Assembly: GCA_020442165.1 (NCBI GenBank)
Contig: JAGRKV010000045.1
Span: forward strand, 62,001-126,000
Direction of reading: 5' to 3'
Origin: Hyphomicrobiaceae bacterium
GTDB lineage: Bacteria; Pseudomonadota; Alphaproteobacteria; Rhizobiales; Hyphomicrobiaceae
DNA: 64,000 nt
In this document: positions 1 to 64,000 of the stretch, piece after piece
Layout: every line of letters starts with the position of its first letter
Numbering within the stretch: position 1 is the first letter of the stretch
Notes under the pieces: generated by a model
Seen by the model: only the letters and a program-made list of their open reading frames with translations
Told to the model about the DNA's origin: nothing
Database searches by the model: none
Translations under genes and position numbers: made by a program

Positions 1-29
1 TGAGGCCGCGCCCTATCTGGAGCCTGCCG

Positions 30-935
30 ATGCGATTTGTCATGCTTGCCCGCAACCCCGTCCTTTATTCGCACCGGCGGCTTGTCGATGCGGCGGTTCA
101 TGCGGGTCACCAATTGGACGTGATTAATACCCTGCACGTCCACATGAACATTACCTCCAACCGCCCGACTTTGCGTTATGGCGGCCAGGATCTGCCGCGA
201 TACGATGCGGTGATCCCGCGGATCGGCGCTTCGATCACCCACTATGGTCTGGCGGTTCTGCGGCAGTTCGAGATGCAGGGCATCTATCCGCTCAATGAAA
301 GCGTTGCCATCGGCAGATCGCGTGACAAGCTGCGCGCGCTGCAGATATTGGCCCGCGCCGGCGTCGGCATGCCGGTGACGGCATTTGCCCACGGACCACG
401 CAAAGCCGAGGATGTCATTCGCGAAGTCGGCGGTGCCCCGGTGGTCATAAAGCTTCTCGAAGGCACACAGGGCATGGGCGTGGTGCTGGCGGAAACCGAC
501 GCCTCGGCCAAGTCCGTGATCGAGGCGTTCTCGGCCGCCAACGTCAACATTCTGGTGCAGGAGTTCATCCGCGAATCCGAAGCCAGCGACGTGCGCGCCT
601 TCGTGGTCGGCGGGCAGGTGGTCGCGGCAATGAAGCGGACGGGCCGTTCGGGGGAATTCCGCTCGAATCTGCATCGCGGGGGCCGCGCGGAGGCCGTGAC
701 GATCACGGCAGACGAAGCCGACACCGCCATTCGGGCAGCAACTGCAATCGGACTCAACGCTTGCGGTGTGGACATGTTGCGTACGTCGCGCGGACCGATG
801 GTCATGGAAGTCAACTCATCGCCGGGCCTGGAAGGCGTTGAGCATTCGACGGGGGTCGACGTGGCCGGTGCCATCATCAGCTTTCTGGAAAGGAATGCTC
901 GTGATGGCGATACGGTGACGCGGGGGACCGGCTGA
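30..935 (+). CDS. rimK: RimK-family ATP-grasp ligase (ribosomal protein S6 glutamate ligase type)
   Basis: This 301-residue protein matches RimK-type ATP-grasp ligases, which use ATP to add glutamate to a protein or small-molecule carboxylate; the classical substrate is the C-terminus of ribosomal protein S6. The N-terminal pre-ATP-grasp domain is followed by the nucleotide fold with GTQGMGVVL near residues 145-153, the RAFVV and RSNLHRGG segments, and the metal-binding [13 protein letters not shown] at about residues 269-281. The length is normal for RimK. The ATG follows a GGAG box at the proper distance, and the first bases of the window (tga) may be the stop of an upstream gene. Assignment to the ATP-grasp/RimK family is firm; the physiological substrate is inferred. 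Confidence 0.93.
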
Positions 936-1196
936 GCCACTCTCAAGCGCGCCCCGCGTCACGCATACGCGGCGTCAATGCCGGAAATCCGGCTTCCCGT
1001 GCTCGCTTGTTGGCAAAGCGAGGCTTGCTAACGAATGCAGGCAGGCGAGCCTTGATAATGACGTAGGCCATCCCCTATCATTGGCTGACGGGTCAGATTT
1101 GCCGCCTGTTTCTTGTATTGGTGGATGCGTCATGGGGCGGAAACGTCGGACGTTGAACGGGCTTGGCCAGTGCCGGCCAACTGGAGACCTGCTTCC

Positions 1197-1946
1197 ATGA
1201 CAGAGCAGCAGAAGCACTTTCCAGAATTCTACGTCACCGCGCCGCAGCCCTGCCCCTACCTGCCAAACAGGCTCGAACGCAAACTCTTCACTCACCTTTC
1301 ACCCGACAAGCCTTCGCAACTGGTCGACAATCTGCTGCGCGGCGGCTTCCGCCGAAGCCAGAACATCGCCTACATGCCTTATTGCGAGGGCTGTCACGCC
1401 TGCGTCTCGGTGCGTGTCGTCGTCGACAGCTTTTCTGCCACACGCACGATGCGGCGCATCACCCAGCGCAACCGGCACCTGACAGTCGCGCGCGTTCCCG
1501 CCCGCGCCACAAGTGAGCAGTTTGGGCTGTTCCGAGACTATATCGACTCGCGCCACTTCGATGGCGGCATGGCCGACATGTCGGCACTCGACTACGCCAT
1601 GATGGTGGAAGACAGCAGCATTGATTCGTTCCTGTCCGAATACCGACTGCCAGTTGCTGACCCTCTCGACGGCGGCAGCGATGCAAGCCGCGGTCGGCTC
1701 AAGGCGGTTGCGCTGTGCGATCGGCTGAGTGATGGGATTTCCATGGTCTACAGCTTCTATGACACGGCCAGCGTCGCTGAAAGCCTCGGGACCTATATGA
1801 TTACCGAACATATCGAATATGCACGCCGGCTGGGCCTGCCCTACCTCTATCTGGGCTACTGGATCGAGGGCTCGCGCAAGATGGCCTACAAGACCAAGTT
1901 CACGCCGCAGGAACATCTGACTTCGAGTGGCTGGAAGCGCGTCTAG
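1197..1946 (+). CDS. bpt: Aspartate/glutamate leucyltransferase (Bpt, N-end rule)
   Basis: The 249-residue protein matches bacterial Bpt/arginyl-tRNA-protein transferases, which move leucine from Leu-tRNA to N-terminal Asp or Glu and mark proteins for ClpAP degradation. Visible family features are the N-terminal FYVTAPQPCPYLPNRLERKLF, the cysteine segment YCEGCHACVSVRV, and the C-terminal GLPYLYLGYWIEGSRKMAYK block. A longer frame opens at a TTG at 1113, but its first 28 residues do not resemble the family. The ATG at 1197 gives the expected N-terminus and has GGAG upstream, so I chose it. It lies alone on the + strand, convergent with the next gene. Confidence 0.94.
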   Translation: MTEQQKHFPEFYVTAPQPCPYLPNRLERKLFTHLSPDKPSQLVDNLLRGGFRRSQNIAYMPYCEGCHACVSVRVVVDSFSATRTMRRITQRNRHLTVARVPARATSEQFGLFRDYIDSRHFDGGMADMSALDYAMMVEDSSIDSFLSEYRLPVADPLDGGSDASRGRLKAVALCDRLSDGISMVYSFYDTASVAESLGTYMITEHIEYARRLGLPYLYLGYWIEGSRKMAYKTKFTPQEHLTSSGWKRV

Positions 1947-1994
1947 GCCACTTACGCCCATCGCGAGGTATGAAAAATTCACGTTTAACCGATG

Positions 1995-2432
1995 TTATTG
2001 CTGCAAGTCCTTTTGCAGTTTCTCGAACATATAGGTCCATTTCGTCGTCTGCGTTGTGACGAGCTTGTCCATGCGCGACCGTAGGTCTGCAAGGAGCGCA
2101 CAATCGGGCGTCTTGGCCTCGGCCCCCTCCTGCCCCTGGGAGGAGATTTCGTCGAGCAATTCGTTTGTGGTCCGGTCATAGACTTCTATCTGATCGTCCT
2201 TCACGTAGGGCACTGCCTCCTTGAGGAACTGATCGTGGGTCCAACCGCGCTTCTCCTTCAATTCGCGCAGTTTCTCCTGGAATGCCGGGCGGTTCTTCTG
2301 ATTGAGGTCGCGCAGAGCCGCACCCGCCTGGTCAACGACGGCTTCGAAATCCGCACGCTCACATGCCGCAGCCTTCGGAGCCAAGACGCCGAGCAGGAGT
2401 GCCGCTGGCAACATGCGCATGACTGGCGGCAT
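1995..2432 (-). CDS. Small secreted protein related to the N-terminal half of the DUF1134 fusion at 33245-34543
   Basis: With the start at 2432 (GAAGGA about 10 bases upstream) the protein is 145 residues: a signal peptide (MLPAALLLGVLAPKAAA) followed by a mature, charged, probably helical domain. I do not recognise a named family. Aligned by eye with the protein at 33245-34543 it shares a conserved frame: Cys-x3-DF, VD-x-AGA-x-LR, KRGW, NELL-x-x-I and PDCA-x-L. The two are therefore paralogous periplasmic domains with the same two cysteines, which could form a disulfide. A longer reading upstream to 2624 adds residues with no signal-peptide logic. Gene call solid, function unknown. Confidence 0.78.
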   Translation of the reverse strand: MPPVMRMLPAALLLGVLAPKAAACERADFEAVVDQAGAALRDLNQKNRPAFQEKLRELKEKRGWTHDQFLKEAVPYVKDDQIEVYDRTTNELLDEISSQGQEGAEAKTPDCALLADLRSRMDKLVTTQTTKWTYMFEKLQKDLQQ

Positions 2433-2644
2433 TAACCCAAGTCCTTCAAAGCATTCGCAAGCCCACGGGCGCGATGTCCGTGCAGCGCCAGGGAAGCCTG
2501 CCGCGCAGGCGGACGCAAGTGCTATGCGAGCCTGTGTCGCGATGACATGACTTTCAGGCACAAATTGCGGCATTAGGGCCGCGGTCTGCCAGTCATGGCC
2601 AGCCCAAGGTAAGCGGAGGGACACCTAGTCCCTCTCCTGCTGCC

Positions 2645-4915
2645 TCAGCTAAACGCCGGCCCGAAGCGGTTGGACTTGGGGAAGCCACGGGGAACCATGC
2701 GCCCGGTCTGCGCGCGCAGGCCGACCCATTCCTTCAGATCGCGCCACTCCACCGTGAAGGTCCGGCCGGCGCTGTCGAGCCAGGTCAAGCCATCCGCCTT
2801 GGCGAAAACGCGAATATCGGACACGCCGCCGTCCTTGGCGCGGAACAGGATGACGCCCTTGCCGCGTGTCATCTCGTTCAGTTCCGACAGGCGGAAAACC
2901 AGCATCTTGCGGTTCTCGCCGACGACGGCGACATGATCGCCCTCAACCGGGACGACGAGGCGCGCCTCATCAGGTTCCGATACGTTGAGGACCTGCTTGC
3001 CCTTGCGTGTCGCCGCCACCACCTCGGCTTCCGGCACCACAAAGCCATAGCCGGACGTTGACGCGACGAGCAGCTTGCGCTCGGGCCGATAGACAAAGGC
3101 CTCGACGAAATCATGGTTCTGCTCGATATCGACCATAAGGCGCACGGGCTCGCCGTGGCCACGTCCGCCCGGCAGCGCGTTGGCTTCCAGCGTGTAGAAT
3201 TTCCCGTTGGTGGCAAAAAGCAGGATCTTGTCGGTCGTGTAGGCTTTGAGCGCGCGTTTCAGACCATCGCCCTGCTTGAAGTCCAGCTTGGACAGATCGT
3301 CCTGGTGCCCCTTCATGGCGCGGATCCAGCCCTTGTCCGACAGGATTATCGTGATGGGTTCCTTCTCGATCAGCGCAGCTTCGAGGTCGATGTCGATCGC
3401 AGGCGCGTCGGCAAACGTGCTGCGGCGGCGGCCGAGCGGCGTCTTCTTGGAATAGCGATCACGGGTGGCCTTGATCTCGTCGGAGATCTTCTGCCATTGC
3501 AGGTCATCGGACTTAAGGAGCTTTTGCAGATCGCGGCGTTCCGCCGACAACTTGTCGTGCTCGGCCTTGATCTCCATCTCTTCGAGCTTCGACAGGCTCT
3601 TCAAGCGCAGGTTCAAAATCGCGTCGGCCTGGACTTCGGTGAGCTTGAACCTGGAGATCAGCTTGGCCTTGGGATCGTCCTCGAAACGAACGATGCGGAT
3701 CACCTCGTCGATGTTGAGATAGGCGATCAGGTAGCCATCGAGCACTTCCAGGCGATGCTCGATCTTCTTCAGGCGATGGTTGGAGCGACGGACAAGAACT
3801 TCGATGCGGTGTTCGAGCCACTGCTGCAACACTTCGCGCAGCGACAGCACGTTTGGAATCTGGCCCGCCGACAGGACGTTCATGTTGAGGCTGAACCTGG
3901 TCTCCAGCTCGGTCAGGCGGAACAGGCTTTCCATCAACAGCAGCGGATCGACGGATCGTGTCTTGGGCTCCAGTACGACGCGAATTTCTTCAGCGCTCTC
4001 GTCGCGAACATCGGCGAGCAGCGGCAGTTTGCGTTCCTGAAGCAGTTCCGCGATCTTCTCGATCAGCTTGGATTTCTGGACCTGATAGGGGATCTGGGTG
4101 ATGACGATCTGGTAGCCGCCGCGGCCCAGCTCCTCCCTTTCCCACATGGCGCGAATGCGGAAGGCGCCGCGTCCGGTCTTGTAGGTCTCGATGATCTGCT
4201 CGCGGCTGTCGACGATGACGCCTCCGGTCGGGAAGTCGGGACCGGGCATCAGCTCGACCAACTTCTCGACCGTCGCATTGGGATGCTTGATGAGATGCAG
4301 CGCTGCGGCGCAGATCTCATCGACGTTATGCGGCGGGATGTTGGTCGCCATGCCCACCGCGATGCCCGACGAACCATTGGCCAGCAGGTTCGGGAAGGCC
4401 GATGGCAGAACCACCGGCTCCTTGGTCGTCTCGTCGTAGTTGGGGCGGAAGTCGACCGTGTCCTCGTCGATGCCGTCGAGCAGGTCCTGCGCGACCTCGG
4501 TCATGCGGCTTTCGGTGTAGCGCATGGCAGCGGCGTTATCGCCGTCGATCGAACCGAAGTTGCCCTGGCCGTCGACCATCGGGTAGCGGACGGAAAAGTC
4601 CTGGGCGAGACGGACGAGCGCGTCATAGATCGCCTGGTCGCCATGCGGATGGTAGTTACCCATCACCTCGCCGACCACTTTGGCCGACTTCTTGTGAGCG
4701 GAATCGAAGTTGAGGCGCAGATCGCGCATGGCGTAGAGGATGCGCCGGTGAACGGGCTTCAGGCCATCGCGGACGTCGGGAAGGGCGCGGCCCATGATGG
4801 TGGACAGCGCATAGGCGAGATAGCGCTGTTCCAGCGCCTCGCGCAGGTCAACGGGCTCGATAGGGTTGCCGCCGTTTGGGGAGCCGGCGCCCGGCAGAAT
4901 CGGTTTGTCGCTCAT
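2645..4915 (-). CDS. parC: DNA topoisomerase IV subunit A
   Basis: The 756-residue protein is a type IIA topoisomerase A subunit, which with ParE unlinks daughter chromosomes. The breakage-reunion domain starts with [21 protein letters not shown] (residues 31-51), and the catalytic Arg-Tyr pair is at 132-133 in [11 protein letters not shown]. The C-terminal part has the degenerate beta-propeller repeats expected of ParC, and no GyrA box is visible. In the quinolone-pocket helix [12 protein letters not shown] the position equivalent to E. coli ParC Ser80 is Gln94 and that of Glu84 is Asp98. parE is not in the window. Start ATG at 4915 is the only sensible one. Confidence 0.97.
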
Positions 4916-5077
4916 GGCCCCGAATTAGCGCGGACGGGGCTGCGTCCTCAAGTGCCGCAGCGCCACATTCCACGCCGGGGTGGAGCGGACTGCGCAATTG
5001 GGCCAGAAACGCCTGCTCTATCCCGACAAATCGCCTTGCTGGCCGAGGGCGGCCCGGACCAACTGGCCGGGGCCAAA

Positions 5078-5731
5078 TCAGCCGGCCGCCGGGCGGCGAC
5101 CAAAGGTTTTGGGTGCGCTGGCCAGTTTCACCGGGCGCCGCGGAACTGGCGGCGCAACCGCAGGCTGCGGACGGCGGGCGGTGGCTACTGGCGGCTCTGT
5201 GCGCGCCGTCGCAGCTTCCTCACCGTGCAGCAGATCATCAAACCCGCCGGGGACCTCGCTGCCGGCTGGCACCGGGCCAAACCTGTTGCCGCCGGGTGTG
5301 CCCTTCAGGAAGCCCAGTTCGATCGTGTACCAGCCCATCACAAGCCATTGGACGGCTTGATAGACCAGAGAATTCTGGAAATTGAGCATGGCCTCGATGC
5401 CACCTGTCAGCAAGGCGCCGAAAACCAAGACGGCCGGCAGCAGGGCCGGTATCGACCACAGGAGGTTCTTGTTGCGATCATGTAGCCGCTTGGTCACGAC
5501 CGCGGTCGAGGTCCACACCAGAACGATGGACAACGCCAGCACTGCCAGAAGCATGAATCCAAGGGATGAGAGGAGGTTCCGGCCGTTCAAGACCTCTGGA
5601 TTGGTCACATAGCCATAGTAGAACGCGCCGCCGAGGACCGCCATCAAGCCGAAGATCGCGGCGATCCCCTGCCAGTACTGGAGCCGGTTGATCCGTCCTG
5701 AAAAGCCGAACAGAAGGTGCGCGAAACTCAT
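5078..5731 (-). CDS. DUF805 family membrane protein
   Basis: This 217-residue inner-membrane protein matches DUF805. It opens with LLFGFSGRINRLQYW, the family signature, followed by about four hydrophobic segments (roughly residues 23-43, 56-78, 90-110 and 122-140) and the conserved KRLHDRNK loop at about 80-87. The hydrophilic tail from about residue 150 is rich in Pro, Ala and Arg, longer than in minimal DUF805 proteins, and probably cytoplasmic and disordered. The biochemical role of DUF805 is not known. It sits between parC and recO on the same strand with about 165-base spacers, so co-transcription is uncertain. Confidence 0.88.
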   Translation of the reverse strand: MSFAHLLFGFSGRINRLQYWQGIAAIFGLMAVLGGAFYYGYVTNPEVLNGRNLLSSLGFMLLAVLALSIVLVWTSTAVVTKRLHDRNKNLLWSIPALLPAVLVFGALLTGGIEAMLNFQNSLVYQAVQWLVMGWYTIELGFLKGTPGGNRFGPVPAGSEVPGGFDDLLHGEEAATARTEPPVATARRPQPAVAPPVPRRPVKLASAPKTFGRRPAAG

Positions 5732-5896
5732 CTTCGAAGGTCCCTGCCATACGAATACAAGGGACCAAGACTAGCGTGAGAGGATTAAAACGCCGTGCGT
5801 CCTCCGTTGACGAATGTTTTTTCTTCGTCCCGGCGCGGCACGAAGGGAATTGCGGCGTCGTCATCGGTGGCCGTACCCTCACGGCGATAACCATAC

Positions 5897-6625
5897 TCAG
5901 CGCCGATCGAGCATTGCTTCCAGCCGTACACGCGGTTCTGGCACGACCAGTCCGCGGGGTGCCAGGACACGCTGTTCGAGGAAAAAGCGCGACAGCTTCA
6001 TGCCGTTCATGACATCGGCATCGGTCACACCAGCTCCGCTGCGCCGCCCTTTGAGCAGGAAGCCCGGCAACGCGAGGAGCTTGTCGCGATAGGGTTCGCC
6101 CGCCGACGCTGAGACCGCGCGGCCAGACTTGGGCGAGACGTAGATCAGGGCATCATTGGAGCCTGTGGCGGCGCATTCCTCCAGATCGAGGCCGAAGCCA
6201 AGATCGGTCAGCAGGGCCAATTCCCAGCGCACCAGAAGCGCCGGCCAAACTGACGGGTCATCCAGAAAGCCCAGAACGAACAGGGTGATTTCATAGAGAT
6301 TGGGATGCGGATCGCGCTCAGGCAGCAGGCGGGCCAGCGCGGTGAGTGACATAAGGCCGGCGAGTGCCTCGGCATCGTCCATCGCCGTCGCGGCGTAGCC
6401 GGTGCGCAGCTCCAGGCTCATATGACCGAGCTGCTCGGCCAGCCGGCCCTTCCAGGTTGCATCAACATGGTTGCCTGTCTGCAGGGTGGGACGATGCTTG
6501 CGCGAGCGTCCGCCGTGGACGAGGCCGGTGTGGCGCCCGTGCGTTCGCGTGAACAGCTCCACGACGGCGGCTGTCTCGCCGTGCGGACGCACCGATAGAA
6601 TGATGCCCTCGTCGCTCCAGTTCAT
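5897..6625 (-). CDS. recO: DNA repair protein RecO
   Basis: The 242-residue protein matches RecO, which works with RecF and RecR to load RecA on SSB-coated single-stranded DNA. The N-terminal OB-fold begins MNWSDEGIILSVRPHGE and includes the typical GLVHGGRSRKHR segment. The helical C-terminal part carries LLVRWELALLTDLGFGLDLEECAATG, where many RecO proteins have a zinc site; here only one cysteine is visible in that stretch. Length is normal. Placement two genes from era and rnc is the usual arrangement in alphaproteobacteria. Confidence 0.95.
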   Translation of the reverse strand: MNWSDEGIILSVRPHGETAAVVELFTRTHGRHTGLVHGGRSRKHRPTLQTGNHVDATWKGRLAEQLGHMSLELRTGYAATAMDDAEALAGLMSLTALARLLPERDPHPNLYEITLFVLGFLDDPSVWPALLVRWELALLTDLGFGLDLEECAATGSNDALIYVSPKSGRAVSASAGEPYRDKLLALPGFLLKGRRSGAGVTDADVMNGMKLSRFFLEQRVLAPRGLVVPEPRVRLEAMLDRR

Positions 6626-6763
6626 CGATTCGGTCTTGTTTCACCCAGGCGTCGACTGGCGGCGTGGCGGCAAATTCGCTGACGACACCAGTCGTCCAAC
6701 CTGATGCCCCATGAAAACGCAGCGTGCAATGCCAGCGCCGTGATGGCCGCGAAGCATTGCGGC

Positions 6764-7288
6764 TCAAATCGAGCGCGAAGTATCGGACTGCGGTCGCTTG
6801 GGCATGGGCTGAGGCATGGGCTTTGGTAGCGGCTTTGGCAGGGGATTGGCACGGGGCGGCGGCAGACCTGGGCGCGGCCGGAGGTTGTCACCGAAGCCAC
6901 GTCGTGGAGGCGTCTGGCGAAGCGTGCAGGGTCGGCCGACAGCGACGCAGGCAAAACGGTCTGAGGACGGTACACGCGCGCACCTGTAGCGCCGGCCGAG
7001 CGCCAACTTCCAGCTGCCAAAGCGAAGGCCCCAGACGCGGGTTTTGCGGCGCCAGTTCTCAATCGCGCCCTTCAGTGCCTTGTCGTGCGATGGGTCCTCG
7101 ACGATATCGCCGATCACGGGGCGTTTGCACACGCGAACGGCGGCTTCCGCGGTAACGGGCAGCAATCCGCTGAACATGATGCCGACGAGCAAAAGCAGGA
7201 TCGCGCCAGGCAGGCTGACAGATCCCAGCCCGGTCCGTTGGCAACCACCAGCGTGGCCATGGTTTGCGCAGCACTGCGCACGGCGCAT
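6764..7288 (-). CDS. Secreted small protein with a proline-rich KP repeat tail
   Basis: Starting at the ATG at 7288, which has AAGGAG about 8 bases upstream and lies just past the era stop codon, this gives 174 residues. A signal peptide (LPGAILLLLVGIMFSGLLPVTAEA) is followed by a basic domain of about 80 residues with several cysteines, beginning AVRVCKRPVIGDIVEDPS. The tail has a short tandem repeat of the type KPLPKPMPQPMPKRPQ. I know no family name for it. The excellent ribosome site and signal peptide support a real gene, probably translated with era. The C-terminal repeat could reach the peptidoglycan or be proteolytically trimmed; both are guesses. Confidence 0.72.
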   Translation of the reverse strand: MRRAQCCANHGHAGGCQRTGLGSVSLPGAILLLLVGIMFSGLLPVTAEAAVRVCKRPVIGDIVEDPSHDKALKGAIENWRRKTRVWGLRFGSWKLALGRRYRCARVPSSDRFACVAVGRPCTLRQTPPRRGFGDNLRPRPGLPPPRANPLPKPLPKPMPQPMPKRPQSDTSRSI

Positions 7289-7292
7289 GCTT

Positions 7293-8249
7293 CTACTCCT
7301 TGGGAAATTCCAACCCCATCTCGCGGTAGCGTTCGGGATCATCCTTCCAGGCTTCGCGCACCTTGACGAAGATGAACAAATGCACGTCGCGTTCAAGTAT
7401 ACCCTTCAATTCCTGGCGCGCCGACTGCGAAATCTGCTTGATCGTGCGCCCTCCCTTGCCCAGTACGATCGACTTCTGGCTGTCGCGCTCGACATAGATC
7501 GTCTGCTCTATGCGCGCGGCACCCGACTTGAGGTCCTTCCAGTCGATCGTTTCGACGGTGATTGCGTATGGCAGCTCATCGTGCAGGCTTGCAAAAATCT
7601 TCTCGCGCGTGATCTCTGAGGCAAGCAGGCGCAGGGGGGCATCAGAAATCTCATCTTCGGGATAGTGCCACGGTCCTTGCGGCACGTTGGCCGTGAGATG
7701 GGTCTTGAGATCCTCAACGCCCGATCCCGTTTCAGCGGAGATCATGAACGTCTCGGCGAATGGCACGATCTCATTCATCCGCGCGGCCAGCGCCAGCAGG
7801 CGCGCCTTGTCCGAAACGCGGTCGACCTTGTTGAGCACCAGTATTCGGGGAATGTTCGTGGCCGACAGGCGCTCAAGAATGCGCTCGACCTCAGGGGTTA
7901 TGCCTTTCTGGGCATCGACGACGAGCGCCGCCAGATCGGCGTCGCCCGCCCCTCCCCATGCCGCATCGACCATGGCGCGCTCAAGGCGCTTCTTGGGATC
8001 GAAGATACCTGGGGTATCGATGAAGACGAGCTGACTTGCGCCCTCGATTGCGATGCCGCGCACGGGCATGCGTGTGGTCTGCACCTTGTGGCTGACGATT
8101 GTCACCTTGGCTCCGACCAGCCGGTTGACGAGCGTCGACTTGCCAGCGTTGGGCGCACCGATGACAGCGATGAAACCGAAGCGCCGGCTCTCCTGATCGC
8201 CTAGGGCAACTTGTCCGGCATCCAAGGCTGGTTCACCATCGTCACTCAT
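7293..8249 (-). CDS. era: GTPase Era
   Basis: Era is an essential GTPase that binds 16S rRNA in 30S subunit assembly. The 318-residue protein has G1 GAPNAGKST, the G2 region QTTR, G3 DTPG and G4 NKVD, then a C-terminal KH RNA-binding domain with GKGGRTIKQISQSARQEL. The N-terminus is about 20 residues longer than E. coli Era. I take the ATG at 8249, which overlaps the end of rnc by 8 bases (stop at 8242), a typical translational coupling; an upstream in-frame start at 8273 would overlap rnc further. Confidence 0.96.
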   Translation of the reverse strand: MSDDGEPALDAGQVALGDQESRRFGFIAVIGAPNAGKSTLVNRLVGAKVTIVSHKVQTTRMPVRGIAIEGASQLVFIDTPGIFDPKKRLERAMVDAAWGGAGDADLAALVVDAQKGITPEVERILERLSATNIPRILVLNKVDRVSDKARLLALAARMNEIVPFAETFMISAETGSGVEDLKTHLTANVPQGPWHYPEDEISDAPLRLLASEITREKIFASLHDELPYAITVETIDWKDLKSGAARIEQTIYVERDSQKSIVLGKGGRTIKQISQSARQELKGILERDVHLFIFVKVREAWKDDPERYREMGLEFPKE

Positions 8250-8958
8250 CACAATCAGCTTTGCTCCATACACCGGCGCTTTGCAACATCGCTCGCGCCG
8301 CAGCCTGTTCCGCCTGCCGCTTGGACGGGCCTTCGCCGATCTCGGGTGAGCGGCCAGAAATAATCACACGCGCGCGGAAGTGAGGTGCATGGTCGGGACC
8401 AGTGCGGCTTTCCTCGATATAGGCGGGTAGCGGCAGCCCCTGCCCCTGCGCCCATTCCTGCAAGGCCGACTTGGCATCGGACTTGGCAACGGGCACGTCT
8501 GCCAGATGACCGCGCCATAGCGACAGGACAACCGAGCGCGCAGTTTCGAAACCTGCCTCCAGATAAACCGCCGCGAGCAACGCCTCCATTGCGTCTGCCA
8601 GGATGGTGTCCTTGTCGCGGCCACCGCTCTCCGCTTCGCTGTCCGACAGGATAAGACAAGGCCCGACACCGATTGAACGGGCAACCTCGGCGCACGTCTC
8701 GCCACGCACCAGCGCATTAAAGATGCGGGCGAGCTGGCCTTCGTTTGCTTCGGGATGAAGGGCATAGAGGCGGTCGGCTATCGAAAGCGCCAGCACGCGG
8801 TCGCCGATGAACTCAAGGCGTTCATTGTCCGCGCGGGGCTTGCGGCCGCCACCACGCACGCTGGCGTGCGTCAATGCCTGTTCAAGAAGGTCGCGGCTCT
8901 TGTAGGCGTAGCCCAAGGCGCTTTGAAGCTTTTTGAACTCGTCGGCCTTGCGAACCAT
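8242..8958 (-). CDS. rnc: Ribonuclease III
   Basis: RNase III cleaves double-stranded RNA in rRNA processing and antisense regulation. The 238-residue protein has the catalytic signature NERLEFIGDRVLAL near residues 45-58, the second acidic cluster DAMEALLAAVYLEAG, and a C-terminal double-stranded RNA-binding domain with KSALQEWAQGQGLPLP and KRQAEQAAARAML. The ATG at 8958 is 5 bases after the lepB stop and gives a normal length. An alternative start at 9030 lies inside lepB and adds residues with no family similarity. Confidence 0.95.
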   Translation of the reverse strand: MVRKADEFKKLQSALGYAYKSRDLLEQALTHASVRGGGRKPRADNERLEFIGDRVLALSIADRLYALHPEANEGQLARIFNALVRGETCAEVARSIGVGPCLILSDSEAESGGRDKDTILADAMEALLAAVYLEAGFETARSVVLSLWRGHLADVPVAKSDAKSALQEWAQGQGLPLPAYIEESRTGPDHAPHFRARVIISGRSPEIGEGPSKRQAEQAAARAMLQSAGVWSKADCDE

Positions 8959-8963
8959 GCCAA

Positions 8964-9719
8964 TCAGCGCACGATCTTGAAAAAGCGATCCCAGCGTATG
9001 TAGAACGGCCATTGCCAGGGCCGCGTCCAACTCATAGCGCCGGGTTCATCGACGGCTGCCGAGAAGAAAATGATCTCGGCGCGGCCAATGAGATTTTCGA
9101 AGGGAACGTAGCCGACACCCCACTGCGCGCGACTGTCGGTAGAGTTGTCGCGGTTATCGCCCATCATGAAGTAGTGGCCTTCTGGGACCTTGTAGGGGCC
9201 GACATTGTCGAAGGGCCCGCTGGGCTCGCTGTCGAGCACGGAGTAGGTCACACCGTTGGGCAATGTTTCCTTGTAGCGCTTGATGCGGCGCGGCGGGCCG
9301 CCGTCCTCGCGTGTGGTGAACTCGCCGTCGGGCACGCGCGGCACTTCAGCTCCATTGATGTAGAGCACGCCGCCACGCACGATGATCTCGTCGCCGGGCA
9401 GACCGATCAGACGCTTGATGTAATCCGTCGTGTTGTCGCGAGGCAGCTTGAAGACGATGACGTCGCCGCGCTTGGGTTCAGCACTGAAGATGCGCCCGTT
9501 GAACAGATCGAAGGACGAGGTGAAGGAATACTTGGAATAGCCATAGGACAGCTTGGATACAAACAGGTAGTCGCCCACCAGCAGCGTCGATTTCATCGAA
9601 CCGGAAGGAATGTTGAATGGCTGATAAAAGAAGACCCGTACCACCATGGCGATGAGCAGTGCCTCAATGACGATCTTAATCGTCTCCCACCAGCCGCCAC
9701 TTTCGCGTGTCGCCGCCAT
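8964..9719 (-). CDS. lepB: Signal peptidase I
   Basis: LepB cleaves signal peptides from exported proteins at the inner membrane. The 251-residue protein has one N-terminal membrane segment (KIVIEALLIAMVVRVFFYQPF), the catalytic serine in IPSGSMKSTLLVGDYLFV, the catalytic lysine in DYIKRLIGLPGDEI, and the conserved GDNRDNSTDSR box. The ATG at 9719 gives MAATRESGGWWETIK, which is typical of alphaproteobacterial LepB. The gene lies upstream of rnc in the lepB-rnc-era order conserved widely in proteobacteria. Confidence 0.97.
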   Translation of the reverse strand: MAATRESGGWWETIKIVIEALLIAMVVRVFFYQPFNIPSGSMKSTLLVGDYLFVSKLSYGYSKYSFTSSFDLFNGRIFSAEPKRGDVIVFKLPRDNTTDYIKRLIGLPGDEIIVRGGVLYINGAEVPRVPDGEFTTREDGGPPRRIKRYKETLPNGVTYSVLDSEPSGPFDNVGPYKVPEGHYFMMGDNRDNSTDSRAQWGVGYVPFENLIGRAEIIFFSAAVDEPGAMSWTRPWQWPFYIRWDRFFKIVR

Positions 9720-9958
9720 GTCCCTGCCTGTAGTTGTCCTGTTATGAAATTGCCGCGCCTCGTGCCGCGTGTGGCGAAACAAGCCGAAGCACGAAATTGT
9801 GCCCTTCCGCCTGAAATGCGGATACCGCCGGGAGAAGTTCCATTGAGCCGAAATCTGTAGCAGGACCGCTATAGCGGGTCCGCTGCCGGTGTGCAATTCG
9901 CAGATAAAGCGTGCCGCGGCCTGGCGTGTGCCTAAAGCCACATGCGTCAAGCCGCTCG

Positions 9959-10378
9959 TCAGCCACGCAAATCTTCTTTTGTGCGAATTGCCGAAATAAT
10001 CACGATTGCCTGGGCCAGCGGGAAGTCATCTGTCAGCGTCAAATCGATGCGGGCATCGTAGCCCTCCGGAGTGAGGGCCTCCAACCGCAACATCGCACCA
10101 CCCATCAGCGACAGCGTGGGCCGGCCCGATGCCAGATTGACGACGCCCATGTCGCGCCAGAATACGCCCTGCCGCAGGCCGGTGCCCAACGCCTTGGAGC
10201 AGGCTTCCTTGGCGGCGAAGCGCTTGGCATATGAGGCGGCGCGCGTCAGTGTTCTGCGGTCGGAACGCTGGCGTTCGACATCGGTGAAGACGCGGTTAAG
10301 GAAACGGTCGCCGAAGCGTTCCAGCGTGCGCTCGATCCGGCGGATGTCGATCAGATCATTGCCTAGACCGATAATCAT
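9959..10378 (-). CDS. acpS: Holo-[acyl-carrier-protein] synthase
   Basis: AcpS transfers phosphopantetheine from CoA to a serine of acyl carrier protein. The 139-residue protein has the opening [15 protein letters not shown], in which Asp8 is a metal ligand, and the [16 protein letters not shown] motif at about residues 54-69 with the catalytic Glu/Lys. Its start at 10378 lies 4 bases after the pdxJ stop, so pdxJ and acpS are almost certainly translated together. A 239-base spacer separates it from lepB. Confidence 0.95.
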
Positions 10379-10382
10379 CGCG

Positions 10383-11252
10383 TTACGGTGTCTTGCTGTG
10401 CTGACGCGCTGCGCCTGTCCTTGCCGGTGTGCGGTTTGCATCCGCAGGCGCACTCGCGGCCCGTCCCGCTGTCTCGTGGCGTCCCACGACAGCGCGGGCT
10501 TCATCCATCAGCCGGCGCATGTGAGCGACCGACTGGTTGAGCCCGCCGAAAATGGCTTCACCGACCAGGAAGTGACCAATATTGAGTTCGGCCATCTCGG
10601 GCATACGGGCAACGGCCGTGACCGTGTTGTAGGTCAAGCCGTGCCCGGCGTGTACTTCCAGTCCGGCGGAATGAGCAAGAGTTGCCGCCTTCGCGATGCG
10701 CCCTACTTCGCGGGCAACTCCTATGGCATCGCCTGCCAGCGCCAGATCGCAATACCGGCCGGTGTGCAACTCGACGATGTCTGCCTCGGCTGCGGCTGAA
10801 GCTTCGATCACGGCAGGATCGGGCTCGACGAACAGCGACACGCGGATGCCGGCCGCTTTCAGCTCGGCAATGATGCGGCGCAAACGCTCGCCACCGCCAT
10901 TGACATCGAGACCGCCCTCGGTCGTCCGCTCCTCGCGGCGTTCAGGCACAAGACAACAGGCATTGGGGATGTGGCGCGTCGCGATGGCCAGCATCTCGTC
11001 CGTCGCAGCCATTTCCAGGTTCAGCGGCCGGGTCAATTCCTGCTTCAGCCGCGTGATGTCCTCGTCGGAGATGTGGCGGCGGTCTTCGCGCAAATGCGCG
11101 GTGATGCCGTCAGCCCCGGCGGCAACGGCCAAGTGAGCCGCGCGCAGCGGGTCGGGATGGCGTCCCCCGCGCGCGTTGCGGATCGTTGCTACGTGGTCGA
11201 TGTTGACGCCGAGGCGTAGATGCGGCGTCCCATTCTTTTTCTTAGTTGGCAT
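10383..11252 (-). CDS. pdxJ: Pyridoxine 5'-phosphate synthase
   Basis: PdxJ condenses 1-deoxyxylulose 5-phosphate with 3-amino-2-oxopropyl phosphate to give pyridoxine 5'-phosphate, the last ring-forming step of vitamin B6 synthesis. The 289-residue TIM-barrel protein shows [44 protein letters not shown] and [11 protein letters not shown]. It has about 40 extra C-terminal residues, rich in Ala, Arg and Thr, that go beyond the usual family length of about 240-250 and look disordered. pdxJ next to acpS is a common proteobacterial arrangement. Confidence 0.95.
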
Positions 11253-11272
11253 CTTTACCCATCAAGCTTCGC

Positions 11273-11884
11273 TCATGTCCGGGCGAGGCTGGGCTCCTCG
11301 TAGCCGGCAACCTGAGCGGGGGAGCGGCTGAACTTGCGCTTGTTGACGGCGATCGCTGCCAGGCGCGTCAAACAATAGATAAGAATGCCCGCGGCAAAGC
11401 CAATCGGCAAGCTGCCCGCCAGCATGGGCTTAAAAATGGGCCAGACAATTGCTGCGGCGGCCGCTGATAGCTCGGGCGAGCGCAGCAACACGGCCTCCCA
11501 GACGAAGCCGAGCTTGGATCCCAGGTCCACCAGGGACGCTGTTTGCCCCTCACCTATGAGATGGGTTCCAGCAAAATAGGTTGCAGCCCAGATCGCCGGC
11601 CAGCTCAACGGATTGCCAAAGAAGGTGGCAAGCATTGCTGCGGGTACGTTGGCGCGCAGCGCATAGGCCAACAGCGCCGCCAAGACGATATGGCCGCCGA
11701 TCAGCGGTGTGCAGGAGACGAACACGCCAGCGGCGCAGCCGAGTGCCAGAGCGTGCGGATTAGTGCGAAGGCGGACAATGCGAAAGAAGATGTAGCGCAA
11801 CGACCGCGACCAGCTGCGGCGCGGCCAAAGCCACACCCGCACCCGCTCACTGATGGTTGGCGCTTTCCGCCGCTTGAACAGCAT
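11273..11884 (-). CDS. DUF2062 domain membrane protein
   Basis: Taking the ATG at 11884, the 203-residue protein matches DUF2062. A basic N-terminus (MLFKRRKAPTISERVRVWLWPRR) is followed by three or four hydrophobic helices, with the family block PHALALGCAAGVFVSCTPLIGGH and NPLSWPAIWAATYFAGTHL. The family is often found near lipid or polysaccharide genes but has no proven biochemical activity. An upstream start at 12007 would add a segment unlike the family. It is 20 bases upstream of pdxJ and probably co-transcribed with it. Confidence 0.88.
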   Translation of the reverse strand: MLFKRRKAPTISERVRVWLWPRRSWSRSLRYIFFRIVRLRTNPHALALGCAAGVFVSCTPLIGGHIVLAALLAYALRANVPAAMLATFFGNPLSWPAIWAATYFAGTHLIGEGQTASLVDLGSKLGFVWEAVLLRSPELSAAAAAIVWPIFKPMLAGSLPIGFAAGILIYCLTRLAAIAVNKRKFSRSPAQVAGYEEPSLART

Positions 11885-12142
11885 CCTCGACGTCCAATTC
11901 ACGCAAGCCCGGAAGCTTGCCTCGGTTGCTCTGCCTGACAGCCAACCACCGGCTGCGATTCGCGAAAAAAAAGAACTAAACCCCTGATGTGCTTCGTCTG
12001 ATGCCAACCTTCGGCGATCAAGTCAGAACAGCCGAGTTTAACACCAACCGAATTCGAGGTCTCAACGCAACGCCGTCTTCTGGCCCTATCGTCACCCATT
12101 GGCAACGCGGCAGGCGGTCGCTCGCCCTTTCCGGATCGGCCC

Positions 12143-14485
12143 TTATTCGAAAACGCGGTCCACGGCGTTGACCACCGCCTTCGCCCGCAGACCTGCGATG
12201 ATCTGGTTCAAATGGGCTAAGTCCCAGACTTCCAGGTCGATGCGCATCTCTGTGAAGTCGGCGCCGCGCTGGACCATCTTTACGTTGTCGATATTGCCGT
12301 CCGCCTCGCCAATGACATGCGCGATCTCGGCCAGCGACCCTGGCTCGTTGAGGGCCGTGACCGTAATGTGGGCGGGAAACCGCACCGGGTGCTCGGGGTC
12401 GAGGTCCCAGGTCACATCAATCCAGTTCTCGTGCTCGTGCTCCTGCAAGCGCGGGGAGTGGATCTGGAAGATATGAATGCCATCTGAGGGGGTCATGACG
12501 CCGACAATACGATCACCCGGAATCGCGCCGCCGTCCTCGTAGACTACCGCGATGTCTGAACGCATGCCGCGAATGGGCACGCCGACCGTCTTGCCGGGTG
12601 TCTCGCTTGCCGGAATTGAGCCCAACTTGAACTTCAGCCCCATAACCTTGGTGAGGTTGAACCAGCCTTCCTGATTCTTCACGGTGTCATAGCGATTGCG
12701 GGGGCGGCGGACGGGGGCTGGTGCTTCGGGAAGTCTCGCATCTGGCGCGACGGCTCTTATGACTGTACTGATCGCCACCTCGTTGCGCGCGACAGCGGCA
12801 AAGAGATCCTCGATCGATCTATGGTTGAGGCGGACGAGAACGCGGCGCACCTTGTCATCGGAATAGCCGACTTCGGCGCGCTCGAAGCCAGCCACCAGCA
12901 GGCGTCTGCCCAACTCGGAATACTGCTGGCGCACGGCCTCGCGCGCCACGCGCCGGATCGCGCTGCGGGCACGCCCGGTGGCAACAAAACCCTCCCAGGC
13001 CGATGGTGGCCGGTGTGTCTTGCTCGTCAAGATCTGCACTTCATCGCCGTTGCGCAGCCGTGTGTCGATCGGGGCACGGCGGCCATTGACATAGGCCGAG
13101 ACTGCCGTGTTGCCGATGTCGGTGTGGACCGCATAGGCGAAATCGAGGGCGGTGGCACCGTGCGGCAGCGCGATGAGCCGCCCCTTGGGCGTGAAACAGA
13201 AGACCTGGTCGTGGAAGAGCTCCAACTTGGTGTGTTCGAGGAATTCCTCGGAATTGGATCCTTCCAGGAGCGTTCCCACCAACTGCCGCAAGCGGAAATA
13301 AGGGTTCTGCTCGATTTCCGGATCGCCGGTGGCATGGGCGGGCAAGGCATGAGCATAGGCAGCAGCCTCACCGTTCGCGGCACCGTTGAGCGCTGCTGCG
13401 AGGGCGGCTGCCTCGTCCTGCGCGCCATTGAGAATCCCGGACTTGAGGATCATGCCGTTCTTGTAAAGCGCGTGGGCGGCAACACCGAATTCGGCAACCT
13501 CGTGCATTTCGCGCGTGCGGATCTGCAGTTCAACGCGCTGTGCCCGCGGGCCAATCAGTGTGGTGTGTAGTGAGCGGTAGTTGTTGCGCTTGGGGACGGA
13601 GATGTAGTCCTTGAAGCGGCCTGGCACCATCTGCCAGTTGCGATGGACGATGCCCAGCACGCGATAGCAATCGTCGATGTCGCCGACGATGATGCGGAAG
13701 GCATAGATGTCGGACAGCTGCTCAAGGGAGATCTGCTTGTTCTCCATCTTGCGCCAGATCGCGTAGGGCCGTTTCTCGCGGCCCGTCACCTCGGCGGCAA
13801 GACCCGCCTCGCTGAGCTTGCTGCTCAAGGACTGGCGAATATCCTCAACGAGGTTCTCGTTCCTCTTACGCAGCTCGGTCAGCTTGGCCATCACGGTTGC
13901 GTGCGCTTCCGGGTGCAGCCAGCGGAAGGCATGATCCTCAAGCTCGTCGCGGAGGGCCTGTATGCCCATCAGACCGGCCAGAGGCGCATAGATGTCGATC
14001 GTTTCCTGCGAGGTCCGCATGCGGCTGGCGGGCTTCTTGTGCTCCAGCGTGCGCATGTTGTGGAGGCGATCGGCAAGCTTCACCAACAGGACGCGGATGT
14101 CCGTCGAGATCGCGATCAGGAGCTTGCGGAAGTTCTCGGCCTGCTGGGCTTCCTTGGTGACGAGATCGAGCTTCTTGATCTTGGTGAGGCCGTCGACCAG
14201 CGTGCCGATCTCTGGTCCGAAGAGCTGGTCGATCTCGGAACGGGTAGCGTCGGTATCCTCGATCACATCATGCAGGAGTGCGGTGGCGATGGTTGCGTCG
14301 TCGAGCTTGAACTCGGTCAGGATCGCGGCAACTTCGAGCGGATGCGAAAAGTAGGGGGCGCCATCCGCGCGCTTCTGGGTGCCGTGAGCGCGCATGGCGT
14401 AGACGTAGGCGCGGTTGAGCAGGGTCTCATCCGCCTTGGGATCGTAACTCAGAACCTTTTCGACAAGCTCGTACTGGCGCATCAT
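12143..14485 (-). CDS. rsh: Bifunctional (p)ppGpp synthetase/hydrolase (Rsh, RelA/SpoT family)
   Basis: This 780-residue RelA/SpoT homologue makes and degrades the stringent-response alarmone (p)ppGpp. The hydrolase domain is intact (His48 in YFSHPLEVA and His72-Asp73 in LLHDVIEDTDA). The synthetase domain carries DYISVPKRNNYRSLHTTLIGP and VELQIRTREMHEVAEFG. A TGS domain (FCFTPKGRLIALPHGATALD) and a C-terminal ACT domain (ITVTALNEPGSLAEIAHVIG) follow. Because both catalytic sites look intact it should be bifunctional, as is usual in alphaproteobacteria, which often have only one long RSH. It lies 200 bases from rpoZ, the usual partner. Confidence 0.97.
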   Translation of the reverse strand: MMRQYELVEKVLSYDPKADETLLNRAYVYAMRAHGTQKRADGAPYFSHPLEVAAILTEFKLDDATIATALLHDVIEDTDATRSEIDQLFGPEIGTLVDGLTKIKKLDLVTKEAQQAENFRKLLIAISTDIRVLLVKLADRLHNMRTLEHKKPASRMRTSQETIDIYAPLAGLMGIQALRDELEDHAFRWLHPEAHATVMAKLTELRKRNENLVEDIRQSLSSKLSEAGLAAEVTGREKRPYAIWRKMENKQISLEQLSDIYAFRIIVGDIDDCYRVLGIVHRNWQMVPGRFKDYISVPKRNNYRSLHTTLIGPRAQRVELQIRTREMHEVAEFGVAAHALYKNGMILKSGILNGAQDEAAALAAALNGAANGEAAAYAHALPAHATGDPEIEQNPYFRLRQLVGTLLEGSNSEEFLEHTKLELFHDQVFCFTPKGRLIALPHGATALDFAYAVHTDIGNTAVSAYVNGRRAPIDTRLRNGDEVQILTSKTHRPPSAWEGFVATGRARSAIRRVAREAVRQQYSELGRRLLVAGFERAEVGYSDDKVRRVLVRLNHRSIEDLFAAVARNEVAISTVIRAVAPDARLPEAPAPVRRPRNRYDTVKNQEGWFNLTKVMGLKFKLGSIPASETPGKTVGVPIRGMRSDIAVVYEDGGAIPGDRIVGVMTPSDGIHIFQIHSPRLQEHEHENWIDVTWDLDPEHPVRFPAHITVTALNEPGSLAEIAHVIGEADGNIDNVKMVQRGADFTEMRIDLEVWDLAHLNQIIAGLRAKAVVNAVDRVFE

Positions 14486-14684
14486 GGCCGGCCGAACTCC
14501 TCACACATGGCGAACACGGGACCGGACGGCCAAAGGGATGGCCGCGAAGGCACCATACACACCAGCAGATCGGCTTGTGAAAGACGTTGCAAACCTGGCT
14601 TGCAGCGTGTGCCGAAACCACCACCGGCAGCGAGCGGCATCAGCCGCTCTTCCCGCCGGCAACCGCCGCAACGCCGTTTTGGCT

Positions 14685-15116
14685 TCAGCGTCCGCGCTCG
14701 CGCGGACCGCCACTGCCGCCGCCAGCTGCCGACGGTTCTGACGGGGTCAGAGCTTCCAGACCGCGCAGCAGCTGCTCTTCGGTCATGACATCGACCACGG
14801 TATCGGTCGACTGGTCGTCACGGCCGAGCACTGGCGCACGCCGATCATTGGGCAGAAGAGGCGCTGCGACTGCCTCAGGCTCATCGACCTCGACATTCTT
14901 CTGGATCGAATGAATGAGGCTTTCCCTCATATCTTCGGGCGGTACCGTCTTTTCAGCAATCTCGCGCAGGGCAATAACAGGGTTCTTATCGTTGTCCGGA
15001 TCAACCGTTACAGCGCCACCACCGGCGATGGTGCGGGCGCGGTGTGCAGCCAACAGCACCAGTTCGAAGCGGTTGGAGACCTTGTCGACACAATCTTCTA
15101 CTGTGACGCGAGCCAT
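14685..15116 (-). CDS. rpoZ: DNA-directed RNA polymerase omega subunit
   Basis: The 143-residue protein begins [28 protein letters not shown], the canonical omega start, with [14 protein letters not shown] following. It supports assembly of the beta' subunit of RNA polymerase and contributes to (p)ppGpp response. The C-terminal half is acidic then glycine-rich and makes it longer than the 91-residue E. coli protein; alphaproteobacterial omegas are commonly about 130 residues. Its position upstream of rsh on the same strand matches the conserved rpoZ-spoT pairing. Confidence 0.96.
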
Positions 15117-15858
15117 GGGCGGCGTCCTTTCGCGATGTTGCGGGTTGCAAGTTGTCCGAGCTGGTCGCCCGGCCTACTGGGATCTACTGGTCACGACGAC
15201 GCGGGGGCGCGGAAACCACGCCCCAGCCTCGTCCAACATGGCAAAGTATTTCGCACGAACACCAGTTCATATCAAGCCGAACGACAAGTTGAAGCCGGTT
15301 GGGATAACAGCGGATTGACTCGTTGCGCCAGGAAGTCGCCCAAAACGCCATTGCGGCGAACACAACGCATAAATATCAACTTATAGTTGCCTTCTGCTTG
15401 CTTGTTAGGCAAACGAAGTCTGGCTTGAGACGATTTGCTGATCTATGTCGCACTCTAAGCAGGAGGGGCAAAATTTGCGACACACCATATGCCAAACAGT
15501 TTTGCTGCGTGGAAATGGAATTCGTGACGAGACGCAATTTTGGGACTGCCGGATGTCGCAGAAGATATCAATTTAGCAAATGAATGCGCAAATGACCGAA
15601 TATGCGATGTCTGACTTCGCCTCCTACGCAAATGTGAGAATGAATTTACTTCGATTTTTTGAAAATCAGTTATGCAAACGGCGACATTGCGAGCTGGAGA
15701 ACCAACCCCCAATATAAAAGCTAAGATAGTGCTCCAGCTGGCTTTTTTGTTTGTCTGCGGATCGATTTTGGCGAAAAGGGTGCGTCAGCGCATCTGACAC
15801 CGGCCAGAGCACGGGAACAACACGGACCAGCCGCTGCTGGCCTCAAGGAACTGATACA
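15117..15858. other. Intergenic region between divergent rpoZ and NYN gene, AT-rich in its middle
   Basis: About 740 bases separate two divergent genes. From about 15340 to 15720 the sequence is clearly AT-richer than the flanks, with short repeats of the type gcaaatg. Only weak reading frames occur (for example 15323-15583) with no ribosome site or recognisable product. The region must hold promoters for both neighbours. I see no convincing RNA gene or terminator. Confidence 0.5.
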
Positions 15859-16509
15859 ATGCATTTCTACCCGCAAGAGCGGATCGCACTCTTCATCGAT
15901 GGCGCCAACCTCTATGCGACTTCGAAAGCTTTGGGCTTCGATATCGATTACAAGCGTTTGCTTGCCTACTTCCGGCAGCGCGCTAATCTCGTGCGCGCGC
16001 TCTACTACACTGCTCTTGCCGAAGAGCAGGAATACTCGTCCATCCGCCCCTTGATCGATTGGCTGGACTACAACGGCTACACCATGGTGACCAAGCCGAC
16101 CAAGGAGTTTACAGACTCGACGGGTCGCCGAAAGGTCAAGGGCAACATGGATATCGAGTTGGCCGTCGATGCCATGCGTCTGGCCGAGAACCTCGATCAT
16201 ATCGTTCTATTCTCCGGCGATGGTGACTTCCGCAGCCTGGTTTCGGCCCTGCAGCAGCAGGGCAAGCGTGTCAGCGTTCTATCGACGCTCCAGACACAGC
16301 CCCCGATGATTGCCGATGAATTGCGGCGGCAGGCCGATCAATTCATCGACCTAGCTGATCTAGAGCAGGTGATCGGCCGCGACCCGTCACAGCGCAACAA
16401 TCGCGACAACCGCACATTTTCGCCTCGCAACGGTCAACAGAACTACCGCGGCGGCGCAGAGCCCGTTCCCTACGAGGACACTGACGACATGTCCGAGGAG
16501 GAAGTCTGA
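15859..16509 (+). CDS. NYN domain protein (LabA/DUF88 family, PIN-like fold)
   Basis: The 216-residue protein begins MHFYPQERIALFIDGANLY; the IDGANLY motif carries the first acidic residue of the PIN-like NYN nuclease fold. Further acidic residues follow in KGNMDIELAVDAM and LFSGDGDFRSLVSALQQQGK, which complete the expected metal site. The C-terminal 40 residues are polar and disordered. NYN proteins are predicted RNases; the LabA branch is linked to transcript turnover. The ATG at 15859 has AAGGA upstream; the longer frame from 15751 adds unrelated residues. Confidence 0.9.
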   Translation: MHFYPQERIALFIDGANLYATSKALGFDIDYKRLLAYFRQRANLVRALYYTALAEEQEYSSIRPLIDWLDYNGYTMVTKPTKEFTDSTGRRKVKGNMDIELAVDAMRLAENLDHIVLFSGDGDFRSLVSALQQQGKRVSVLSTLQTQPPMIADELRRQADQFIDLADLEQVIGRDPSQRNNRDNRTFSPRNGQQNYRGGAEPVPYEDTDDMSEEEV

Positions 16510-16558
16510 TCGGGCCGCCACGGTCTCGTTTCGCTGTGCTTCAGGCGCGGTTTGCGTG

Positions 16559-16677
16559 CTAGATCGTTTCAGACTTACGTTGAAGCGATCTAGAATTCTT
16601 CACTCACGCAGCTAACCCTCGCTATCGCTCGGGCTGCTCCGCGGGGGCGGCACAAAGCGACGGGCCGCAGTCGCAGC
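16559..16677. repeat. Intergenic repeat element, copy 1 of 2 in the window (119 bp)
   Basis: This segment starts 50 bases after the NYN stop codon and recurs at 31303-31421, also just behind a + strand gene. Counting by hand, 105 of 119 positions are identical with no gaps. The first 35 bases fold into a hairpin with 13-base arms (CTAGATCGTTTCA pairing with TGAAGCGATCTAG, one G:T wobble). The remaining 80 bases are GC-rich and include GCTATCGCTCGGGCTGCTCC, identical in both copies. I take it as a dispersed intergenic repeat of unknown function; it could also act as a 3' end structure. Confidence 0.85.
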
Positions 16678-16747
16678 CTTTACGATTCGGCCCTGGCCGG
16701 GATCGCTCAAGGTCATTGGCGCGCAAACGAGGCGAAGCGATTCCATC

Positions 16748-17431
16748 TTGTCCAGAATTATTCCGAACAATGCAGACACTCCGGCAGCGCGGGCGCTTGC
16801 CTCGGAACCTGATGCCGACTGCCGCATCTGTCCGCGACTGGCAGCATTCCGTGACGACAACCGGCAGAGTTCACCAGATTGGTTCAATGGGCCGGTGCCT
16901 TCATTCGGGGATGCTGGCGCGCGGCTTCTGGTGGTCGGCCTTGCGCCGGGCCTGAAGGGTGCGAACCGTACCGGGCGGCCCTTCACGGGCGATTATGCCG
17001 GTGACTTGCTTTATGCAACGCTGATTTCCTTCGGGTTCGCCAGTGGCTGCTATGATGCCCGTCCCGACGATGGGCTGAAGCTCGTGGACTGCATGATTAC
17101 CAACGCCGTGCGCTGCGTGCCGCCGCAAAACAAGCCAACGCCGCAGGAGATCGGGTGCTGCCGGCCGTTCCTGATCGGGCGAATTTCGGCGATGCCTAAT
17201 CTGAGGGTGATCCTCGCGCTTGGCCGTATTGCTCACGATCAGGTGCTGTCGGCCCTTGCACTCAAGAAGTCGCACTTTCCATTCGCGCATGGCCGCGTCC
17301 ATTCATTTGAAAATGGGATTGTGCTTGCCGACAGCTTCCATTGCTCGCGTTACAACACGAACACTGGGCGGCTTACAGAAGCGATGTTCCATTCGGTATT
17401 TGCGGACATTCGCGCGCGGCTCGATGGCTGA
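16748..17431 (+). CDS. Uracil-DNA glycosylase, family 5 (UdgB-like, iron-sulfur)
   Basis: The 227-residue protein matches family-5 uracil-DNA glycosylases, which excise uracil and related deaminated bases. It has cysteines at 25 and 28 (DCRICPRLAAF) that, with later cysteines (NAVRCVPPQNKP and the CC before RPFL), are expected to hold a 4Fe-4S cluster. The active-site region is VVGLAPGLKGANRTGRPFTGDYAG, and the C-terminal HCSRYNTNTGRL is the second motif. The only start in a suitable place is a TTG at 16748; an unrecognised start slightly upstream is possible. The gene follows the repeat element and is not obviously in an operon. Confidence 0.9.
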   Translation: MSRIIPNNADTPAARALASEPDADCRICPRLAAFRDDNRQSSPDWFNGPVPSFGDAGARLLVVGLAPGLKGANRTGRPFTGDYAGDLLYATLISFGFASGCYDARPDDGLKLVDCMITNAVRCVPPQNKPTPQEIGCCRPFLIGRISAMPNLRVILALGRIAHDQVLSALALKKSHFPFAHGRVHSFENGIVLADSFHCSRYNTNTGRLTEAMFHSVFADIRARLDG

Positions 17432-17756
17432 GACTGGCTGAGCAATCTGAGCGGCGCGGCGCCCCAGGCACTCAGCAGGCCAGCGCGCGATCATTTTCCA
17501 TAGAATCGGTAACGCGCTCCATCTTTCTGTTTTATGCATGTTTTTCACGCTGAACCGCTACTCACTTCAGCTAAACATGCCCAGGCCCAGCACGTCCGAT
17601 GATCCTCTGCTGTAGCGACCAGTAACTTGCGCATCTTTGCGGCAACACGCGGCAACGCCGCAGAATTGACATTGCCTCTTCGCGTTTACGCCGCGGCACT
17701 GCCCCTATTGGCGCTTGTGATGCGCGTCAAAACCGGCATGGAAGAGGAAAGACCTC
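17432..17756 (+). other. Intergenic region, no gene recognised
   Basis: About 325 bases between the glycosylase gene and the EF-hand-like gene, both on the + strand. I see no supported reading frame and no clear hairpin with a T-run. A promoter for the downstream gene probably lies here (for example around ttgacattgcc at about 17666), but no convincing -10 box is placed. Confidence 0.4.
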
Positions 17757-18518
17757 ATGACTTCGAAGATGTTCTTCAGGTGGCTTTGGCGCTTCAACGC
17801 CGTTGCTATCGCAAGTGTTGCCCTGATGGCGCTCGCCTATGGCGCGCTCGCGGGAGTCTTTATCGCACGAGACGTGCTGAAGATTCGCAATGTCGCTGGC
17901 GTTGCCCCTGCCAGATCCCCTGAACAGACGCAGGCCGGCAAGACAGATGTTTCCGGCAACGAATCCACCCTGGTGCCTTCCGGCTTTTCCCGCATCCCGG
18001 GTCACGACACGCTATGGTCGGCGCTGCGCAGCCGCGACCGTATGACAACCAGCTACTATTCGAAGGAGGCAACCAACACGCGCGACTATGTCTTCTATGA
18101 CATGGCAGCTGGCACATACCATCGTCTGCTTGATCGCGACGACGCCCTCATTACGAGTACGGCGTTCCTGGCTCCACCGCTGGCCGGAACCGACGCTCAG
18201 GGAGCTGCTTCAGCCTGGAGCAATCCAGCGACGGCCGCACTCCTGATTACCATCATTGACAAGGACAGCAACGGAGACGGACGCCTCTCAGACTCGGATG
18301 ACAAGACCATTGCGATTGCCACTCCGGGAGGCTCTGGCCTCAAGACGCTGCTCACTGGTGTCGATGAGTTCCTTGGGCACACTGTTTCAAGGGACGGGAC
18401 CGCCACGCTCATGCTCCGCGATCACGCTGGCAGGACCCGGGCGCTCCGCGTTGTGCTGTCCAATTTCAAGGTTGACCGGGACGACGCCTATACGGTCGGC
18501 GCGCCGCCTCCAGGCTGA
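17757..18518 (+). CDS. Membrane-anchored or secreted protein with an EF-hand-like calcium loop
   Basis: The 253-residue protein starts at an ATG with GAGGAAAG upstream. A hydrophobic segment at about residues 12-37 (FNAVAIASVALMALAYGALAGVF) looks like a signal anchor, and the rest would be periplasmic. Residues 168-181 (DKDSNGDGRLSDSD) are a textbook EF-hand-type loop with Asp/Asn at positions 1, 3 and 5 and Gly at 6, so calcium binding is plausible. The C-terminal part is rich in beta-like stretches (TATLMLRDHAGRTRALRVVLSNF). No family name is recognised. Only one loop is visible, which argues for a structural rather than signalling role. Confidence 0.75.
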   Translation: MTSKMFFRWLWRFNAVAIASVALMALAYGALAGVFIARDVLKIRNVAGVAPARSPEQTQAGKTDVSGNESTLVPSGFSRIPGHDTLWSALRSRDRMTTSYYSKEATNTRDYVFYDMAAGTYHRLLDRDDALITSTAFLAPPLAGTDAQGAASAWSNPATAALLITIIDKDSNGDGRLSDSDDKTIAIATPGGSGLKTLLTGVDEFLGHTVSRDGTATLMLRDHAGRTRALRVVLSNFKVDRDDAYTVGAPPPG

Positions 18519-18698
18519 TTGCTCGATGCAGATCCAGGACAGATCCCTACAAGCACAAACTGGATCTTGAGCTCCCCATAGCCCACGGAGGCGATTGCAC
18601 ATCTGCGCGCTTCGTTGTCAGATAGCGAAACAGCTCGACTCGGCATTCCCAGCCGGGACGCCAGTCCGATGTTTCCTGCCCCGACGAGGCCCAATACG

Positions 18699-19088
18699 AT
18701 GCCAATGGAAATCGCCCCCGAAAAGGTTGCCCACGTCATTATCCGGGCGCGTCAGTACGACGCCAAGGTGGATGCGTGGAACACCGACAACGACGATGAC
18801 GGCGGTGGCGAAGAGACAGGCGTGGACCAGGGGCTGCATGACGAGATCACCGGGTTCATCGATGCCTTGAACGACGATGAGCAGGCGCAGCTCGTGGCTT
18901 TGTGCTGGGTTGGCCGCGGCACGTTCGATCCTGAAGATTTCGACGAGGCGCTTGAGACGGCGCAGAACGAGCGCGTAAATTCGGTGGCCGAATACCTTTT
19001 GGGTCAGCCACTGCTTGCCGACTATCTGGAGGAGGGCCTCGATCGCATGGGCGTTTCCATCGAGGATGCAGAGGGCGACGTACTCTAG
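18699..19088 (+). CDS. DUF3775 domain protein
   Basis: The product (129 residues from the ATG at 18699) matches DUF3775, a small acidic alphaproteobacterial family. It begins MPMEIAPEKVAHVIIRARQYDAKVDAW and includes FIDALNDDEQAQLVALCWVGRGTFDPEDFDEAL. I chose 18699 because GAGG lies 9 bases upstream; an in-frame TTG at 18615 and an ATG at 18669 are alternatives that would add up to 28 residues. The function of the family is unknown. Confidence 0.85.
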   Translation: MPMEIAPEKVAHVIIRARQYDAKVDAWNTDNDDDGGGEETGVDQGLHDEITGFIDALNDDEQAQLVALCWVGRGTFDPEDFDEALETAQNERVNSVAEYLLGQPLLADYLEEGLDRMGVSIEDAEGDVL

Positions 19089-19148
19089 AGGTGGTCACCC
19101 ACGCTCCTTCGCAAGCCCCTCAACCAAACGCACCTTGCGGCGCACGTC

Positions 19149-19502
19149 TCATCTCATGATGTAGGCGAAAGAGGCCACCGCCAAGCCAAGGCCCACATAC
19201 CACAATGCCGCGTAGCCTGCGAAGAGCGAGGCCAGCACCGGAGCGTTGCGGCGCGATATGATCGGGTGCATCTGCTGTTCCTGCTTGATGCGGGCAGAGC
19301 TGCGCTTTTCTGGACCCCAGGAGATGCGCACGAAGAACCAGATGAACGACAAGCGTAGGTCGCTGATCTCGCTGTTGCTGGGGGTTGCCGTCCGCTCCAG
19401 CACTCGCTCGATCTCTCGATTCTGGTCCTCTGAGAAGGTGGCTGCCACGTCGGGGGACAGTTCACGCCAGAAGCGATCAGCGGCAATACAAACTTCACTC
19501 AT
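19149..19502 (-). CDS. Small protein with one C-terminal membrane helix
   Basis: The 117-residue product begins MSEVCIAADRFWRELSPDVAATF with AGAGG 8 bases before the ATG. The middle is charged (QNREIERVLERTATPSNSEISDLRLSF) and the end has a hydrophobic stretch (VLASLFAGYAALWYVGLGLAVASFAYIM) of about 28 residues, so it should be a tail-anchored membrane protein or a hairpin. No family is recognised. It is convergent with the DUF3775 gene. Confidence 0.62.
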   Translation of the reverse strand: MSEVCIAADRFWRELSPDVAATFSEDQNREIERVLERTATPSNSEISDLRLSFIWFFVRISWGPEKRSSARIKQEQQMHPIISRRNAPVLASLFAGYAALWYVGLGLAVASFAYIMR

Positions 19503-19724
19503 ACCAAGGCCTCTTGCCGAATTGTGGCGCCGCGACAGCGGTGATTTTTCGCCGGAATAGCAAGCGAGCCTGACAGCAAATATTTACGATCACGCTAACG
19601 CGATCAGCCATCTGATATGGTTAATCAATCATGACGGCATGACATTGCGGAAGCACTGCGGGGAAGCTCCGCGCCTTCGTTGTCATCACGTGAGAATGGA
19701 TCCACCCCTGCCCTGCACGCGATC

Positions 19725-20276
19725 TCATCCCAGCGCGGCAAGCACCTCGGCGGCGTGCGTATGAGGCGGGTAGACGGGATAGATGCAGCGCGTGATGCGT
19801 CCATCGATGGCCAACAATGTCAGACGCTTCAGGTAGATGCTGCCGCCGGTTTCAAAGCGTGGCAGCCGCAGCGCATCGGAAAGGCGCAATGCCATGTCTG
19901 ACAGCAGCGGATAGGTGATCGCTGCCCGGCGGGCAAATGCTTCCTGCTCGGCAACGGCCTGGGAGCTGAGCCCGAACACCTTGGCGCTCCTCACCGCGAA
20001 CATGGGCATCAGGTCGCGGAAACCTTCTGCTTCTGGCGTCGAACCATGCGCACCGGGGATGTCGTCCCAACCGGGAGGGTTTGGCACACCTGGAGCCCCG
20101 GTGAAGGGATAGACGAACACCACGATACGTCCTTTCAACATGGACAGGTCGATGTCCACGCCTGCCGAAGATGGCAGCGCGACCTGCGGCAACAGTGTGC
20201 CTACGGTGAGGTGCGAAGCGGCACCGTCATCAAGGGGCGATGGCCATGGCCACATGCTGCTGCCGGTTACGTTCAT
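19725..20276 (-). CDS. Peroxiredoxin (AhpC/TSA)-like protein lacking the peroxidatic cysteine
   Basis: From the ATG at 20276 (AAGGA upstream) the product has 183 residues with a thioredoxin-like, AhpC/TSA-type layout: HLTVGTLLPQVALPSSAGVDIDLS, then VVFVYPFTGAPGVPNPPGWDDIPGA, then KVFGLSSQ and FARRAAITYPLLSD. Relatives carry GCTPQxC after the GWDxIPGA block, the first Cys being peroxidatic. Here the segment is GSTPEAEGFRD, so both cysteines are absent. The only cysteine is near the C-terminus (TRCIYPVYPP). The fold is clear but peroxide reduction is unlikely; a binding or scaffolding role is inferred. The sequence has no frameshift or stop, so it is not an evident pseudogene. Confidence 0.8.
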   Translation of the reverse strand: MNVTGSSMWPWPSPLDDGAASHLTVGTLLPQVALPSSAGVDIDLSMLKGRIVVFVYPFTGAPGVPNPPGWDDIPGAHGSTPEAEGFRDLMPMFAVRSAKVFGLSSQAVAEQEAFARRAAITYPLLSDMALRLSDALRLPRFETGGSIYLKRLTLLAIDGRITRCIYPVYPPHTHAAEVLAALG

Positions 20277-20480
20277 TCGGGTTCCTTCGTGGTTTGATCG
20301 AAGAGCATTGGCGAACATCACGCCTCGAATGCGCGCAGACCAGATTGAGGTGAATTGGCAGAAAGAACCCAGCGGCGCATACGGCTTGGCTTCAAGAAAT
20401 TTCCTGAGCGGCTGGACTTGAACCTCACGCGGTTTGAGAGCGACGAACGATACAGTCAGCGCTCGAAGGAGACAAATCAG

Positions 20481-20780
20481 ATGAGAACGGGCCAGATGAA
20501 AGCCGGCATGCCTATCCTCGCCTTTGCCTGTTTCGTCGCCGGTCTGTTCATTGCCGGACAGGGCACGTCGCACGCGACCGTTTATGACCAATGCCTGCAA
20601 GGGCACACTTATCAAGCTTCGCGATACAGCAGGTGTCTGGCGGCGGCTGAAACAGCGTATAGGCTCTGCATTGCCTCGGGGCGATTGCCCATTCTTTGCA
20701 GCAGAAGGCTCGCGCGAACCAAGTCCAGCTGCCGCAGCCGGATCTGCACGATCTCGGCGCCTGTGCGGCGGCGGCGCTGA
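20481..20780 (+). CDS. Small secreted cysteine-rich protein
   Basis: The ATG at 20481 follows AAGGAG and opens a 99-residue product with a signal peptide (MPILAFACFVAGLFIAGQGTSHA) and a short mature part with six cysteines spaced 10-14 residues apart in its first half (YDQCLQGHTYQ, YSRCLAAAETAYRLC, LPILCSRRL, SCRSRIC). The end is very basic. No family is recognised. The cysteine pattern suggests disulfides in the periplasm. Divergent from the peroxiredoxin-like gene, with about 200 bases between for both promoters. Confidence 0.6.
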   Translation: MRTGQMKAGMPILAFACFVAGLFIAGQGTSHATVYDQCLQGHTYQASRYSRCLAAAETAYRLCIASGRLPILCSRRLARTKSSCRSRICTISAPVRRRR

Positions 20781-20824
20781 GCGCCAGGTGGTGAGAGCCT
20801 GGCCGGTTGGGATCGAGACGTGAC

Positions 20825-21301
20825 TTACCCCTTTTCGCGCATCAACCGTGCCTTCTGCCGGTTCCAGTCGCGTTTGGCGGCATCCTCGCGCTTGTCGTGC
20901 AGCTTCTTGCCCTCGGCGAGCGCGAGCCTCAACTTGGCGCGGCCCTTGGCGTTGAAGTAGATCGACAACGGTACGAGCGTCATACCCTTGCGGTCGATTG
21001 CAATCGCAAGCTTGTGCAGCTCGCGCTTGGAGATGAGCAGCTTTCGCTTGCGGCGCGGCTCATGCTGGAAGAAAGGGCCGGCTTCGGGATACTCGGCGAT
21101 ATAGGCGTTGATGAGCCACAGCTCGCCTTCTTCCACCGAGGCATAGCTCTCGGCGATGTTGGCCTGGCCCTTACGAAGCGATTTGACCTCCGTGCCGGTC
21201 AGCACAAGACCCGCCTCGATGTCCTCGCCAATGCGGAATTCGAAGCGCGCCTTGCGATTTTCGGCAATGCGTTTGCGGCCGTCGTCCTTGGCAGCGGCCA
21301 T
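20825..21301 (-). CDS. smpB: SsrA-binding protein SmpB
   Basis: SmpB binds tmRNA and brings it to stalled ribosomes for trans-translation. The 158-residue protein shows [53 protein letters not shown] and a basic C-terminal tail ([16 protein letters not shown]) that mimics an anticodon stem region. Length is standard. dapA lies 40 bases upstream on the same strand, a pairing common in Hyphomicrobiales. Confidence 0.97.
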
Positions 21302-21341
21302 CGGCCCTGATCCTCAATCCTGTTTCGCGCTGGAGTTCAGC

Positions 21342-22235
21342 CTATTCGGCCGCCTTGGCGGCATCAATGAGGCCAGCTTTGGCCATCGCGGCATCGACGA
21401 CGCGCTTGGTTTCCTCGGAGACCGGCACCATCGGCAGGCGCGCTTCCGCCGTGCACAGGCCCAGCCGCGAGACGGCATACTTGACCGGTCCGGGATTGGT
21501 TTCGACAAACATCGCATCGAAGAGCGGCATTAGTCGGTCCTGCAGGGAGAGTGCCGTCTTGAAGTCACCCTTGAGGCAGGCGTTCTGGAACTGCGAGCAC
21601 AGCCGGGGCGCGACGTTGGACGCAACGGAGATGCAGCCATGGCCGCCATGGGCCATGAAGCCCAGCGCCGTGGCGTCCTCGCCGGAGAGCTGGCAGAACT
21701 CCGTTCCCATCGCCTGGCGCTGCTGGGTTACGCGCGCCAGATTGGCCGTCGCATCCTTGACGCCGACGATGTTCTTCAACTCGTAAAGCCGCGCCATCGT
21801 GGCAACCGACATATCGACCACCGAACGGCCGGGAATGTTGTAGATAATGATCGGCGTCTTGACCGCGTCGTTGATCGCCTTGAAGTGCTGATAGAGCCCT
21901 TCCTGGGTTGGCTTATTGTAATAAGGCGTGACAATCAGAAGCGCGCTGGCGCCAGCCTTCTCCGCGTGCAGCGAAAGCTCGACCGCCTCGGCCGTGGAGT
22001 TAGATCCTGTCCCCGCGATCACCGGCACGCGGCCCGCTGCCACATCGATCGCGATCTCGATGACGCGCTTGTGTTCATCATGGTCAAGCGTGGGGCTTTC
22101 GCCGGTGGTGCCGACGGGAACGAGGCCATGCGTGCCTTCCCGGATCTGCCAGTCGACGATTTCGGAAAATGCCTTCTCGTCGACCGCACCGTCACGGAAT
22201 GGCGTTATAAGCGCGGTGAAAGAGCCCTTGAACAT
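21342..22235 (-). CDS. dapA: 4-hydroxy-tetrahydrodipicolinate synthase
   Basis: DapA condenses pyruvate with aspartate semialdehyde, the first committed step to lysine and meso-diaminopimelate for peptidoglycan. The 297-residue TIM-barrel protein has [43 protein letters not shown], the catalytic Tyr in [10 protein letters not shown] and the Schiff-base lysine in [15 protein letters not shown] precedes the ATG. dapA-smpB are probably one transcript. Confidence 0.96.
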
Positions 22236-22511
22236 GGTGAAATCCTGTTTCTCGCCGTCGGGACCGTCCGTGGCTCACGGCACGCGGACGCCGGTGGCGA
22301 TCCTTGGTTGTTGTTCATTCTTGCCTTCGTGTCGCCCAACTGACTGCGGACTGAAAGGCTGTTGGCGACCCTGGCTTGACCATCCCCGTGTGGCCGCTAC
22401 CCTCCGCGCGGCACGCCGGGAACGGACTGGCCTGCTGTTTGCGGGCGACATTAGGCGCTCGTTCACGCGCCCGCAAGCCGGGCCTGCCGGGCAGCACCAG
22501 GAAGGTTATTG

Positions 22512-24788
22512 ATGAATCCGGCATCCTTGCCCATTTCGTGTCTGGCCGCGCGCCAAAACGGCTGCCGCCGACATTTGCGGAACCGATTGTGGGGGCAGGT
22601 ATTCGCCGCCATGGCGGCTGCAGCGCTTGCCGGCCTCGCCACCCTTCCCGCCCTTGCCCAGGTGCCGCCACCTGGTGCCAACCCGGCCCGGAGCAGCAGC
22701 GCGGCTGTCCGGGTGGTTTCGCCGCCCCTGCCCGCCCCGATGCCCGACGAACCGGGCAAGCGATTCGCCCCGCGTCCGGTCAATCCCAGCGAGATCGAGA
22801 TCGGTTACCGCAAGCGAGCGGATGAGCTGATCGCGCCGATCCTGAAACATGACACCAGTGAAGATGACCTCGCCAAAGTGAGGGAGACGTTCTCGGCGGT
22901 GGCAAAGGGCGGCTTCGACTCGGCCAGGGCAATCGCGCGCGGCATCTCCGACAGCACGGCGCAAAAGCTCGTTGCCTGGTATCTGCTCGTCAGCGGGGTT
23001 GGCGAGGCAGAGGGGTATCGGCGCTTCCTGCAAGACAACCCCGCATGGCCGCGACGCGGGTTCATGATCCAGCGCATGGAAGAAGCCCTGTTCACGCAGG
23101 GCGGCAAGGCCGATGAAATCCGGTCCTTCTTCCCCGATGGCAAGCCCGAGACAGCGATCGGCGAAGCAGCACTGGCATCGGCATACCTGGCAACCGGCGA
23201 TAAGGACAAGGCGCGGGCGCTTGCCGCCAAGGCCTGGCGCGACGGCGACATCCCATCGACGCTGGAAACGGGTTTCATCGAACGCTTTGGCCCGTTGCTG
23301 ACACCGGCGGATCATCGCTGGCGGCTCGACCGGTTCCTGCTCTCGGATCGCCGCTGGTCGTCCAGCCGCAAGCAGCAAGCCACCTACATCCGCCGCATCA
23401 TCGCGTTGTTGCCTGAGGCGGAAAAGAAGAAGGCGGACGCGCGCCTTGCCGTCTACATGCGCTCTTCGTCAGCGGCCAAGCTGATGGATGAGCTGCCGCA
23501 TGATGACACCGCGGACTGGGGGCTTGCCTTCCAACGTGTTCAACTTCTCAGGCGCAACGACCGTTCGACGGAGGCGGTTAAGATCCTTCTTTCGGCGCCG
23601 ACTGATCCCACACTCATCGTCAGCCCTGACGACTGGTGGGATGAGCGGCGCGCCAATGCCTACGATGCACTGGAAAGCGACAACTTCAAGCTTGCATACG
23701 AACTGGTGCGCGAAGCGGGTCCGCTCAGCGTCAACCCGCTCAAGGAACAGCGCTTCATGGCCGGGTGGATTGCCATGCGCTACTTGAAGGACGCCGGCCG
23801 CGCGCTCCAGCACTTCAAGGACATGCGCGAGGTGGCCGATGGTCCCATGAGCCGTTCCAAGGGTGACTACTGGATCGGGCGGGCGCTCGAAGCGCTTGGC
23901 CGGGCTGAAGAAGCGCGCGGGTATTACGACCGCGCGACTCGCGAGCGCGACACCTTTCATGGCCTGCTGGCGCAACAGCGCCTGAAGCCCGGCCGGCAAA
24001 CGATCGAGATCGGCGCGCCCGCATTGCCGACAGCCGCGGAAGTCGAGAGCCTCCACAAGCTCGATTCCCTACGGGCGGCGGTTATCGCCCACGAGGCAAA
24101 GCTCGGCGGAAACATCGTGCGGCCGTTTCTCGCCAATGCGCGTGTCGTGCAGGCGAGCGAGGCGTGGTCGGGCCTCATCGCGCATCTGGCCGACGCCTTG
24201 GGTGACACGCAGATGTCCTTGCGCATCGCCAAATCGGCGCTGGCGGACGGGCATAACCTGCTCATCTATTCCTATCCGACAAGTGCCTTTCCCGCCTATC
24301 GCCCCTTGCGCGATCCGCCGGAACCCGCCTTCCTCCTGGGCATTGCCCGGCAGGAGACCGAGTTCAATACGCAGATCGTCTCGGGTGCCGGCGCTCGCGG
24401 CCTATTGCAGGTGATGCCGGTGACTGCGCGACATGTCTGCCGTGACCACAAGATCAAGTGCGATATTGCCAGGCTGCTGTCGGACAAGGTCTACAACACC
24501 ATGATCGGCTCGGCCTACATCGGCGACCGCATGGCCGAGTTCGATGGCAACTACGTGCTGACCCTAGCGGGCTATAACGCGGGGCCGGGCCGCGCACGCC
24601 AGTGGATGCGCGCTTTTGGCGATCCGCGCAGCTCCAAGCTCGATGCCGTCGACTGGATCGAACGGATACCTTTCCAGGAGACGCGCGAGTACGTCGCCAA
24701 GGTTCTTTCCAACATTCAGATCTACCGCGCGCGCGTGGGCGACCAGCCCGCCTTGCGGCTTGATGAGGACCTCGGGCGGACACGTTGA
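22512..24788 (+). CDS. slt: Soluble lytic murein transglycosylase
   Basis: The 758-residue protein matches Slt70-type lytic transglycosylases, which cleave the MurNAc-GlcNAc bond to give 1,6-anhydro ends. An N-terminal signal segment (FAAMAAAALAGLATLPALAQ) is followed by a long alpha-superhelical region with TPR-like repeats, and the SLT domain at about residues 605-720 with the catalytic Glu in GIARQETEFN, GARGLLQVMPVTA and LTLAGYNAGPGRARQW. An AGGAAGG box precedes the ATG at 22512; a TTG codon sits immediately before it. It is divergent from dapA with about 275 bases between. Confidence 0.95.
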   Translation: MNPASLPISCLAARQNGCRRHLRNRLWGQVFAAMAAAALAGLATLPALAQVPPPGANPARSSSAAVRVVSPPLPAPMPDEPGKRFAPRPVNPSEIEIGYRKRADELIAPILKHDTSEDDLAKVRETFSAVAKGGFDSARAIARGISDSTAQKLVAWYLLVSGVGEAEGYRRFLQDNPAWPRRGFMIQRMEEALFTQGGKADEIRSFFPDGKPETAIGEAALASAYLATGDKDKARALAAKAWRDGDIPSTLETGFIERFGPLLTPADHRWRLDRFLLSDRRWSSSRKQQATYIRRIIALLPEAEKKKADARLAVYMRSSSAAKLMDELPHDDTADWGLAFQRVQLLRRNDRSTEAVKILLSAPTDPTLIVSPDDWWDERRANAYDALESDNFKLAYELVREAGPLSVNPLKEQRFMAGWIAMRYLKDAGRALQHFKDMREVADGPMSRSKGDYWIGRALEALGRAEEARGYYDRATRERDTFHGLLAQQRLKPGRQTIEIGAPALPTAAEVESLHKLDSLRAAVIAHEAKLGGNIVRPFLANARVVQASEAWSGLIAHLADALGDTQMSLRIAKSALADGHNLLIYSYPTSAFPAYRPLRDPPEPAFLLGIARQETEFNTQIVSGAGARGLLQVMPVTARHVCRDHKIKCDIARLLSDKVYNTMIGSAYIGDRMAEFDGNYVLTLAGYNAGPGRARQWMRAFGDPRSSKLDAVDWIERIPFQETREYVAKVLSNIQIYRARVGDQPALRLDEDLGRTR

Positions 24789-24923
24789 ACCGCCTGATCG
24801 TGCGCGTCTTCACAGCCGGGCCAACGTGCTCTAGCCTTGCGCGCAGAATCGCGGGCCGGTTCTTGCAAACCTGTGATGAGGGCAGGGGCAGCTGCGGGCC
24901 CATGGTCCAACAAGGGGGTGCGC

Positions 24924-25826
24924 ATGCAGGCCGATGCGGCGAAGGATTACCCATTCGAGGAAATCCGCTTCACGACACGCGACGGGCTTCGCCTTTATGG
25001 TCGCCGCTATCGTGCCCATAAGGACATGGGCCGGCGTCCGGTATTGTGCCTTGCCGGATTGACGCGCAACAGCCGGGACTTCCACGATATAGCAACCGCG
25101 CTGAGCCAGCACGCCGATGCCCCGCGTGACGTCTTTACGCTCGACTCGCGCGGTCGTGGCGGTTCCGATCACGATGCCGATTGGCGCAACTATTCGGTGC
25201 CTGTCGAGATGCAGGATGCGCTCGACTTCATGGCCCGTTCCGAGCTTGCGGACGTGGCGATCATCGGGACGTCGCGCGGCGGTCTACTAGCCATGGTCAT
25301 GGGGGCAGCACGTCCGACGGCCATCGGTGCCGTCGTGCTCAACGATATCGGGCCGGTGATCGAGACAGAAGGTCTGCTCAGGATCGCGGGTTACGTCGGA
25401 CGGACGCCGCCGCCTTCCAGCTGGACCCACGCGGGCGAGCTTTCCGCGCAGATCTATCAGCGGCAATTCCCCGGCATATCAGCCGAGCGCTGGCAGCAGC
25501 TCGCGCGGCAGTGGTTCAACGATGAAGGCGGGCGTCCTGTCGCGTCCTATGACGCCAAACTTTCCCGCGCTCTCTCCGTCCTCGACGGTCCCATGCCGAC
25601 GCTTTGGCCGCAGTTCGCCACACTCAACCGGGTTCCCGTGATGGTCATTCGCGGCGCCAATTCCGACCTGCTTTCCGATGCCACGGTCGAGGAAATGGGG
25701 CGGCGGCATCCAGCGCTTGCAAAGCATGTTGTGGCGGGCGAGGGCCACGCACCGTTGTTGCAGGATACGCCCACCGTTGCCGCAGTTGCGCGTTTCCTCG
25801 ACATGGCGGATCTGACGCGGCACTGA
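24924..25826 (+). CDS. Alpha/beta hydrolase
   Basis: The 300-residue product is an alpha/beta-hydrolase-fold enzyme: RPVLCLAGLTRNSRDFHDIA (oxyanion region), DSRGRGGSDHD, the nucleophile elbow IGTSRGG (Ser in G-x-S-x-G), an acid in VIRGANSDLLSD, and the catalytic His in GEGHAPLLQD. A cap region lies between. The start ATG at 24924 has AAGGGGG upstream and begins MQADAAKDYPFEEIRF; the longer frame from 24837 lacks family similarity. The substrate is not predictable; esterase, lactonase or C-C hydrolase are all possible. Confidence 0.9.
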   Translation: MQADAAKDYPFEEIRFTTRDGLRLYGRRYRAHKDMGRRPVLCLAGLTRNSRDFHDIATALSQHADAPRDVFTLDSRGRGGSDHDADWRNYSVPVEMQDALDFMARSELADVAIIGTSRGGLLAMVMGAARPTAIGAVVLNDIGPVIETEGLLRIAGYVGRTPPPSSWTHAGELSAQIYQRQFPGISAERWQQLARQWFNDEGGRPVASYDAKLSRALSVLDGPMPTLWPQFATLNRVPVMVIRGANSDLLSDATVEEMGRRHPALAKHVVAGEGHAPLLQDTPTVAAVARFLDMADLTRH

Positions 25827-25870
25827 CGCTGCGTTCAACGGCTCAGCAAAATGGGCCGCCTGCACCGGCG

Positions 25871-27847
25871 TTAATTCAACTCGCCGCGGTCGACCCTGCG
25901 GGAGAACTCGGTGTTGCCGCCAGCGGAAAGGATGCGCGCCTGTTCCACCCAGTTCTCACGCTCGATACGGCCACGGAAATCGAGCGCATCGCTGACTGAA
26001 TTGATGTCGTCAACCGTCCAGTTGGCGATCTGATCGTAGGCCGTTACGCCAAGCGAATTGAGCTTCTTCTCAATCAGAACGCCGATGCCGCGAATCCGCT
26101 TCAGGTCATCGATCGCCGCCGCTGTCCGTTCCCCGGGCATGTGCGTGCGTTCACCCAGGTTCGGCTTCAGGGCCTCGGAACGCACGGAGCGCAATCCGGC
26201 CATGTCGCTGCGGACGATACTTCCTGAGCGCTGCTGCTTGTCGCGAATGGCGTCGGACAAGCGCGACGGACGCATGCCGTGCTGTCCACCCCCGGCGGAA
26301 GCGGCCGCAGCGGCAGCACCAGCAGCACTTGCCATTCCGGGCGCTGATCCAGACGTGCCGGTATCGCGCTGGCGGGCAAAGAACGTGCTGCGTCCGCTGG
26401 CGAGAACCTGGGCTTGCTCGATCCAGTTCTCGCGGCTGACGCGACCTGGAGCATCGAGCATGAGTTCGATCAGCTTGACCTCATCGCTCGACCACCGAGC
26501 GATTTCGCTGTAGGTGGCCACGCCCGCTTCGGCGAGCGTACGCTCCGCTGCTGCATCGATGCCGCGGATGCGCTGAAGCGGCTCGCCAGACGCCGCTGGT
26601 GCGGCTGGCGCCGTTGGCGTTTCCGGCGCTTGCGGTGGCGGCGGTGTAACAGCTGCAGTGGGCGCAGGTGGCGCTGGCGCCTGGACCGCGATGGGCGTGA
26701 TCTTGGCCGCGGGTGGCCGTGGTACGTGCGGGGGCCTACCCGATGCGGCGATGCCGCGACTTGCGGAGGCAGCAGCAGCGGCGATGGCAGCAGCAGCAGC
26801 AGACGCAGCGGCCGCTGGCGGCGGTGAAACGTAAGCGGGCGCGGGTCTGGGCTGAGGAGGCGCGTTGCCGACTATGTGCATGGGGCCGCGCGGCGGAGTT
26901 GCCTTCGCGGTCGGCTTGCTTGACGACGTTTCGCCACGCAAGCGGCGGCGTGCGTGGTCAGTCAATGCGCCACCGGCGAGCAGCGCGGCCTGTTCGATCC
27001 AATTCTCATGCTCGACACGATGCTCGGCGGCAAAGACGCGGTTCGCCGCCGCAACGTCGACAGAGCGCCAGTTGGCGATATCGCGATAACGCCAAATCCC
27101 CTGGCTGTTGAGGAGGCGTTCTGTCTGTTCGTCGATACCGCGAATAAGTTTCAGGTCCTGGCGATCGGACGGAACGAGCGGTGCGGTTCGCACTTCTGCG
27201 GTCACACCCGACGCCCCAGCAGAAGCTCCCGCCAGCGGCAATTGCTGCGGTGGAGATTGCGCGGGCGGGCGTTGAGGTGGCGGCGGTTCCACGGGCACAA
27301 GCGGCTGGGCTTCGGCATGGCTCCGATGGCGTGCTGCAATCGTCATCGCTGCCGCGGCCGCTGCGGCTGCGGCGGCGACGGCGTCGTCGGTCTCGCGCAC
27401 TGCGGATTCATCGGGTGGCGGCAGTACGCTTGCGGCTTCCGTCACGACGGGCGGCGCGGTCACTTCGGAGTGGGGAGCAGGCGGATCTTCAATCTGTGCC
27501 TTCTCGAGGGCTTCATTCTCGCTTACGACTGTTGTTTCAGCTGACGCGACGGACTGCCTATCGGTCAACGTGCCGGCGCCCGACAGTGCGCGCTCGAAGC
27601 GAGTAGCATCCGACATGCCGTCAGGCGGGGCGACGTATTCTATGCGCGGCTGCACGGGAATGGGTTCCGCCAACGGTACGCGAACGGCGGTATCGCCTGG
27701 AGCGTACACAACTGCGGGCGCAGTCTTCTCGGCGGCAGAAATTTCGACCGGGGTGTAGAACGTGCGACGCCACCAGCAGCCGAGGAACGCGCCGAGAAAA
27801 TATGCGGCGGCCATCAGCAAAAACGCCTGGAGCAGCATGAACGTCAT
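25871..27847 (-). CDS. Membrane-anchored protein with three helix-hairpin-helix-like domains
   Basis: From the ATG at 27847 (AAGGAG upstream) the product has 658 residues. Residues 1-25 form a single membrane anchor (MLLQAFLLMAAAYFLGAFLGCWW). Long linkers rich in Ala and Pro separate three copies of a roughly 65-residue domain at about 232-303, 424-490 and 581-658. Each copy reads IRGI...LL..G...Y..IA.W...D......VFxxxxRxxxENWIEQA..LA.G. This is the flap-endonuclease-like helix-hairpin-helix seen as a C-terminal extension in some alphaproteobacterial NuoE proteins. Function here is unknown; binding of nucleic acid or protein is inferred from the HhH type. The alanine tracts are coded by GCN repeats that could vary in length. 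Confidence 0.85.
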   Translation of the reverse strand: MTFMLLQAFLLMAAAYFLGAFLGCWWRRTFYTPVEISAAEKTAPAVVYAPGDTAVRVPLAEPIPVQPRIEYVAPPDGMSDATRFERALSGAGTLTDRQSVASAETTVVSENEALEKAQIEDPPAPHSEVTAPPVVTEAASVLPPPDESAVRETDDAVAAAAAAAAAAMTIAARHRSHAEAQPLVPVEPPPPQRPPAQSPPQQLPLAGASAGASGVTAEVRTAPLVPSDRQDLKLIRGIDEQTERLLNSQGIWRYRDIANWRSVDVAAANRVFAAEHRVEHENWIEQAALLAGGALTDHARRRLRGETSSSKPTAKATPPRGPMHIVGNAPPQPRPAPAYVSPPPAAAASAAAAAIAAAAASASRGIAASGRPPHVPRPPAAKITPIAVQAPAPPAPTAAVTPPPPQAPETPTAPAAPAASGEPLQRIRGIDAAAERTLAEAGVATYSEIARWSSDEVKLIELMLDAPGRVSRENWIEQAQVLASGRSTFFARQRDTGTSGSAPGMASAAGAAAAAASAGGGQHGMRPSRLSDAIRDKQQRSGSIVRSDMAGLRSVRSEALKPNLGERTHMPGERTAAAIDDLKRIRGIGVLIEKKLNSLGVTAYDQIANWTVDDINSVSDALDFRGRIERENWVEQARILSAGGNTEFSRRVDRGELN

Positions 27848-27896
27848 CGTGAATACTCCTTGCCGCACGGGCGGCACTACGCGGGGTGTCCGGCGA

Positions 27897-28007
27897 TCAA
27901 TCCTCGGTGTGTCGGCTACAGGTCAGCCAGCCCATCGCTATGCCGATGAGAAAGGCAACGACCAGGTACCAAAACAGCTTCACAAACAAATAATCCATGG
28001 AACTCAT
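27897..28007 (-). CDS. Mini membrane protein (36 residues; 33 from the inner start)
   Basis: A short frame between the HhH-domain gene and the OmpA gene encodes MSSMDYLFVKLFWYLVVA followed by FLIGIAMGWLTCSRHTED and a stop. It is one hydrophobic helix with a short basic/acidic end and one cysteine. Two starts are possible: ATG at 28007, or the inner ATG at 27998, which is about 10 bases after an AGGGG box and is therefore better placed. It lies 29 bases after the ompA-like stop and 49 bases before the HhH start, in the same direction, so all three genes should share a transcript. Single-helix proteins of this size often serve as partners of larger membrane proteins; that role is inferred here. 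Confidence 0.72.
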   Translation of the reverse strand: MSSMDYLFVKLFWYLVVAFLIGIAMGWLTCSRHTED

Positions 28008-28036
28008 CCCCTGGCGGCACGGAGCCGGACCTGCTC

Positions 28037-30310
28037 CTATTCGGCCGTGACCGTGAACTCTATGCGCCTGTTCTTGGCACGATTTGCGGCGGTGTCGTTG
28101 GGTGCGATGGGTTGCGTCTCGCCATAGCCGACGGCAGACAGCCTTTCTGAACCGACGCCGACCTTGGCAAGATAATCGTAGACAGCGCGGGCGCGCCGTT
28201 CCGACAGGTTCTTGTTGCGCTCGGGCGTGCCTTCAGCGTCGGTGTGTCCCTCGATCTCGATCTTGGCGGTGGGACAGGCGCGGGCGACCTCCGCCAGCTT
28301 ATCCAGCGTCGGCCGGCTGGAGCTGTTGAGGTTGGCGCTGGCCCAGTCGAACATGATCGTCCCGGAGGTCGCCACCTCGCGCATCATGCGCTGGCATGTG
28401 CTGGCTTCTTCCTTGCGCTTTTGCTTTTCGACCGTCAGCTTTGCGGCCGCTTCCGAACGCTGTTTGGCTGCAGCCTCGGCATCGGCCTTCTCCTTGGCGG
28501 CTTGCTCCGCGGCCTTGCGCTTGGCCTCCTGCTCGGCCCAGATCATCGAATCCGAGCGTACATCGATGAGGTCGCGGGCGGCATAACCTTTGGGGATGCC
28601 GCGCGTGATCTGTTCGCGCACGGTGGTCTGCACCGCGGCATCCTTGGCCTCGCCGCGCACCAATAATTCAAGGTGCGAAAGCACAGCCTCGCCCTGGCGG
28701 AGCAGTGACAGCATTTTTAGTCCCAGTTCGGCGGCGACAGGCCATTTGACCGACCTGTTGGCGACGATGCGCATGCGGTCCTGGATCTGTGCGTTGGGAA
28801 AGTAACGCGTAGCTGCCTGCACCAGAGCGGCCCTGGTACGCGCGTCGATTACATCGCCCTCGATCACAAGGGTCGACTTGCCGTCGTAGGCCGCGCGCCA
28901 GACAAGTTCGGGCTCAGGCGGAGCGTCATAGGTGATTTCGGCAGACGTTTCGCAGGAACGATTGGCGGTGGTGCGCAATTCGCCGGGGATTTTCTCGACC
29001 AGTGCCTCGTCGCGGGTTGTGCCTGCCAAAGCAAGCTTGGTGTCGGTGATGGTGAATCCACCCTTGTCGAGACGTGCCAGCTCATTCAATCCAGCGTCGG
29101 CGCAGCTCAGCCATGAGGCTGGTTCGCCCGATGCGAGCTCCAGTGCATCACGGACGTTGAGATTGGGAAATCGCGCGCGTATCGCCGACATCAGCTGGCC
29201 GCGCGCCGCATCATTGGGAACATGGCCGGTGACATCGATGCTGCTGCCGGTGTTCTCGATCTTGATGATGTAGGGACTGACAGGCGCGGGCGCGGGCTTT
29301 GGATAGGTAATCGCCTCGGTGACTTTATAGTCCTTTGCGGCCTGGCGCAGAGCCTCAACGGCTTTCACGGCGGTGGGTTGGTCACTCGCCTCGCCGGCGA
29401 TATTCACGCTGCGGTCCGACAGCGTCACCTCTCCGTTCTTCAGTTGTGCCAGCTGGTCGAGTGCTGAGCGCGCGACGCCGGCCATGCCCGCCGGTGCTCC
29501 TGTCGCCCACTCCATGCGATCGACGATCGCCGATCGTGGAAATGTTTTCTTGGCGTGGGAGAATATCTGCTCGCGCAGGGTTTCGTCCGTAACGAAGCCT
29601 TCCAGCTGGATCTGGTTGCCTTTGCGCCGTGCGGCCCATGTAAACGGCGAAACAGCAGGTGGCGTGACGTTTTCGGCAACGAGTGTCACCCCGGCGGGCA
29701 TGTGATTGCGCAACGCACCCTTGACGCTCTTGTATCCGGGCAGGTCGGCCGCCTCACCTTCGATGCTGAGCCCGATGTCCTTGAGGCTTACAGAGCCGTC
29801 CTTCAACTCGGACAATTGCTTCATGCCAAAGCCAATGCCACCGAGCCATATGTTGTTGTCGGGCGCGCCGCGCGCCAGCTCCAACCGGTCATCGATGCTG
29901 CGGTTGGGGAATGTGGCTTTGGCAATGCCCAAGATCGTCGTCCTGATGTCGTCGCTTGGTACATAGCCAGCGAGCTTTACGCGGCTGCCACGAAATGCGG
30001 CCGACCAGAGATAGGGCTCGATCAATTGCAGCAGGCGCGTGCGTTGGTCGGAGATGCGCACACCCCAGACGTCGCGCACCACCTTCAGCGCGCGCACCGG
30101 CGCATCATCGGTGGCAGCCTGTCCGGTGATTAAACCATCGCGCCCGTCGAACGCTGTCACGGCCCATTGCAGACCCGCAGCCTTCAGCGCGGTTTCAGAC
30201 CGCTGGGCAAGATCCCTCTCGATCCGCTCGTGTTCCCACTGAACGGTCAGAAACGTCAGAATTGCGATCGGAATGAGCCCCCACAGCCACCGCCACGGAT
30301 TGCATCTCAT
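28037..30310 (-). CDS. OmpA-family envelope protein with four BON-like repeats
   Basis: The 757-residue protein has an N-terminal membrane anchor (LWGLIPIAILTFLTVQW). Four tandem repeats of about 140 residues follow; each contains a segment like FPNxxIxDRxxxAxGxP, a predicted helix ending in LxxLxxG, and xLxIxGEAxD. This resembles BON-type repeats seen in mycobacterial OmpATb/ArfA. An Ala/Lys/Glu coiled coil (about residues 585-640) leads to a C-terminal OmpA domain with IEIEGHTDAEGTPERNKNLS and ERRARAVYDYLAKVGV, including the Asp and Arg that grip diaminopimelate in peptidoglycan. It should link inner membrane and cell wall. It heads the three-gene cluster. Confidence 0.9.
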   Translation of the reverse strand: MRCNPWRWLWGLIPIAILTFLTVQWEHERIERDLAQRSETALKAAGLQWAVTAFDGRDGLITGQAATDDAPVRALKVVRDVWGVRISDQRTRLLQLIEPYLWSAAFRGSRVKLAGYVPSDDIRTTILGIAKATFPNRSIDDRLELARGAPDNNIWLGGIGFGMKQLSELKDGSVSLKDIGLSIEGEAADLPGYKSVKGALRNHMPAGVTLVAENVTPPAVSPFTWAARRKGNQIQLEGFVTDETLREQIFSHAKKTFPRSAIVDRMEWATGAPAGMAGVARSALDQLAQLKNGEVTLSDRSVNIAGEASDQPTAVKAVEALRQAAKDYKVTEAITYPKPAPAPVSPYIIKIENTGSSIDVTGHVPNDAARGQLMSAIRARFPNLNVRDALELASGEPASWLSCADAGLNELARLDKGGFTITDTKLALAGTTRDEALVEKIPGELRTTANRSCETSAEITYDAPPEPELVWRAAYDGKSTLVIEGDVIDARTRAALVQAATRYFPNAQIQDRMRIVANRSVKWPVAAELGLKMLSLLRQGEAVLSHLELLVRGEAKDAAVQTTVREQITRGIPKGYAARDLIDVRSDSMIWAEQEAKRKAAEQAAKEKADAEAAAKQRSEAAAKLTVEKQKRKEEASTCQRMMREVATSGTIMFDWASANLNSSSRPTLDKLAEVARACPTAKIEIEGHTDAEGTPERNKNLSERRARAVYDYLAKVGVGSERLSAVGYGETQPIAPNDTAANRAKNRRIEFTVTAE

Positions 30311-30996
30311 GCTGCTCTAGCTCCCCACTCATCCAATCTTCGGGCTTGGCACATGGTCGTCACGCACTGGTCTCTTACACTCGTCGACTTCGTTGCCAGC
30401 CGGGCATCGCCCCAACGCTGCCTCATCAACAGTCCCGCCGTTTCATGCTTTGCCTCGTGCGGGCTCGAATGACTCGTGCCCGCGTGATGAAAAGCGCAAC
30501 CGTTGCCACAATTCCATCGATGCCAAAATTCCCACCGATGCCCACGGCGTAAAAAACACACCAGAACGCGGCCGATCTTGTGACGGGCCGCGTGAGCCGC
30601 CCGACAACACAATCAACCCCGACCTAGCAAACGCGCAGATCCGTCCCTCGCCACGGCGCGTCTCACCCCTTGCCGCTCGCGCCGAGCACTATAGACAACC
30701 CGAAGCCGATTTCCAACCCGCCCATTCAACTAAGCACTGCCTCTAACTCCCTGAAGATATGCATTTTTCCTAGGCTCATGAGGACCACACCAAGACTTAT
30801 GTGAAACCGATCAGCCACAGTTGCAGGAAATCGGCAAACTCGTTGGGTTGCTGTCTGTTAAGGAGCCGGACATTGCCGTGCAATTGGAAGCGTGCTTGCG
30901 CCATCAGGGATGACAGAGGATTTGCTGCTGCCTTCCTATTGCCAAATGGAATCGGCTACGTTTGCGGATCGACCTGTTGAAATGGAGATGTAGGCC
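30311..30996. other. Intergenic region between divergent genes
   Basis: About 690 bases separate the ompA-like gene (leftward) and the small membrane protein at 30997 (rightward). No frame has both a ribosome site and a recognisable product. A short leftward frame at about 30430-30555 encodes a hydrophobic stretch (FYAVGIGGNFGIDGIVATVA) but lacks a credible start. Promoters for both flanking genes must be here; none is placed with confidence. Confidence 0.45.
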
Positions 30997-31278
30997 ATGT
31001 CAGACCGGACGCAACTCGCGCTTGGGCGCAGCTCGTTCTCTGTGTCCCGTCTGACAAAACGGGCGCTGCAGATCGTCATTGCGTCTGGACTTACGGCCTT
31101 CGCGACCTTCCTCATTTTGATGCTCAACAACGTGCTGACGGCGCGTAGCGGATTCTCGCAGGGTTTGGAGGTCTGGTATGCCTTCATCCGCAAGTCCGAC
31201 ATTCTCGGGACAATCGTGCTGACGGCGATGGTCACTGTGGTGTTCATCTACTGGCAGCGCGACCGCGAACGCCGCTGA
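30997..31278 (+). CDS. Small two-helix membrane protein
   Basis: The 93-residue product begins MSDRTQLALGRSSFSVSRLTKRALQ with GGAG upstream and has two hydrophobic helices, roughly residues 26-47 (IVIASGLTAFATFLILMLNNVL) and 68-87 (DILGTIVLTAMVTVVFIYW), followed by a basic end (QRDRERR). No family is recognised. The second copy of the intergenic repeat begins 25 bases behind its stop codon. Confidence 0.68.
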   Translation: MSDRTQLALGRSSFSVSRLTKRALQIVIASGLTAFATFLILMLNNVLTARSGFSQGLEVWYAFIRKSDILGTIVLTAMVTVVFIYWQRDRERR

Positions 31279-31302
31279 ACGCCAGTGCGCCAGCCGACCA
31301 CT

Positions 31303-31421
31303 CTGGATCGTTTCAGACTGACGTTGAAACCATCCAGATTTCTTCGCTCACGCAACTAACCCTCGCTATCGCTCGGGCTGCTCCGCGGGGGCGGCGCAAG
31401 GCGCCGAGCCGCAGGCGCGGC
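31303..31421. repeat. Intergenic repeat element, copy 2 of 2 in the window (119 bp)
   Basis: Gapless match to 16559-16677 with 14 differences by hand count. The hairpin at the left end is kept (CTGGATCGTTTCA with TGAAACCATCCAG). Relative to copy 1 an A:T pair in the stem has become G:C on both arms, so a base pair changed in a compensated way, and a wobble elsewhere moved. This supports selection on, or mobility through, the folded form. As in copy 1, it lies immediately behind a + strand coding region. Confidence 0.85.
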
Positions 31422-31558
31422 ATTAGCGAACCCGCCTATATCGGAACCGCTCTAGTGCGACTCGCGACACTCGTGCGTCTCGCGTCGCTGGAACATTGGG
31501 CAACCTCTCCGCTATCGCCTACCCACGCGGGTTCCGGCGGCGCCACCATTACCGGTTC

Positions 31559-32401
31559 TCAGTCGTCGATCTTCATGCACCGCTCATGACGCAAGCCTGC
31601 CAGCCGCCAGCCCTCGCGGCGGTATTCACGCGCCTGCCTGCACGAAAACAGGTGTTGTGTTCCAAGCGGCGAAGGTACGTGGTAGTAGCGGAACACCATG
31701 TCGTCGGCCTCCTCAACCACATACCCCCATGTCTGCAAGTCCCGGAGATCGCTCGCATTGATCGAATCGGCGAGCTTATCGCTCAAGTGGGGCAAACCCA
31801 TCTTGCGTCGATTTTCGGCCAGATCGATCAGGACCAGTGCGCGGCAATGTGCATTCGTCATGTCCGGCGGCCCGCCACTATGGGACCTTTGGAGCACTCG
31901 CCTAGGCTGCGGACTGGCTTGGCGGAGCTGCCAATACCGGTTCCGCATGAGCATGGCCAACGCAGTGACGCGCGCCTCGACCGCTTCGTCACTGGCTTGA
32001 CCGACCGCTGTCACTCTGACGAGATCTACCGATCCATTCGAGTTGTAGAGCGGTATTGAAAGATTGTGCCCCCTTCCGTCACCCGTCATTACGGCCGACC
32101 TGGGACCGCCAACTTTAGCCTTGGGCGCGGGGCGCGAACTGCCGCCAGATCGCTGACCGGGGGGCGTCACATCATGGCAGATTGCATCGCAATGGCCCGT
32201 CTCACTGGTTTCACGGCCGGCAGCCGCTTCCATCGCAAGTGGTTTGGGAAAAAGCTGTTCAGCTGCTTCGCCAATCAAGCCGAGGCGGACAAACGATATG
32301 TTCGTGTAACCAAGCGCGGCGACGGCGCCCGTGAACAGTGTCCCGAGGTCGTCGATGCATGAGCATGTCTGCGATCGGGCCAGGAATTCGTCGAGTGTCA
32401 T
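31559..32401 (-). CDS. LuxR autoinducer-binding-like sensor protein without a recognisable DNA-binding domain
   Basis: The product from the ATG at 32401 has 280 residues. The first 150 (MTLDEFLARSQTCSCIDDLG, LFTGAVAALGYTNISFVRL, then NLSIPLYNSNGSVDLVRVTAV) resemble the autoinducer-binding domain of LuxR regulators. The C-terminal 90 residues (HCRALVLIDLAENRRKMGLP and the following LSDKLADSINASDL) do not show the GerE-type helix-turn-helix. The end is basic with paired cysteines. It may be a divergent regulator or a stand-alone sensor. An earlier ATG at 32458 would add 19 residues. The family assignment is tentative. Confidence 0.55.
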   Translation of the reverse strand: MTLDEFLARSQTCSCIDDLGTLFTGAVAALGYTNISFVRLGLIGEAAEQLFPKPLAMEAAAGRETSETGHCDAICHDVTPPGQRSGGSSRPAPKAKVGGPRSAVMTGDGRGHNLSIPLYNSNGSVDLVRVTAVGQASDEAVEARVTALAMLMRNRYWQLRQASPQPRRVLQRSHSGGPPDMTNAHCRALVLIDLAENRRKMGLPHLSDKLADSINASDLRDLQTWGYVVEEADDMVFRYYHVPSPLGTQHLFSCRQAREYRREGWRLAGLRHERCMKIDD

Positions 32402-32559
32402 TATGGCACCGTGATGCAATCCGTCAGGCGTTGACGACGCACCGGCGGCGGCTGTCATCTCGCATCGGCCACAGCACTTTGCGCCCATGCGCGCTCATTG
32501 CACTCTTTCTGGGAGCCAGAAGCGGGCGCAATGAGTTTTCTCACAGTGCGTCATAAGTG

Positions 32560-32587
32560 CAGGGCCCCGGATTGCTCCGGGGCCCTG
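32560..32587 (-). terminator. Strong inverted repeat behind the small secreted protein gene
   Basis: A perfect 11-bp inverted repeat (CAGGGCCCCGG and CCGGGGCCCTG around a 6-base loop) lies about 70 bases beyond the stop of the leftward gene at 32659. There is no good T-run on either strand, so it may be a stability hairpin rather than a classical terminator. Confidence 0.5.
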
Positions 32588-32658
32588 TATGCGTTTCAGT
32601 ATGTTATCAAGCTTCTCTTGTCCTTGCTTTCGACTATCTGCCCATCAGGGCCGGTGCA

Positions 32659-32949
32659 TCAGCCGCAGGACTGCTCGAGCGTCCAGCCGACGATCTTGCA
32701 GCGCTCGCCGCCATTGCCGGTGGGGGTGCAGACGCGCTTGGGGAAGCGCTTGTAGGAGCAGTAGTAGCCCTGGAACGTGTGGCCCTCGTAGCCGTGCAGC
32801 GGGCGGTCAACGTCGTACTGCTGGACGTAGTAGCCCTTGCCGCCGCGCTTGGCCTCTGCGTCGCCCGACGACACGAGCATGGTGGAAGCGGCGACGCCGA
32901 GCATCAGGGCGGTGCCGAAGATCGATTTGATGAGCTTTGAAGTGTTCAT
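32659..32949 (-). CDS. Small secreted protein, Lys/Tyr/Gly-rich
   Basis: The 96-residue product has a clear signal peptide (SIFGTALMLGVAASTMLVSSGDAEA) with AGGAGGA before the ATG. The mature part of about 65 residues begins KRGGKGYYVQQYDVDRPLHG and has four cysteines (YYCSYKRF, RVCTPTG, GERCKIVG, EQSCG), which suggests two disulfides. No family is recognised. Divergent from the DUF1134 fusion gene, with an AT-rich spacer at about 33070-33115 that probably carries the promoters. Confidence 0.7.
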   Translation of the reverse strand: MNTSKLIKSIFGTALMLGVAASTMLVSSGDAEAKRGGKGYYVQQYDVDRPLHGYEGHTFQGYYCSYKRFPKRVCTPTGNGGERCKIVGWTLEQSCG

Positions 32950-33244
32950 GGTGTCCTCCTATCGGGGTCTGTGGTTGGTGGCCGCCTCGGCCGTTCATCT
33001 GATGTCCCCAATCTAGGCCGCCTCCCCGTGCATGGCTGTTCCGCCTGGAACAGGAGGTAAAATTCTTCCGCTTTTCCTGCCAATACATTGATATTTATAG
33101 ATATTATTTTTCATTTGAGCCGATTGCGGCATGGCGTCCGGACGTTGCGGCATGGCGGATTGCGCCACGGAAGTGCCATACAAAGGATTCACGCATGCCA
33201 GTGATCTGGCCCGGCCGGGATTCCGGCCTCAACGAGGACATTCC

Positions 33245-34543
33245 ATGTTTTTCGACAGGACGGCCCGGCTTGCTAGCGCAGCACTCTGGAAATCGCCGGG
33301 CCGACCACAACTGCCCTTTGTCTCGCGCCTGGCGTCCGCGTGTCTGGCGGCAGCGGTATTTGCCATTGCGTTGATTCAGCCAGCAACCGCAGCCCCGGCG
33401 GCGTGCACGCGTGATGATTTCGCCGCAGCCGTCGACAAGGCGGGCGCCTCGCTGCGTGCATTCAACACCGAGCACAGCCCCAAGGTCATGGCGGCGATGA
33501 AGGAGTTGCAGCAAAAGCGCGGCTGGTCGGATGCGGAGTTCGAGGCCAAGGCGATCACGCTGATGCACGACGCGCGCATCGCTGCGCTTGATGAAAAGGC
33601 CAATGAGCTACTGCAGAGCATCGATACTCTGGGTGAAATTGATAGCGATACGCCACCGGACTGCGCACGTCTGCCGAAGCTGGAGGCGGCGGGGCAGGAA
33701 CTGCTGGCGGTCATGCGCGAGAAGAGTGAGCTCACTCAAGCGCGGATAGCCGCGGCGATGAGCGATGGTGCGGCAACACCCGTCAGCGCGGCTCGCAAGT
33801 CCGTTGCCAGGGCCGAAGCACCCGCCAAGGCCGAAGCGCCTGCGAAGGCGGCAACGCACAGCAAAGCCGAAGCGCCTACCGTTGCCGGCAAGTCAGCCGC
33901 ACCCGGCAACTGGAATGCCCGAACGGTTCTCCCACCGGCGGCTGAAGTGGCCAGCGAACCCGTCGGCGCGGGCACAGTTTCGGGCCAGGAGCTGGCGCTG
34001 CAGCAGGCACCGCCGCCATCCGCAGTGCAAGCAGGTGATCTAGCCAGCGCCGATCCACAACAGGGCTTCACCATCGACGAAATCCGCGCAGCAACGCGGG
34101 GCTTCTTCGGAACGATTTCCACCAACCTCGGCAGCGTGATCGAGTACGCCTTTTCCAACTATGGGCGGCCAACCGCCTATGTTCTCGGCAGTGAGGGCGG
34201 CGGCGCTTTCCTGGCTGGAGCACGATACGGCAAGGGCAAACTCTTCATGCGGCGCGGCGGTCAGTCTGAAGTCTATTGGCATGGCCCATCGGTCGGCTAC
34301 GATTTCGGCGCAGAGGGCTCACGCACGCTGTTCTTAATCTACCGCCTGCAGGAACCTGAGGATTTGTTCCGCCGTTTCGGTGGTGTCGATGGTTCGGCCT
34401 ATGTACTGGGCGGAGTGGGGCTAACGCTGCTGAAAGGCGGCCCGGTGCTGATGACTCCCATCCGCACAGGACTGGGGCTGCGGATCGGCGCCAACATCGG
34501 CTATGTCCGCTTCACCCCGCATGCGACGTGGAACCCATTCTGA
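33245..34543 (+). CDS. Secreted two-domain protein: unknown helical domain plus DUF1134 (EipA-like)
   Basis: From the ATG at 33245 (GAGG upstream) the product has 432 residues. A signal peptide at about residues 22-50 (LASACLAAAVFAIALIQPATAA) is followed by a helical domain (about 52-165) homologous to the protein at 1995-2432, a linker of EAPAKA-type repeats (about 185-215), and a C-terminal DUF1134 domain of about 160 residues (FTIDEIRAATRGFFGTISTN, VLGSEGGGAFLAGARYGKG, SVGYDFGAEGSRTLFLIYRL). DUF1134 proteins such as Brucella EipA are small periplasmic beta-barrels needed for envelope integrity. The extra N-terminal domain is unusual for that family. Confidence 0.85.
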   Translation: MFFDRTARLASAALWKSPGRPQLPFVSRLASACLAAAVFAIALIQPATAAPAACTRDDFAAAVDKAGASLRAFNTEHSPKVMAAMKELQQKRGWSDAEFEAKAITLMHDARIAALDEKANELLQSIDTLGEIDSDTPPDCARLPKLEAAGQELLAVMREKSELTQARIAAAMSDGAATPVSAARKSVARAEAPAKAEAPAKAATHSKAEAPTVAGKSAAPGNWNARTVLPPAAEVASEPVGAGTVSGQELALQQAPPPSAVQAGDLASADPQQGFTIDEIRAATRGFFGTISTNLGSVIEYAFSNYGRPTAYVLGSEGGGAFLAGARYGKGKLFMRRGGQSEVYWHGPSVGYDFGAEGSRTLFLIYRLQEPEDLFRRFGGVDGSAYVLGGVGLTLLKGGPVLMTPIRTGLGLRIGANIGYVRFTPHATWNPF

Positions 34544-34652
34544 GCAACTGGCAACACTTCGGCCAATCCGCTCGCATCGCTGTCGTCTGCCCGCGATGTG
34601 TGGCTGACACACGAACTCCAGCCCTGTGCACTTACCGCAAAACCGAACGAAA

Positions 34653-34680
34653 AAAGGGGAGGCACAGTGGCCTCCCCTTT
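34653..34680. terminator. Bidirectional intrinsic terminator
   Basis: An 11-bp perfect stem (AAAGGGGAGGC with GCCTCCCCTTT) around a 6-base loop, flanked by A-rich sequence on the left and T-rich on the right. It lies between the convergent DUF1134 fusion (ends 34543) and the L,D-transpeptidase gene (ends 34777), and can serve both. Confidence 0.85.
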
Positions 34681-34776
34681 GCGTGCTTTTTTGCTGTGTT
34701 CCGGCGGTCAACCGGTGGAGCTGTTGGTGAGTGATGTTTCGCGCCACACGCGCGCATCCCTCAGCATTGCTCAATT

Positions 34777-35436
34777 TCAGTAGTTAGAGCTCGTGTAGGA
34801 GCGCTTTGCGTAGTAGCGCCGCGCTGCCTCACGACCGACGTAAACATAGGGCACGCCATTACGATAAATGACCTTGGGCTGTTTTGCCTGCGAGCGGCGG
34901 CTCTTGACCACGACTGCGTCTTCATCGTCGTCGTAGGTGCTGGCATAACGCGGCGCCTTCGAACGCTTCGTTGTTGCAACCTTCGGCGCAACGTCGCGTG
35001 CTGTCCCGTACACCGAGATGGTCGTGCTGCCGCGACCGTGCTCCTCGACCAATGCATAGAGCTGCTTGGCGTTGCCGGGCGACAGGCGTACGCAGCCGTG
35101 CGAAGCGGGCGAGCCAAGACGTCCCGTGGCGTAGGTGCCGTGAATGGCAAATCCACCGTGGAAGAAGATCGCGTTGGGCATCGGAGCGTCGTCATACTTG
35201 CGCGAGTAGTGCATCTTCGTCATCCACTGCGGCTTGAACGTGCCTGTGACGGTACGATAGCCGGCGCGGCCAGACGAGATTGGCCAGGAATGAACGACGT
35301 CGCCGTCCTCCTTGACCGTCATGCGCTGCTTGCTGAGATCGATGCTGACCTTGAGAGAACCGGCTTCGGCTCCCTGCCCTATGGCCGTTACCGACAGCGC
35401 CAATGTCGCAATGCCGGCCAGTAACAAACGATTCAT
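34777..35436 (-). CDS. L,D-transpeptidase (YkuD domain)
   Basis: The 219-residue protein has a signal peptide (LLLAGIATLALSVTAIGQGAEA) and a YkuD domain: SLKVSIDLSKQRMTV, SSGRAGYRTVTGTFKP, then the catalytic HGTYATGRLGSPASHGCVRLSP with the active cysteine in SHGCVR. Such enzymes make 3-3 cross-links in peptidoglycan or attach outer-membrane proteins to it. The last 55 residues are basic, tyrosine-rich and variable. The ATG at 35436 has GGAG upstream; a TTG codon precedes it. Confidence 0.93.
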   Translation of the reverse strand: MNRLLLAGIATLALSVTAIGQGAEAGSLKVSIDLSKQRMTVKEDGDVVHSWPISSGRAGYRTVTGTFKPQWMTKMHYSRKYDDAPMPNAIFFHGGFAIHGTYATGRLGSPASHGCVRLSPGNAKQLYALVEEHGRGSTTISVYGTARDVAPKVATTKRSKAPRYASTYDDDEDAVVVKSRRSQAKQPKVIYRNGVPYVYVGREAARRYYAKRSYTSSNY

Positions 35437-35773
35437 CAACTCCTACTCCACTCAACGTATCTGCAATAAAACCGTGATCCCCACTCTACATCAGGGACAG
35501 ATGCGATTTGCTTAATCAGGGATCGACGGAACACTTAGCATGCGTCCCATATCGAGACTGACGACGATGCGACACACTGCGTTGGCAATCGCCTCCTGAG
35601 ACTGGAGAGTCAATAGCCTGGCAACAGACGGTTCACTTAGCCGCAAACAACTTTTGCAACGGCAGATTTACACTGCATCACGGCACCAGCGAGGTGCTTG
35701 TGGGGTACTTGCAAGAATACGGCAAGAAATGCGGCGCGGTGGCATGTGACTGCACGGGTGGGTATCAGTCTGC
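35437..35773 (-). other. Intergenic region, no gene recognised
   Basis: About 337 bases between the photolyase stop and the L,D-transpeptidase start. A frame ending at 35637 overlaps phr and has no ribosome site. No hairpin or T-run was found. The region must contain the transpeptidase promoter. Confidence 0.4.
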
Positions 35774-37258
35774 CTATTCTTTCAACTCCGCAAATGCTGC
35801 AAGGGCCCTTGCGCGCGCGGCTGCATGGTCGACGATCGGCAATGGGTAGCTGTCGCTGACCAGCAATGAATCCGTACCGCAAGATGCTGCTCGACCAATT
35901 GCCATGGGACGATGCACCGCAGACAGCGGCGCGTTGGCCAGTTCTGGGATCCAGCGGCGAATATAATTTCCCTCGGGATCAAATTTCTCGGCCTGTGTGA
36001 CTGGATTGAAAATGCGGAAATAGGGAGCGGCATCCGCACCCGAACCCGCCACCCATTGCCAGCTCGCGGCGTTGTTGCCCAGGTCCGCGTCAACCAACGC
36101 ATCCCAAAACCAGCGCTCGCCAGCCTGCCAGGGGATCAAGAGATGCTTCACCAGGAATGATGCGACGATCATGCGGACGCGGTTGTGCATCCAGCCCGTC
36201 TGCCAGAGTTCGCGCATGCCGGCATCGACGATGGGATAACCCGTCATTCCACGCTGCCATGACGTCAGTGCGGCCGGATCGTGGCGCCAGGCGAAATTTT
36301 CGAACTGAGGCCGGAAGGGCTTTTCAGGAATATGGGGGAAATGAAAGAGCAAGTGCTGGGAGAACTCCCGCCAGACCAATTCTTTGAGGAACGTCTGCAA
36401 TCCGTCAGCATTTGCAGGGTCGCGATCGCGCGCATTGGCGACGCGCCACCAGATGAGACGGGGGGAAATTTCGCCGTGAGCTAAATGGGGCGACAGGCGA
36501 GAAGTGGCGGTGAGGTCGGGACGATTGCGGTCTTGGGTATAGTTGGCAGCGGCAGACTCAAGGAAACGGTCAAGTCGCACATGCGCTCCCTTCTCACCCG
36601 GCTCCCAATGATCCGAAAATCCGCTCGCCCAATCGGGCTTCGACGGCAACAGCCCCCAGCTCGCAAGCTTTTCCGAGCGCGGCCAGCGCCGGGGGACTGG
36701 TATCTCCGCAGGTGGAGGGATCGGCCGCTCGCCTGCAATGGCCTGGCACAGTCCTCGCCAGAACGGGGTATAGACCCTGTATGGGCCGCCTGACTTGGTC
36801 TCCAGCCGCTCGGGCTCGATGAGGAGCGTTCCACCAAAGCGTTTCAGCTCCAGGCCTGATCGCTCTAGCGCGACCTTGCAATCACGCTCCTGGCGGATCG
36901 CCCACGGCTCATAGCGGCGTGCACAAAAAATTGTGGCTGCGCCTGTCTCATCGGCCAAGGACTGGAGAGCCTCGACAGCCGGGCCGCGTCGCAAGGTAAG
37001 GTGGCTACCGAATTGTCCTAATGCACTGCCAAGCGCCTGCAAACTATTGTGGAGCCACCAGCGTGCCGCCCCGCCAGGTTTCCATTCGCCGGCGGCGGCA
37101 TCGTCGAGGATGTAGAGTGGGATGACCGTGCCACCGCCGCCGGCAGCCACCTTGCACGCCGCGTTGAGTGCCTGATTGTCGGCAATGCGCAAATCATTGC
37201 GGAACCAAACGATGACGGGCCGGCAAGCTGCGTCAGAACCCGACGTCTTGCTCGGCAT
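35774..37258 (-). CDS. phr: Deoxyribodipyrimidine photolyase (class I CPD type)
   Basis: Photolyase repairs UV-made cyclobutane pyrimidine dimers using FADH- and blue light. The 494-residue product has the N-terminal antenna domain (VIVWFRNDLRIADNQAL, VIPLYILDD) and the FAD domain (HLAHGEISPRLIWWRV, FLKELVWREFSQHLLF, GYPIVDAGMRELWQTGWMHN, DADLGNNAASWQWVAGSGAD). Conserved Trp residues for electron transfer are present. ATG at 37258, immediately preceded by an in-frame TTG. The TPR gene ends 23 bases upstream, so the two may be co-transcribed. Confidence 0.95.
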   Translation of the reverse strand: MPSKTSGSDAACRPVIVWFRNDLRIADNQALNAACKVAAGGGGTVIPLYILDDAAAGEWKPGGAARWWLHNSLQALGSALGQFGSHLTLRRGPAVEALQSLADETGAATIFCARRYEPWAIRQERDCKVALERSGLELKRFGGTLLIEPERLETKSGGPYRVYTPFWRGLCQAIAGERPIPPPAEIPVPRRWPRSEKLASWGLLPSKPDWASGFSDHWEPGEKGAHVRLDRFLESAAANYTQDRNRPDLTATSRLSPHLAHGEISPRLIWWRVANARDRDPANADGLQTFLKELVWREFSQHLLFHFPHIPEKPFRPQFENFAWRHDPAALTSWQRGMTGYPIVDAGMRELWQTGWMHNRVRMIVASFLVKHLLIPWQAGERWFWDALVDADLGNNAASWQWVAGSGADAAPYFRIFNPVTQAEKFDPEGNYIRRWIPELANAPLSAVHRPMAIGRAASCGTDSLLVSDSYPLPIVDHAAARARALAAFAELKE

Positions 37259-37280
37259 CAACGGGCTCCGTTCCAGGGTA

Positions 37281-39152
37281 TCAGTTGAACAGGAGTTCGA
37301 AGAGCGTCTTCGGCTTGTGGCGCGCAGGCCGCCCGTCGCGCCGCGAGCGCGGACGAGGCTCTGCCCATGGGTCGGCCCAACCGTCGTCGCGCGTTGCGCT
37401 ATAGCGGCGGCGGCTCGTGCTCGCGACTGCAGGCCGTTCGGTGGCGAGCTGGAACTCGTCGGTCACGCCGTCGACACTTGCAACGGTGACTTTGGTGTCG
37501 CCCCATGTCCATGTTGAAACCTTGTCGCCCTGCCGTTGCGGTTCGATAGCAACGACCGTACTGGTCGCAACATTCAAGATGGCTGTAAATTCGGTGGGCT
37601 CGTCACCATGCTCACCCTTGAGAGTGCCGCCGGAAAACGTCAACAACCCGATATTGCGCAGGGGTGCCTCGCGAAGTTCCCAGGAAATCAGCTTGGGCAT
37701 ACCTTCGCCGATCGTCTCAAGAGGGACAGACAGTCTCCGATAGGCGCGATTGACGGCGAAGTAGCGCTTGCCCCGCGCCACCACCTGCCAATCGTTGATG
37801 CCGAGCCCAGGGACCGGCTTTTCCTGATCGTCAGTGCTGTCGCCATCGAGCCGTTCCAGCGCATCGCCTGCGAGCTTCATGCCAGGATCAAGATAGAGAG
37901 CACGGCGCAAATCCGCGAGGGCCAGGTCGCGCTGGCCCAGCGCATCCTCCAACTCCGCCTTCGCCCACAGGACCTGAGGGCTATCGGGTGCAAGTTTGAC
38001 AGCCATGGCGATGTCCTTCATCCCGACATCCGCCTGGTTGGCCTCCTTATGCACGAAGGCACGGAAGGCGAATGCGACGGACGAGCGGGGGTCGCGCTCG
38101 ATGGCGAAGCCAAGATCGGCCAGGGCCTCTGCCGTGTTGCCATCCCGCCCATGGGCCAAGCCGCGCTCGGCATAGAGCTCTGCGACATTCGGTTTCAATT
38201 CGATGGCGCGTGACAGATCCTTGATCGCTGCCTCGGTATTGCCTGTCACAAGGTAGGCCCATCCGCGCATGCGATAGATGTCAGCGTTGTTGATGTCGAA
38301 CGCCACCGCACGCGACAAATCCTCGATCGCTTCTTCATAGTGGCCAACTGATAATTTTGCTTCGGCGCGGTTGCGATAACCGGCGGCAAAACTGGAGTCT
38401 GAATTGACGGCGCGGCTGAAATCGCGAATGGCAGCATGGGGGCGGCCCAGCTCCAGATGGGCAAGGCCACGGCCCGAAAGCGGCGCGGCGCCATTGGGCA
38501 GCAGGCGTATTGCGTGGGTGTAGTCGCGGATCGCTCCGTCAGAGTCGCCGCCCTTCATCCGCGCGCCGGCGCGATTGTTGTATGCGGCGGCATATCCTGG
38601 CGCCAGCACGAGCGCGCGGTCGAAATCCTTTACCGCCTCCTTCATCAGTCCCAGGGCCAGCAGCAGGTTGCCGCGATTGTTGTAGAGGGCAGCGTATTCG
38701 GGGAAGAGCTGCACAGCCTGATTGAAATCCTCAAACGCCTGCTTGGTCTGACCAAGCCGCGCATAGGCCACCGCGCGATCATTGAGGACCATGGCGCGGC
38801 GGTCGTTCGCCAGCGACGTGTCAGCCAGCGCTGCGCTGTAGTGTGCAACCGCCTGCCCGGTATCGCCACGAACGAGTGCCGCGCCGCCCTGGCGGGCCTC
38901 AACGGGCGCTGCCGGCTGGGCTGCGCCGGCAGTGTCCTGTGATGGGGCCGCGTCCGGCGCTGCAACGGCGGGAATGCCAGTAGCCAAAACGAGTGCCGCA
39001 GCTGCCGCCAATCCCGGGACGAAGGTCTTCAGCCAGCCTTTTGCAAACCGCCCTGCATGCGCCCGCTCCGCCAGCGCGGACCCGGCGCGCGCGGCTGTGG
39101 GTGTCGCTCTCGACAGCAGCGGCGATGGCAGTGGCGTTGACCGGGCTTCCAA
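37281..39152 (-). CDS. TPR-repeat protein with N-terminal anchor and unknown C-terminal domain
   Basis: The 623-residue product has a basic N-terminus and a hydrophobic stretch (about residues 45-65, FVPGLAAAAALVLATGIPAVAA) that is a signal peptide or anchor. About ten TPR repeats run from residue 90 to 435; many show the AYNNRGxxxxxxGxxxxAIxDxxxAI pattern (for example YAALYNNRGNLLLALGLMKE). The C-terminal part (440-575) is a non-TPR domain with beta-like character (ITDEFQL-type stretches), then an Arg-rich tail. It probably acts as a periplasmic scaffold. The start is a TTG; it has GAGGC upstream, but the true start is not certain. Confidence 0.82.
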   Translation of the reverse strand: MEARSTPLPSPLLSRATPTAARAGSALAERAHAGRFAKGWLKTFVPGLAAAAALVLATGIPAVAAPDAAPSQDTAGAAQPAAPVEARQGGAALVRGDTGQAVAHYSAALADTSLANDRRAMVLNDRAVAYARLGQTKQAFEDFNQAVQLFPEYAALYNNRGNLLLALGLMKEAVKDFDRALVLAPGYAAAYNNRAGARMKGGDSDGAIRDYTHAIRLLPNGAAPLSGRGLAHLELGRPHAAIRDFSRAVNSDSSFAAGYRNRAEAKLSVGHYEEAIEDLSRAVAFDINNADIYRMRGWAYLVTGNTEAAIKDLSRAIELKPNVAELYAERGLAHGRDGNTAEALADLGFAIERDPRSSVAFAFRAFVHKEANQADVGMKDIAMAVKLAPDSPQVLWAKAELEDALGQRDLALADLRRALYLDPGMKLAGDALERLDGDSTDDQEKPVPGLGINDWQVVARGKRYFAVNRAYRRLSVPLETIGEGMPKLISWELREAPLRNIGLLTFSGGTLKGEHGDEPTEFTAILNVATSTVVAIEPQRQGDKVSTWTWGDTKVTVASVDGVTDEFQLATERPAVASTSRRRYSATRDDGWADPWAEPRPRSRRDGRPARHKPKTLFELLFN

Positions 39153-39337
39153 CTGGGCCTCGTCTTTCAGCGGGGATCCGGGCCGGCGAAAACCAGCGCG
39201 CCCGGATCAGTTGAATCATCACCGCGCATACTAAGTGAATATGGCGCGGTCGCGAACCCACCCATGCGCCTTGCCGGCCGGCCCAGTCCGTTTATGGCCA
39301 GGCCAGATACTCCCAGGCAGCTCGACCATTCGGGCGA

Positions 39338-39359
39338 CAGTTGACGTATACGTCAACTG
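39338..39359. promoter_or_regulatory. Perfect 22-bp palindrome, operator-like
   Basis: The sequence is CAGTTGACGTA joined to its exact complement TACGTCAACTG. It lies 51 bases upstream of the thioesterase ATG at 39411. Its TTGACGTxxACGTCAA core resembles operators described for MerR-family regulators of branched-chain amino acid or fatty acid breakdown (LiuR type). The regulator is not in the window and the link is inferred. Confidence 0.6.
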
Positions 39360-39410
39360 CGGGTAAGCATTGCGACGATGGAGGATGGTTAACCCAAAGG
39401 GGTCGCCACC

Positions 39411-39974
39411 ATGAATCTATGGCTGCGGTTGTTTTGGTATTTCATCACGGCCTGGCGGCGCCCAACCATCGCCATGCCGGACGGCGTTTCGCAGCTCTCG
39501 TTCCGGGTTCTGCCAACGGATCTGGACACCTCCGCCCACATGAACAACGGCCGCTATCTGGCGCTGATGGACCTCGGCCGGCTCGACATTCTGGTGTCGA
39601 CCGGGCTGTTGCGCGCAGCCCTCCGGCACAAATGGACGCCTGTTGCCACCGCGATAAAGATCCGCTTCCGGCGAGAACTGAGGCTGTTCCAGCGCTTTCA
39701 CATCCTGACGCGGATCGTCGCGTGGGACGAGCAGACGGTGGTGATGGAACAGCAGTTCATCATGTCTGGTGGCACGAGAGACGGCCAACTCGCCGCCCAG
39801 GCGCTCTTCAAGGGCGGTTTATATGACCGGGCGGCCAAGCGCTTCGTCCCGATTGCGACGCTGATGCGGGAAACCGGGCAGGACGGCGAAAGCCCTGCGC
39901 CGAGCCCTGAGGTAGCCGCGTTCCTCAAGGCAGACGATGAGATGAAACGGGCTGCCCAGCGCAGGGTCGACTAG
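39411..39974 (+). CDS. Hot-dog fold thioesterase (4HBT type, THEM6/FadM-like)
   Basis: The 187-residue protein matches single-hot-dog acyl-CoA thioesterase relatives. Visible are LSFRVLPTDLDTSAHMNNGRYLALMDLGR, which carries the conserved Asp/His-Asn active-site region, then HKWTPVATAIKIRFRRELRLFQ and VVMEQQFIM. An aromatic N-terminus (MNLWLRLFWYFITAWRR) may attach to the membrane. The natural acyl substrate is not known. The upstream 22-bp palindrome suggests control by a catabolic regulator. Confidence 0.88.
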   Translation: MNLWLRLFWYFITAWRRPTIAMPDGVSQLSFRVLPTDLDTSAHMNNGRYLALMDLGRLDILVSTGLLRAALRHKWTPVATAIKIRFRRELRLFQRFHILTRIVAWDEQTVVMEQQFIMSGGTRDGQLAAQALFKGGLYDRAAKRFVPIATLMRETGQDGESPAPSPEVAAFLKADDEMKRAAQRRVD

Positions 39975-40003
39975 TGGTTTGCGCGTCTGCCCAGCCCATA
40001 TGT

Positions 40004-40056
40004 GAAAAATATTTTTCCGGTTCTGGCGTTTTCTGAGTAATATTGGAAAATATTTC
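40004..40056. promoter_or_regulatory. Pair of AT-rich palindromic boxes before the DsrC/TusE-like gene
   Basis: The first box is a perfect 14-bp palindrome (GAAAAATATTTTTC, 40004-40017). A second box about 30 bases away (GGAAAATATTTC, 40045-40056) shares the same core. Both lie 105-155 bases before the ATG at 40161, in a locally AT-rich strip. The spacing and similarity suggest binding sites for one dimeric regulator; this is inferred. Confidence 0.45.
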
Positions 40057-40160
40057 TATTTTTACTGCGCCGTGGGGCGGGTTCGTGTATGGTGAGACTG
40101 TCAAGTCCCGCCACGACCCGGCGCCAGCGATGGCGGCGAGCAGCAGAAAAGGTTTTTGGC

Positions 40161-40496
40161 ATGACAGCGCTGGCACGCAAGCAGGACGAACCCACCCTGC
40201 TCGACGAGGATGGCCTCGTGACCGACTTCTCGTTCTGGACTGAGGAACTCGCGGAAGATCTGGCGCGCGAGGAAGGTATCGCGCAACTCAGCGAACGCCA
40301 CTGGCAGGTCATACGTGCGCTGCGGACGGAATATGAACGACTGAGTGCCGTTTCTTCGATCCGTAACGTCTGCCATCAGGCGGGCATCGATCGATCGGCC
40401 GTGAACGAGCTTTTCGGCTATTGCCTCGTAGCCTGGCGGGTATCTGGTCTGCCCAACCCCGGCGAGGAAGCAAGATCCTACCTGGGCGGCATGTGA
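40161..40496 (+). CDS. DsrC/TusE family protein lacking the C-terminal cysteine
   Basis: The 111-residue product matches the sulfur-carrier DsrC/TusE fold: DEDGLVTDFSFWTEELAEDLAREEGI, then LSERHWQVIRALRTEYERL and a C-terminal SGLPNPG. Family members normally end in a motif like GLPKPTGCV, where the penultimate cysteine carries sulfur. Here the end is GLPNPGEEARSYLGGM, so that residue is missing. Two cysteines (71 and 88) are elsewhere. It may be a regulatory or structural relative; DsrC homologues without the arm cysteines are known as RspA-type proteins with proposed regulatory roles. The ATG has AAAAGG upstream. Confidence 0.8.
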   Translation: MTALARKQDEPTLLDEDGLVTDFSFWTEELAEDLAREEGIAQLSERHWQVIRALRTEYERLSAVSSIRNVCHQAGIDRSAVNELFGYCLVAWRVSGLPNPGEEARSYLGGM

Positions 40497-40640
40497 CAAA
40501 CCTTTATGCCGCAATCCATCTGGCTGCGAGCTGAACCGGCTCGATCCGGATCGATTCTGGCTGGTCATGGCTGCCAATTTCCACGTCGCGCGGCGCGCGC
40601 GTCGCTTGCCGGATAGAAATTAGCGGCTGCGATTTCTCCG

Positions 40641-42560
40641 CTACGGCGCGGGCTTGGCGTGACGCTCGATGAGGCTGGTGAAGTCACGTGCAAGCGTGCG
40701 CGAGAAGCTCGCCGTCAGATGGTTGTTGTCGAACATGATGACGTTGGGGCCGACGACAGCGTTGCAGACGCTTCTGGGGCAGATGCGGGTATTGAGATCT
40801 ACTAGCCTCACACCTGCGGGAAGCATTGCAGCAGGCGTGCGCGGATAGGCACTCGGGTCCATCAATTTCGCGAGTGGCCATCGGCATAGTTCGGGCGATT
40901 TTGCCTGCTTGAGGCAGGTCGTCGTCTTTTGCGGCAGCCAGGGTGTGTCGCGCATGGCCAGCGTTGGTGCGATGTTGGCCAGCCGCTCCAGGATGCGACG
41001 CTCCCCCGCCGGGGCTAGATTGTGCCGGGCACCAGAAATGACGATGAGGGCCGGCTTCAGCTCTTCGATCTCCTTCAGCACATTTTCACGCCAGTCCGTG
41101 CATTCCCGATAGGGCCGGAAGCCGTCATCCTTGACCATTATGATTCCCTCCACCGGCCGGCACGATGCCTTGATGCGAACCAGCAGGCGCATTCCGGCCG
41201 CAGAAGCCGCTGCGTCTAATGGCACGAACCAATTGCCCGCATGTGAATCTCCAAACAGCACGATCGTGCGCGCGGCGTCCTTTTGGCCGTAGCTGCATGG
41301 CGGTTGTTCGATCTCGTCGAAACCCAGCATGCAATCGTCTGCGTAGATCCGCGGCCGATCCCTTGCGATCGCCTCCGCGCTTGCCGTCACACCCGGTGCG
41401 ATTGCGACCTCATCGGGACCGAACGACTTCAGCGCAAGCCCCGCCGCGAACGCTGTCGATACAAGCGCGGCGCCAAGGGCAAAAGTTGCCCAAGCGTTTC
41501 GCGCCAGCCAGGCGCCATGCCTTATGGGATCCTCGATGAACCGTGTCGTCAAAACGGCGGCAGCGAGCGACAGGAGCAACGCATAAAACGGTGCGAGCGA
41601 TGTGTGTGGGAACAGCTCGCGTCCTATCACGAGGAATGGCCAATGCCACAGATACCAAGAATAGGAGATGCGGCCGAGGGCGCGCAGCAGCGGATTGGCG
41701 AGCGCTTGGCTGACGAACCCGCGCGGGTCCGCTCCCGCCCAGATGATGTATGCGGCGGCGCATACGGGCAGCAGCGCGGCGATACCTGGGTAGGCGACGC
41801 TGGCGGACAGCACGACAAACGAGCCCAACAGCACCAATGCCGCAGCGATGCTCGCCGATTGCCTGACGGCCGCGGGACTTGATGGCCTGGGTGCTGCGAA
41901 CAGGGCCACGATGGCGCCGGTCAACAATTGCCAGGCACGCGCGCCGGTGTCGAAGAATGCCGCAGCCGGGCTGGCATATGACAGATAGGCGCCATACCCG
42001 AAAGAGGCCGTCCAGAGCATCACCACTGGCCAAATGGGCACAATGGCATCGCGTGACCGGGCCGCGTGGCGCCGTGCTGACAGCCAGAGGAATGCGCCCA
42101 ACAGCAGCGGCCAGACGATATAGAACTGTTCCTCAACCGCGAGCGACCAGAAGTGCAGCACCGGGTTTTCACGCTGGTCGTCGGCCAAGTAATCAGCGTT
42201 GGTGCGAATCTGGCGCCAGTTGAAATAGAACAAGCTTGCCGCGATGATCTGGCGGCCAAGTTCGCGCGTATCGCGGCCCGGAAGAAAAAGCGCTGCCAGT
42301 GCGATGGCAATCAGCACGAGGCAGGCGGCTGGCAGGATGCGCCGGATGCGCCTGCCCCAGAATGCCAAGAAATCAATGTGTACGCCGCTCGCAGCCTCAT
42401 CGCGCAGCAAGCTCGTTATGAGAAAGCCGGAAATGACAAAGAAGACGTCGACACCCGCAAAGCCTCCGGGCAACAGGCGCGGAAAGGCGTGGAAGAGCAC
42501 GACAGCGAGGACGGCAAGCCCGCGCAAGCCTTCAATGTCAGGCCGAAATTCCCTGGTCAC
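40641..42560 (-). CDS. Acyltransferase of the OafA/YrhL type with SGNH domain
   Basis: The 639-residue protein starts with the membrane acyltransferase-3 domain: FRPDIEGLRGLAVLAVVLFHA, GFAGVDVFFVISGFLIT, HFWSLAVEEQFYIVWPLLLG and about ten membrane helices up to residue 380. A periplasmic SGNH hydrolase-like domain follows, with the nucleophile in LFGDSHAGNW (437-440) and Asp611/His614 in FDNNHLT. These enzymes O-acetylate surface sugars such as lipopolysaccharide O-antigen or peptidoglycan. No glycan biosynthesis genes are adjacent, so the acceptor is unknown. Confidence 0.93.
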   Translation of the reverse strand: MTREFRPDIEGLRGLAVLAVVLFHAFPRLLPGGFAGVDVFFVISGFLITSLLRDEAASGVHIDFLAFWGRRIRRILPAACLVLIAIALAALFLPGRDTRELGRQIIAASLFYFNWRQIRTNADYLADDQRENPVLHFWSLAVEEQFYIVWPLLLGAFLWLSARRHAARSRDAIVPIWPVVMLWTASFGYGAYLSYASPAAAFFDTGARAWQLLTGAIVALFAAPRPSSPAAVRQSASIAAALVLLGSFVVLSASVAYPGIAALLPVCAAAYIIWAGADPRGFVSQALANPLLRALGRISYSWYLWHWPFLVIGRELFPHTSLAPFYALLLSLAAAVLTTRFIEDPIRHGAWLARNAWATFALGAALVSTAFAAGLALKSFGPDEVAIAPGVTASAEAIARDRPRIYADDCMLGFDEIEQPPCSYGQKDAARTIVLFGDSHAGNWFVPLDAAASAAGMRLLVRIKASCRPVEGIIMVKDDGFRPYRECTDWRENVLKEIEELKPALIVISGARHNLAPAGERRILERLANIAPTLAMRDTPWLPQKTTTCLKQAKSPELCRWPLAKLMDPSAYPRTPAAMLPAGVRLVDLNTRICPRSVCNAVVGPNVIMFDNNHLTASFSRTLARDFTSLIERHAKPAP

Positions 42561-42809
42561 GATGAGCGCCCCGCCCTTCTCCAGGCTCTGCTCTATCCGC
42601 TCAGGTGGTTGACCTCAAGCAGGGATGGCGCGGACGTGACCAAGGAGCGACGCAGCCCTGGCGACCTGGCGGCGGCGACACCTGCGACATCACGTATCGC
42701 ATTGATATTTGTTATGGCCCAGCGCCTGCCCACGGATGACCTTGCACGCCCCGCACCACACAGCGGTGAAAACGACAATCACCTGAACGCTCTCGTTGGA
42801 GATTACTCA

Positions 42810-43241
42810 ATGCTGAAGTTTGCCCGGATCACTTTCCTTGCCACAGCCCTCATGCTGGCCACAGCCGCTTCCATGCCGGCGCCAGCATCGGCCGGGGACA
42901 GCGATCCGCTGTTCGTCAACATGACGACGTCCGATGCACACCGAGCTGAGATGGCGATCGGCTTCTCGCGCAAGCAGCAGGAGCGCAAACATCCCGTTAC
43001 GGTCTTTCTCAACGACAAGGGCGTGGCTGTCGCCGCGAAGTCCAAGGCAGGAGAGTTCGCCAAACACCAGGGGATGCTCGCGCAGATCATCAAGGACGGC
43101 GGCACCGTCATCGTCTGCCCCATGTGCATGAAGCACTACGGCATCGCCAAGGACGACCTGATCGACGGCGCGCAAGTCGGCAATCCTGAGCTGACCGGCG
43201 GGTTGCTCTTCAAGGACGGCACCCAGACTCTCACATGGTGA
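42810..43241 (+). CDS. Periplasmic DsrE/DsrF-like protein
   Basis: The 143-residue product from the ATG at 42810 (GGAG upstream) has a signal peptide (ITFLATALMLATAASMPAPASA) and a DsrE-like domain: DPLFVNMTTSDAHRAEMAIGF, VTVFLNDKGVAVA, AQIIKDGGTVIVCPMCMKHYGI and ELTGGLLF. The CPMC pair sits where DsrE-family proteins carry their reactive cysteine. A role in sulfur or thiol handling in the periplasm is inferred. A longer open frame runs upstream through the acyltransferase gene but is not coding there. Confidence 0.85.
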   Translation: MLKFARITFLATALMLATAASMPAPASAGDSDPLFVNMTTSDAHRAEMAIGFSRKQQERKHPVTVFLNDKGVAVAAKSKAGEFAKHQGMLAQIIKDGGTVIVCPMCMKHYGIAKDDLIDGAQVGNPELTGGLLFKDGTQTLTW

Positions 43242-43249
43242 TGTGGATT

Positions 43250-43280
43250 GGGCGGGGCCGCGTACATTGCGGCCCTGCCC
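43250..43280. terminator. Hairpin between convergent dsrE-like and nnr genes
   Basis: A 12-bp stem with one wobble pair (GGGCGGGGCCGC with GCGGCCCTGCCC) starts 9 bases after the dsrE-like stop. It lacks a T-run, so termination efficiency is uncertain. Confidence 0.5.
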
Positions 43281-43402
43281 ATCCCCTGCTCATGTTCCCA
43301 GGTTTGTGTGCAGATCACGTACGCGCCGAAGACGGGCGCAAGCCGGAGTGACTCTTTCCTAAAGATCGTACAGATTCGCGCAGGCAAGACGTCGAGTAGA
43401 AT

Positions 43403-44977
43403 CTACCCGATGTGCCCGCGAAGACCGCGCAGGACTTGCGGAAGCGCTTCGGCCAGATCCTCAGCAATCAGGCCAGGGCCAAGCAGATTTGCGCATTCTC
43501 CATGCAGCCAGACGGCCATAGACGCAGCGTCGAAGCCGCTCATGCGCTGAGCAAGCAGACCCGCCACGAAGCCCGCGAGCACGTCGCCAGATCCAGCGGT
43601 GGCCAACCATGGCGGCGCACTCGTGTTGACGGCAGCGTTCCCATCCGGCGCTGCAATGACGGAATCAGCACCCTTCAGTATGACCACTGCACCCGACTGC
43701 CTGGCGGCAGCGCGCGCCCGTTCGATTTTGGATGGCATTTCCGCAAGGCCGGGAAACAGCCGCTTGAATTCACCGTCGTGCGGCGTCAGAACGACGGGGC
43801 GCTCCGGCTTGTTTTGGACTTCCGCGAACAGTGCTGCGGGAGTGTGAGATTGCGGCACGGGTTTGGACGTGAAGCCGAAGCCGACGCCTGCGCTCGTTTG
43901 GGAGCCATCGTCCGTGGCGGCAAAAGAGGTCAAGGCATCCGCGTCCAATACGACGGCCGCATTCGACGCAAGCGCGGCCAAGACCATCTCGGCCGTATCT
44001 ACCCCGATCCCCGCGCCTGGGCCGATCAGCAGAGCGTTCATTCGCGTGTCAGACAATAGATCGGCGAGCGCGCGGGCGCTCCCGCAGGGCTTCAGCATGA
44101 CTGCTGTCAGATGCGCTGCGTTTTCCGGAAGAGCCGATGTCGGAGCGGCGATCGTCACGAGGCCTGAACCGATGCGTAATGCGGCGCGTGCCGCCATGCG
44201 TGCGGCACCTGATTTCAGCGCCGGACCCGACACAACGGCGGTGTGGCCGTGCCGATATTTATGCGCCGTCGCTTGGCGCCAAGGATAGAGCCGCGCAAAC
44301 CTGGACGCGCTGTCGTTTCCCTGAGCTACTGCGGTTGAACCGACGGCAGCGATGACGTGATGCGGTATACCGATGTCGGCCACCGCAATCGTGCCACACA
44401 GGGCGCGGCCGGGGTAAAGTACGTGGCCGGGCTTAAGGCACATGAATGTGATGGTTTCATCTGCCTGGACCGCGGCGTCGCGAGGCCAGCCGGTGTTGCC
44501 GTCGAGGCCGGAGGGAACATCGACGGAGATAACTACCGTGTTCCCAGCCCGTTCGTTGAGGGCAGCTATCACATCGGCAACCGTGCCGTCGACGTCGCGA
44601 GAGAGACCTGCGCCAAAGATTGCGTCTATGACGACGCGCGCGCTCTGGATCTGCCCGGGCGCCAGCGGTTTCACTCGTCCGGTCCATTGGCGCAACATCT
44701 CGGTGGCGTCGCCCTTGACATCTCCGGCATCCCCCAAGAGACCTACGACGACGTCGCAACCTCGCTCCGCCAGCAGCCGGGCGGCAACAAACCCATCGCC
44801 CCCGTTGTTGCCCGGTCCACAGAGCACGGCGACACGATCGCCCTTTTGCACATGCCGCCATGCCGCCTCGGCAACAGCGCGTCCGGCATTCTCCATGAGT
44901 GTCAGCGAGGGCACCCCAGCCGGGACCGCCGCCTTGTCAGCCCGCCCCATCTCTTCGGTTGTCAGCAGCGTCGTCAT
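43403..44977 (-). CDS. nnr: Bifunctional NAD(P)HX epimerase/dehydratase
   Basis: The 524-residue fusion repairs hydrated NAD(P)H. The N-terminal YjeF_N epimerase domain has LLTTEEMGRADKAAV and VAVLCGPGNNGGDGFVAARLL. The C-terminal ADP/ATP-dependent dehydratase domain has LLIGPGAGIG, VVLTPHDGEFKRLFPG, VVILKGADSVIAAPDG and APPWLATAGSGDVLAGFVAGLLAQ with the catalytic Asp. The ATG at 44977 gives MTTLLTTEEM; an upstream start at 45013 is less typical. The gene is divergent from glnB. Confidence 0.95.
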   Translation of the reverse strand: MTTLLTTEEMGRADKAAVPAGVPSLTLMENAGRAVAEAAWRHVQKGDRVAVLCGPGNNGGDGFVAARLLAERGCDVVVGLLGDAGDVKGDATEMLRQWTGRVKPLAPGQIQSARVVIDAIFGAGLSRDVDGTVADVIAALNERAGNTVVISVDVPSGLDGNTGWPRDAAVQADETITFMCLKPGHVLYPGRALCGTIAVADIGIPHHVIAAVGSTAVAQGNDSASRFARLYPWRQATAHKYRHGHTAVVSGPALKSGAARMAARAALRIGSGLVTIAAPTSALPENAAHLTAVMLKPCGSARALADLLSDTRMNALLIGPGAGIGVDTAEMVLAALASNAAVVLDADALTSFAATDDGSQTSAGVGFGFTSKPVPQSHTPAALFAEVQNKPERPVVLTPHDGEFKRLFPGLAEMPSKIERARAAARQSGAVVILKGADSVIAAPDGNAAVNTSAPPWLATAGSGDVLAGFVAGLLAQRMSGFDAASMAVWLHGECANLLGPGLIAEDLAEALPQVLRGLRGHIG

Positions 44978-45015
44978 CCGCAATCGTCCTTGGCAGGAAA
45001 GCATCGCCAGCATAG

Positions 45016-45678
<663 letters not shown>

Positions 45679-45708
45679 CCGGCATCAGCGAACATATCTG
45701 CGCCTTGA

Positions 45709-45735
45709 AAACCCGGTTATACAACGACCGGGTTT
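45709..45735 (+). promoter_or_regulatory. Hairpin in the glnB-glnA spacer
   Basis: A perfect 9-bp stem (AAACCCGGT with ACCGGGTTT, loop 9) lies between glnB and glnA and ends in TTT. It could partly end transcription or protect the glnB message, giving different amounts of the two proteins; this is inferred. Confidence 0.5.
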
Positions 45736-45802
45736 CGGCTTAAATAGACACGCATCACCATAAATCACGAAAAATCGAAGCGCTCGCAATAGGGGAGACC
45801 TC

Positions 45803-47212
45803 ATGAAAACAGCAGGCGACGTCGTAAAAACGCTCAAGGAGAAGGACGTCAAATTCGTCGACCTTCGCTTCACCGATACCAGAGGCAAGATGCAGCATGT
45901 GACGGCCGACGTCACTTGCGTCGACGAATCCATCTTCACCGATGGCTATGCCTTCGACGGCTCGTCGATCGCCGGCTGGAAGTCTATCGAAGCATCCGAC
46001 ATGCTGCTGATGCCGGACGCAGCGTCGGCACATATTGATCCCTTCTTCGCGCAGACGACCATGGCGCTGTTCTGCGACGTACTGGAGCCATCGACCGGCG
46101 AGATGTACGAGCGCGATCCGCGTTCGATCGCCAAGAAGTCACTCGCCTACTTGGCCTCGCTGGGCATTGGCGACAACGTCTACTTCGGTCCGGAAGCCGA
46201 GTTCTTCATTTTCGACGACGTACGCTTCAAGGCCGATCCCTACAACACCGGCTTCAAGGTCGACTCCACCGAGCTGCCATCCAACATGGACACGGTCTAT
46301 GAGATGGGCAACCTCGGCCATCGTCCGCGGACCAAGGGCGGCTACTTCCCCGTCCCGCCGATCGACAGCTGCCAGGACATCCGTTCGGAAATGCTGTCCG
46401 TCATGGCTGAGATGGGTGTCGTCGTCGAAAAGCATCACCACGAGGTGGCTTCCGCCCAGCACGAACTCGGCGTCAAGTTCGGCCCGATGATTCAGATGGC
46501 CGACGGCATGCAGATCTACAAGTACGTCGTCCACAATGTTGCCCAGGCCTATGGCAAGACGGCGACCTTCATGCCCAAGCCGATCTTCGGTGACAACGGT
46601 TCGGGCATGCACGTCCACCAGTCGATCTGGAAGGGCGACACGCCGATGTTTGCCGGCAACAAGTATGCCGATCTCTCCGAGACCTGCCTCTACTACATCG
46701 GCGGCATCCTCAAGCACGCCAAATCGATCAACGCCTTCACCAACCCGTCTACGAACTCGTACAAGCGCCTGGTTCCAGGCTACGAGGCGCCGGTGCTGCT
46801 CGCCTACTCGGCGCGCAACCGCTCCGCTTCTTGCCGCATCCCGCATGTCACGAGCCCGAAGGCGAAGCGCATCGAGGTCCGCTTCCCGGATCCGGCCGCC
46901 AATCCGTATCTCGCCTTCACGGCGATGCTGATGGCCGGCCTCGACGGCATCACCAACAAGATCGATCCCGGCCCGGCGATGGACAAGAACCTCTACGATC
47001 TGCCGCCGGCCGAGCTGGCACAGATCCCGACGGTTTGCGGCTCGCTGCGCGAAGCTCTGAAGAGCCTCGACGAGGACCGCAGCTTCCTCAAGATGGGCGG
47101 TGTCATGTCGGACGACATGATCGATGCCTACATCGAGCTGAAGATGGAAGAGAACATGAAGTACGAGATGACGCCGCACCCGGTCGAGTTCGACATGTAC
47201 TACTCGGTGTAA
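45803..47212 (+). CDS. glnA: Glutamine synthetase type I
   Basis: GlnA makes glutamine from glutamate, ammonia and ATP as a dodecamer. The 469-residue protein carries [31 protein letters not shown], the ATP/Glu-site stretch [26 protein letters not shown], the [18 protein letters not shown] segment and the adenylylation Tyr in [10 protein letters not shown]. This places it in the adenylylated GSI-beta class. AGGGGAG precedes the ATG. A terminator follows 32 bases after the stop. Confidence 0.98.
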
Positions 47213-47243
47213 GCGTCACTCGTCATTCCAAGTTGCAGAGAGA

Positions 47244-47273
47244 AAAGCCCGGACAGAGATGTCCGGGCTTTTT
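47244..47273 (+). terminator. Intrinsic terminator of the glnBA operon
   Basis: A 12-bp perfect stem (AAAGCCCGGACA with TGTCCGGGCTTT) around a GAGA loop is followed by TTTTT overlapping the stem end. It lies 32 bases after the glnA stop and also faces the convergent DUF3592 gene. Confidence 0.93.
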
Positions 47274-47321
47274 GCATATGGTCTGTTCTTCTGGTCAAGA
47301 TATGAACTGGCACTGAGCCAA

Positions 47322-47879
47322 CTATCTCGCGGGCTGCAATGTCCGGCGACGGCGCAACCATCGCACATACCGGTAGGCCGACAATCCGAGATAGGGCAAC
47401 AGCAGCGCCGCCGCTCCCAACACCCCGAATACCCCTGCCATTTCCCTGTAGAGAGCGGCCCGCCAACCGTTGATTATCGGTTGTGACGGATCATACAGGA
47501 CTTCGATCACATCGCCTTTGGAGACAGACTCCGGTTGCACGCTGTTTTTAGTAGACTTTCCATGGATTGTATCGCCTGCCACCTTAAAGCGGTAACCGAC
47601 GGTCGTTATGAACTTCTCGCCGCGCCCCGTGAGCTTCTTGACGTCGACGGTGTCGACAATGGCCGTGGTCGATACGCCGCGAGCCAACAACGATCGCGCC
47701 GTTGAATATTTCGGATAATTCAGCGCCATCATCGAAACGCCGAGCAGCCCCAGGAGAAAGACGGCCAAAACGACGTGCTTATAGTGCGTAGACAAGGGAT
47801 GCTTTTCGCCCGCCTCGTCGAATTTCTCCTGGTTGAATAACGTCGATGATCCGACGCGGGCAAGGATCTTATTCAGCAC
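47322..47879 (-). CDS. DUF3592 domain membrane protein
   Basis: The 185-residue product has an N-terminal helix (about 34-53, HVVLAVFLLGLLGVSMMALNY), a periplasmic beta domain with TTAIVDTVDVKKLTG, VGYRFKVAGDTIHG and GDVIEVLYDPSQPIING, and a second helix near the C-terminus (VFGVLGAAALLLPYLGLSAY). That is the DUF3592 layout. The role is unknown. The start codon is GTG at 47879. Confidence 0.85.
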   Translation of the reverse strand: MLNKILARVGSSTLFNQEKFDEAGEKHPLSTHYKHVVLAVFLLGLLGVSMMALNYPKYSTARSLLARGVSTTAIVDTVDVKKLTGRGEKFITTVGYRFKVAGDTIHGKSTKNSVQPESVSKGDVIEVLYDPSQPIINGWRAALYREMAGVFGVLGAAALLLPYLGLSAYRYVRWLRRRRTLQPAR

Positions 47880-48051
47880 GACAGGACGCCTTTCCAGCCA
47901 GACGCAGTTGCGTACTTCTCCCCGCTAGAATCGTCGATGGGACGTAAACACGCAAGAGCCGACGTGCAGCAACCGGCCCATATGGCGACCTTGGGGTGTA
48001 AGCCATGAGCCCTCGCCCATGTCGCGCCAGAGTTTCAAACCCGCCAAAGCG

Positions 48052-48246
48052 CCCGTCATGGCATATCGAAGTGAACGAGCACCGCAGCGTTGGCGATAAC
48101 GATAGGATCGCCGCCGTTCGGGCCCGGCACTTCCAGGCCGCCTTCCTCAGCAGACTTTCATGGTTCCGAAAGGGAGCCCGCGCGCCTTACCAATCATCTT
48201 GAGCAGGTGGGGGCTCGAATGGCGGATGGCGTCGTTGCGGCCGCGA
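48052..48246 (-). pseudogene. Decayed copy of the Lin0512-family gene
   Basis: This stretch is a broken duplicate of the intact gene at 48920-49261. The last 32 or so codons (bases 48052-48147) match almost perfectly, down to the stop codon. The upstream part still encodes AIRHSSPHLLKMIGKARG, matching AIRHSSLHLFKAVGKSRD. Between them about 24 codons are missing in frame (after KARG reading continues at LPFGT), and a 2-base loss then shifts the frame to an early stop after KVC. The first third of the gene is not present. It cannot make a functional protein. Confidence 0.88.
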
Positions 48247-48288
48247 TGTGAGTGCAAGCACAATCCAGGCTTCACTGGCGCTCGTATC

Positions 48289-48657
48289 TTAGTCCAGGCT
48301 TGTTTGCGGTGGCGCAGGCATTGGTGGGAAGCCTGGGAAGGTATCATCGCCTCGTTTGCATTTGCCTTTCGTCCATCTGCGCTTTGCGTTGTTGAAGTCT
48401 GCATTCAACGACTGAATTTTCCGGTGCATACTGAAGCACTCATGCTTCATCGCGCTGGTCTGCAGCTTGCCTCTGCACAGTTGATTGAAACTGACGATCA
48501 GCGGCGCTGCGGTGACTGCGGCAGTCGAAGCGATTGCAACTAGCTTGGCGCAATCCGTCCGCGACAGCGTTTCGGCGCGAAGTCCCGACGCCTGGAAATG
48601 GAACACTACGGCAACCAAGAAAAGCAAGAAAGCTACTTTCGAATTAGCAAATTTCAT
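48289..48657 (-). CDS. Small secreted protein, unknown family
   Basis: The 122-residue product begins MKFANSKVAFLLFLVAVVFHF with a signal peptide ending near ASGLRA. The mature part has a helix-like region with five cysteines (RTDCAKLV, FNQLCRGK, KHECFSMH, KGKC) and a Pro-rich end (FPGFPPMPAPPQTSLD). A GGTGA motif precedes the ATG. Base composition is lower in GC than its neighbours. It lies between the Lin0512 pseudogene and the intact copy, so it may have come in with, or been trapped by, the duplication. No family is recognised. Confidence 0.55.
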   Translation of the reverse strand: MKFANSKVAFLLFLVAVVFHFQASGLRAETLSRTDCAKLVAIASTAAVTAAPLIVSFNQLCRGKLQTSAMKHECFSMHRKIQSLNADFNNAKRRWTKGKCKRGDDTFPGFPPMPAPPQTSLD

Positions 48658-48919
48658 TGGTACTCACCTAACGAGTGGACCCGCGTCCGCAAGGCGCGGC
48701 AGCCCAATTTCTATCCTCCCATGCGACCGGCCGGTCTTGATTTGACCAAGTGTAACAACCTCATTCTCAATGGCAACCTCGGCAAGGTGCCGTTTGTTGC
48801 CGTGATATTGGCAGCAGCAATGATCGCAAGATCATTCTCGTGGAGACGGCTTTTTGCGTGGACGCTTCGGAGGAAGCGCCTTCACACGTCTCAAGCTGCG
48901 AGATGCGCTGCAATACCCG

Positions 48920-49261
48920 TCATGGCATATCGAAGTGAACGAGCACGGCAGCGTTGGCGATGACGATTGGATCGCCGCCGTTCGGGCCCGGCACTTCCAG
49001 GCCGCCTTTGTGCGTTTCGACTGTCACCGTGCCGTATGGCATTTCCGCTGCGACGGCGGCCTTGTCGACCTTGTCGGGTTCAGGGACACCAATGACGACG
49101 GTGATCTGCATGTCATCGCGCGACTTGCCGACGGCCTTGAACAGGTGGAGGCTCGAATGGCGGATGGCATCACTTACCGCGCGGCGCGCGGCCTTGGTGT
49201 AGTCGCGGCCGTGAACGTCGACACCCATGCCCATTTCCGTGACGCAGCGCTCAAGTGCCAT
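48920..49261 (-). CDS. Lin0512 family protein
   Basis: The 113-residue product begins MALERCVTEMGMGVDVHGRDYTKAARRAV and continues with DAIRHSSLHLFKAVGKSRDD, ITVVIGVPEPDKVD and VTVETHKGGLEVPG. It matches the Lin0512 family, which forms ring-like oligomers related to the cis-enamine/tautomerase-like folds; its substrate is unknown. I take the ATG at 49261, which gives the family N-terminus. It is 168 bases behind the large ATP-citrate-lyase-like gene on the same strand and could share its transcript. Confidence 0.85.
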   Translation of the reverse strand: MALERCVTEMGMGVDVHGRDYTKAARRAVSDAIRHSSLHLFKAVGKSRDDMQITVVIGVPEPDKVDKAAVAAEMPYGTVTVETHKGGLEVPGPNGGDPIVIANAAVLVHFDMP

Positions 49262-49429
49262 CGGTTCATTCCTCGCTCGGTGGGTGTTGCTTGGCTCGTA
49301 GCGCCAAGTCTCGGCTGGCGGGCGGCGGACCCACTGGTCAGTCAATCCCACCACCGCTGTCATGGCACGCGAGGATGGCTCGCCAGTCGTACCTTGCGCA
49401 ACGGTAAAGGCCGGGGCGGTCGGTGTCTG

Positions 49430-52156
49430 CTACACGACGAAGCCGCATTGTTCGATTGGCGTGCGGGTATCCATGTTGCGGCCACGGTTGATGTGATCGT
49501 CAATCTCGGCTGCCGCACCGATCATGCGGCCATAGAGGAAGATCGTGAACGCTGCGTTCTCCAGGTCCGCCTCGGCCAGTGTGCCGCTCTTGTAGTCCTT
49601 CCACAGCAAGGACAGCAGCAGGGCCGCGATGATGGCATCAACGTTGACGCAGAAGACGTAGGGCGAAGCGCCGACGTCGTAGAGCGCCTGCACAAGCTCG
49701 CGATAGAAGGCATGAAAGACGTTGTAGCTGTTGGTGCGCTCCATCTCCTCGGCGATGAAACGCTCACGCGGATCGAAGTTGATCGCCTTTCCCTTGAAGA
49801 CGGGGTGATGCACACCGGGGATGGACCGGCTGGGACGCCCCGCCTCTTTTGTTGCCGCCTTCTCGGCCTGGTACCCTTCCGCGTAGCGCAGGGCCATTGC
49901 CCGCAGATCAAGGCCATGATCGGGGCTCGTGGGATCGGCAAGGCCGGTGCTCTTGAACTGGTCGATTAGGAACGCCATGCCTTCATAGCCATTGCCGCCG
50001 TGGCTGTAGCCGGTGTGGGTCAAAAAGCCGATCATCGCCTTGTTGATCTGCACGCGCGCCGGTGTCTGGGGACCGTCGGCGGAAACGGCTCCTTTTGCAC
50101 CCTGGGCGGAAATTGCGCCTGGACCGTTTGAGATGAGCAGGCCGATCAGCATCTGCAGGGGTTGCGCTTCCGCATCCTTCGGCTTCTTGCCTGTGATGGC
50201 CAGATAGCACAGGTCCGCCATCGTCCATGAGCCGAAGCGTTCTGCCCGCGGGATGCCGCAAAGCATGCCGTACTGGTGGCCTTCCTTGGGGATCGTCGCT
50301 CCGACCATGACGCCATAGAGACGCAGATACCACGGCAAGGTTTCGGCCGTGAGGCGGCTGATCTTCTTGCGTACCAGCGGCTCCCACGCAATCGTCGCGG
50401 AGATCGCGGCAAGCAAGGCATCACGCGAAGGCCGCTGGTCGAGCGTCTCGATGAATTTCAGGAAAACCGAGCGGGAGCCACGATCGCGAACCGCCTGCAG
50501 TATCGCTTCGGGCCGGGGGTCTTCCGCCTCCTCGGGCGTCGCGCGGAACAGTTCCCGCGTCGCTTCATCGACCTGGATTTTCGAAACGTCGAAATCTTCA
50601 TCGCGCGCGTCGGTCAGGCCGGAGAAGGCAAACAGGTCGATCAGACGGCGCGTACATGCGAGCGCGCGTTCGACGCGCCTGGGTCCGATAATGGCGGCGG
50701 CGGCGGCCATGACGGTGTTGGGTGAGTTTCCGGCCTCACGGGCCGCATCGACGGCAATAAGGACTGCCGGATCGCGCACCAAGTTGACTTCCGCAGCGAC
50801 GGCAATATCGAGCATGGCGCGGTCATTGTCCGATCCGATCTCATGCACCAGCGGCAAGGCAAAGTTTGCTTCCAGCGGAACCCGGGCGAGATCAAGCACG
50901 CGATTGCCGTGCACCGAAGTGACCTGGGTTGAGGGATCGAGCTGTGTCGCGCCCGACTTGTCCTTCATGTTCTGACGCGGGACAACGGCACCGATCTGTC
51001 TTTTCAGGCCCGCGATCTGCACATTGTAGGGCGCCATTGCCTCAATCGGCGCGATTTCCAGTTCTGGCGGCAGCTGCAGGCCGCGATCATTCACCATCCA
51101 CGGTTTCAGAGACAGCGTTCCTTGCGGTGCGAAGTCAGGCGAGCGGCCGTTGAGCGCCATCACCGCGGTCAAGGCGTCGGGTATGTGCGAGATGTTCGTT
51201 ACCAGCGCGCCCTTAGCGGAATAGAGCCGGGAGGTATCCGCTGCTTCGGGATCGAAGATGCCTTCGGTGCCGAAGGCTTCGAGAAACCAGCGCTCCTTGT
51301 CCTCGGCGCTGTCGCCCGCGCCCGCCATGGCGCCGGCGTGGCCGACCGCGCGGGTGAGTTTTGATTTCCAGCGACCAACGACGCAGGCGACGACCGGCTT
51401 GCCGAAATCGACGCCGCGCTCGTAGTAGCCGCCGGGCTCGATGTAAAGCACTGCTGATCTCGTGCGGTCGTCGTTGCGCAGCGCATGCGCGAAGTCGCGC
51501 GCCGAATAGTGAATGTAGATGTCCTTGCCCGATGAGATCAGCGTTGTCGTTCCCCAGCCGGAAGTAGCGAGGTACTGGGCGATGGTGGTGGTGAAGCTGC
51601 CAGAGTTGGAGAATATCGCCACAGAACCCTTCTGCAGGGTTTCATCGGGTTTGTCGCCGCCCAGCGCGCCGCCGATGCGAACCCGGTTCCAGCTGTCGGC
51701 GACGCCAAGGCAATTGCCGCCGAAGATGTCGATGCCGTTGGCCTGGGCAAGCGCCCTTATCTCGCGGGCATCGTGAACGGAGACCTTCTCGGTGACGATG
51801 ACGATCTTGGTCAGGTCCGGATTGACGCGAATGAGTTCTGCTACGCCATCGCGCACGCCAGAAGGTGGCAGATAGACGACGCCAAAATTGAAGCGATGGC
51901 CTGCGTTGAGCGCCTCGCGCACGTTATTGTAGACGGGAATATCGCCTGACGGCGTCTCCAGAACCTGCCCCTGGCGGCCGGGCGACGTTCCGAACACGAT
52001 GTTGCCGCCGGAAAAGGCGTGGCTGACCGGCGATACCGTCTTCGATTCACCGCCGATGATATTCAGCACCGCAACGCGATCTTCGCGCGTGGCAATGTCT
52101 GCGAGAGATTGGATGCCGAGGTAATAGGGGAATCCAGCGATGCCTTGCCGGTACAT
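49430..52156 (-). CDS. ATP-citrate lyase-like large subunit (succinyl-CoA synthetase alpha-like plus citrate synthase-like), enlarged
   Basis: The 908-residue protein has an N-terminal CoA-binding/ligase domain related to SucD: FGTSPGRQG, GGNCLGVADSWNRVRIGG, FSNSGSFTTTIAQYL and the phospho-histidine motif VGHAGAMAGAGDSAEDK (His273). The C-terminal domain is citrate synthase-like: ADLCYLAITGKKPKDAE, YSHGGNGYEGMAFLI (His719), IPGVHHPVFKGKAINFDPRERF (His783/784), FCVNVDAIIAALLLSL (Asp840), LYGRMIGAAAEIDDH. This order and the final motifs match the C-terminal half of ATP-citrate lyase. Compared with AclB of about 605 residues there are some 300 extra residues between 345 and 640, including a helical part (AMLDIAVAAEVNLVRDPAVL) that itself looks citrate synthase-like. 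It follows the small subunit gene by 27 bases. Confidence 0.85.
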   Translation of the reverse strand: MYRQGIAGFPYYLGIQSLADIATREDRVAVLNIIGGESKTVSPVSHAFSGGNIVFGTSPGRQGQVLETPSGDIPVYNNVREALNAGHRFNFGVVYLPPSGVRDGVAELIRVNPDLTKIVIVTEKVSVHDAREIRALAQANGIDIFGGNCLGVADSWNRVRIGGALGGDKPDETLQKGSVAIFSNSGSFTTTIAQYLATSGWGTTTLISSGKDIYIHYSARDFAHALRNDDRTRSAVLYIEPGGYYERGVDFGKPVVACVVGRWKSKLTRAVGHAGAMAGAGDSAEDKERWFLEAFGTEGIFDPEAADTSRLYSAKGALVTNISHIPDALTAVMALNGRSPDFAPQGTLSLKPWMVNDRGLQLPPELEIAPIEAMAPYNVQIAGLKRQIGAVVPRQNMKDKSGATQLDPSTQVTSVHGNRVLDLARVPLEANFALPLVHEIGSDNDRAMLDIAVAAEVNLVRDPAVLIAVDAAREAGNSPNTVMAAAAAIIGPRRVERALACTRRLIDLFAFSGLTDARDEDFDVSKIQVDEATRELFRATPEEAEDPRPEAILQAVRDRGSRSVFLKFIETLDQRPSRDALLAAISATIAWEPLVRKKISRLTAETLPWYLRLYGVMVGATIPKEGHQYGMLCGIPRAERFGSWTMADLCYLAITGKKPKDAEAQPLQMLIGLLISNGPGAISAQGAKGAVSADGPQTPARVQINKAMIGFLTHTGYSHGGNGYEGMAFLIDQFKSTGLADPTSPDHGLDLRAMALRYAEGYQAEKAATKEAGRPSRSIPGVHHPVFKGKAINFDPRERFIAEEMERTNSYNVFHAFYRELVQALYDVGASPYVFCVNVDAIIAALLLSLLWKDYKSGTLAEADLENAAFTIFLYGRMIGAAAEIDDHINRGRNMDTRTPIEQCGFVV

Positions 52157-52183
52157 GGTTGTTCTGCTCGTCCTGCCGAAAGA

Positions 52184-53470
52184 TCAAGAATGTGCCGCCG
52201 GGTCGAGACCGATGGCCTTGGCCACCTGCTGGCGGCCGCCTGCGCGCATCCAGGCGTCAACCTTCCTGGCGTAGTTCACAACCTCGGAGATGGCGCTATC
52301 GAAGCCGAAAAAGCGGTAGGGCAGTCCGAGGCTTTCGCAGGTTTCCGACAGCGCGCCGAAGCCGCGGATCAGGTTGGGGCCGCCGCGCCCCACCACGACA
52401 TAGAGCGGTGTGGGACCTTGGGTCGAGAAATGCTCGCGCAGCGCATCGGCCATGGCGCGGAAGGTCTCATAGATGTCGGTGTTGTTCGACTTGCCGCCGA
52501 TAATGAAGAGGACGTTCGATTGCTTCAGAAAGTGGCGGTAGCAGATGGCCGCAACCTCTTTCATCTTCTCGTAGGGCGGGTTGCCGCCGAAGTCGGAAGA
52601 GATGACTGCGGCTTCGCCCAGCACCTCAGTGACGAGACTGTTGGCACCGCCGCCGAACGTGGGTGCGAGGATCGTTCCCTCGCTGTTGATGACGAAGACG
52701 TCGGACTGCCCCTGGTGGGTTCTGAGCTGATTGACCTCGTGCTCGAACTCGGAGAGGTCAGCGGCAAACAGGTGATCTGGCAGGTCAAGGCGTTGCACGC
52801 GGGGATCGTCGCGATCGAACTCCGCCTTGAAATCGCACGCAACCGGGGTCAAACGCCCGCCAGGACCAGGGCACATGCGGATCGGATTGAGTTCCAGCGT
52901 GGTCATCCCGTAGTGGTGGACCAGTTCCCAGAGCTTGGGCAAATGCTGCACGAGCGGCGAGATGATCTCGCGCGGGGCGCCAAGATCGGTCAATGCATTG
53001 GCGACAACGAAGGCCTTGAGGCCGGTCAACGCTTCGAAGGGAACAGTCGCGACGTCCGATTTGCCCAGTTCCTCGATATCGATGCCGCCCTTGTGGCTGA
53101 TGGTGATGGTCGGCGCGCGGTATCGCGTATCGTCGGTGATCGAGAAGTAAACCTCATGCTCGGCAGGCACACCCGCCTCGAACGTGACACCGTTGGCCTT
53201 GGCGATAGAATTGCCGTGCCGGTGCTCGACAAAATAGAGGCGTTCCTTTTCGGCAAGTGCCGTCTTGAGGTCACGCACCTTGCCGATGAGGCCGGATTTG
53301 CCCTTCTTGCCGACGCCACCCTTGAACAGCGGCTTGACGAACACCAGGCCATGACGTGCGATAAAGTCCTGCAATTCGTCTTCACTGGCACCGGGGCCCA
53401 GCACCTCGGCCGTAGGAAAATCGACGTGGCGCAGCAGGCGCGCGCCATAAAGCATGCCGGTCAACTGCAC
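52184..53470 (-). CDS. ATP-citrate lyase-like small subunit (ATP-grasp plus citrate-binding domain)
   Basis: The 428-residue protein has an ATP-grasp domain related to SucC: GLVFVKPLFKGGVGKKGKSG, HGLVF and GMTTLELNPIRM (metal and nucleotide site). It then has a citrate-binding domain of ATP-citrate lyase type: NSEGTILAPTFGGGANSLVT, SSDFGGNPPYEKMKEVA, VLFIIGGKSNNTDIYETFRA and VVGRGGPNLIRGF. With the next gene it should make the complex that splits citrate and CoA with ATP to acetyl-CoA and oxaloacetate. The start is a GTG at 53470 with GGAGGG about 8 bases upstream. Confidence 0.87.
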   Translation of the reverse strand: MQLTGMLYGARLLRHVDFPTAEVLGPGASEDELQDFIARHGLVFVKPLFKGGVGKKGKSGLIGKVRDLKTALAEKERLYFVEHRHGNSIAKANGVTFEAGVPAEHEVYFSITDDTRYRAPTITISHKGGIDIEELGKSDVATVPFEALTGLKAFVVANALTDLGAPREIISPLVQHLPKLWELVHHYGMTTLELNPIRMCPGPGGRLTPVACDFKAEFDRDDPRVQRLDLPDHLFAADLSEFEHEVNQLRTHQGQSDVFVINSEGTILAPTFGGGANSLVTEVLGEAAVISSDFGGNPPYEKMKEVAAICYRHFLKQSNVLFIIGGKSNNTDIYETFRAMADALREHFSTQGPTPLYVVVGRGGPNLIRGFGALSETCESLGLPYRFFGFDSAISEVVNYARKVDAWMRAGGRQQVAKAIGLDPAAHS

Positions 53471-53820
53471 GATCCGGACCCTCCCGTGGCAGGATCATCG
53501 GGTTTCGCAAGTCCCCTGCAGATCACCACCGTGCGCTACTGCCTTCCAGGAGCGGGCAACGAAGGTTGTCGCGCCGGGGCAGCTTGTTTGTGTTGTCGTC
53601 GCATGGGCTGCTACGCCTTACAGAAGCCAGCCTGCAACTGAAGTTCACTCTATGCGGCTTGCACGCCAACGTCAGGTCTTTTCGCGCCTTGTGCGCCTTC
53701 CCGCCGCAGAGTCGCTCGGACTGATGGGGTGGAACGCACACAGGCTGCGCATTGCTGCCCTCAAGTGCTGAAAAATTAGGCGTTGCTGCGTTGGTGACAT
53801 CCTGATCGCACACGCGGCTG
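53471..53820. other. Intergenic region, no gene recognised
   Basis: The stretch between the ATP-citrate-lyase-like operon and the nadV terminator. Short frames exist but have no ribosome site or recognisable product. It should hold the promoter of the leftward lyase operon; a -35/-10 pair could not be placed with confidence. Confidence 0.4.
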
Positions 53821-53850
53821 AAAAAGCCCGGAGGAGTTTTACTCCGGGCT
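53821..53850 (-). terminator. Intrinsic terminator of the NAD salvage genes
   Basis: A 9-bp stem (AGCCCGGAG with CTCCGGGCT) with an 8-base loop. Read on the - strand it is followed by TTTTT, and it lies about 55 bases behind the nadV stop at 53905. Confidence 0.88.
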
Positions 53851-53904
53851 CTTGTGTTGCGGGCTCTCCTCTTGGAACCCCTTCACTGCACATGCTGCGA
53901 TCGC

Positions 53905-55365
53905 TCAGGCAGCGCGGCTCATGGAACTCTCCTCCGCCAGTGCGCGCACATCCGCCAGCGTGGTGCGGTGGAGCAGCTCTCCGTCGCGCCAGACCGGCTT
54001 CAAGAGGTTCTCGCGCGAGCCAAGATCCTCACGCCGGCACCAACCATACGCGCCGTCTTTGTCCCTAAAGACCGCAAGTCTGCCGGCCTTCGATGCCTTG
54101 CCCGGATCGGTCTTAGGAGACTTGGCCAGGTCGTGCCATTGACCGGAGGCGTCCTCGCGGGCGTTGGCCTTCATGGCGAAACGCAAAGTGTCGCGGTTCA
54201 CCTTCTGCAGGAGCGCTGCTCCCATGCCGAAGGCGATGTTTTCAGCAGACCAGCCTTTGGCCAGCAGCCGTTCCAGGATGACCTTTATGGACTCTGGATT
54301 GACACCATCGCCCTGGATCACGCGTACCGCGGGATCGAGCACCTTGTAGCCCTTGGCGTTGATGGTGAACCCATAGGCCTCGCCCAGCATATCGATGACG
54401 TCGATCGGCACGACGGTCGGATCACCACTGTCGGGGCGCACGACGACGGTGCCGCCCATCTGGCGAACTTCCTCCTTCAAAGTGTCTCCCCATGTCTGCC
54501 GAACCGCGCGATAGATGTCGTAGCTGTCCGAGACGACCGCGACGAGTTTCCCCGGTCCGCCGAAGCGCCGGAGCATATTGCGGAACGCTTCCGGCTCGCC
54601 CTCCTCGCCCCATGCCGTCATGGTTGAGTGCTCGGCAGCGGGAATGGAGAACCCTGCCATCGGTTCATCGTAAAACGCGCGGGCGTAGCTCAGCGCCGTC
54701 AACGTATCGGTGCCCATGAAGTTGACGAGATGGGCAAGGCCGCCGATCCCCGCCTGCTCGAAACTCGTTGTGCCGCGGGCGCCAAAGTCGTGCAGCGTAA
54801 AGGGCAGCACGGCGCGCGCTACATCGGGTTCGGCACTTTTTTCCAGTGCGTCACGGATCGTCTGCTTCACGCCCCACGACACAGTCGCAACCGTCGATGG
54901 ATACCAGATCGCGCGCAGCAGTGCCGTCTCGATGTAAGTGGCGAGCCAGAACAGCTGCGGGTCGGTCGTGCGCACCTGGACGAGCGGGATGCCGGCAGGG
55001 ACGACACTGCCCTCCGGCAGAGCTTCAATCTTGAGCGGCAGATGCCCACGGTGCTTCTTGACGATACGCTCCCAGCCATCGCGGTTGAACGGCAGGCCGT
55101 GCGCGATCGTGATGCTTTCCGCTTCGTCGATGTCAGCCGCCGTCACGCGCTCGGTCAGATAATCGAGCAGGAACATCTGCAGCCCGAAAAACAGCACATG
55201 ATCCATGTCGCCGCCCTTGCGTGCCTCGACGTAAGCAGAGACCGCGCGGGTTCCGGGTGGATACTGCAGGTAATGGGAGAGCTTGTAGCTATCGGTATTG
55301 AGGATCGGATTGCGCATGCCGCTGCCGTGCGGCCGCATCGTATCGCTTGCGATCTTGATGGTCAT
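53905..55365 (-). CDS. nadV: Nicotinamide phosphoribosyltransferase
   Basis: NadV (NAMPT-like) makes NMN from nicotinamide and PRPP. The 486-residue protein shows ILNTDSYKLSHYLQYPPGT, FFGLQMFL, FTLHDFGARGTTSFEQAGIGG, FSIPAAEHSTMTAWGEEGE, VVSDSYDIYRAV, VVVRPDSGDPTVV and FGMGAALLQKVNRDTLRFAMK. The HDFGxRG block and the length match NAMPT rather than nicotinate phosphoribosyltransferase. AGAGGAG precedes the ATG. The nadM-Nudix gene is 80 bases upstream, so nicotinamide goes to NMN and then NAD by two adjacent genes. Confidence 0.94.
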   Translation of the reverse strand: MTIKIASDTMRPHGSGMRNPILNTDSYKLSHYLQYPPGTRAVSAYVEARKGGDMDHVLFFGLQMFLLDYLTERVTAADIDEAESITIAHGLPFNRDGWERIVKKHRGHLPLKIEALPEGSVVPAGIPLVQVRTTDPQLFWLATYIETALLRAIWYPSTVATVSWGVKQTIRDALEKSAEPDVARAVLPFTLHDFGARGTTSFEQAGIGGLAHLVNFMGTDTLTALSYARAFYDEPMAGFSIPAAEHSTMTAWGEEGEPEAFRNMLRRFGGPGKLVAVVSDSYDIYRAVRQTWGDTLKEEVRQMGGTVVVRPDSGDPTVVPIDVIDMLGEAYGFTINAKGYKVLDPAVRVIQGDGVNPESIKVILERLLAKGWSAENIAFGMGAALLQKVNRDTLRFAMKANAREDASGQWHDLAKSPKTDPGKASKAGRLAVFRDKDGAYGWCRREDLGSRENLLKPVWRDGELLHRTTLADVRALAEESSMSRAA

Positions 55366-55445
55366 GGCGAGAACTCCTCTTGCCGGTTGCCGGCACCCGG
55401 ACTCCCCGGATGCCTAGGGTCGTGAAAAACTGTGCCTGTGGCTGC

Positions 55446-56519
55446 TCAGATGCCCGTCATCGCCTGGAGAATGAACCAGTGATCGTCAAGGAACTGGCGA
55501 GGTTCGAGATCGCCTAGGCGATACCATTCGGCATGTGCTGCATCGTCGCCGCCCTTCACCTTGAACAGCTTGCGGCGGTCGGGGCAGCGGAACAGGAACG
55601 CATTCGTTATGGTGCGGCCCCTGGCCGAGCGGTCCGGCGCGTCGAAGACGCGCGTTGCGCCATCGACGATGAAGGACGCCAGCATTGCGGGCGGGATCGG
55701 GCCTTTCTGGTCGGCGATGCTGGTCTCTTCCCGCAACTCGCGTATGGCAGCATCGCGCAAGCGCTCGTTCACATCGATGAAGCCACCCGGCAACGCCAAC
55801 AGCCCCTCGCCCGGCCGGATGCGGCGGCGGACCAACAGCACATGGCCCGACTGCTCGACGACGCAATCTACGGTGACGAACGTCGGCGGGTAAGGCGCTG
55901 CTTGCCAGCTCTTCTTGTAGTCAGCAATATATTCCGCCTCGGCGACCAGCCATGCGAACTCAGGCGTCAACCGGAAGGCTTCGAGTTGCCTCACCACCTC
56001 TAGCGGACAGGTGTCGCGCGGCAGGATCGGTGCGCGGCGGAAATAGTCGGCGCGGATGTCGGTTGCCGCGAACGTGCCGTAGGGTGCCTCGATCTCGACG
56101 AGGTCCCATTCGGGAAACGACTTCAGATAGCTGCTCGAAGCGTCCCTTGAATAGCCGACGATGCCGACGGCAAAGTCCTTGATGCCGTGAAGCGTCGCGG
56201 TTTTTGGATTGGCGTGATCCAGCACGGCACGGCTGACGGCCCGCTGCACACCGGCGACCCAGGCCGTCTCGTTGTAGGCAAAATCATCGACCGGCAGGAT
56301 GACCAGACGGCCTGCCGCAACTTCTTCCGGGAATACCGCACGCAGCATTGCTGCGCGTTCATCGAACGTGAACGGGTTCTTGACCGACCGCGCGACGTTG
56401 GGCGAGCCGATGAGCACGATTGTGTGCCGCGCCTGGCCCAGGGCGGTCGAAATTACGTGGCGATGTCCGAGATGGAATGGCTGGAAGCGGCCTATGAAGG
56501 CCAGATAATCATAGATCAT
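55446..56519 (-). CDS. nadM: Bifunctional NMN adenylyltransferase/Nudix hydrolase
   Basis: The 357-residue product joins an N-terminal nucleotidyltransferase (DYLAFIGRFQPFHLGHRHVI with the HxGH motif, then FTFDERAAMLRAVFPEE and VGYSRDASSSYLKSFPEWDL) that makes NAD from NMN, and a C-terminal Nudix hydrolase (GGFIDVNERLRDAAIRELREET, a complete Nudix box GX5EX7REUXEE variant) that probably splits ADP-ribose. The start ATG at 56519 has GGGAG upstream; the earlier in-frame start at 56576 adds residues unlike the family. It works with NadV just downstream. Confidence 0.94.
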   Translation of the reverse strand: MIYDYLAFIGRFQPFHLGHRHVISTALGQARHTIVLIGSPNVARSVKNPFTFDERAAMLRAVFPEEVAAGRLVILPVDDFAYNETAWVAGVQRAVSRAVLDHANPKTATLHGIKDFAVGIVGYSRDASSSYLKSFPEWDLVEIEAPYGTFAATDIRADYFRRAPILPRDTCPLEVVRQLEAFRLTPEFAWLVAEAEYIADYKKSWQAAPYPPTFVTVDCVVEQSGHVLLVRRRIRPGEGLLALPGGFIDVNERLRDAAIRELREETSIADQKGPIPPAMLASFIVDGATRVFDAPDRSARGRTITNAFLFRCPDRRKLFKVKGGDDAAHAEWYRLGDLEPRQFLDDHWFILQAMTGI

Positions 56520-56659
56520 GCCGAGACTCCCTCGACTATTGCGAATTGCCGCCACGAACTCCTCGTAACGGCTCACTCAATATGGGCGTACATCGCCCCC
56601 GCGTGAAGAGGGCAATTCCTTGTTCGCTTATTTTTGATGAATGGAAGAGCAGCGGCGCT

Positions 56660-56998
56660 TCAATAAAACAGCAAGACACCGACGCAAGCCGTAGCCAAGC
56701 CCAGCCGGTAGAAATTCCGCTCGTTTGCGATAAGCCAGCGCACGGTGCGCTGCGGCAGGTCATGCCAGGAGACCTGGGCGAGGATCGTCAGGATGAAGCC
56801 CAGGATGACACCCGCCGTCACCGACGGCCAATGCAGCGACGACACGCCTTGCGGAACCAGGATCTGGAGGGAATCGGCAACTGACGCACTGCCGACTGCC
56901 TGGGGTGCGCGCAAAGCCCGTTCGTCGCCCCCGCCGAAGGCGAGAAACGCTGCCAGGGCAACGCCTGACAACCAGACAAACGCAGTCCCCTTTCGCAT
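56660..56998 (-). CDS. Small membrane protein, unknown family
   Basis: Starting at the ATG at 56998 the product has 112 residues with three hydrophobic stretches (KGTAFVWLSGVALAAFLAFGG; VTAGVILGFILTILAQVSW; RLGLATACVGVLLFY). The loop SADSLQILVPQGVSSLHW lies between the first two. A longer frame up to 57139 adds a basic start. The ribosome site is weak (AGGGCAG), so the exact start is uncertain. No family is recognised. It lies about 140 bases upstream of nadM on the same strand. Confidence 0.55.
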   Translation of the reverse strand: MRKGTAFVWLSGVALAAFLAFGGGDERALRAPQAVGSASVADSLQILVPQGVSSLHWPSVTAGVILGFILTILAQVSWHDLPQRTVRWLIANERNFYRLGLATACVGVLLFY

Positions 56999-58229
56999 GA
57001 CGTTGCAACTGCCCTGGCACCAGTGACGTGCCGATTCCTTGTTTCGCCCGAGCTTGGATATTAGCCGCACGAGCCTCAACATTTCCTTAACCATGCGCGC
57101 GATCGCTTCGGCCGCGGTTGCAGCGGTGGCCAATGCCAAAGCGCACTACGCGAAGTGGCACTGCGTCCATATAGCCGTTGTGCGTGGGAAAGCCCTGTCG
57201 CTCGTGCACAACCCGATTATGCCGAACACAGCGGCGTCATGCGCTGCGGCCTATCAAGCTGCGAGGGCCAAGTTGATCGTATTCGCCGCTGCCAACGTGC
57301 GTGTGCATGCACTCAACGCTATTTGTGATTACCAACAACGCGTTCGGTTTCTTGCCTGGTAATCATTGAGAAACACAATTGCATCACGCACATCAGAGTT
57401 GATCTCTAACGGAGTTGACACGTCGGGGGACGAGGCGCACACTTCAATCATCCCTTCGAGAGGAGGTCTAAGAAAATGTCTCCGCCGGGTCGTTGAATGC
57501 CGCAAGACGCACGTCTATTGAATGTTGCGACAATGCGGCGAATGTACTGAAAATCTGGAAACTTGAGCCGCTGATTGTTTTCGGCGGAGGTCTTTTGCCA
57601 TAACCCTGCATGGTGCAGGTCACGGGATGACGCGATCAACTCTATAGCGTGCGTTCCATGGCAATTGGACTGCTGTCGGGCTCCAAGAGGCGGTTATGTC
57701 GATGGAGATCGAATCCGGCTTGAAGGGCGTGTGGATTGCTGAACGCCTCAGCGAATGCCGTGCTGCTGAACCGATTGTGCCATGACACGTCCATGTTGCG
57801 ACGGGGATCATGAAGTGACAACAGGTGCAGGTGATTACGCTGCGGGATCATGACCGCAAGCAACTTTCGGAATGGCCGCTTTGTAAAGAGTAGCGAAGCC
57901 GACATCGAAGATTGCTTGAAGTTTTGATCGTCATACCGGGCGAAGCTTGCAGACCAGTCTCGTCGCCAACGGTTCATGTGCGGTTAGCTTGCGGGCAATA
58001 GATGGCAACGACGCCAAGACAATGAGCCAGACGATACGATCCGGCGAGCCCGGGGGGCAGAGAAAGCCCCGCCGGGCTTTGCTTTTGCCTGCCGCCTCAT
58101 GCGTCTCCTCACGCACCGAAGCGCATGCTGCCAGCAAGGATGACTGGAGAGGTCTTCTTGCCGTCGCTTTTGCCTCTGAAGTTGCAACTTCAGTAAAAAG
58201 TTGTTTGCCCTCGTGATGCGAATTCACCC
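56999..58229. other. 1.2-kb region without a supported gene
   Basis: Several short frames exist, but none has a good start, signal peptide or known family. The leftward frame 57642-57977 (SMSASLLFTKRPFRKLLAVM, then IPQRNHLHLLSLHDPRRNMD) reads like a coding remnant but overlaps another frame and has no ribosome site. GC is lower than in flanking genes between about 57360 and 57960. I read the region as decayed or regulatory DNA. Confidence 0.45.
58047..58084 (+). terminator. Strong hairpin with T-rich end
   Basis: A stem of about 12 pairs with one bulged G (AGCCCGGGGGGC against GCCCCGCCGGGCT) is followed by TTGCTTTT on the + strand. No recognised gene lies immediately upstream on that strand, so it could close a small transcript or a lost gene. 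Confidence 0.6.
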
Positions 58230-59144
58230 ATGATCTTAATTGCCGCGCCCAAGGGTGACGCCACTCACCACGGAACACCTGCCCGCAAGTTTGCCAGTTC
58301 CGGCAGGTTGGACCAATTTGTGCTGGCTTTGCTCATCGCCCTCTTTTCTCTGCCGGCAATGGCCGAAACGCTCGGTATGCCGCCATGGCCGGTGACGGCA
58401 ATGATGCATGAAACTCTGGCTCAACGCATTCCGCCTCCTGCTGGATTTGTGCGCACGGCCGCGACTCAGAAAAGTTTTGCGGCTTGGCTGCGCGCACTGC
58501 CGATGAAGCCGCCGGCATCTCCGGTGCTGTTGTTTGATGGAGCAAAAAAGTCGCGGCAGGATGTTCACACTGCGATCATCGACATCGATGTCGAGAAGCG
58601 TGATTTGCAACAATGCGCCGACGCAGTCATGCGGCTGCGCGCGGAGTGGCTGTGGAGCATTGGCGCAAAGGACCGCATTGCCTTCAACTACACCGGTGGC
58701 GGGCGCGTGCCGTTCTCGCGCTTCGCCACGGGCGCGCGTCCGAGCGAAGATGGAAAGCGCTGGAAGAAAAGCGGGAAGCCCGATCAGAGCTATGCCGGCT
58801 TTCGCCGTTACATGACTAACGTCTTCGTTTACGCAGGAACGTATTCCTTGGCGCGCGAACTGGTGCCTGTGTCGGGCGGCGTTGCGCCACAAATCGGCGA
58901 CGTCATCATCAAGGGTGGTTTCCCAGGTCACGCCGTTCTGGTTGCGGACGTTGTGGAAAATGCAGCGGCGGGTGAGAGACGTTTCCTGCTGGCGCAAAGC
59001 TACATGCCAGCACAGGACATCCACATTTTGAAGAACCCGTCTTCAGCGGACGGCTCACCCTGGTATCCGGCCCCCATATCATGGCCGCTTGCCACACCGG
59101 AATGGACGTTTCAAGACGGCAGCCTGATGCGTTGGCGGGATTAG
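58230..59144 (+). CDS. DUF4846 family secreted protein
   Basis: The 304-residue product has a signal sequence (about residues 28-46, LDQFVLALLIALFSLPAMAE) and a mature part matching DUF4846: VLLFDGAKKSRQDVHTAIID, QQCADAVMRLRAEWLWSIG, RIAFNYTGGG, FVYAGTYSLARELV and KGGFPGHAVLVADVVEN. The family is of unknown biochemical activity. The ATG at 58230 gives an unusually long region before the signal sequence; an internal TTG at about 58308 after AGG would give a tidier signal peptide. Confidence 0.82.
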   Translation: MILIAAPKGDATHHGTPARKFASSGRLDQFVLALLIALFSLPAMAETLGMPPWPVTAMMHETLAQRIPPPAGFVRTAATQKSFAAWLRALPMKPPASPVLLFDGAKKSRQDVHTAIIDIDVEKRDLQQCADAVMRLRAEWLWSIGAKDRIAFNYTGGGRVPFSRFATGARPSEDGKRWKKSGKPDQSYAGFRRYMTNVFVYAGTYSLARELVPVSGGVAPQIGDVIIKGGFPGHAVLVADVVENAAAGERRFLLAQSYMPAQDIHILKNPSSADGSPWYPAPISWPLATPEWTFQDGSLMRWRD

Positions 59145-59219
59145 GCGGTTCCGTCCGTCGCGCTCAGCCCCTTCATTCCATGCGACTTGCTGCGGCCTCC
59201 ACCGGTGCGCTCCTTTCAC

Positions 59220-60584
59220 TCAGCGATCGTGCTCATGAGCCGTGCGCGCCAACGCCGCCTCGGCCTGCTCGTCGATCTCCAAATCGTCGCCATCCAGCAC
59301 TCCCGCGTCGGGATCATTGAACACGGCCAAATCGATCTTGCCCTCACTGCTCGCAACAATCGTCGAGACGACGGCATCGCCCGAAATGTTGACGGCGGTG
59401 CGCAGCATATCCATCAGGCGATCAACGCCGAGGATCAGTGCGATGCCTTCAATCGGAAGTCCGACCTGGCCCAACACCATCGTCAGCATGACCAGGCCGA
59501 CGCCAGGCACGCCGGCGGTTCCAACCGAGGCGAGAACAGCCATCATGATGACGGTCAAGTAGCCGCCAAGGCCGAGGTCGATACCGTACACGTTGGCGAG
59601 AAAGACGGTCGCCACGCCCTGCATGATGGCGGTGCCATCCATGTTGATGGTCGCGCCCAGGGGCACCGTGAATGAGGCGACAGAATTGTCTACGCCGATG
59701 CGCTTCGTGACGGAATGAAGCGTGACTGGTATCGTTGCATTGGAGCTTGCGGTGGAGAATGCGAAGAGCTGCGCGGGCCGGATTTTGTGCATGAACTTGA
59801 CCGGACTGAGGCCCGTCATCCCCTTCAGCAACAGCATCAACGTGCCGAAGAGATGGATCGCCAGTGCACTCACAAGAGTAGCGACATAGGCCAGCACCGG
59901 CACGAACAATTCAATTCCCTGTTGTGCGAACGATCTGGCGATCAGGCAGAAGACGCCGATGGGGGCGAAATGCATGACGATGGTGACGACTTGCATCATC
60001 AAATCGTTCATATATTCGCAGGCCCTCAGGAAGGGCTCCGACTTGCGGCCCAGCATGAGCGCCGCAACGCCCACCACGACCACGTAGAAGATGATCTGCA
60101 ACATCTCGCCCTGGGCGAAAGCCGTGAACGGGTTGGACGGTACGATATTGGCGAAGACGTCCCAAACCGATGGTGCCTCCTTCCCCGTGACCTTCGCGGC
60201 GGCGACGCCCTGCATATCGAAGCCCTTGCCCGGGCCGATCGCGAGCGCCAGGACGATGGCCAATGCGATCGCGACGGTCGTCGTGGCCAGATAGAGGACG
60301 AATGCCTTGCCGCCGACGCGGCCCAAAATCGCAATGTCGCCTATGCCCATAACGCCGCACAGCAGCGAGAACGTCACCAATGGGACGACAAGCATCTTGA
60401 GCGCGCTCAAGAACATCTTGCCGACCATGTAGAACAGGCCGTCGACGAGATAAGCGTCGATGAAGGGCGTACTCACCTTGTTCAGAATGGTGCCGACGAT
60501 GAGCCCCGCGACCATGCCGATCACGATCTTCGTCGTCAGTGACATGCCGCCCTGCGCGTGTCCGCTCGATTGCATCGTTTCCAC
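59220..60584 (-). CDS. Dicarboxylate/amino acid:cation symporter (DAACS family)
   Basis: The protein belongs to the glutamate/dicarboxylate symporter family (GltP/DctA): LTTKIVIGMVAGLIVGTILN, MFLSALKMLVVPLVTFSLL, FSTASSNATIPVTLHSV (serine-rich hairpin), VPLGATINMDGTAIMQG (NMDGT motif) and GTAGVPGVGLVML. It should take up glutamate, aspartate or C4-dicarboxylates with protons or sodium. The best start is the GTG at 60584, which is 5 bases behind AGGAGG; the ATG at 60575 is 14 bases away and the longest frame begins at 60623. Tail residues after about 430 are acidic and not part of the transport core. Confidence 0.92.
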   Translation of the reverse strand: METMQSSGHAQGGMSLTTKIVIGMVAGLIVGTILNKVSTPFIDAYLVDGLFYMVGKMFLSALKMLVVPLVTFSLLCGVMGIGDIAILGRVGGKAFVLYLATTTVAIALAIVLALAIGPGKGFDMQGVAAAKVTGKEAPSVWDVFANIVPSNPFTAFAQGEMLQIIFYVVVVGVAALMLGRKSEPFLRACEYMNDLMMQVVTIVMHFAPIGVFCLIARSFAQQGIELFVPVLAYVATLVSALAIHLFGTLMLLLKGMTGLSPVKFMHKIRPAQLFAFSTASSNATIPVTLHSVTKRIGVDNSVASFTVPLGATINMDGTAIMQGVATVFLANVYGIDLGLGGYLTVIMMAVLASVGTAGVPGVGLVMLTMVLGQVGLPIEGIALILGVDRLMDMLRTAVNISGDAVVSTIVASSEGKIDLAVFNDPDAGVLDGDDLEIDEQAEAALARTAHEHDR

Positions 60585-60706
60585 GACGGCCTCCTGCAAC
60601 TGCCAGTTTCGATCGGCTGACAAGTTGGCAGAAGCCCACGCAGCTGGACAGACCTAATTTGATCTCGAGCGAATGCAGAGGGCTCGATTGAGGCGACCGG
60701 CTTCAG

Positions 60707-61810
60707 TCAGCGCAATTCAGCCAGGGTTTCCGAGAGCGCGTTGGCGAACAGGTCGAGGTTTTCGTCGGCACCGCAGGATACACGGATGCAGCGATTGAGT
60801 GGCGCCACGCCGGGCATGCGGATGAATACATCGCGGGCGAGCACGCCATCGAGAACCTGTTTTGCAAAAGCTCCGTCGCGGCCACAATCGATGGCGACGA
60901 AATTGGTGGCCGAAGGCAGCGGAGCGAGATTGGCGCCGCGCGCAATTTCGGCAATGCGTTCACGGGAGCGGGCAATTCTGGCGACCGCCTCAATGAGATA
61001 GTCCTGATCCTCAAGTGCCGCCAGCGCTCCGAGCTGGCCGACGCGATTGAGGCCGTAGTGGTTTCTGACCTTCTCGAATTCGGCTATGAGATCGGCGGGA
61101 CCGATGCAATATCCGATGCGCGCGCCCGCCAAACCATATGCCTTGGAAAACGTGCGGTATCGCAAAACATTGGGCCGGTTCACATCGACTGGGGGCAGTG
61201 TGCCTACAGGCGCGGTGTCGCCATAGGCTTCATCAAGAATCAGCAGCATGTCTTCGGGCACCTCGGCCATGAGCTGCTCGATATCGCTTGCCGGCCACCA
61301 CGAACCCATCGGGTTATCCGGATTGGAGACATAGAGCACCCGGGCCTTCTCGCGCTGCGCGGTATCGAGCAGCGCTGCCAGATCCTCGCGATCGTCGCGG
61401 TAGGGCACCTTCACCAGCCGTCCCTCATGCATGGCGACATGGAAGTTGAAGGTTGGATAGGCGCCATCGGATGTGACAACGGTGTCGCCGGGCGAGAGCA
61501 CAACATGCAGCGACAGACCAAGCAGCCCGTCGATCCCCTCGCCTATCACCACGTTATTGCCTGCAATTCGCAAGTGACGGGCAATCGCATGGCGCAGCTC
61601 GAAACTCTCCGGGTCGGCATACATCCAGTTCTCAGCCGCAGCCTTCTGCATCGCCGCGACGGCCTTGGGCGACGGGCCAAAAACACTCTCGTTGGCACCA
61701 ATGCGCGCCTTGAAGACATGGCCCGTCTTGCGCGTCAGCGCTTCGGGACCGACGAACGGTACGGTTGGCGGAATGGCGCGGATGCGGGCGTTGACGAGCG
61801 GATGTGACAT
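60707..61810 (-). CDS. hisC: Histidinol-phosphate aminotransferase-like class I/II aminotransferase
   Basis: The 367-residue PLP enzyme matches HisC-type aminotransferases: IGANESVFGPSPKA, the phosphate-binding IGEGIDGLLGL, YVSNPDNPMGSW, LILDEAYGDTA and the Schiff-base lysine in YRTFSKAYGLAGARIGYCIG, then RVSCGADENL near the end. HisC makes histidinol phosphate from imidazole acetol phosphate, but in alphaproteobacteria such paralogues also act on aromatic amino acids. No other histidine gene is in the window, so the gene symbol reflects the family rather than a proven reaction. Confidence 0.85.
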   Translation of the reverse strand: MSHPLVNARIRAIPPTVPFVGPEALTRKTGHVFKARIGANESVFGPSPKAVAAMQKAAAENWMYADPESFELRHAIARHLRIAGNNVVIGEGIDGLLGLSLHVVLSPGDTVVTSDGAYPTFNFHVAMHEGRLVKVPYRDDREDLAALLDTAQREKARVLYVSNPDNPMGSWWPASDIEQLMAEVPEDMLLILDEAYGDTAPVGTLPPVDVNRPNVLRYRTFSKAYGLAGARIGYCIGPADLIAEFEKVRNHYGLNRVGQLGALAALEDQDYLIEAVARIARSRERIAEIARGANLAPLPSATNFVAIDCGRDGAFAKQVLDGVLARDVFIRMPGVAPLNRCIRVSCGADENLDLFANALSETLAELR

Positions 61811-61909
61811 CGAGGCGGCGCCTCCCGCGCCAGGACTGCGCCGCTTGCACGCGGCATCTTGTTGCGATGTGGTGTGCTGAGGTGTGAAACCAAAAAGCAG
61901 TAAACCTGA

Positions 61910-62365
61910 TTAGATGAGGCCAAGCTCCGCAAGTTCGCGACGCAGGCGTTCGGGCATGGCTTCCGTGCCCTGACCTAAGCCCTTGCCCAGATCTGGCGGC
62001 GCATCATCCGCGGTGAGGTAGCGCCAGCCCTGGAACGCCCGGCGCGGCACCGGGCGGACGGGTATCAGCTCGGGGTCGAGCAGCAGCAGGCAGCACGGAG
62101 AGCCATCCTCCTTCTTGCCTTCGCCAAAACCGATCAGGCGCTGACGCACCTGGATCGCACCCTTGATGACCCAATAGAGCGAGCCGCCGTCCAGAAGCTC
62201 GGCTTGGCGTTTGGGGGTCTGGAACGTCGTGTGGAAGAGCTGGGCATTGCGGCTCTGTTTGCGCGCCGTCTCCAAGCGCTCGGTCTGCCACTGCGCGAGT
62301 TCCTCGATGGAGGCGACTCCCACGCATAGCTTGACCAGATTGAGTGGCGGTGTTGTGCGGTTCAT
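61910..62365 (-). CDS. DUF1489 family protein
   Basis: The 151-residue product begins MNRTTPPLNLVKLCVGVASIEELAQWQ and continues with FQTPKRQAELLDGGSLYWVI, CCLLLLDPELIPVRPVPRRAFQGWRYL and ELAELGLI, which fits DUF1489, a family confined mainly to alphaproteobacteria. Its function is unknown. I chose the ATG at 62365 because it matches the family N-terminus. Confidence 0.88.
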   Translation of the reverse strand: MNRTTPPLNLVKLCVGVASIEELAQWQTERLETARKQSRNAQLFHTTFQTPKRQAELLDGGSLYWVIKGAIQVRQRLIGFGEGKKEDGSPCCLLLLDPELIPVRPVPRRAFQGWRYLTADDAPPDLGKGLGQGTEAMPERLRRELAELGLI

Positions 62366-62508
62366 TGGCTGAGTGCCTGACAGAAGCTCCCGATTCAAAA
62401 ACCTTGGTGGCCTGGCAAGCGCATTATTCAGATCTCGTTGGGGCCAACGGGACCTTGGGCGCGCCGGGCTCTGCGACGCGACGGAGGGCACAGACTAACG
62501 GCCCAGCG

Positions 62509-62949
62509 TCATGGGCTTGATTTGCATTCACCGCTATATTGCGCGAAGACCGGCTGTCCCAGAAGCCCCAGATGGCGTGAGTGCACAGCCGGGTACAGCC
62601 CAGTTGTGGGATCGATGTCATAGATCGTCGTCAGATTGAGAAAACCCTCGTTGACCACTTCCAGGAAGTGATTCGCATTGAGGGCGCGCACGATGCGCAG
62701 CGTTCCCGCACCGTCACCCGTGCCTGTCAGCAGGCGCGCGCTCTGGGCTTCCAGATCAATGCCGGCAACCTCAAACTGCAGTGCCTGGGCCGGCTTGGAG
62801 ACGAACTTGCCCCCCTCATAAGTCGTTGAAACACCGCTATCGAACTTGCATTGCAGCGCTTTGGGCAACCCTTCAGCCGATGCCCAGGGCGCCGCAATCA
62901 TCAGGCAGAATGCTGTGGCGGCAAGTGCAGCACCGGTCCTTGCCGCCAT
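62509..62949 (-). CDS. Secreted protein, unknown family
   Basis: From the ATG at 62949 (GGAG 9 bases upstream) the product has 146 residues with a signal peptide (MAARTGAALAATAFCLMIAAPWASA). The mature part begins EGLPKALQCKFDSGVSTTYEGG and has beta-like stretches (FEVAGIDLEAQSARLL, TLRIVRALNANHFLEVV) and two cysteines. It may be a small periplasmic binding or inhibitor-like protein. No family is recognised. A longer frame up to 63099 adds a polar start without signal logic. Confidence 0.7.
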   Translation of the reverse strand: MAARTGAALAATAFCLMIAAPWASAEGLPKALQCKFDSGVSTTYEGGKFVSKPAQALQFEVAGIDLEAQSARLLTGTGDGAGTLRIVRALNANHFLEVVNEGFLNLTTIYDIDPTTGLYPAVHSRHLGLLGQPVFAQYSGECKSSP

Positions 62950-63483
62950 CGCCGCACGCTCCGCCGTCCGACCAATCCGGCCCCCGTTATCATGCCCCGT
63001 TGCCACAGTTGTGCTCCCTCTTTGCTCCTCAACCGCTGCATTGAAGCGCTGCGCGATGTTTTTCTCAAGGTTTCGAGCAGCGGAATCCGATGCCGCCATA
63101 TGCCGCGCGCGTCAACAGTTGGGGATCGTGCGCCCTGCCATGATTGCTCCGCATTGACCCCCTAGGTAGAAGCGTTAAACCTTTGATCGGGCAAGAACGA
63201 CCGTCAGCACGCCTGCTGCTGGAATGCCGCGTATGGCATACGCGGCTCGAATTGTGCCACGGCAGGGACTGACGGTGAACTGGGTCGGGGCCTGAGCCGG
63301 GTCGGGGACAGGGAAGTTGAGAAAAACTGACAGGAGCACGGGCAAGAGGTCGCATTGCGCGGCCCCGCTCCCATTCAGGAAGTGCAAGATGGCATGACGA
63401 ACGGCACGACAAACAGCATAGTGGATGCCCACCGGCGCAGCCGCGCGCGCGCTGAGTGCCGTCGCTCCTGTTGGAGCAGGTCC
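62950..63483. other. Intergenic region between divergent genes
   Basis: Holds the start regions of the leftward secreted-protein gene and the rightward DUF2865-like gene. Short frames here (such as 63175-63432) have no ribosome site. No hairpin or operator stood out. Confidence 0.4.
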
Positions 63484-64000
63484 ATGCGTGCCGTTGTGCT
63501 GGCGGGCTTGGCGGTCATTTGCGCTGCCGGCTCCGCGGCCGAGCGGTCAGCTCATGCGCAAGGTTTCGGCTGGCCGTGGGAATCGAATGAACGCCCAGCC
63601 CCGGTGCCGCGCGAACCCGTCTATCGCGAGCCTGCACGGCCGGCCCCCGAGCCGAGCGATGGCGGCTGGAGCACGTCGCAAGGTGGCCAACAAAATTCCG
63701 GCCGCAGCTCGATCTGTCTCCGGCTCGAACAACGGCTGGTGCAGGAATCGCAGGGCGGCAACAAGGCCCGCGAGCAGTTGCCGCAGGTCGAAAACGACCT
63801 GCGCCAGGCACAGCGCGATTTGCGCAAGCTGGAGCGGGACCTGGATCGGGCCGACTGCTACGAGTGGTTCTTGTTCTCCAAGCAGCTGCGCAACACGCGG
63901 GTCTGCCGCAAGGCGGTCAACGATGTCGACGAGGTGAAGCGCCGGATTGCAGACCTCGAAGGTCAGCGTCACGAAATCCAGTCTACGAGCGGCCGTTCAT
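63484..64000 (+). CDS. DUF2865-like secreted coiled-coil protein (cut by the window end)
   Basis: An ATG at 63484 with GGAG about 10 bases upstream opens a frame that stays open to the window end (172 codons visible). It encodes a signal peptide (VVLAGLAVICAAGSAAERSAHA), a Pro/Glu/Arg-rich stretch (ERPAPVPREPVYREPARPAP), then a predicted coiled coil (ICLRLEQRLVQESQGGNK, ENDLRQAQRDLRKLERDLDR, VNDVDEVKRRIADLEGQRHE) with cysteines at C-x-R-LE and DCYEW that fit the DUF2865 family start. The overlapping frame 63425-63937 is a shadow. The C-terminus is outside the window. Confidence 0.72.
   Translation, partial: MRAVVLAGLAVICAAGSAAERSAHAQGFGWPWESNERPAPVPREPVYREPARPAPEPSDGGWSTSQGGQQNSGRSSICLRLEQRLVQESQGGNKAREQLPQVENDLRQAQRDLRKLERDLDRADCYEWFLFSKQLRNTRVCRKAVNDVDEVKRRIADLEGQRHEIQSTSGRS

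Follow-up and report, generated by a model that had tools for sequence, protein, structure and literature searches.

Introduction

ATP-citrate lyase is widely taken as a marker of CO2 fixation by the reductive TCA cycle (rTCA), and a two-gene locus resembling it in a Hyphomicrobiaceae bacterium raises the questions of which enzyme is encoded, how its long large subunit is built, and whether it signals that cycle. The locus lies in the stretch of 64,000 nt that was analysed in full (hereafter the window).

The gene pair is by sequence a type II ATP-citrate lyase

An earlier note on this DNA had reported two ORFs of 428 and 908 aa, and both were recovered on the minus strand where it had placed them, separated by 27 nt. 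The features of the pair, in window positions, are as follows.

52184..53470, minus strand: small subunit, AclA-like, with ATP-grasp and citrate-binding domains (428 aa, GTG start; Pfam)
49430..52156, minus strand: large subunit, 908 aa (stop codon counted within the coordinates)
51122..52156, minus strand: SucD-like part of the large subunit, residues 1-345
50249..51043, minus strand: likely degenerate citryl-CoA lyase copy, residues 372-636 as folded (model, fold matches, profile comparison)
49433..50248, minus strand: intact citryl-CoA lyase copy, residues 637-908 (profile comparison, conserved motifs)
51338..51340, minus strand: H273, predicted phosphohistidine (SucD-family alignment; H in 99/99 rows)
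50000..50002, minus strand: H719 of HGG (99/99 rows; on HGG of citryl-CoA lyase-like proteins)
49805..49807, minus strand: H784 (99/99 rows; on the GxGH histidine of citryl-CoA lyase-like proteins)
49637..49639, minus strand: D840 of NVD (99/99 rows; on N-V/I-D of citryl-CoA lyase-like proteins)
49526..49528, minus strand: R877 (99/99 rows)

Pfam placed Citrate_bind and ATP-grasp_2 in the small subunit, as its previous description as an ATP-grasp, citrate-binding protein implied; of the large subunit it recognises just the Succ_CoA_lig part. All of these matches exceed the curated cut-offs. The NCBIfam citryl-CoA lyase model matches large-subunit residues 640-899 (E 4e-8) far under its cut-off (32.9 bits vs 212). 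Among solved structures, the subunits of Hydrogenobacter citryl-CoA synthetase (6hxq) are the closest relatives of both window subunits by sequence, similarity to type I ATP-citrate lyase being weaker.

Among 120 of 3018 relatives, one is named type II ACL, and both subunits are homologous over their full length to named type II ATP-citrate lyase (ACL) reference proteins. The large subunit is 53.1-56.9% identical over its whole length to nine rows of the group formed by Magnetococcus marinus MC-1 and tubeworm endosymbionts (54.4% to MC-1), and 54.3% identical to an MO-1 protein named type II ACL, while the small subunit is 68.8% identical to that of MC-1 over 423 aa. Judging from organism and family, relative P0121 would be Mmc1_3638 or Mmc1_3639 of MC-1. 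According to PMC6783814 these two genes are the postulated type II ACL of MC-1, in which citrate cleavage was detected though the conventional genes are missing. PMC3522073 follows Hugler and Sievert 2011 in the term 'type II ACL' and lists large-subunit primers, which translate to VAKEEWF and NGFEAIA. Compared by eye, 13 of these 14 residues agree with the MC-1 row (LAKEEWF, NGFEAIA), and the window is looser, with the similar but not identical DKERWF and NGYEGMA at these places.

Named type II large subunits are 905-916 aa long, which makes a length of about 905 aa normal for type II; the 908 residues that the note had called an enlargement are the ordinary state of the family and no peculiarity of this organism. 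The general features of ATP-citrate lyases are present, namely a phosphohistidine, a citrate-binding ATP-grasp subunit and a lyase domain with catalytic residues, and the window shares its SucD-like part, citrate-binding ATP-grasp and C-terminal lyase domain with type I AclA/AclB (Chlorobium limicola, 6hxj) and human ACLY. Type I is defined by a single lyase domain in a large subunit of about 600 aa (617 aa in 6hxj), whereas the 908 aa of the window comprise two lyase-fold domains. Citryl-CoA synthetase (6hxq) and citryl-CoA lyase, the latter the nearest solved protein by middle-domain fold, are separate enzymes, whereas in the window they are fused and an additional degenerate lyase copy is predicted. 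Succinyl-CoA synthetase (SucCD) shares the ATP-grasp fold and the SucD-like part with its GHAGA histidine, but has no lyase domains, and the NCBIfam SucD scores of the window are far under cut-offs (111 vs 336). By sequence, the gene pair is a member of the type II ATP-citrate lyases, a family on which little work has been done, with a predicted activity.

Active-site residues are conserved across the family

In an alignment of 99 large-subunit rows, H273, H719, H784, D840, R877, R891 and R898 are identical throughout, and the named type II proteins have the same active-site residues as the window. H273, proposed earlier as SucD-like, aligned on the histidine of the SucD-type GHAGA motif, and the final ATP-citrate lyase block was confirmed with its invariant R877. 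The citrate synthase-like positions put forward previously (H719, H783/784, D840) held with the exception of 783, which is H in 45 rows and N in 54, so that 784 is the conserved member of the 783/784 pair. The HGG, the GxxH histidine, the DPR and the NVD of the large subunit match the same motifs in citryl-CoA lyase-like proteins in a profile alignment. Q685 is also invariant, at a position that is presumably histidine in animal ACLY. The small-subunit alignment comprised 79 rows after exclusion of L096 (internal stop in the match) and of loci with <80% coverage, and the stretches GGK.NNTDI and RGGP are common to all 79.

The middle domain is likely a degenerate lyase copy

Some 300 extra residues (345-640), without an HGG motif and resembling a citrate synthase core, had been noticed in the large subunit. 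The extra region is real and does lack HGG, and its predicted structure is a citryl-CoA lyase fold; the fold match covers only residues ~394-626 (model 372-636), and residues ~346-380 are of low confidence in the full large-subunit model. Foldseek matched the middle domain to 6hxp with E 1.1e-4, and the top 23 VIA rows of the fold search were all citryl-CoA lyase or ATP-citrate lyase, with citrate synthases next. Profile comparison of the middle domain gave hhalign scores of 65.5 against the C-terminal copy (at most 23.9 in 30 column shuffles) and 51.2 against citryl-CoA lyase-like proteins (at most 21.3 in 30 column shuffles), above all shuffles in both cases, and at most 20.5 against eight unrelated families. 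The lyase-like set was drawn from 14 proteins, of which L139 was dropped (wrong frame). L136 and L138 were used untrimmed, whereas L135 and L141, with a stop inside the match, were represented by their longest open segment; among the 14, L134 alone exceeds the NCBIfam citryl-CoA lyase cut-off. A search of the PDB with profiles built from the middle and C-terminal domain sequences gave nothing meaningful (best E 0.29 and 0.74, respectively), and the middle-domain assignment therefore rests on predicted structure and on the lyase-like profile comparison. Both argue against an unrelated helical domain in this place, a reading we consider very improbable.

None of the columns 346-636 has an invariant histidine across the 99 rows; the residue is most frequent at 627 (89/99) and 416 (78/99). 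When the middle copy is aligned to lyase-like proteins, R494 occupies the place of H719; against the C-terminal copy, the HGG stretch is shifted and placed otherwise. The middle domain, as modelled, is likely a second, degenerate copy of the cleaving domain and likely dead, and, having no counterpart of the two catalytic histidines, it probably serves as a structural partner. The earlier reading, a divergent ATP-citrate lyase in which a synthase-like domain is duplicated and degenerate, is supported by the fold search, the profile comparison and the conservation taken together. The tandem may have originated by internal duplication or by fusion of two different lyases. As to whether a family of this architecture had already been described, type II ACL is named in print, and no description of its tandem lyase domain was found in the part of the open-access literature searched.

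Distribution of the lyase is patchy and partly plasmid-borne

GTDB representative genomes gave at least 586 pattern-matching stretches, of which at least 428 encode a relative (tblastn E 1e-3, full length not assured). The best 80 of these at least 428 relatives were retained, with nearly the whole query covered except in L109, L114 and at a few ends. They come from Alpha-, Beta- and Gammaproteobacteria and from MAGs labelled SAR324 and Anaerolineae. Gemmobacter, Halomonas and Sinorhizobium fredii are among the carriers of the gene pair. Many of the 80 loci are alphaproteobacterial, which qualifies the claim that the enzyme is uncommon in that class; its distribution is nevertheless patchy, and in 35 further genomes from the same family as the window nothing beyond the SucD-like part was found (E 1e-20). 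Among 60 near relatives, more than a SucD-like match was found in the window's genome alone. An even phylum sample of 398 genomes gave 46 matches at E 1e-20, with 39 (the window's included) extending into the lyase part and seven being SucD-like only. Of 85 matching plasmid records, 19 reach a query coverage of 80% or more. The nearest named relative, P0004, is a 'Hyphomicrobiaceae bacterium', in keeping with the alphaproteobacterial assignment made before.

Gene context separates a transport-linked branch

Gene context was examined in 86 loci (80 named contigs, five plasmids and the window). Neighbours were called by tblastn with representative proteins, replacing longest-ORF calling since antisense ORFs confounded the calls, and generic two-component matches were excluded from the definition of transport context. 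A small subunit is present in 82 loci, with a gap of 100 nt or less between the subunit match edges in 70 of them; in the four loci that lack one (L046, L059, L086, L106), the sequence on that side extends for 89-504 nt. Of the 86 loci, 26 have a TctA-type permease, against a background of 43 match rows in ~66.5 Mb (~0.65 per Mb, ~0.013 per 20 kb) in ten hand-chosen, non-random carrier genomes with fragments counted. In 12 loci TctA is encoded upstream in the same orientation, at a distance of 34-347 nt from the small-subunit match. A match to a 4HBT thioesterase begins no more than 120 nt downstream in 11 loci (31-80% identity to the query, for which the best NCBIfam family is YciA, under cut-off). 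Eight loci have a TcuC-like symporter match immediately downstream; the two that were tested (L116, L117) pass the NCBIfam TcuC cut-off. Label M was given to nine loci, these eight and L113, which has just a 27% match, upstream. TcuA and TcuB occur in five loci each, one representative of each passing its cut-off, and PrpF-family genes are also among the neighbours. Nine loci have KorA/HdrA (KorABC/HdrA) and/or aconitase and isocitrate dehydrogenase.

In a quick large-subunit tree made without bootstrap, the window falls in a clade of 46 rows (support value 100), separate from the MC-1/symbiont group and comprising 42 loci, of which 23 are transport-labelled, two have thioesterase only, 17 are unlabelled and none is rTCA-labelled. 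All nine rTCA-labelled loci fall with or near the MC-1/symbiont group and are weakly joined to it; the node that unites the 10 rows of that group (100) with the 12 rows of the rTCA-context group (99) has a value of 75. The R and T context labels require a minimum of one change on the tree. From this tree, the conclusions draw on the window's clade and on the separation of these two labels alone. A further clade of 28 rows holds nine M-, six T- and two H-labelled loci and 11 unlabelled ones. Eleven positions, each at least 90% conserved in both, distinguish the window's clade from the rTCA part; of these, 718 and 783 adjoin catalytic histidines (S718 and H783 in the window).

The 10 kb flanking the window pair on each side contain no KorABC/HdrA, aconitase or isocitrate dehydrogenase genes and no Tct or Tcu genes, so that the window's own flanks carry none of the context genes (transport, thioesterase, rTCA). 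L042, the nearest relative of the window with a locus, has TctC-TctA directly upstream. In this branch the gene contexts are indicative of tricarboxylate use and not of the reductive TCA cycle with which the enzyme had been linked, and a catabolic role in citrate use is proposed because of the relatives' operons, not the window's own neighbours. What sets the locus apart is the separate transport-linked branch, the 908-residue architecture itself being common to known type II proteins; no paper linking type II ACL with tricarballylate or tricarboxylate-transport operons was found in the part of the open-access literature searched.

Alternative substrates and pathways

The transport-linked branch might apply the same ligase-lyase chemistry to another hydroxy acid, such as methylcitrate, hydroxycitrate or a tricarballylate-derived compound, as the TcuA/TcuB-, TcuC- and PrpF-family neighbours and the 11 conserved differences, including those beside the catalytic histidines, could suggest. 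The 69% identity of the small subunit to that of MC-1, its stretches shared by all 79 rows, and the fact that every catalytic residue tested is unchanged speak against a changed substrate. Tricarballylate and aconitate are moreover converted to citrate by known routes, which counts against it as well, and we regard this alternative as rather unlikely.

That the window's organism runs a functioning reductive TCA cycle, with the lyase as key enzyme, could be argued from the nine family loci with rTCA-type neighbours and from the rTCA organisms from which the family is known (PMC3522073, PMC6783814). Against it stands the absence of rTCA labels among the 42 loci of the window's clade, as does the host genome (4.3 Mb, 96% complete), which has one citrate synthase and one RuBisCO large subunit, the adjoining ORFs of which were read by eye as CbbX, aldolase, Pgk and transketolase. 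PF01558 has two matches there, one in a cluster just 26-28% identical to rTCA-type KorAB and the other in a 1190-aa frame. Given the citrate synthase, the RuBisCO with Calvin-cycle-like neighbours and the distant PF01558 cluster, a reductive TCA role in the host is unlikely, and the full cycle with this lyase at its centre is highly improbable. The host also has three TctA permeases, away from the lyase locus.

Proposed mechanism and implications

The best explanation of the whole, and one we hold to be probable, is a type II ATP-citrate lyase that converts citrate and ATP to acetyl-CoA and oxaloacetate and carries a degenerate middle lyase copy. The proposed chemical steps follow established ATP-citrate lyase and succinyl-CoA synthetase chemistry. 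By homology, the small subunit would bind ATP and citrate, phosphate would be relayed through H273 of the large subunit, citryl-CoA would form in the SucD-like part, and the C-terminal domain would cleave it with H719, H784 and D840. The middle domain would likely partner the live lyase domain, so that two chains could supply the four lyase modules for which other ATP-citrate lyases need four chains. In this branch, imported citrate, or citrate derived from tricarballylate, would likely be converted to acetyl-CoA and oxaloacetate.

More tentatively, the family may represent a distinct enzyme design, with a dead module beside a live one in each chain and a two-chain core with half the active sites, together with a large catabolic branch in citrate- and tricarballylate-eating proteobacteria, filed as 'CoA-binding protein', that provides a direct ATP-driven route to acetyl-CoA and makes type II ACL genes no marker of CO2 fixation. 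The half-dead tandem lyase core would offer a test of how lyase modules evolve and of the reason for their multimery, and the family filed under that name would gain a testable function. Many relatives adjoin genes for the uptake of citrate-like acids, and the type II ACL of this branch is therefore probably no sign of CO2 fixation by itself; if so, a patchy, partly plasmid-borne branch linked to tricarboxylate uptake would make the marker reading wrong for many proteobacteria.

Genomic context of the gene pair

The ATP-citrate lyase-like gene pair is flanked and overlapped in the window by the following ORFs:

48923-49363 (-), functionally uncharacterised protein of the Lin0512 family (PF09585, E 2.8e-35), 3' of the large-subunit gene
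52019-53641 (+), 540-aa ORF, antisense to the small-subunit gene
53905-56576 (-), two ORFs, 5' of the gene pair

By eye, the two upstream ORFs read like a nicotinamide phosphoribosyltransferase and a NadM/Nudix fusion of NAD salvage. ORF calling across loci gave comparable antisense ORFs in 32 of them, grouped in one cluster, and the antisense ORF is probably a shadow ORF arising from the GC-rich coding sequence. Elsewhere in the same genome (locus L128, 5460-10021), a cluster of 2-oxoacid oxidoreductase genes that on visual inspection looks like phenylglyoxylate dehydrogenase adjoins glycogen-metabolism-like ORFs.

Distribution and unfused arrangement

The lyase gene pair is also carried by the conjugative plasmid pUSP3 of Aminobacter sp. 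MSH1 (L003), where a gene with a CBASS phospholipase annotation lies ~750 nt away. Members of the proteobacterial lyase family are encoded on MAG contigs labelled Anaerolineae and SAR324 (L076, L087), reflecting either transfer or binning error. In a genome of the same phylum, a SucD-like gene with 37% identity to the SucD-like part of the window's large subunit precedes a citryl-CoA lyase gene of its own that scores above the NCBIfam cut-off (G001:C7:4639-6441, L134), an unfused arrangement of the two genes.
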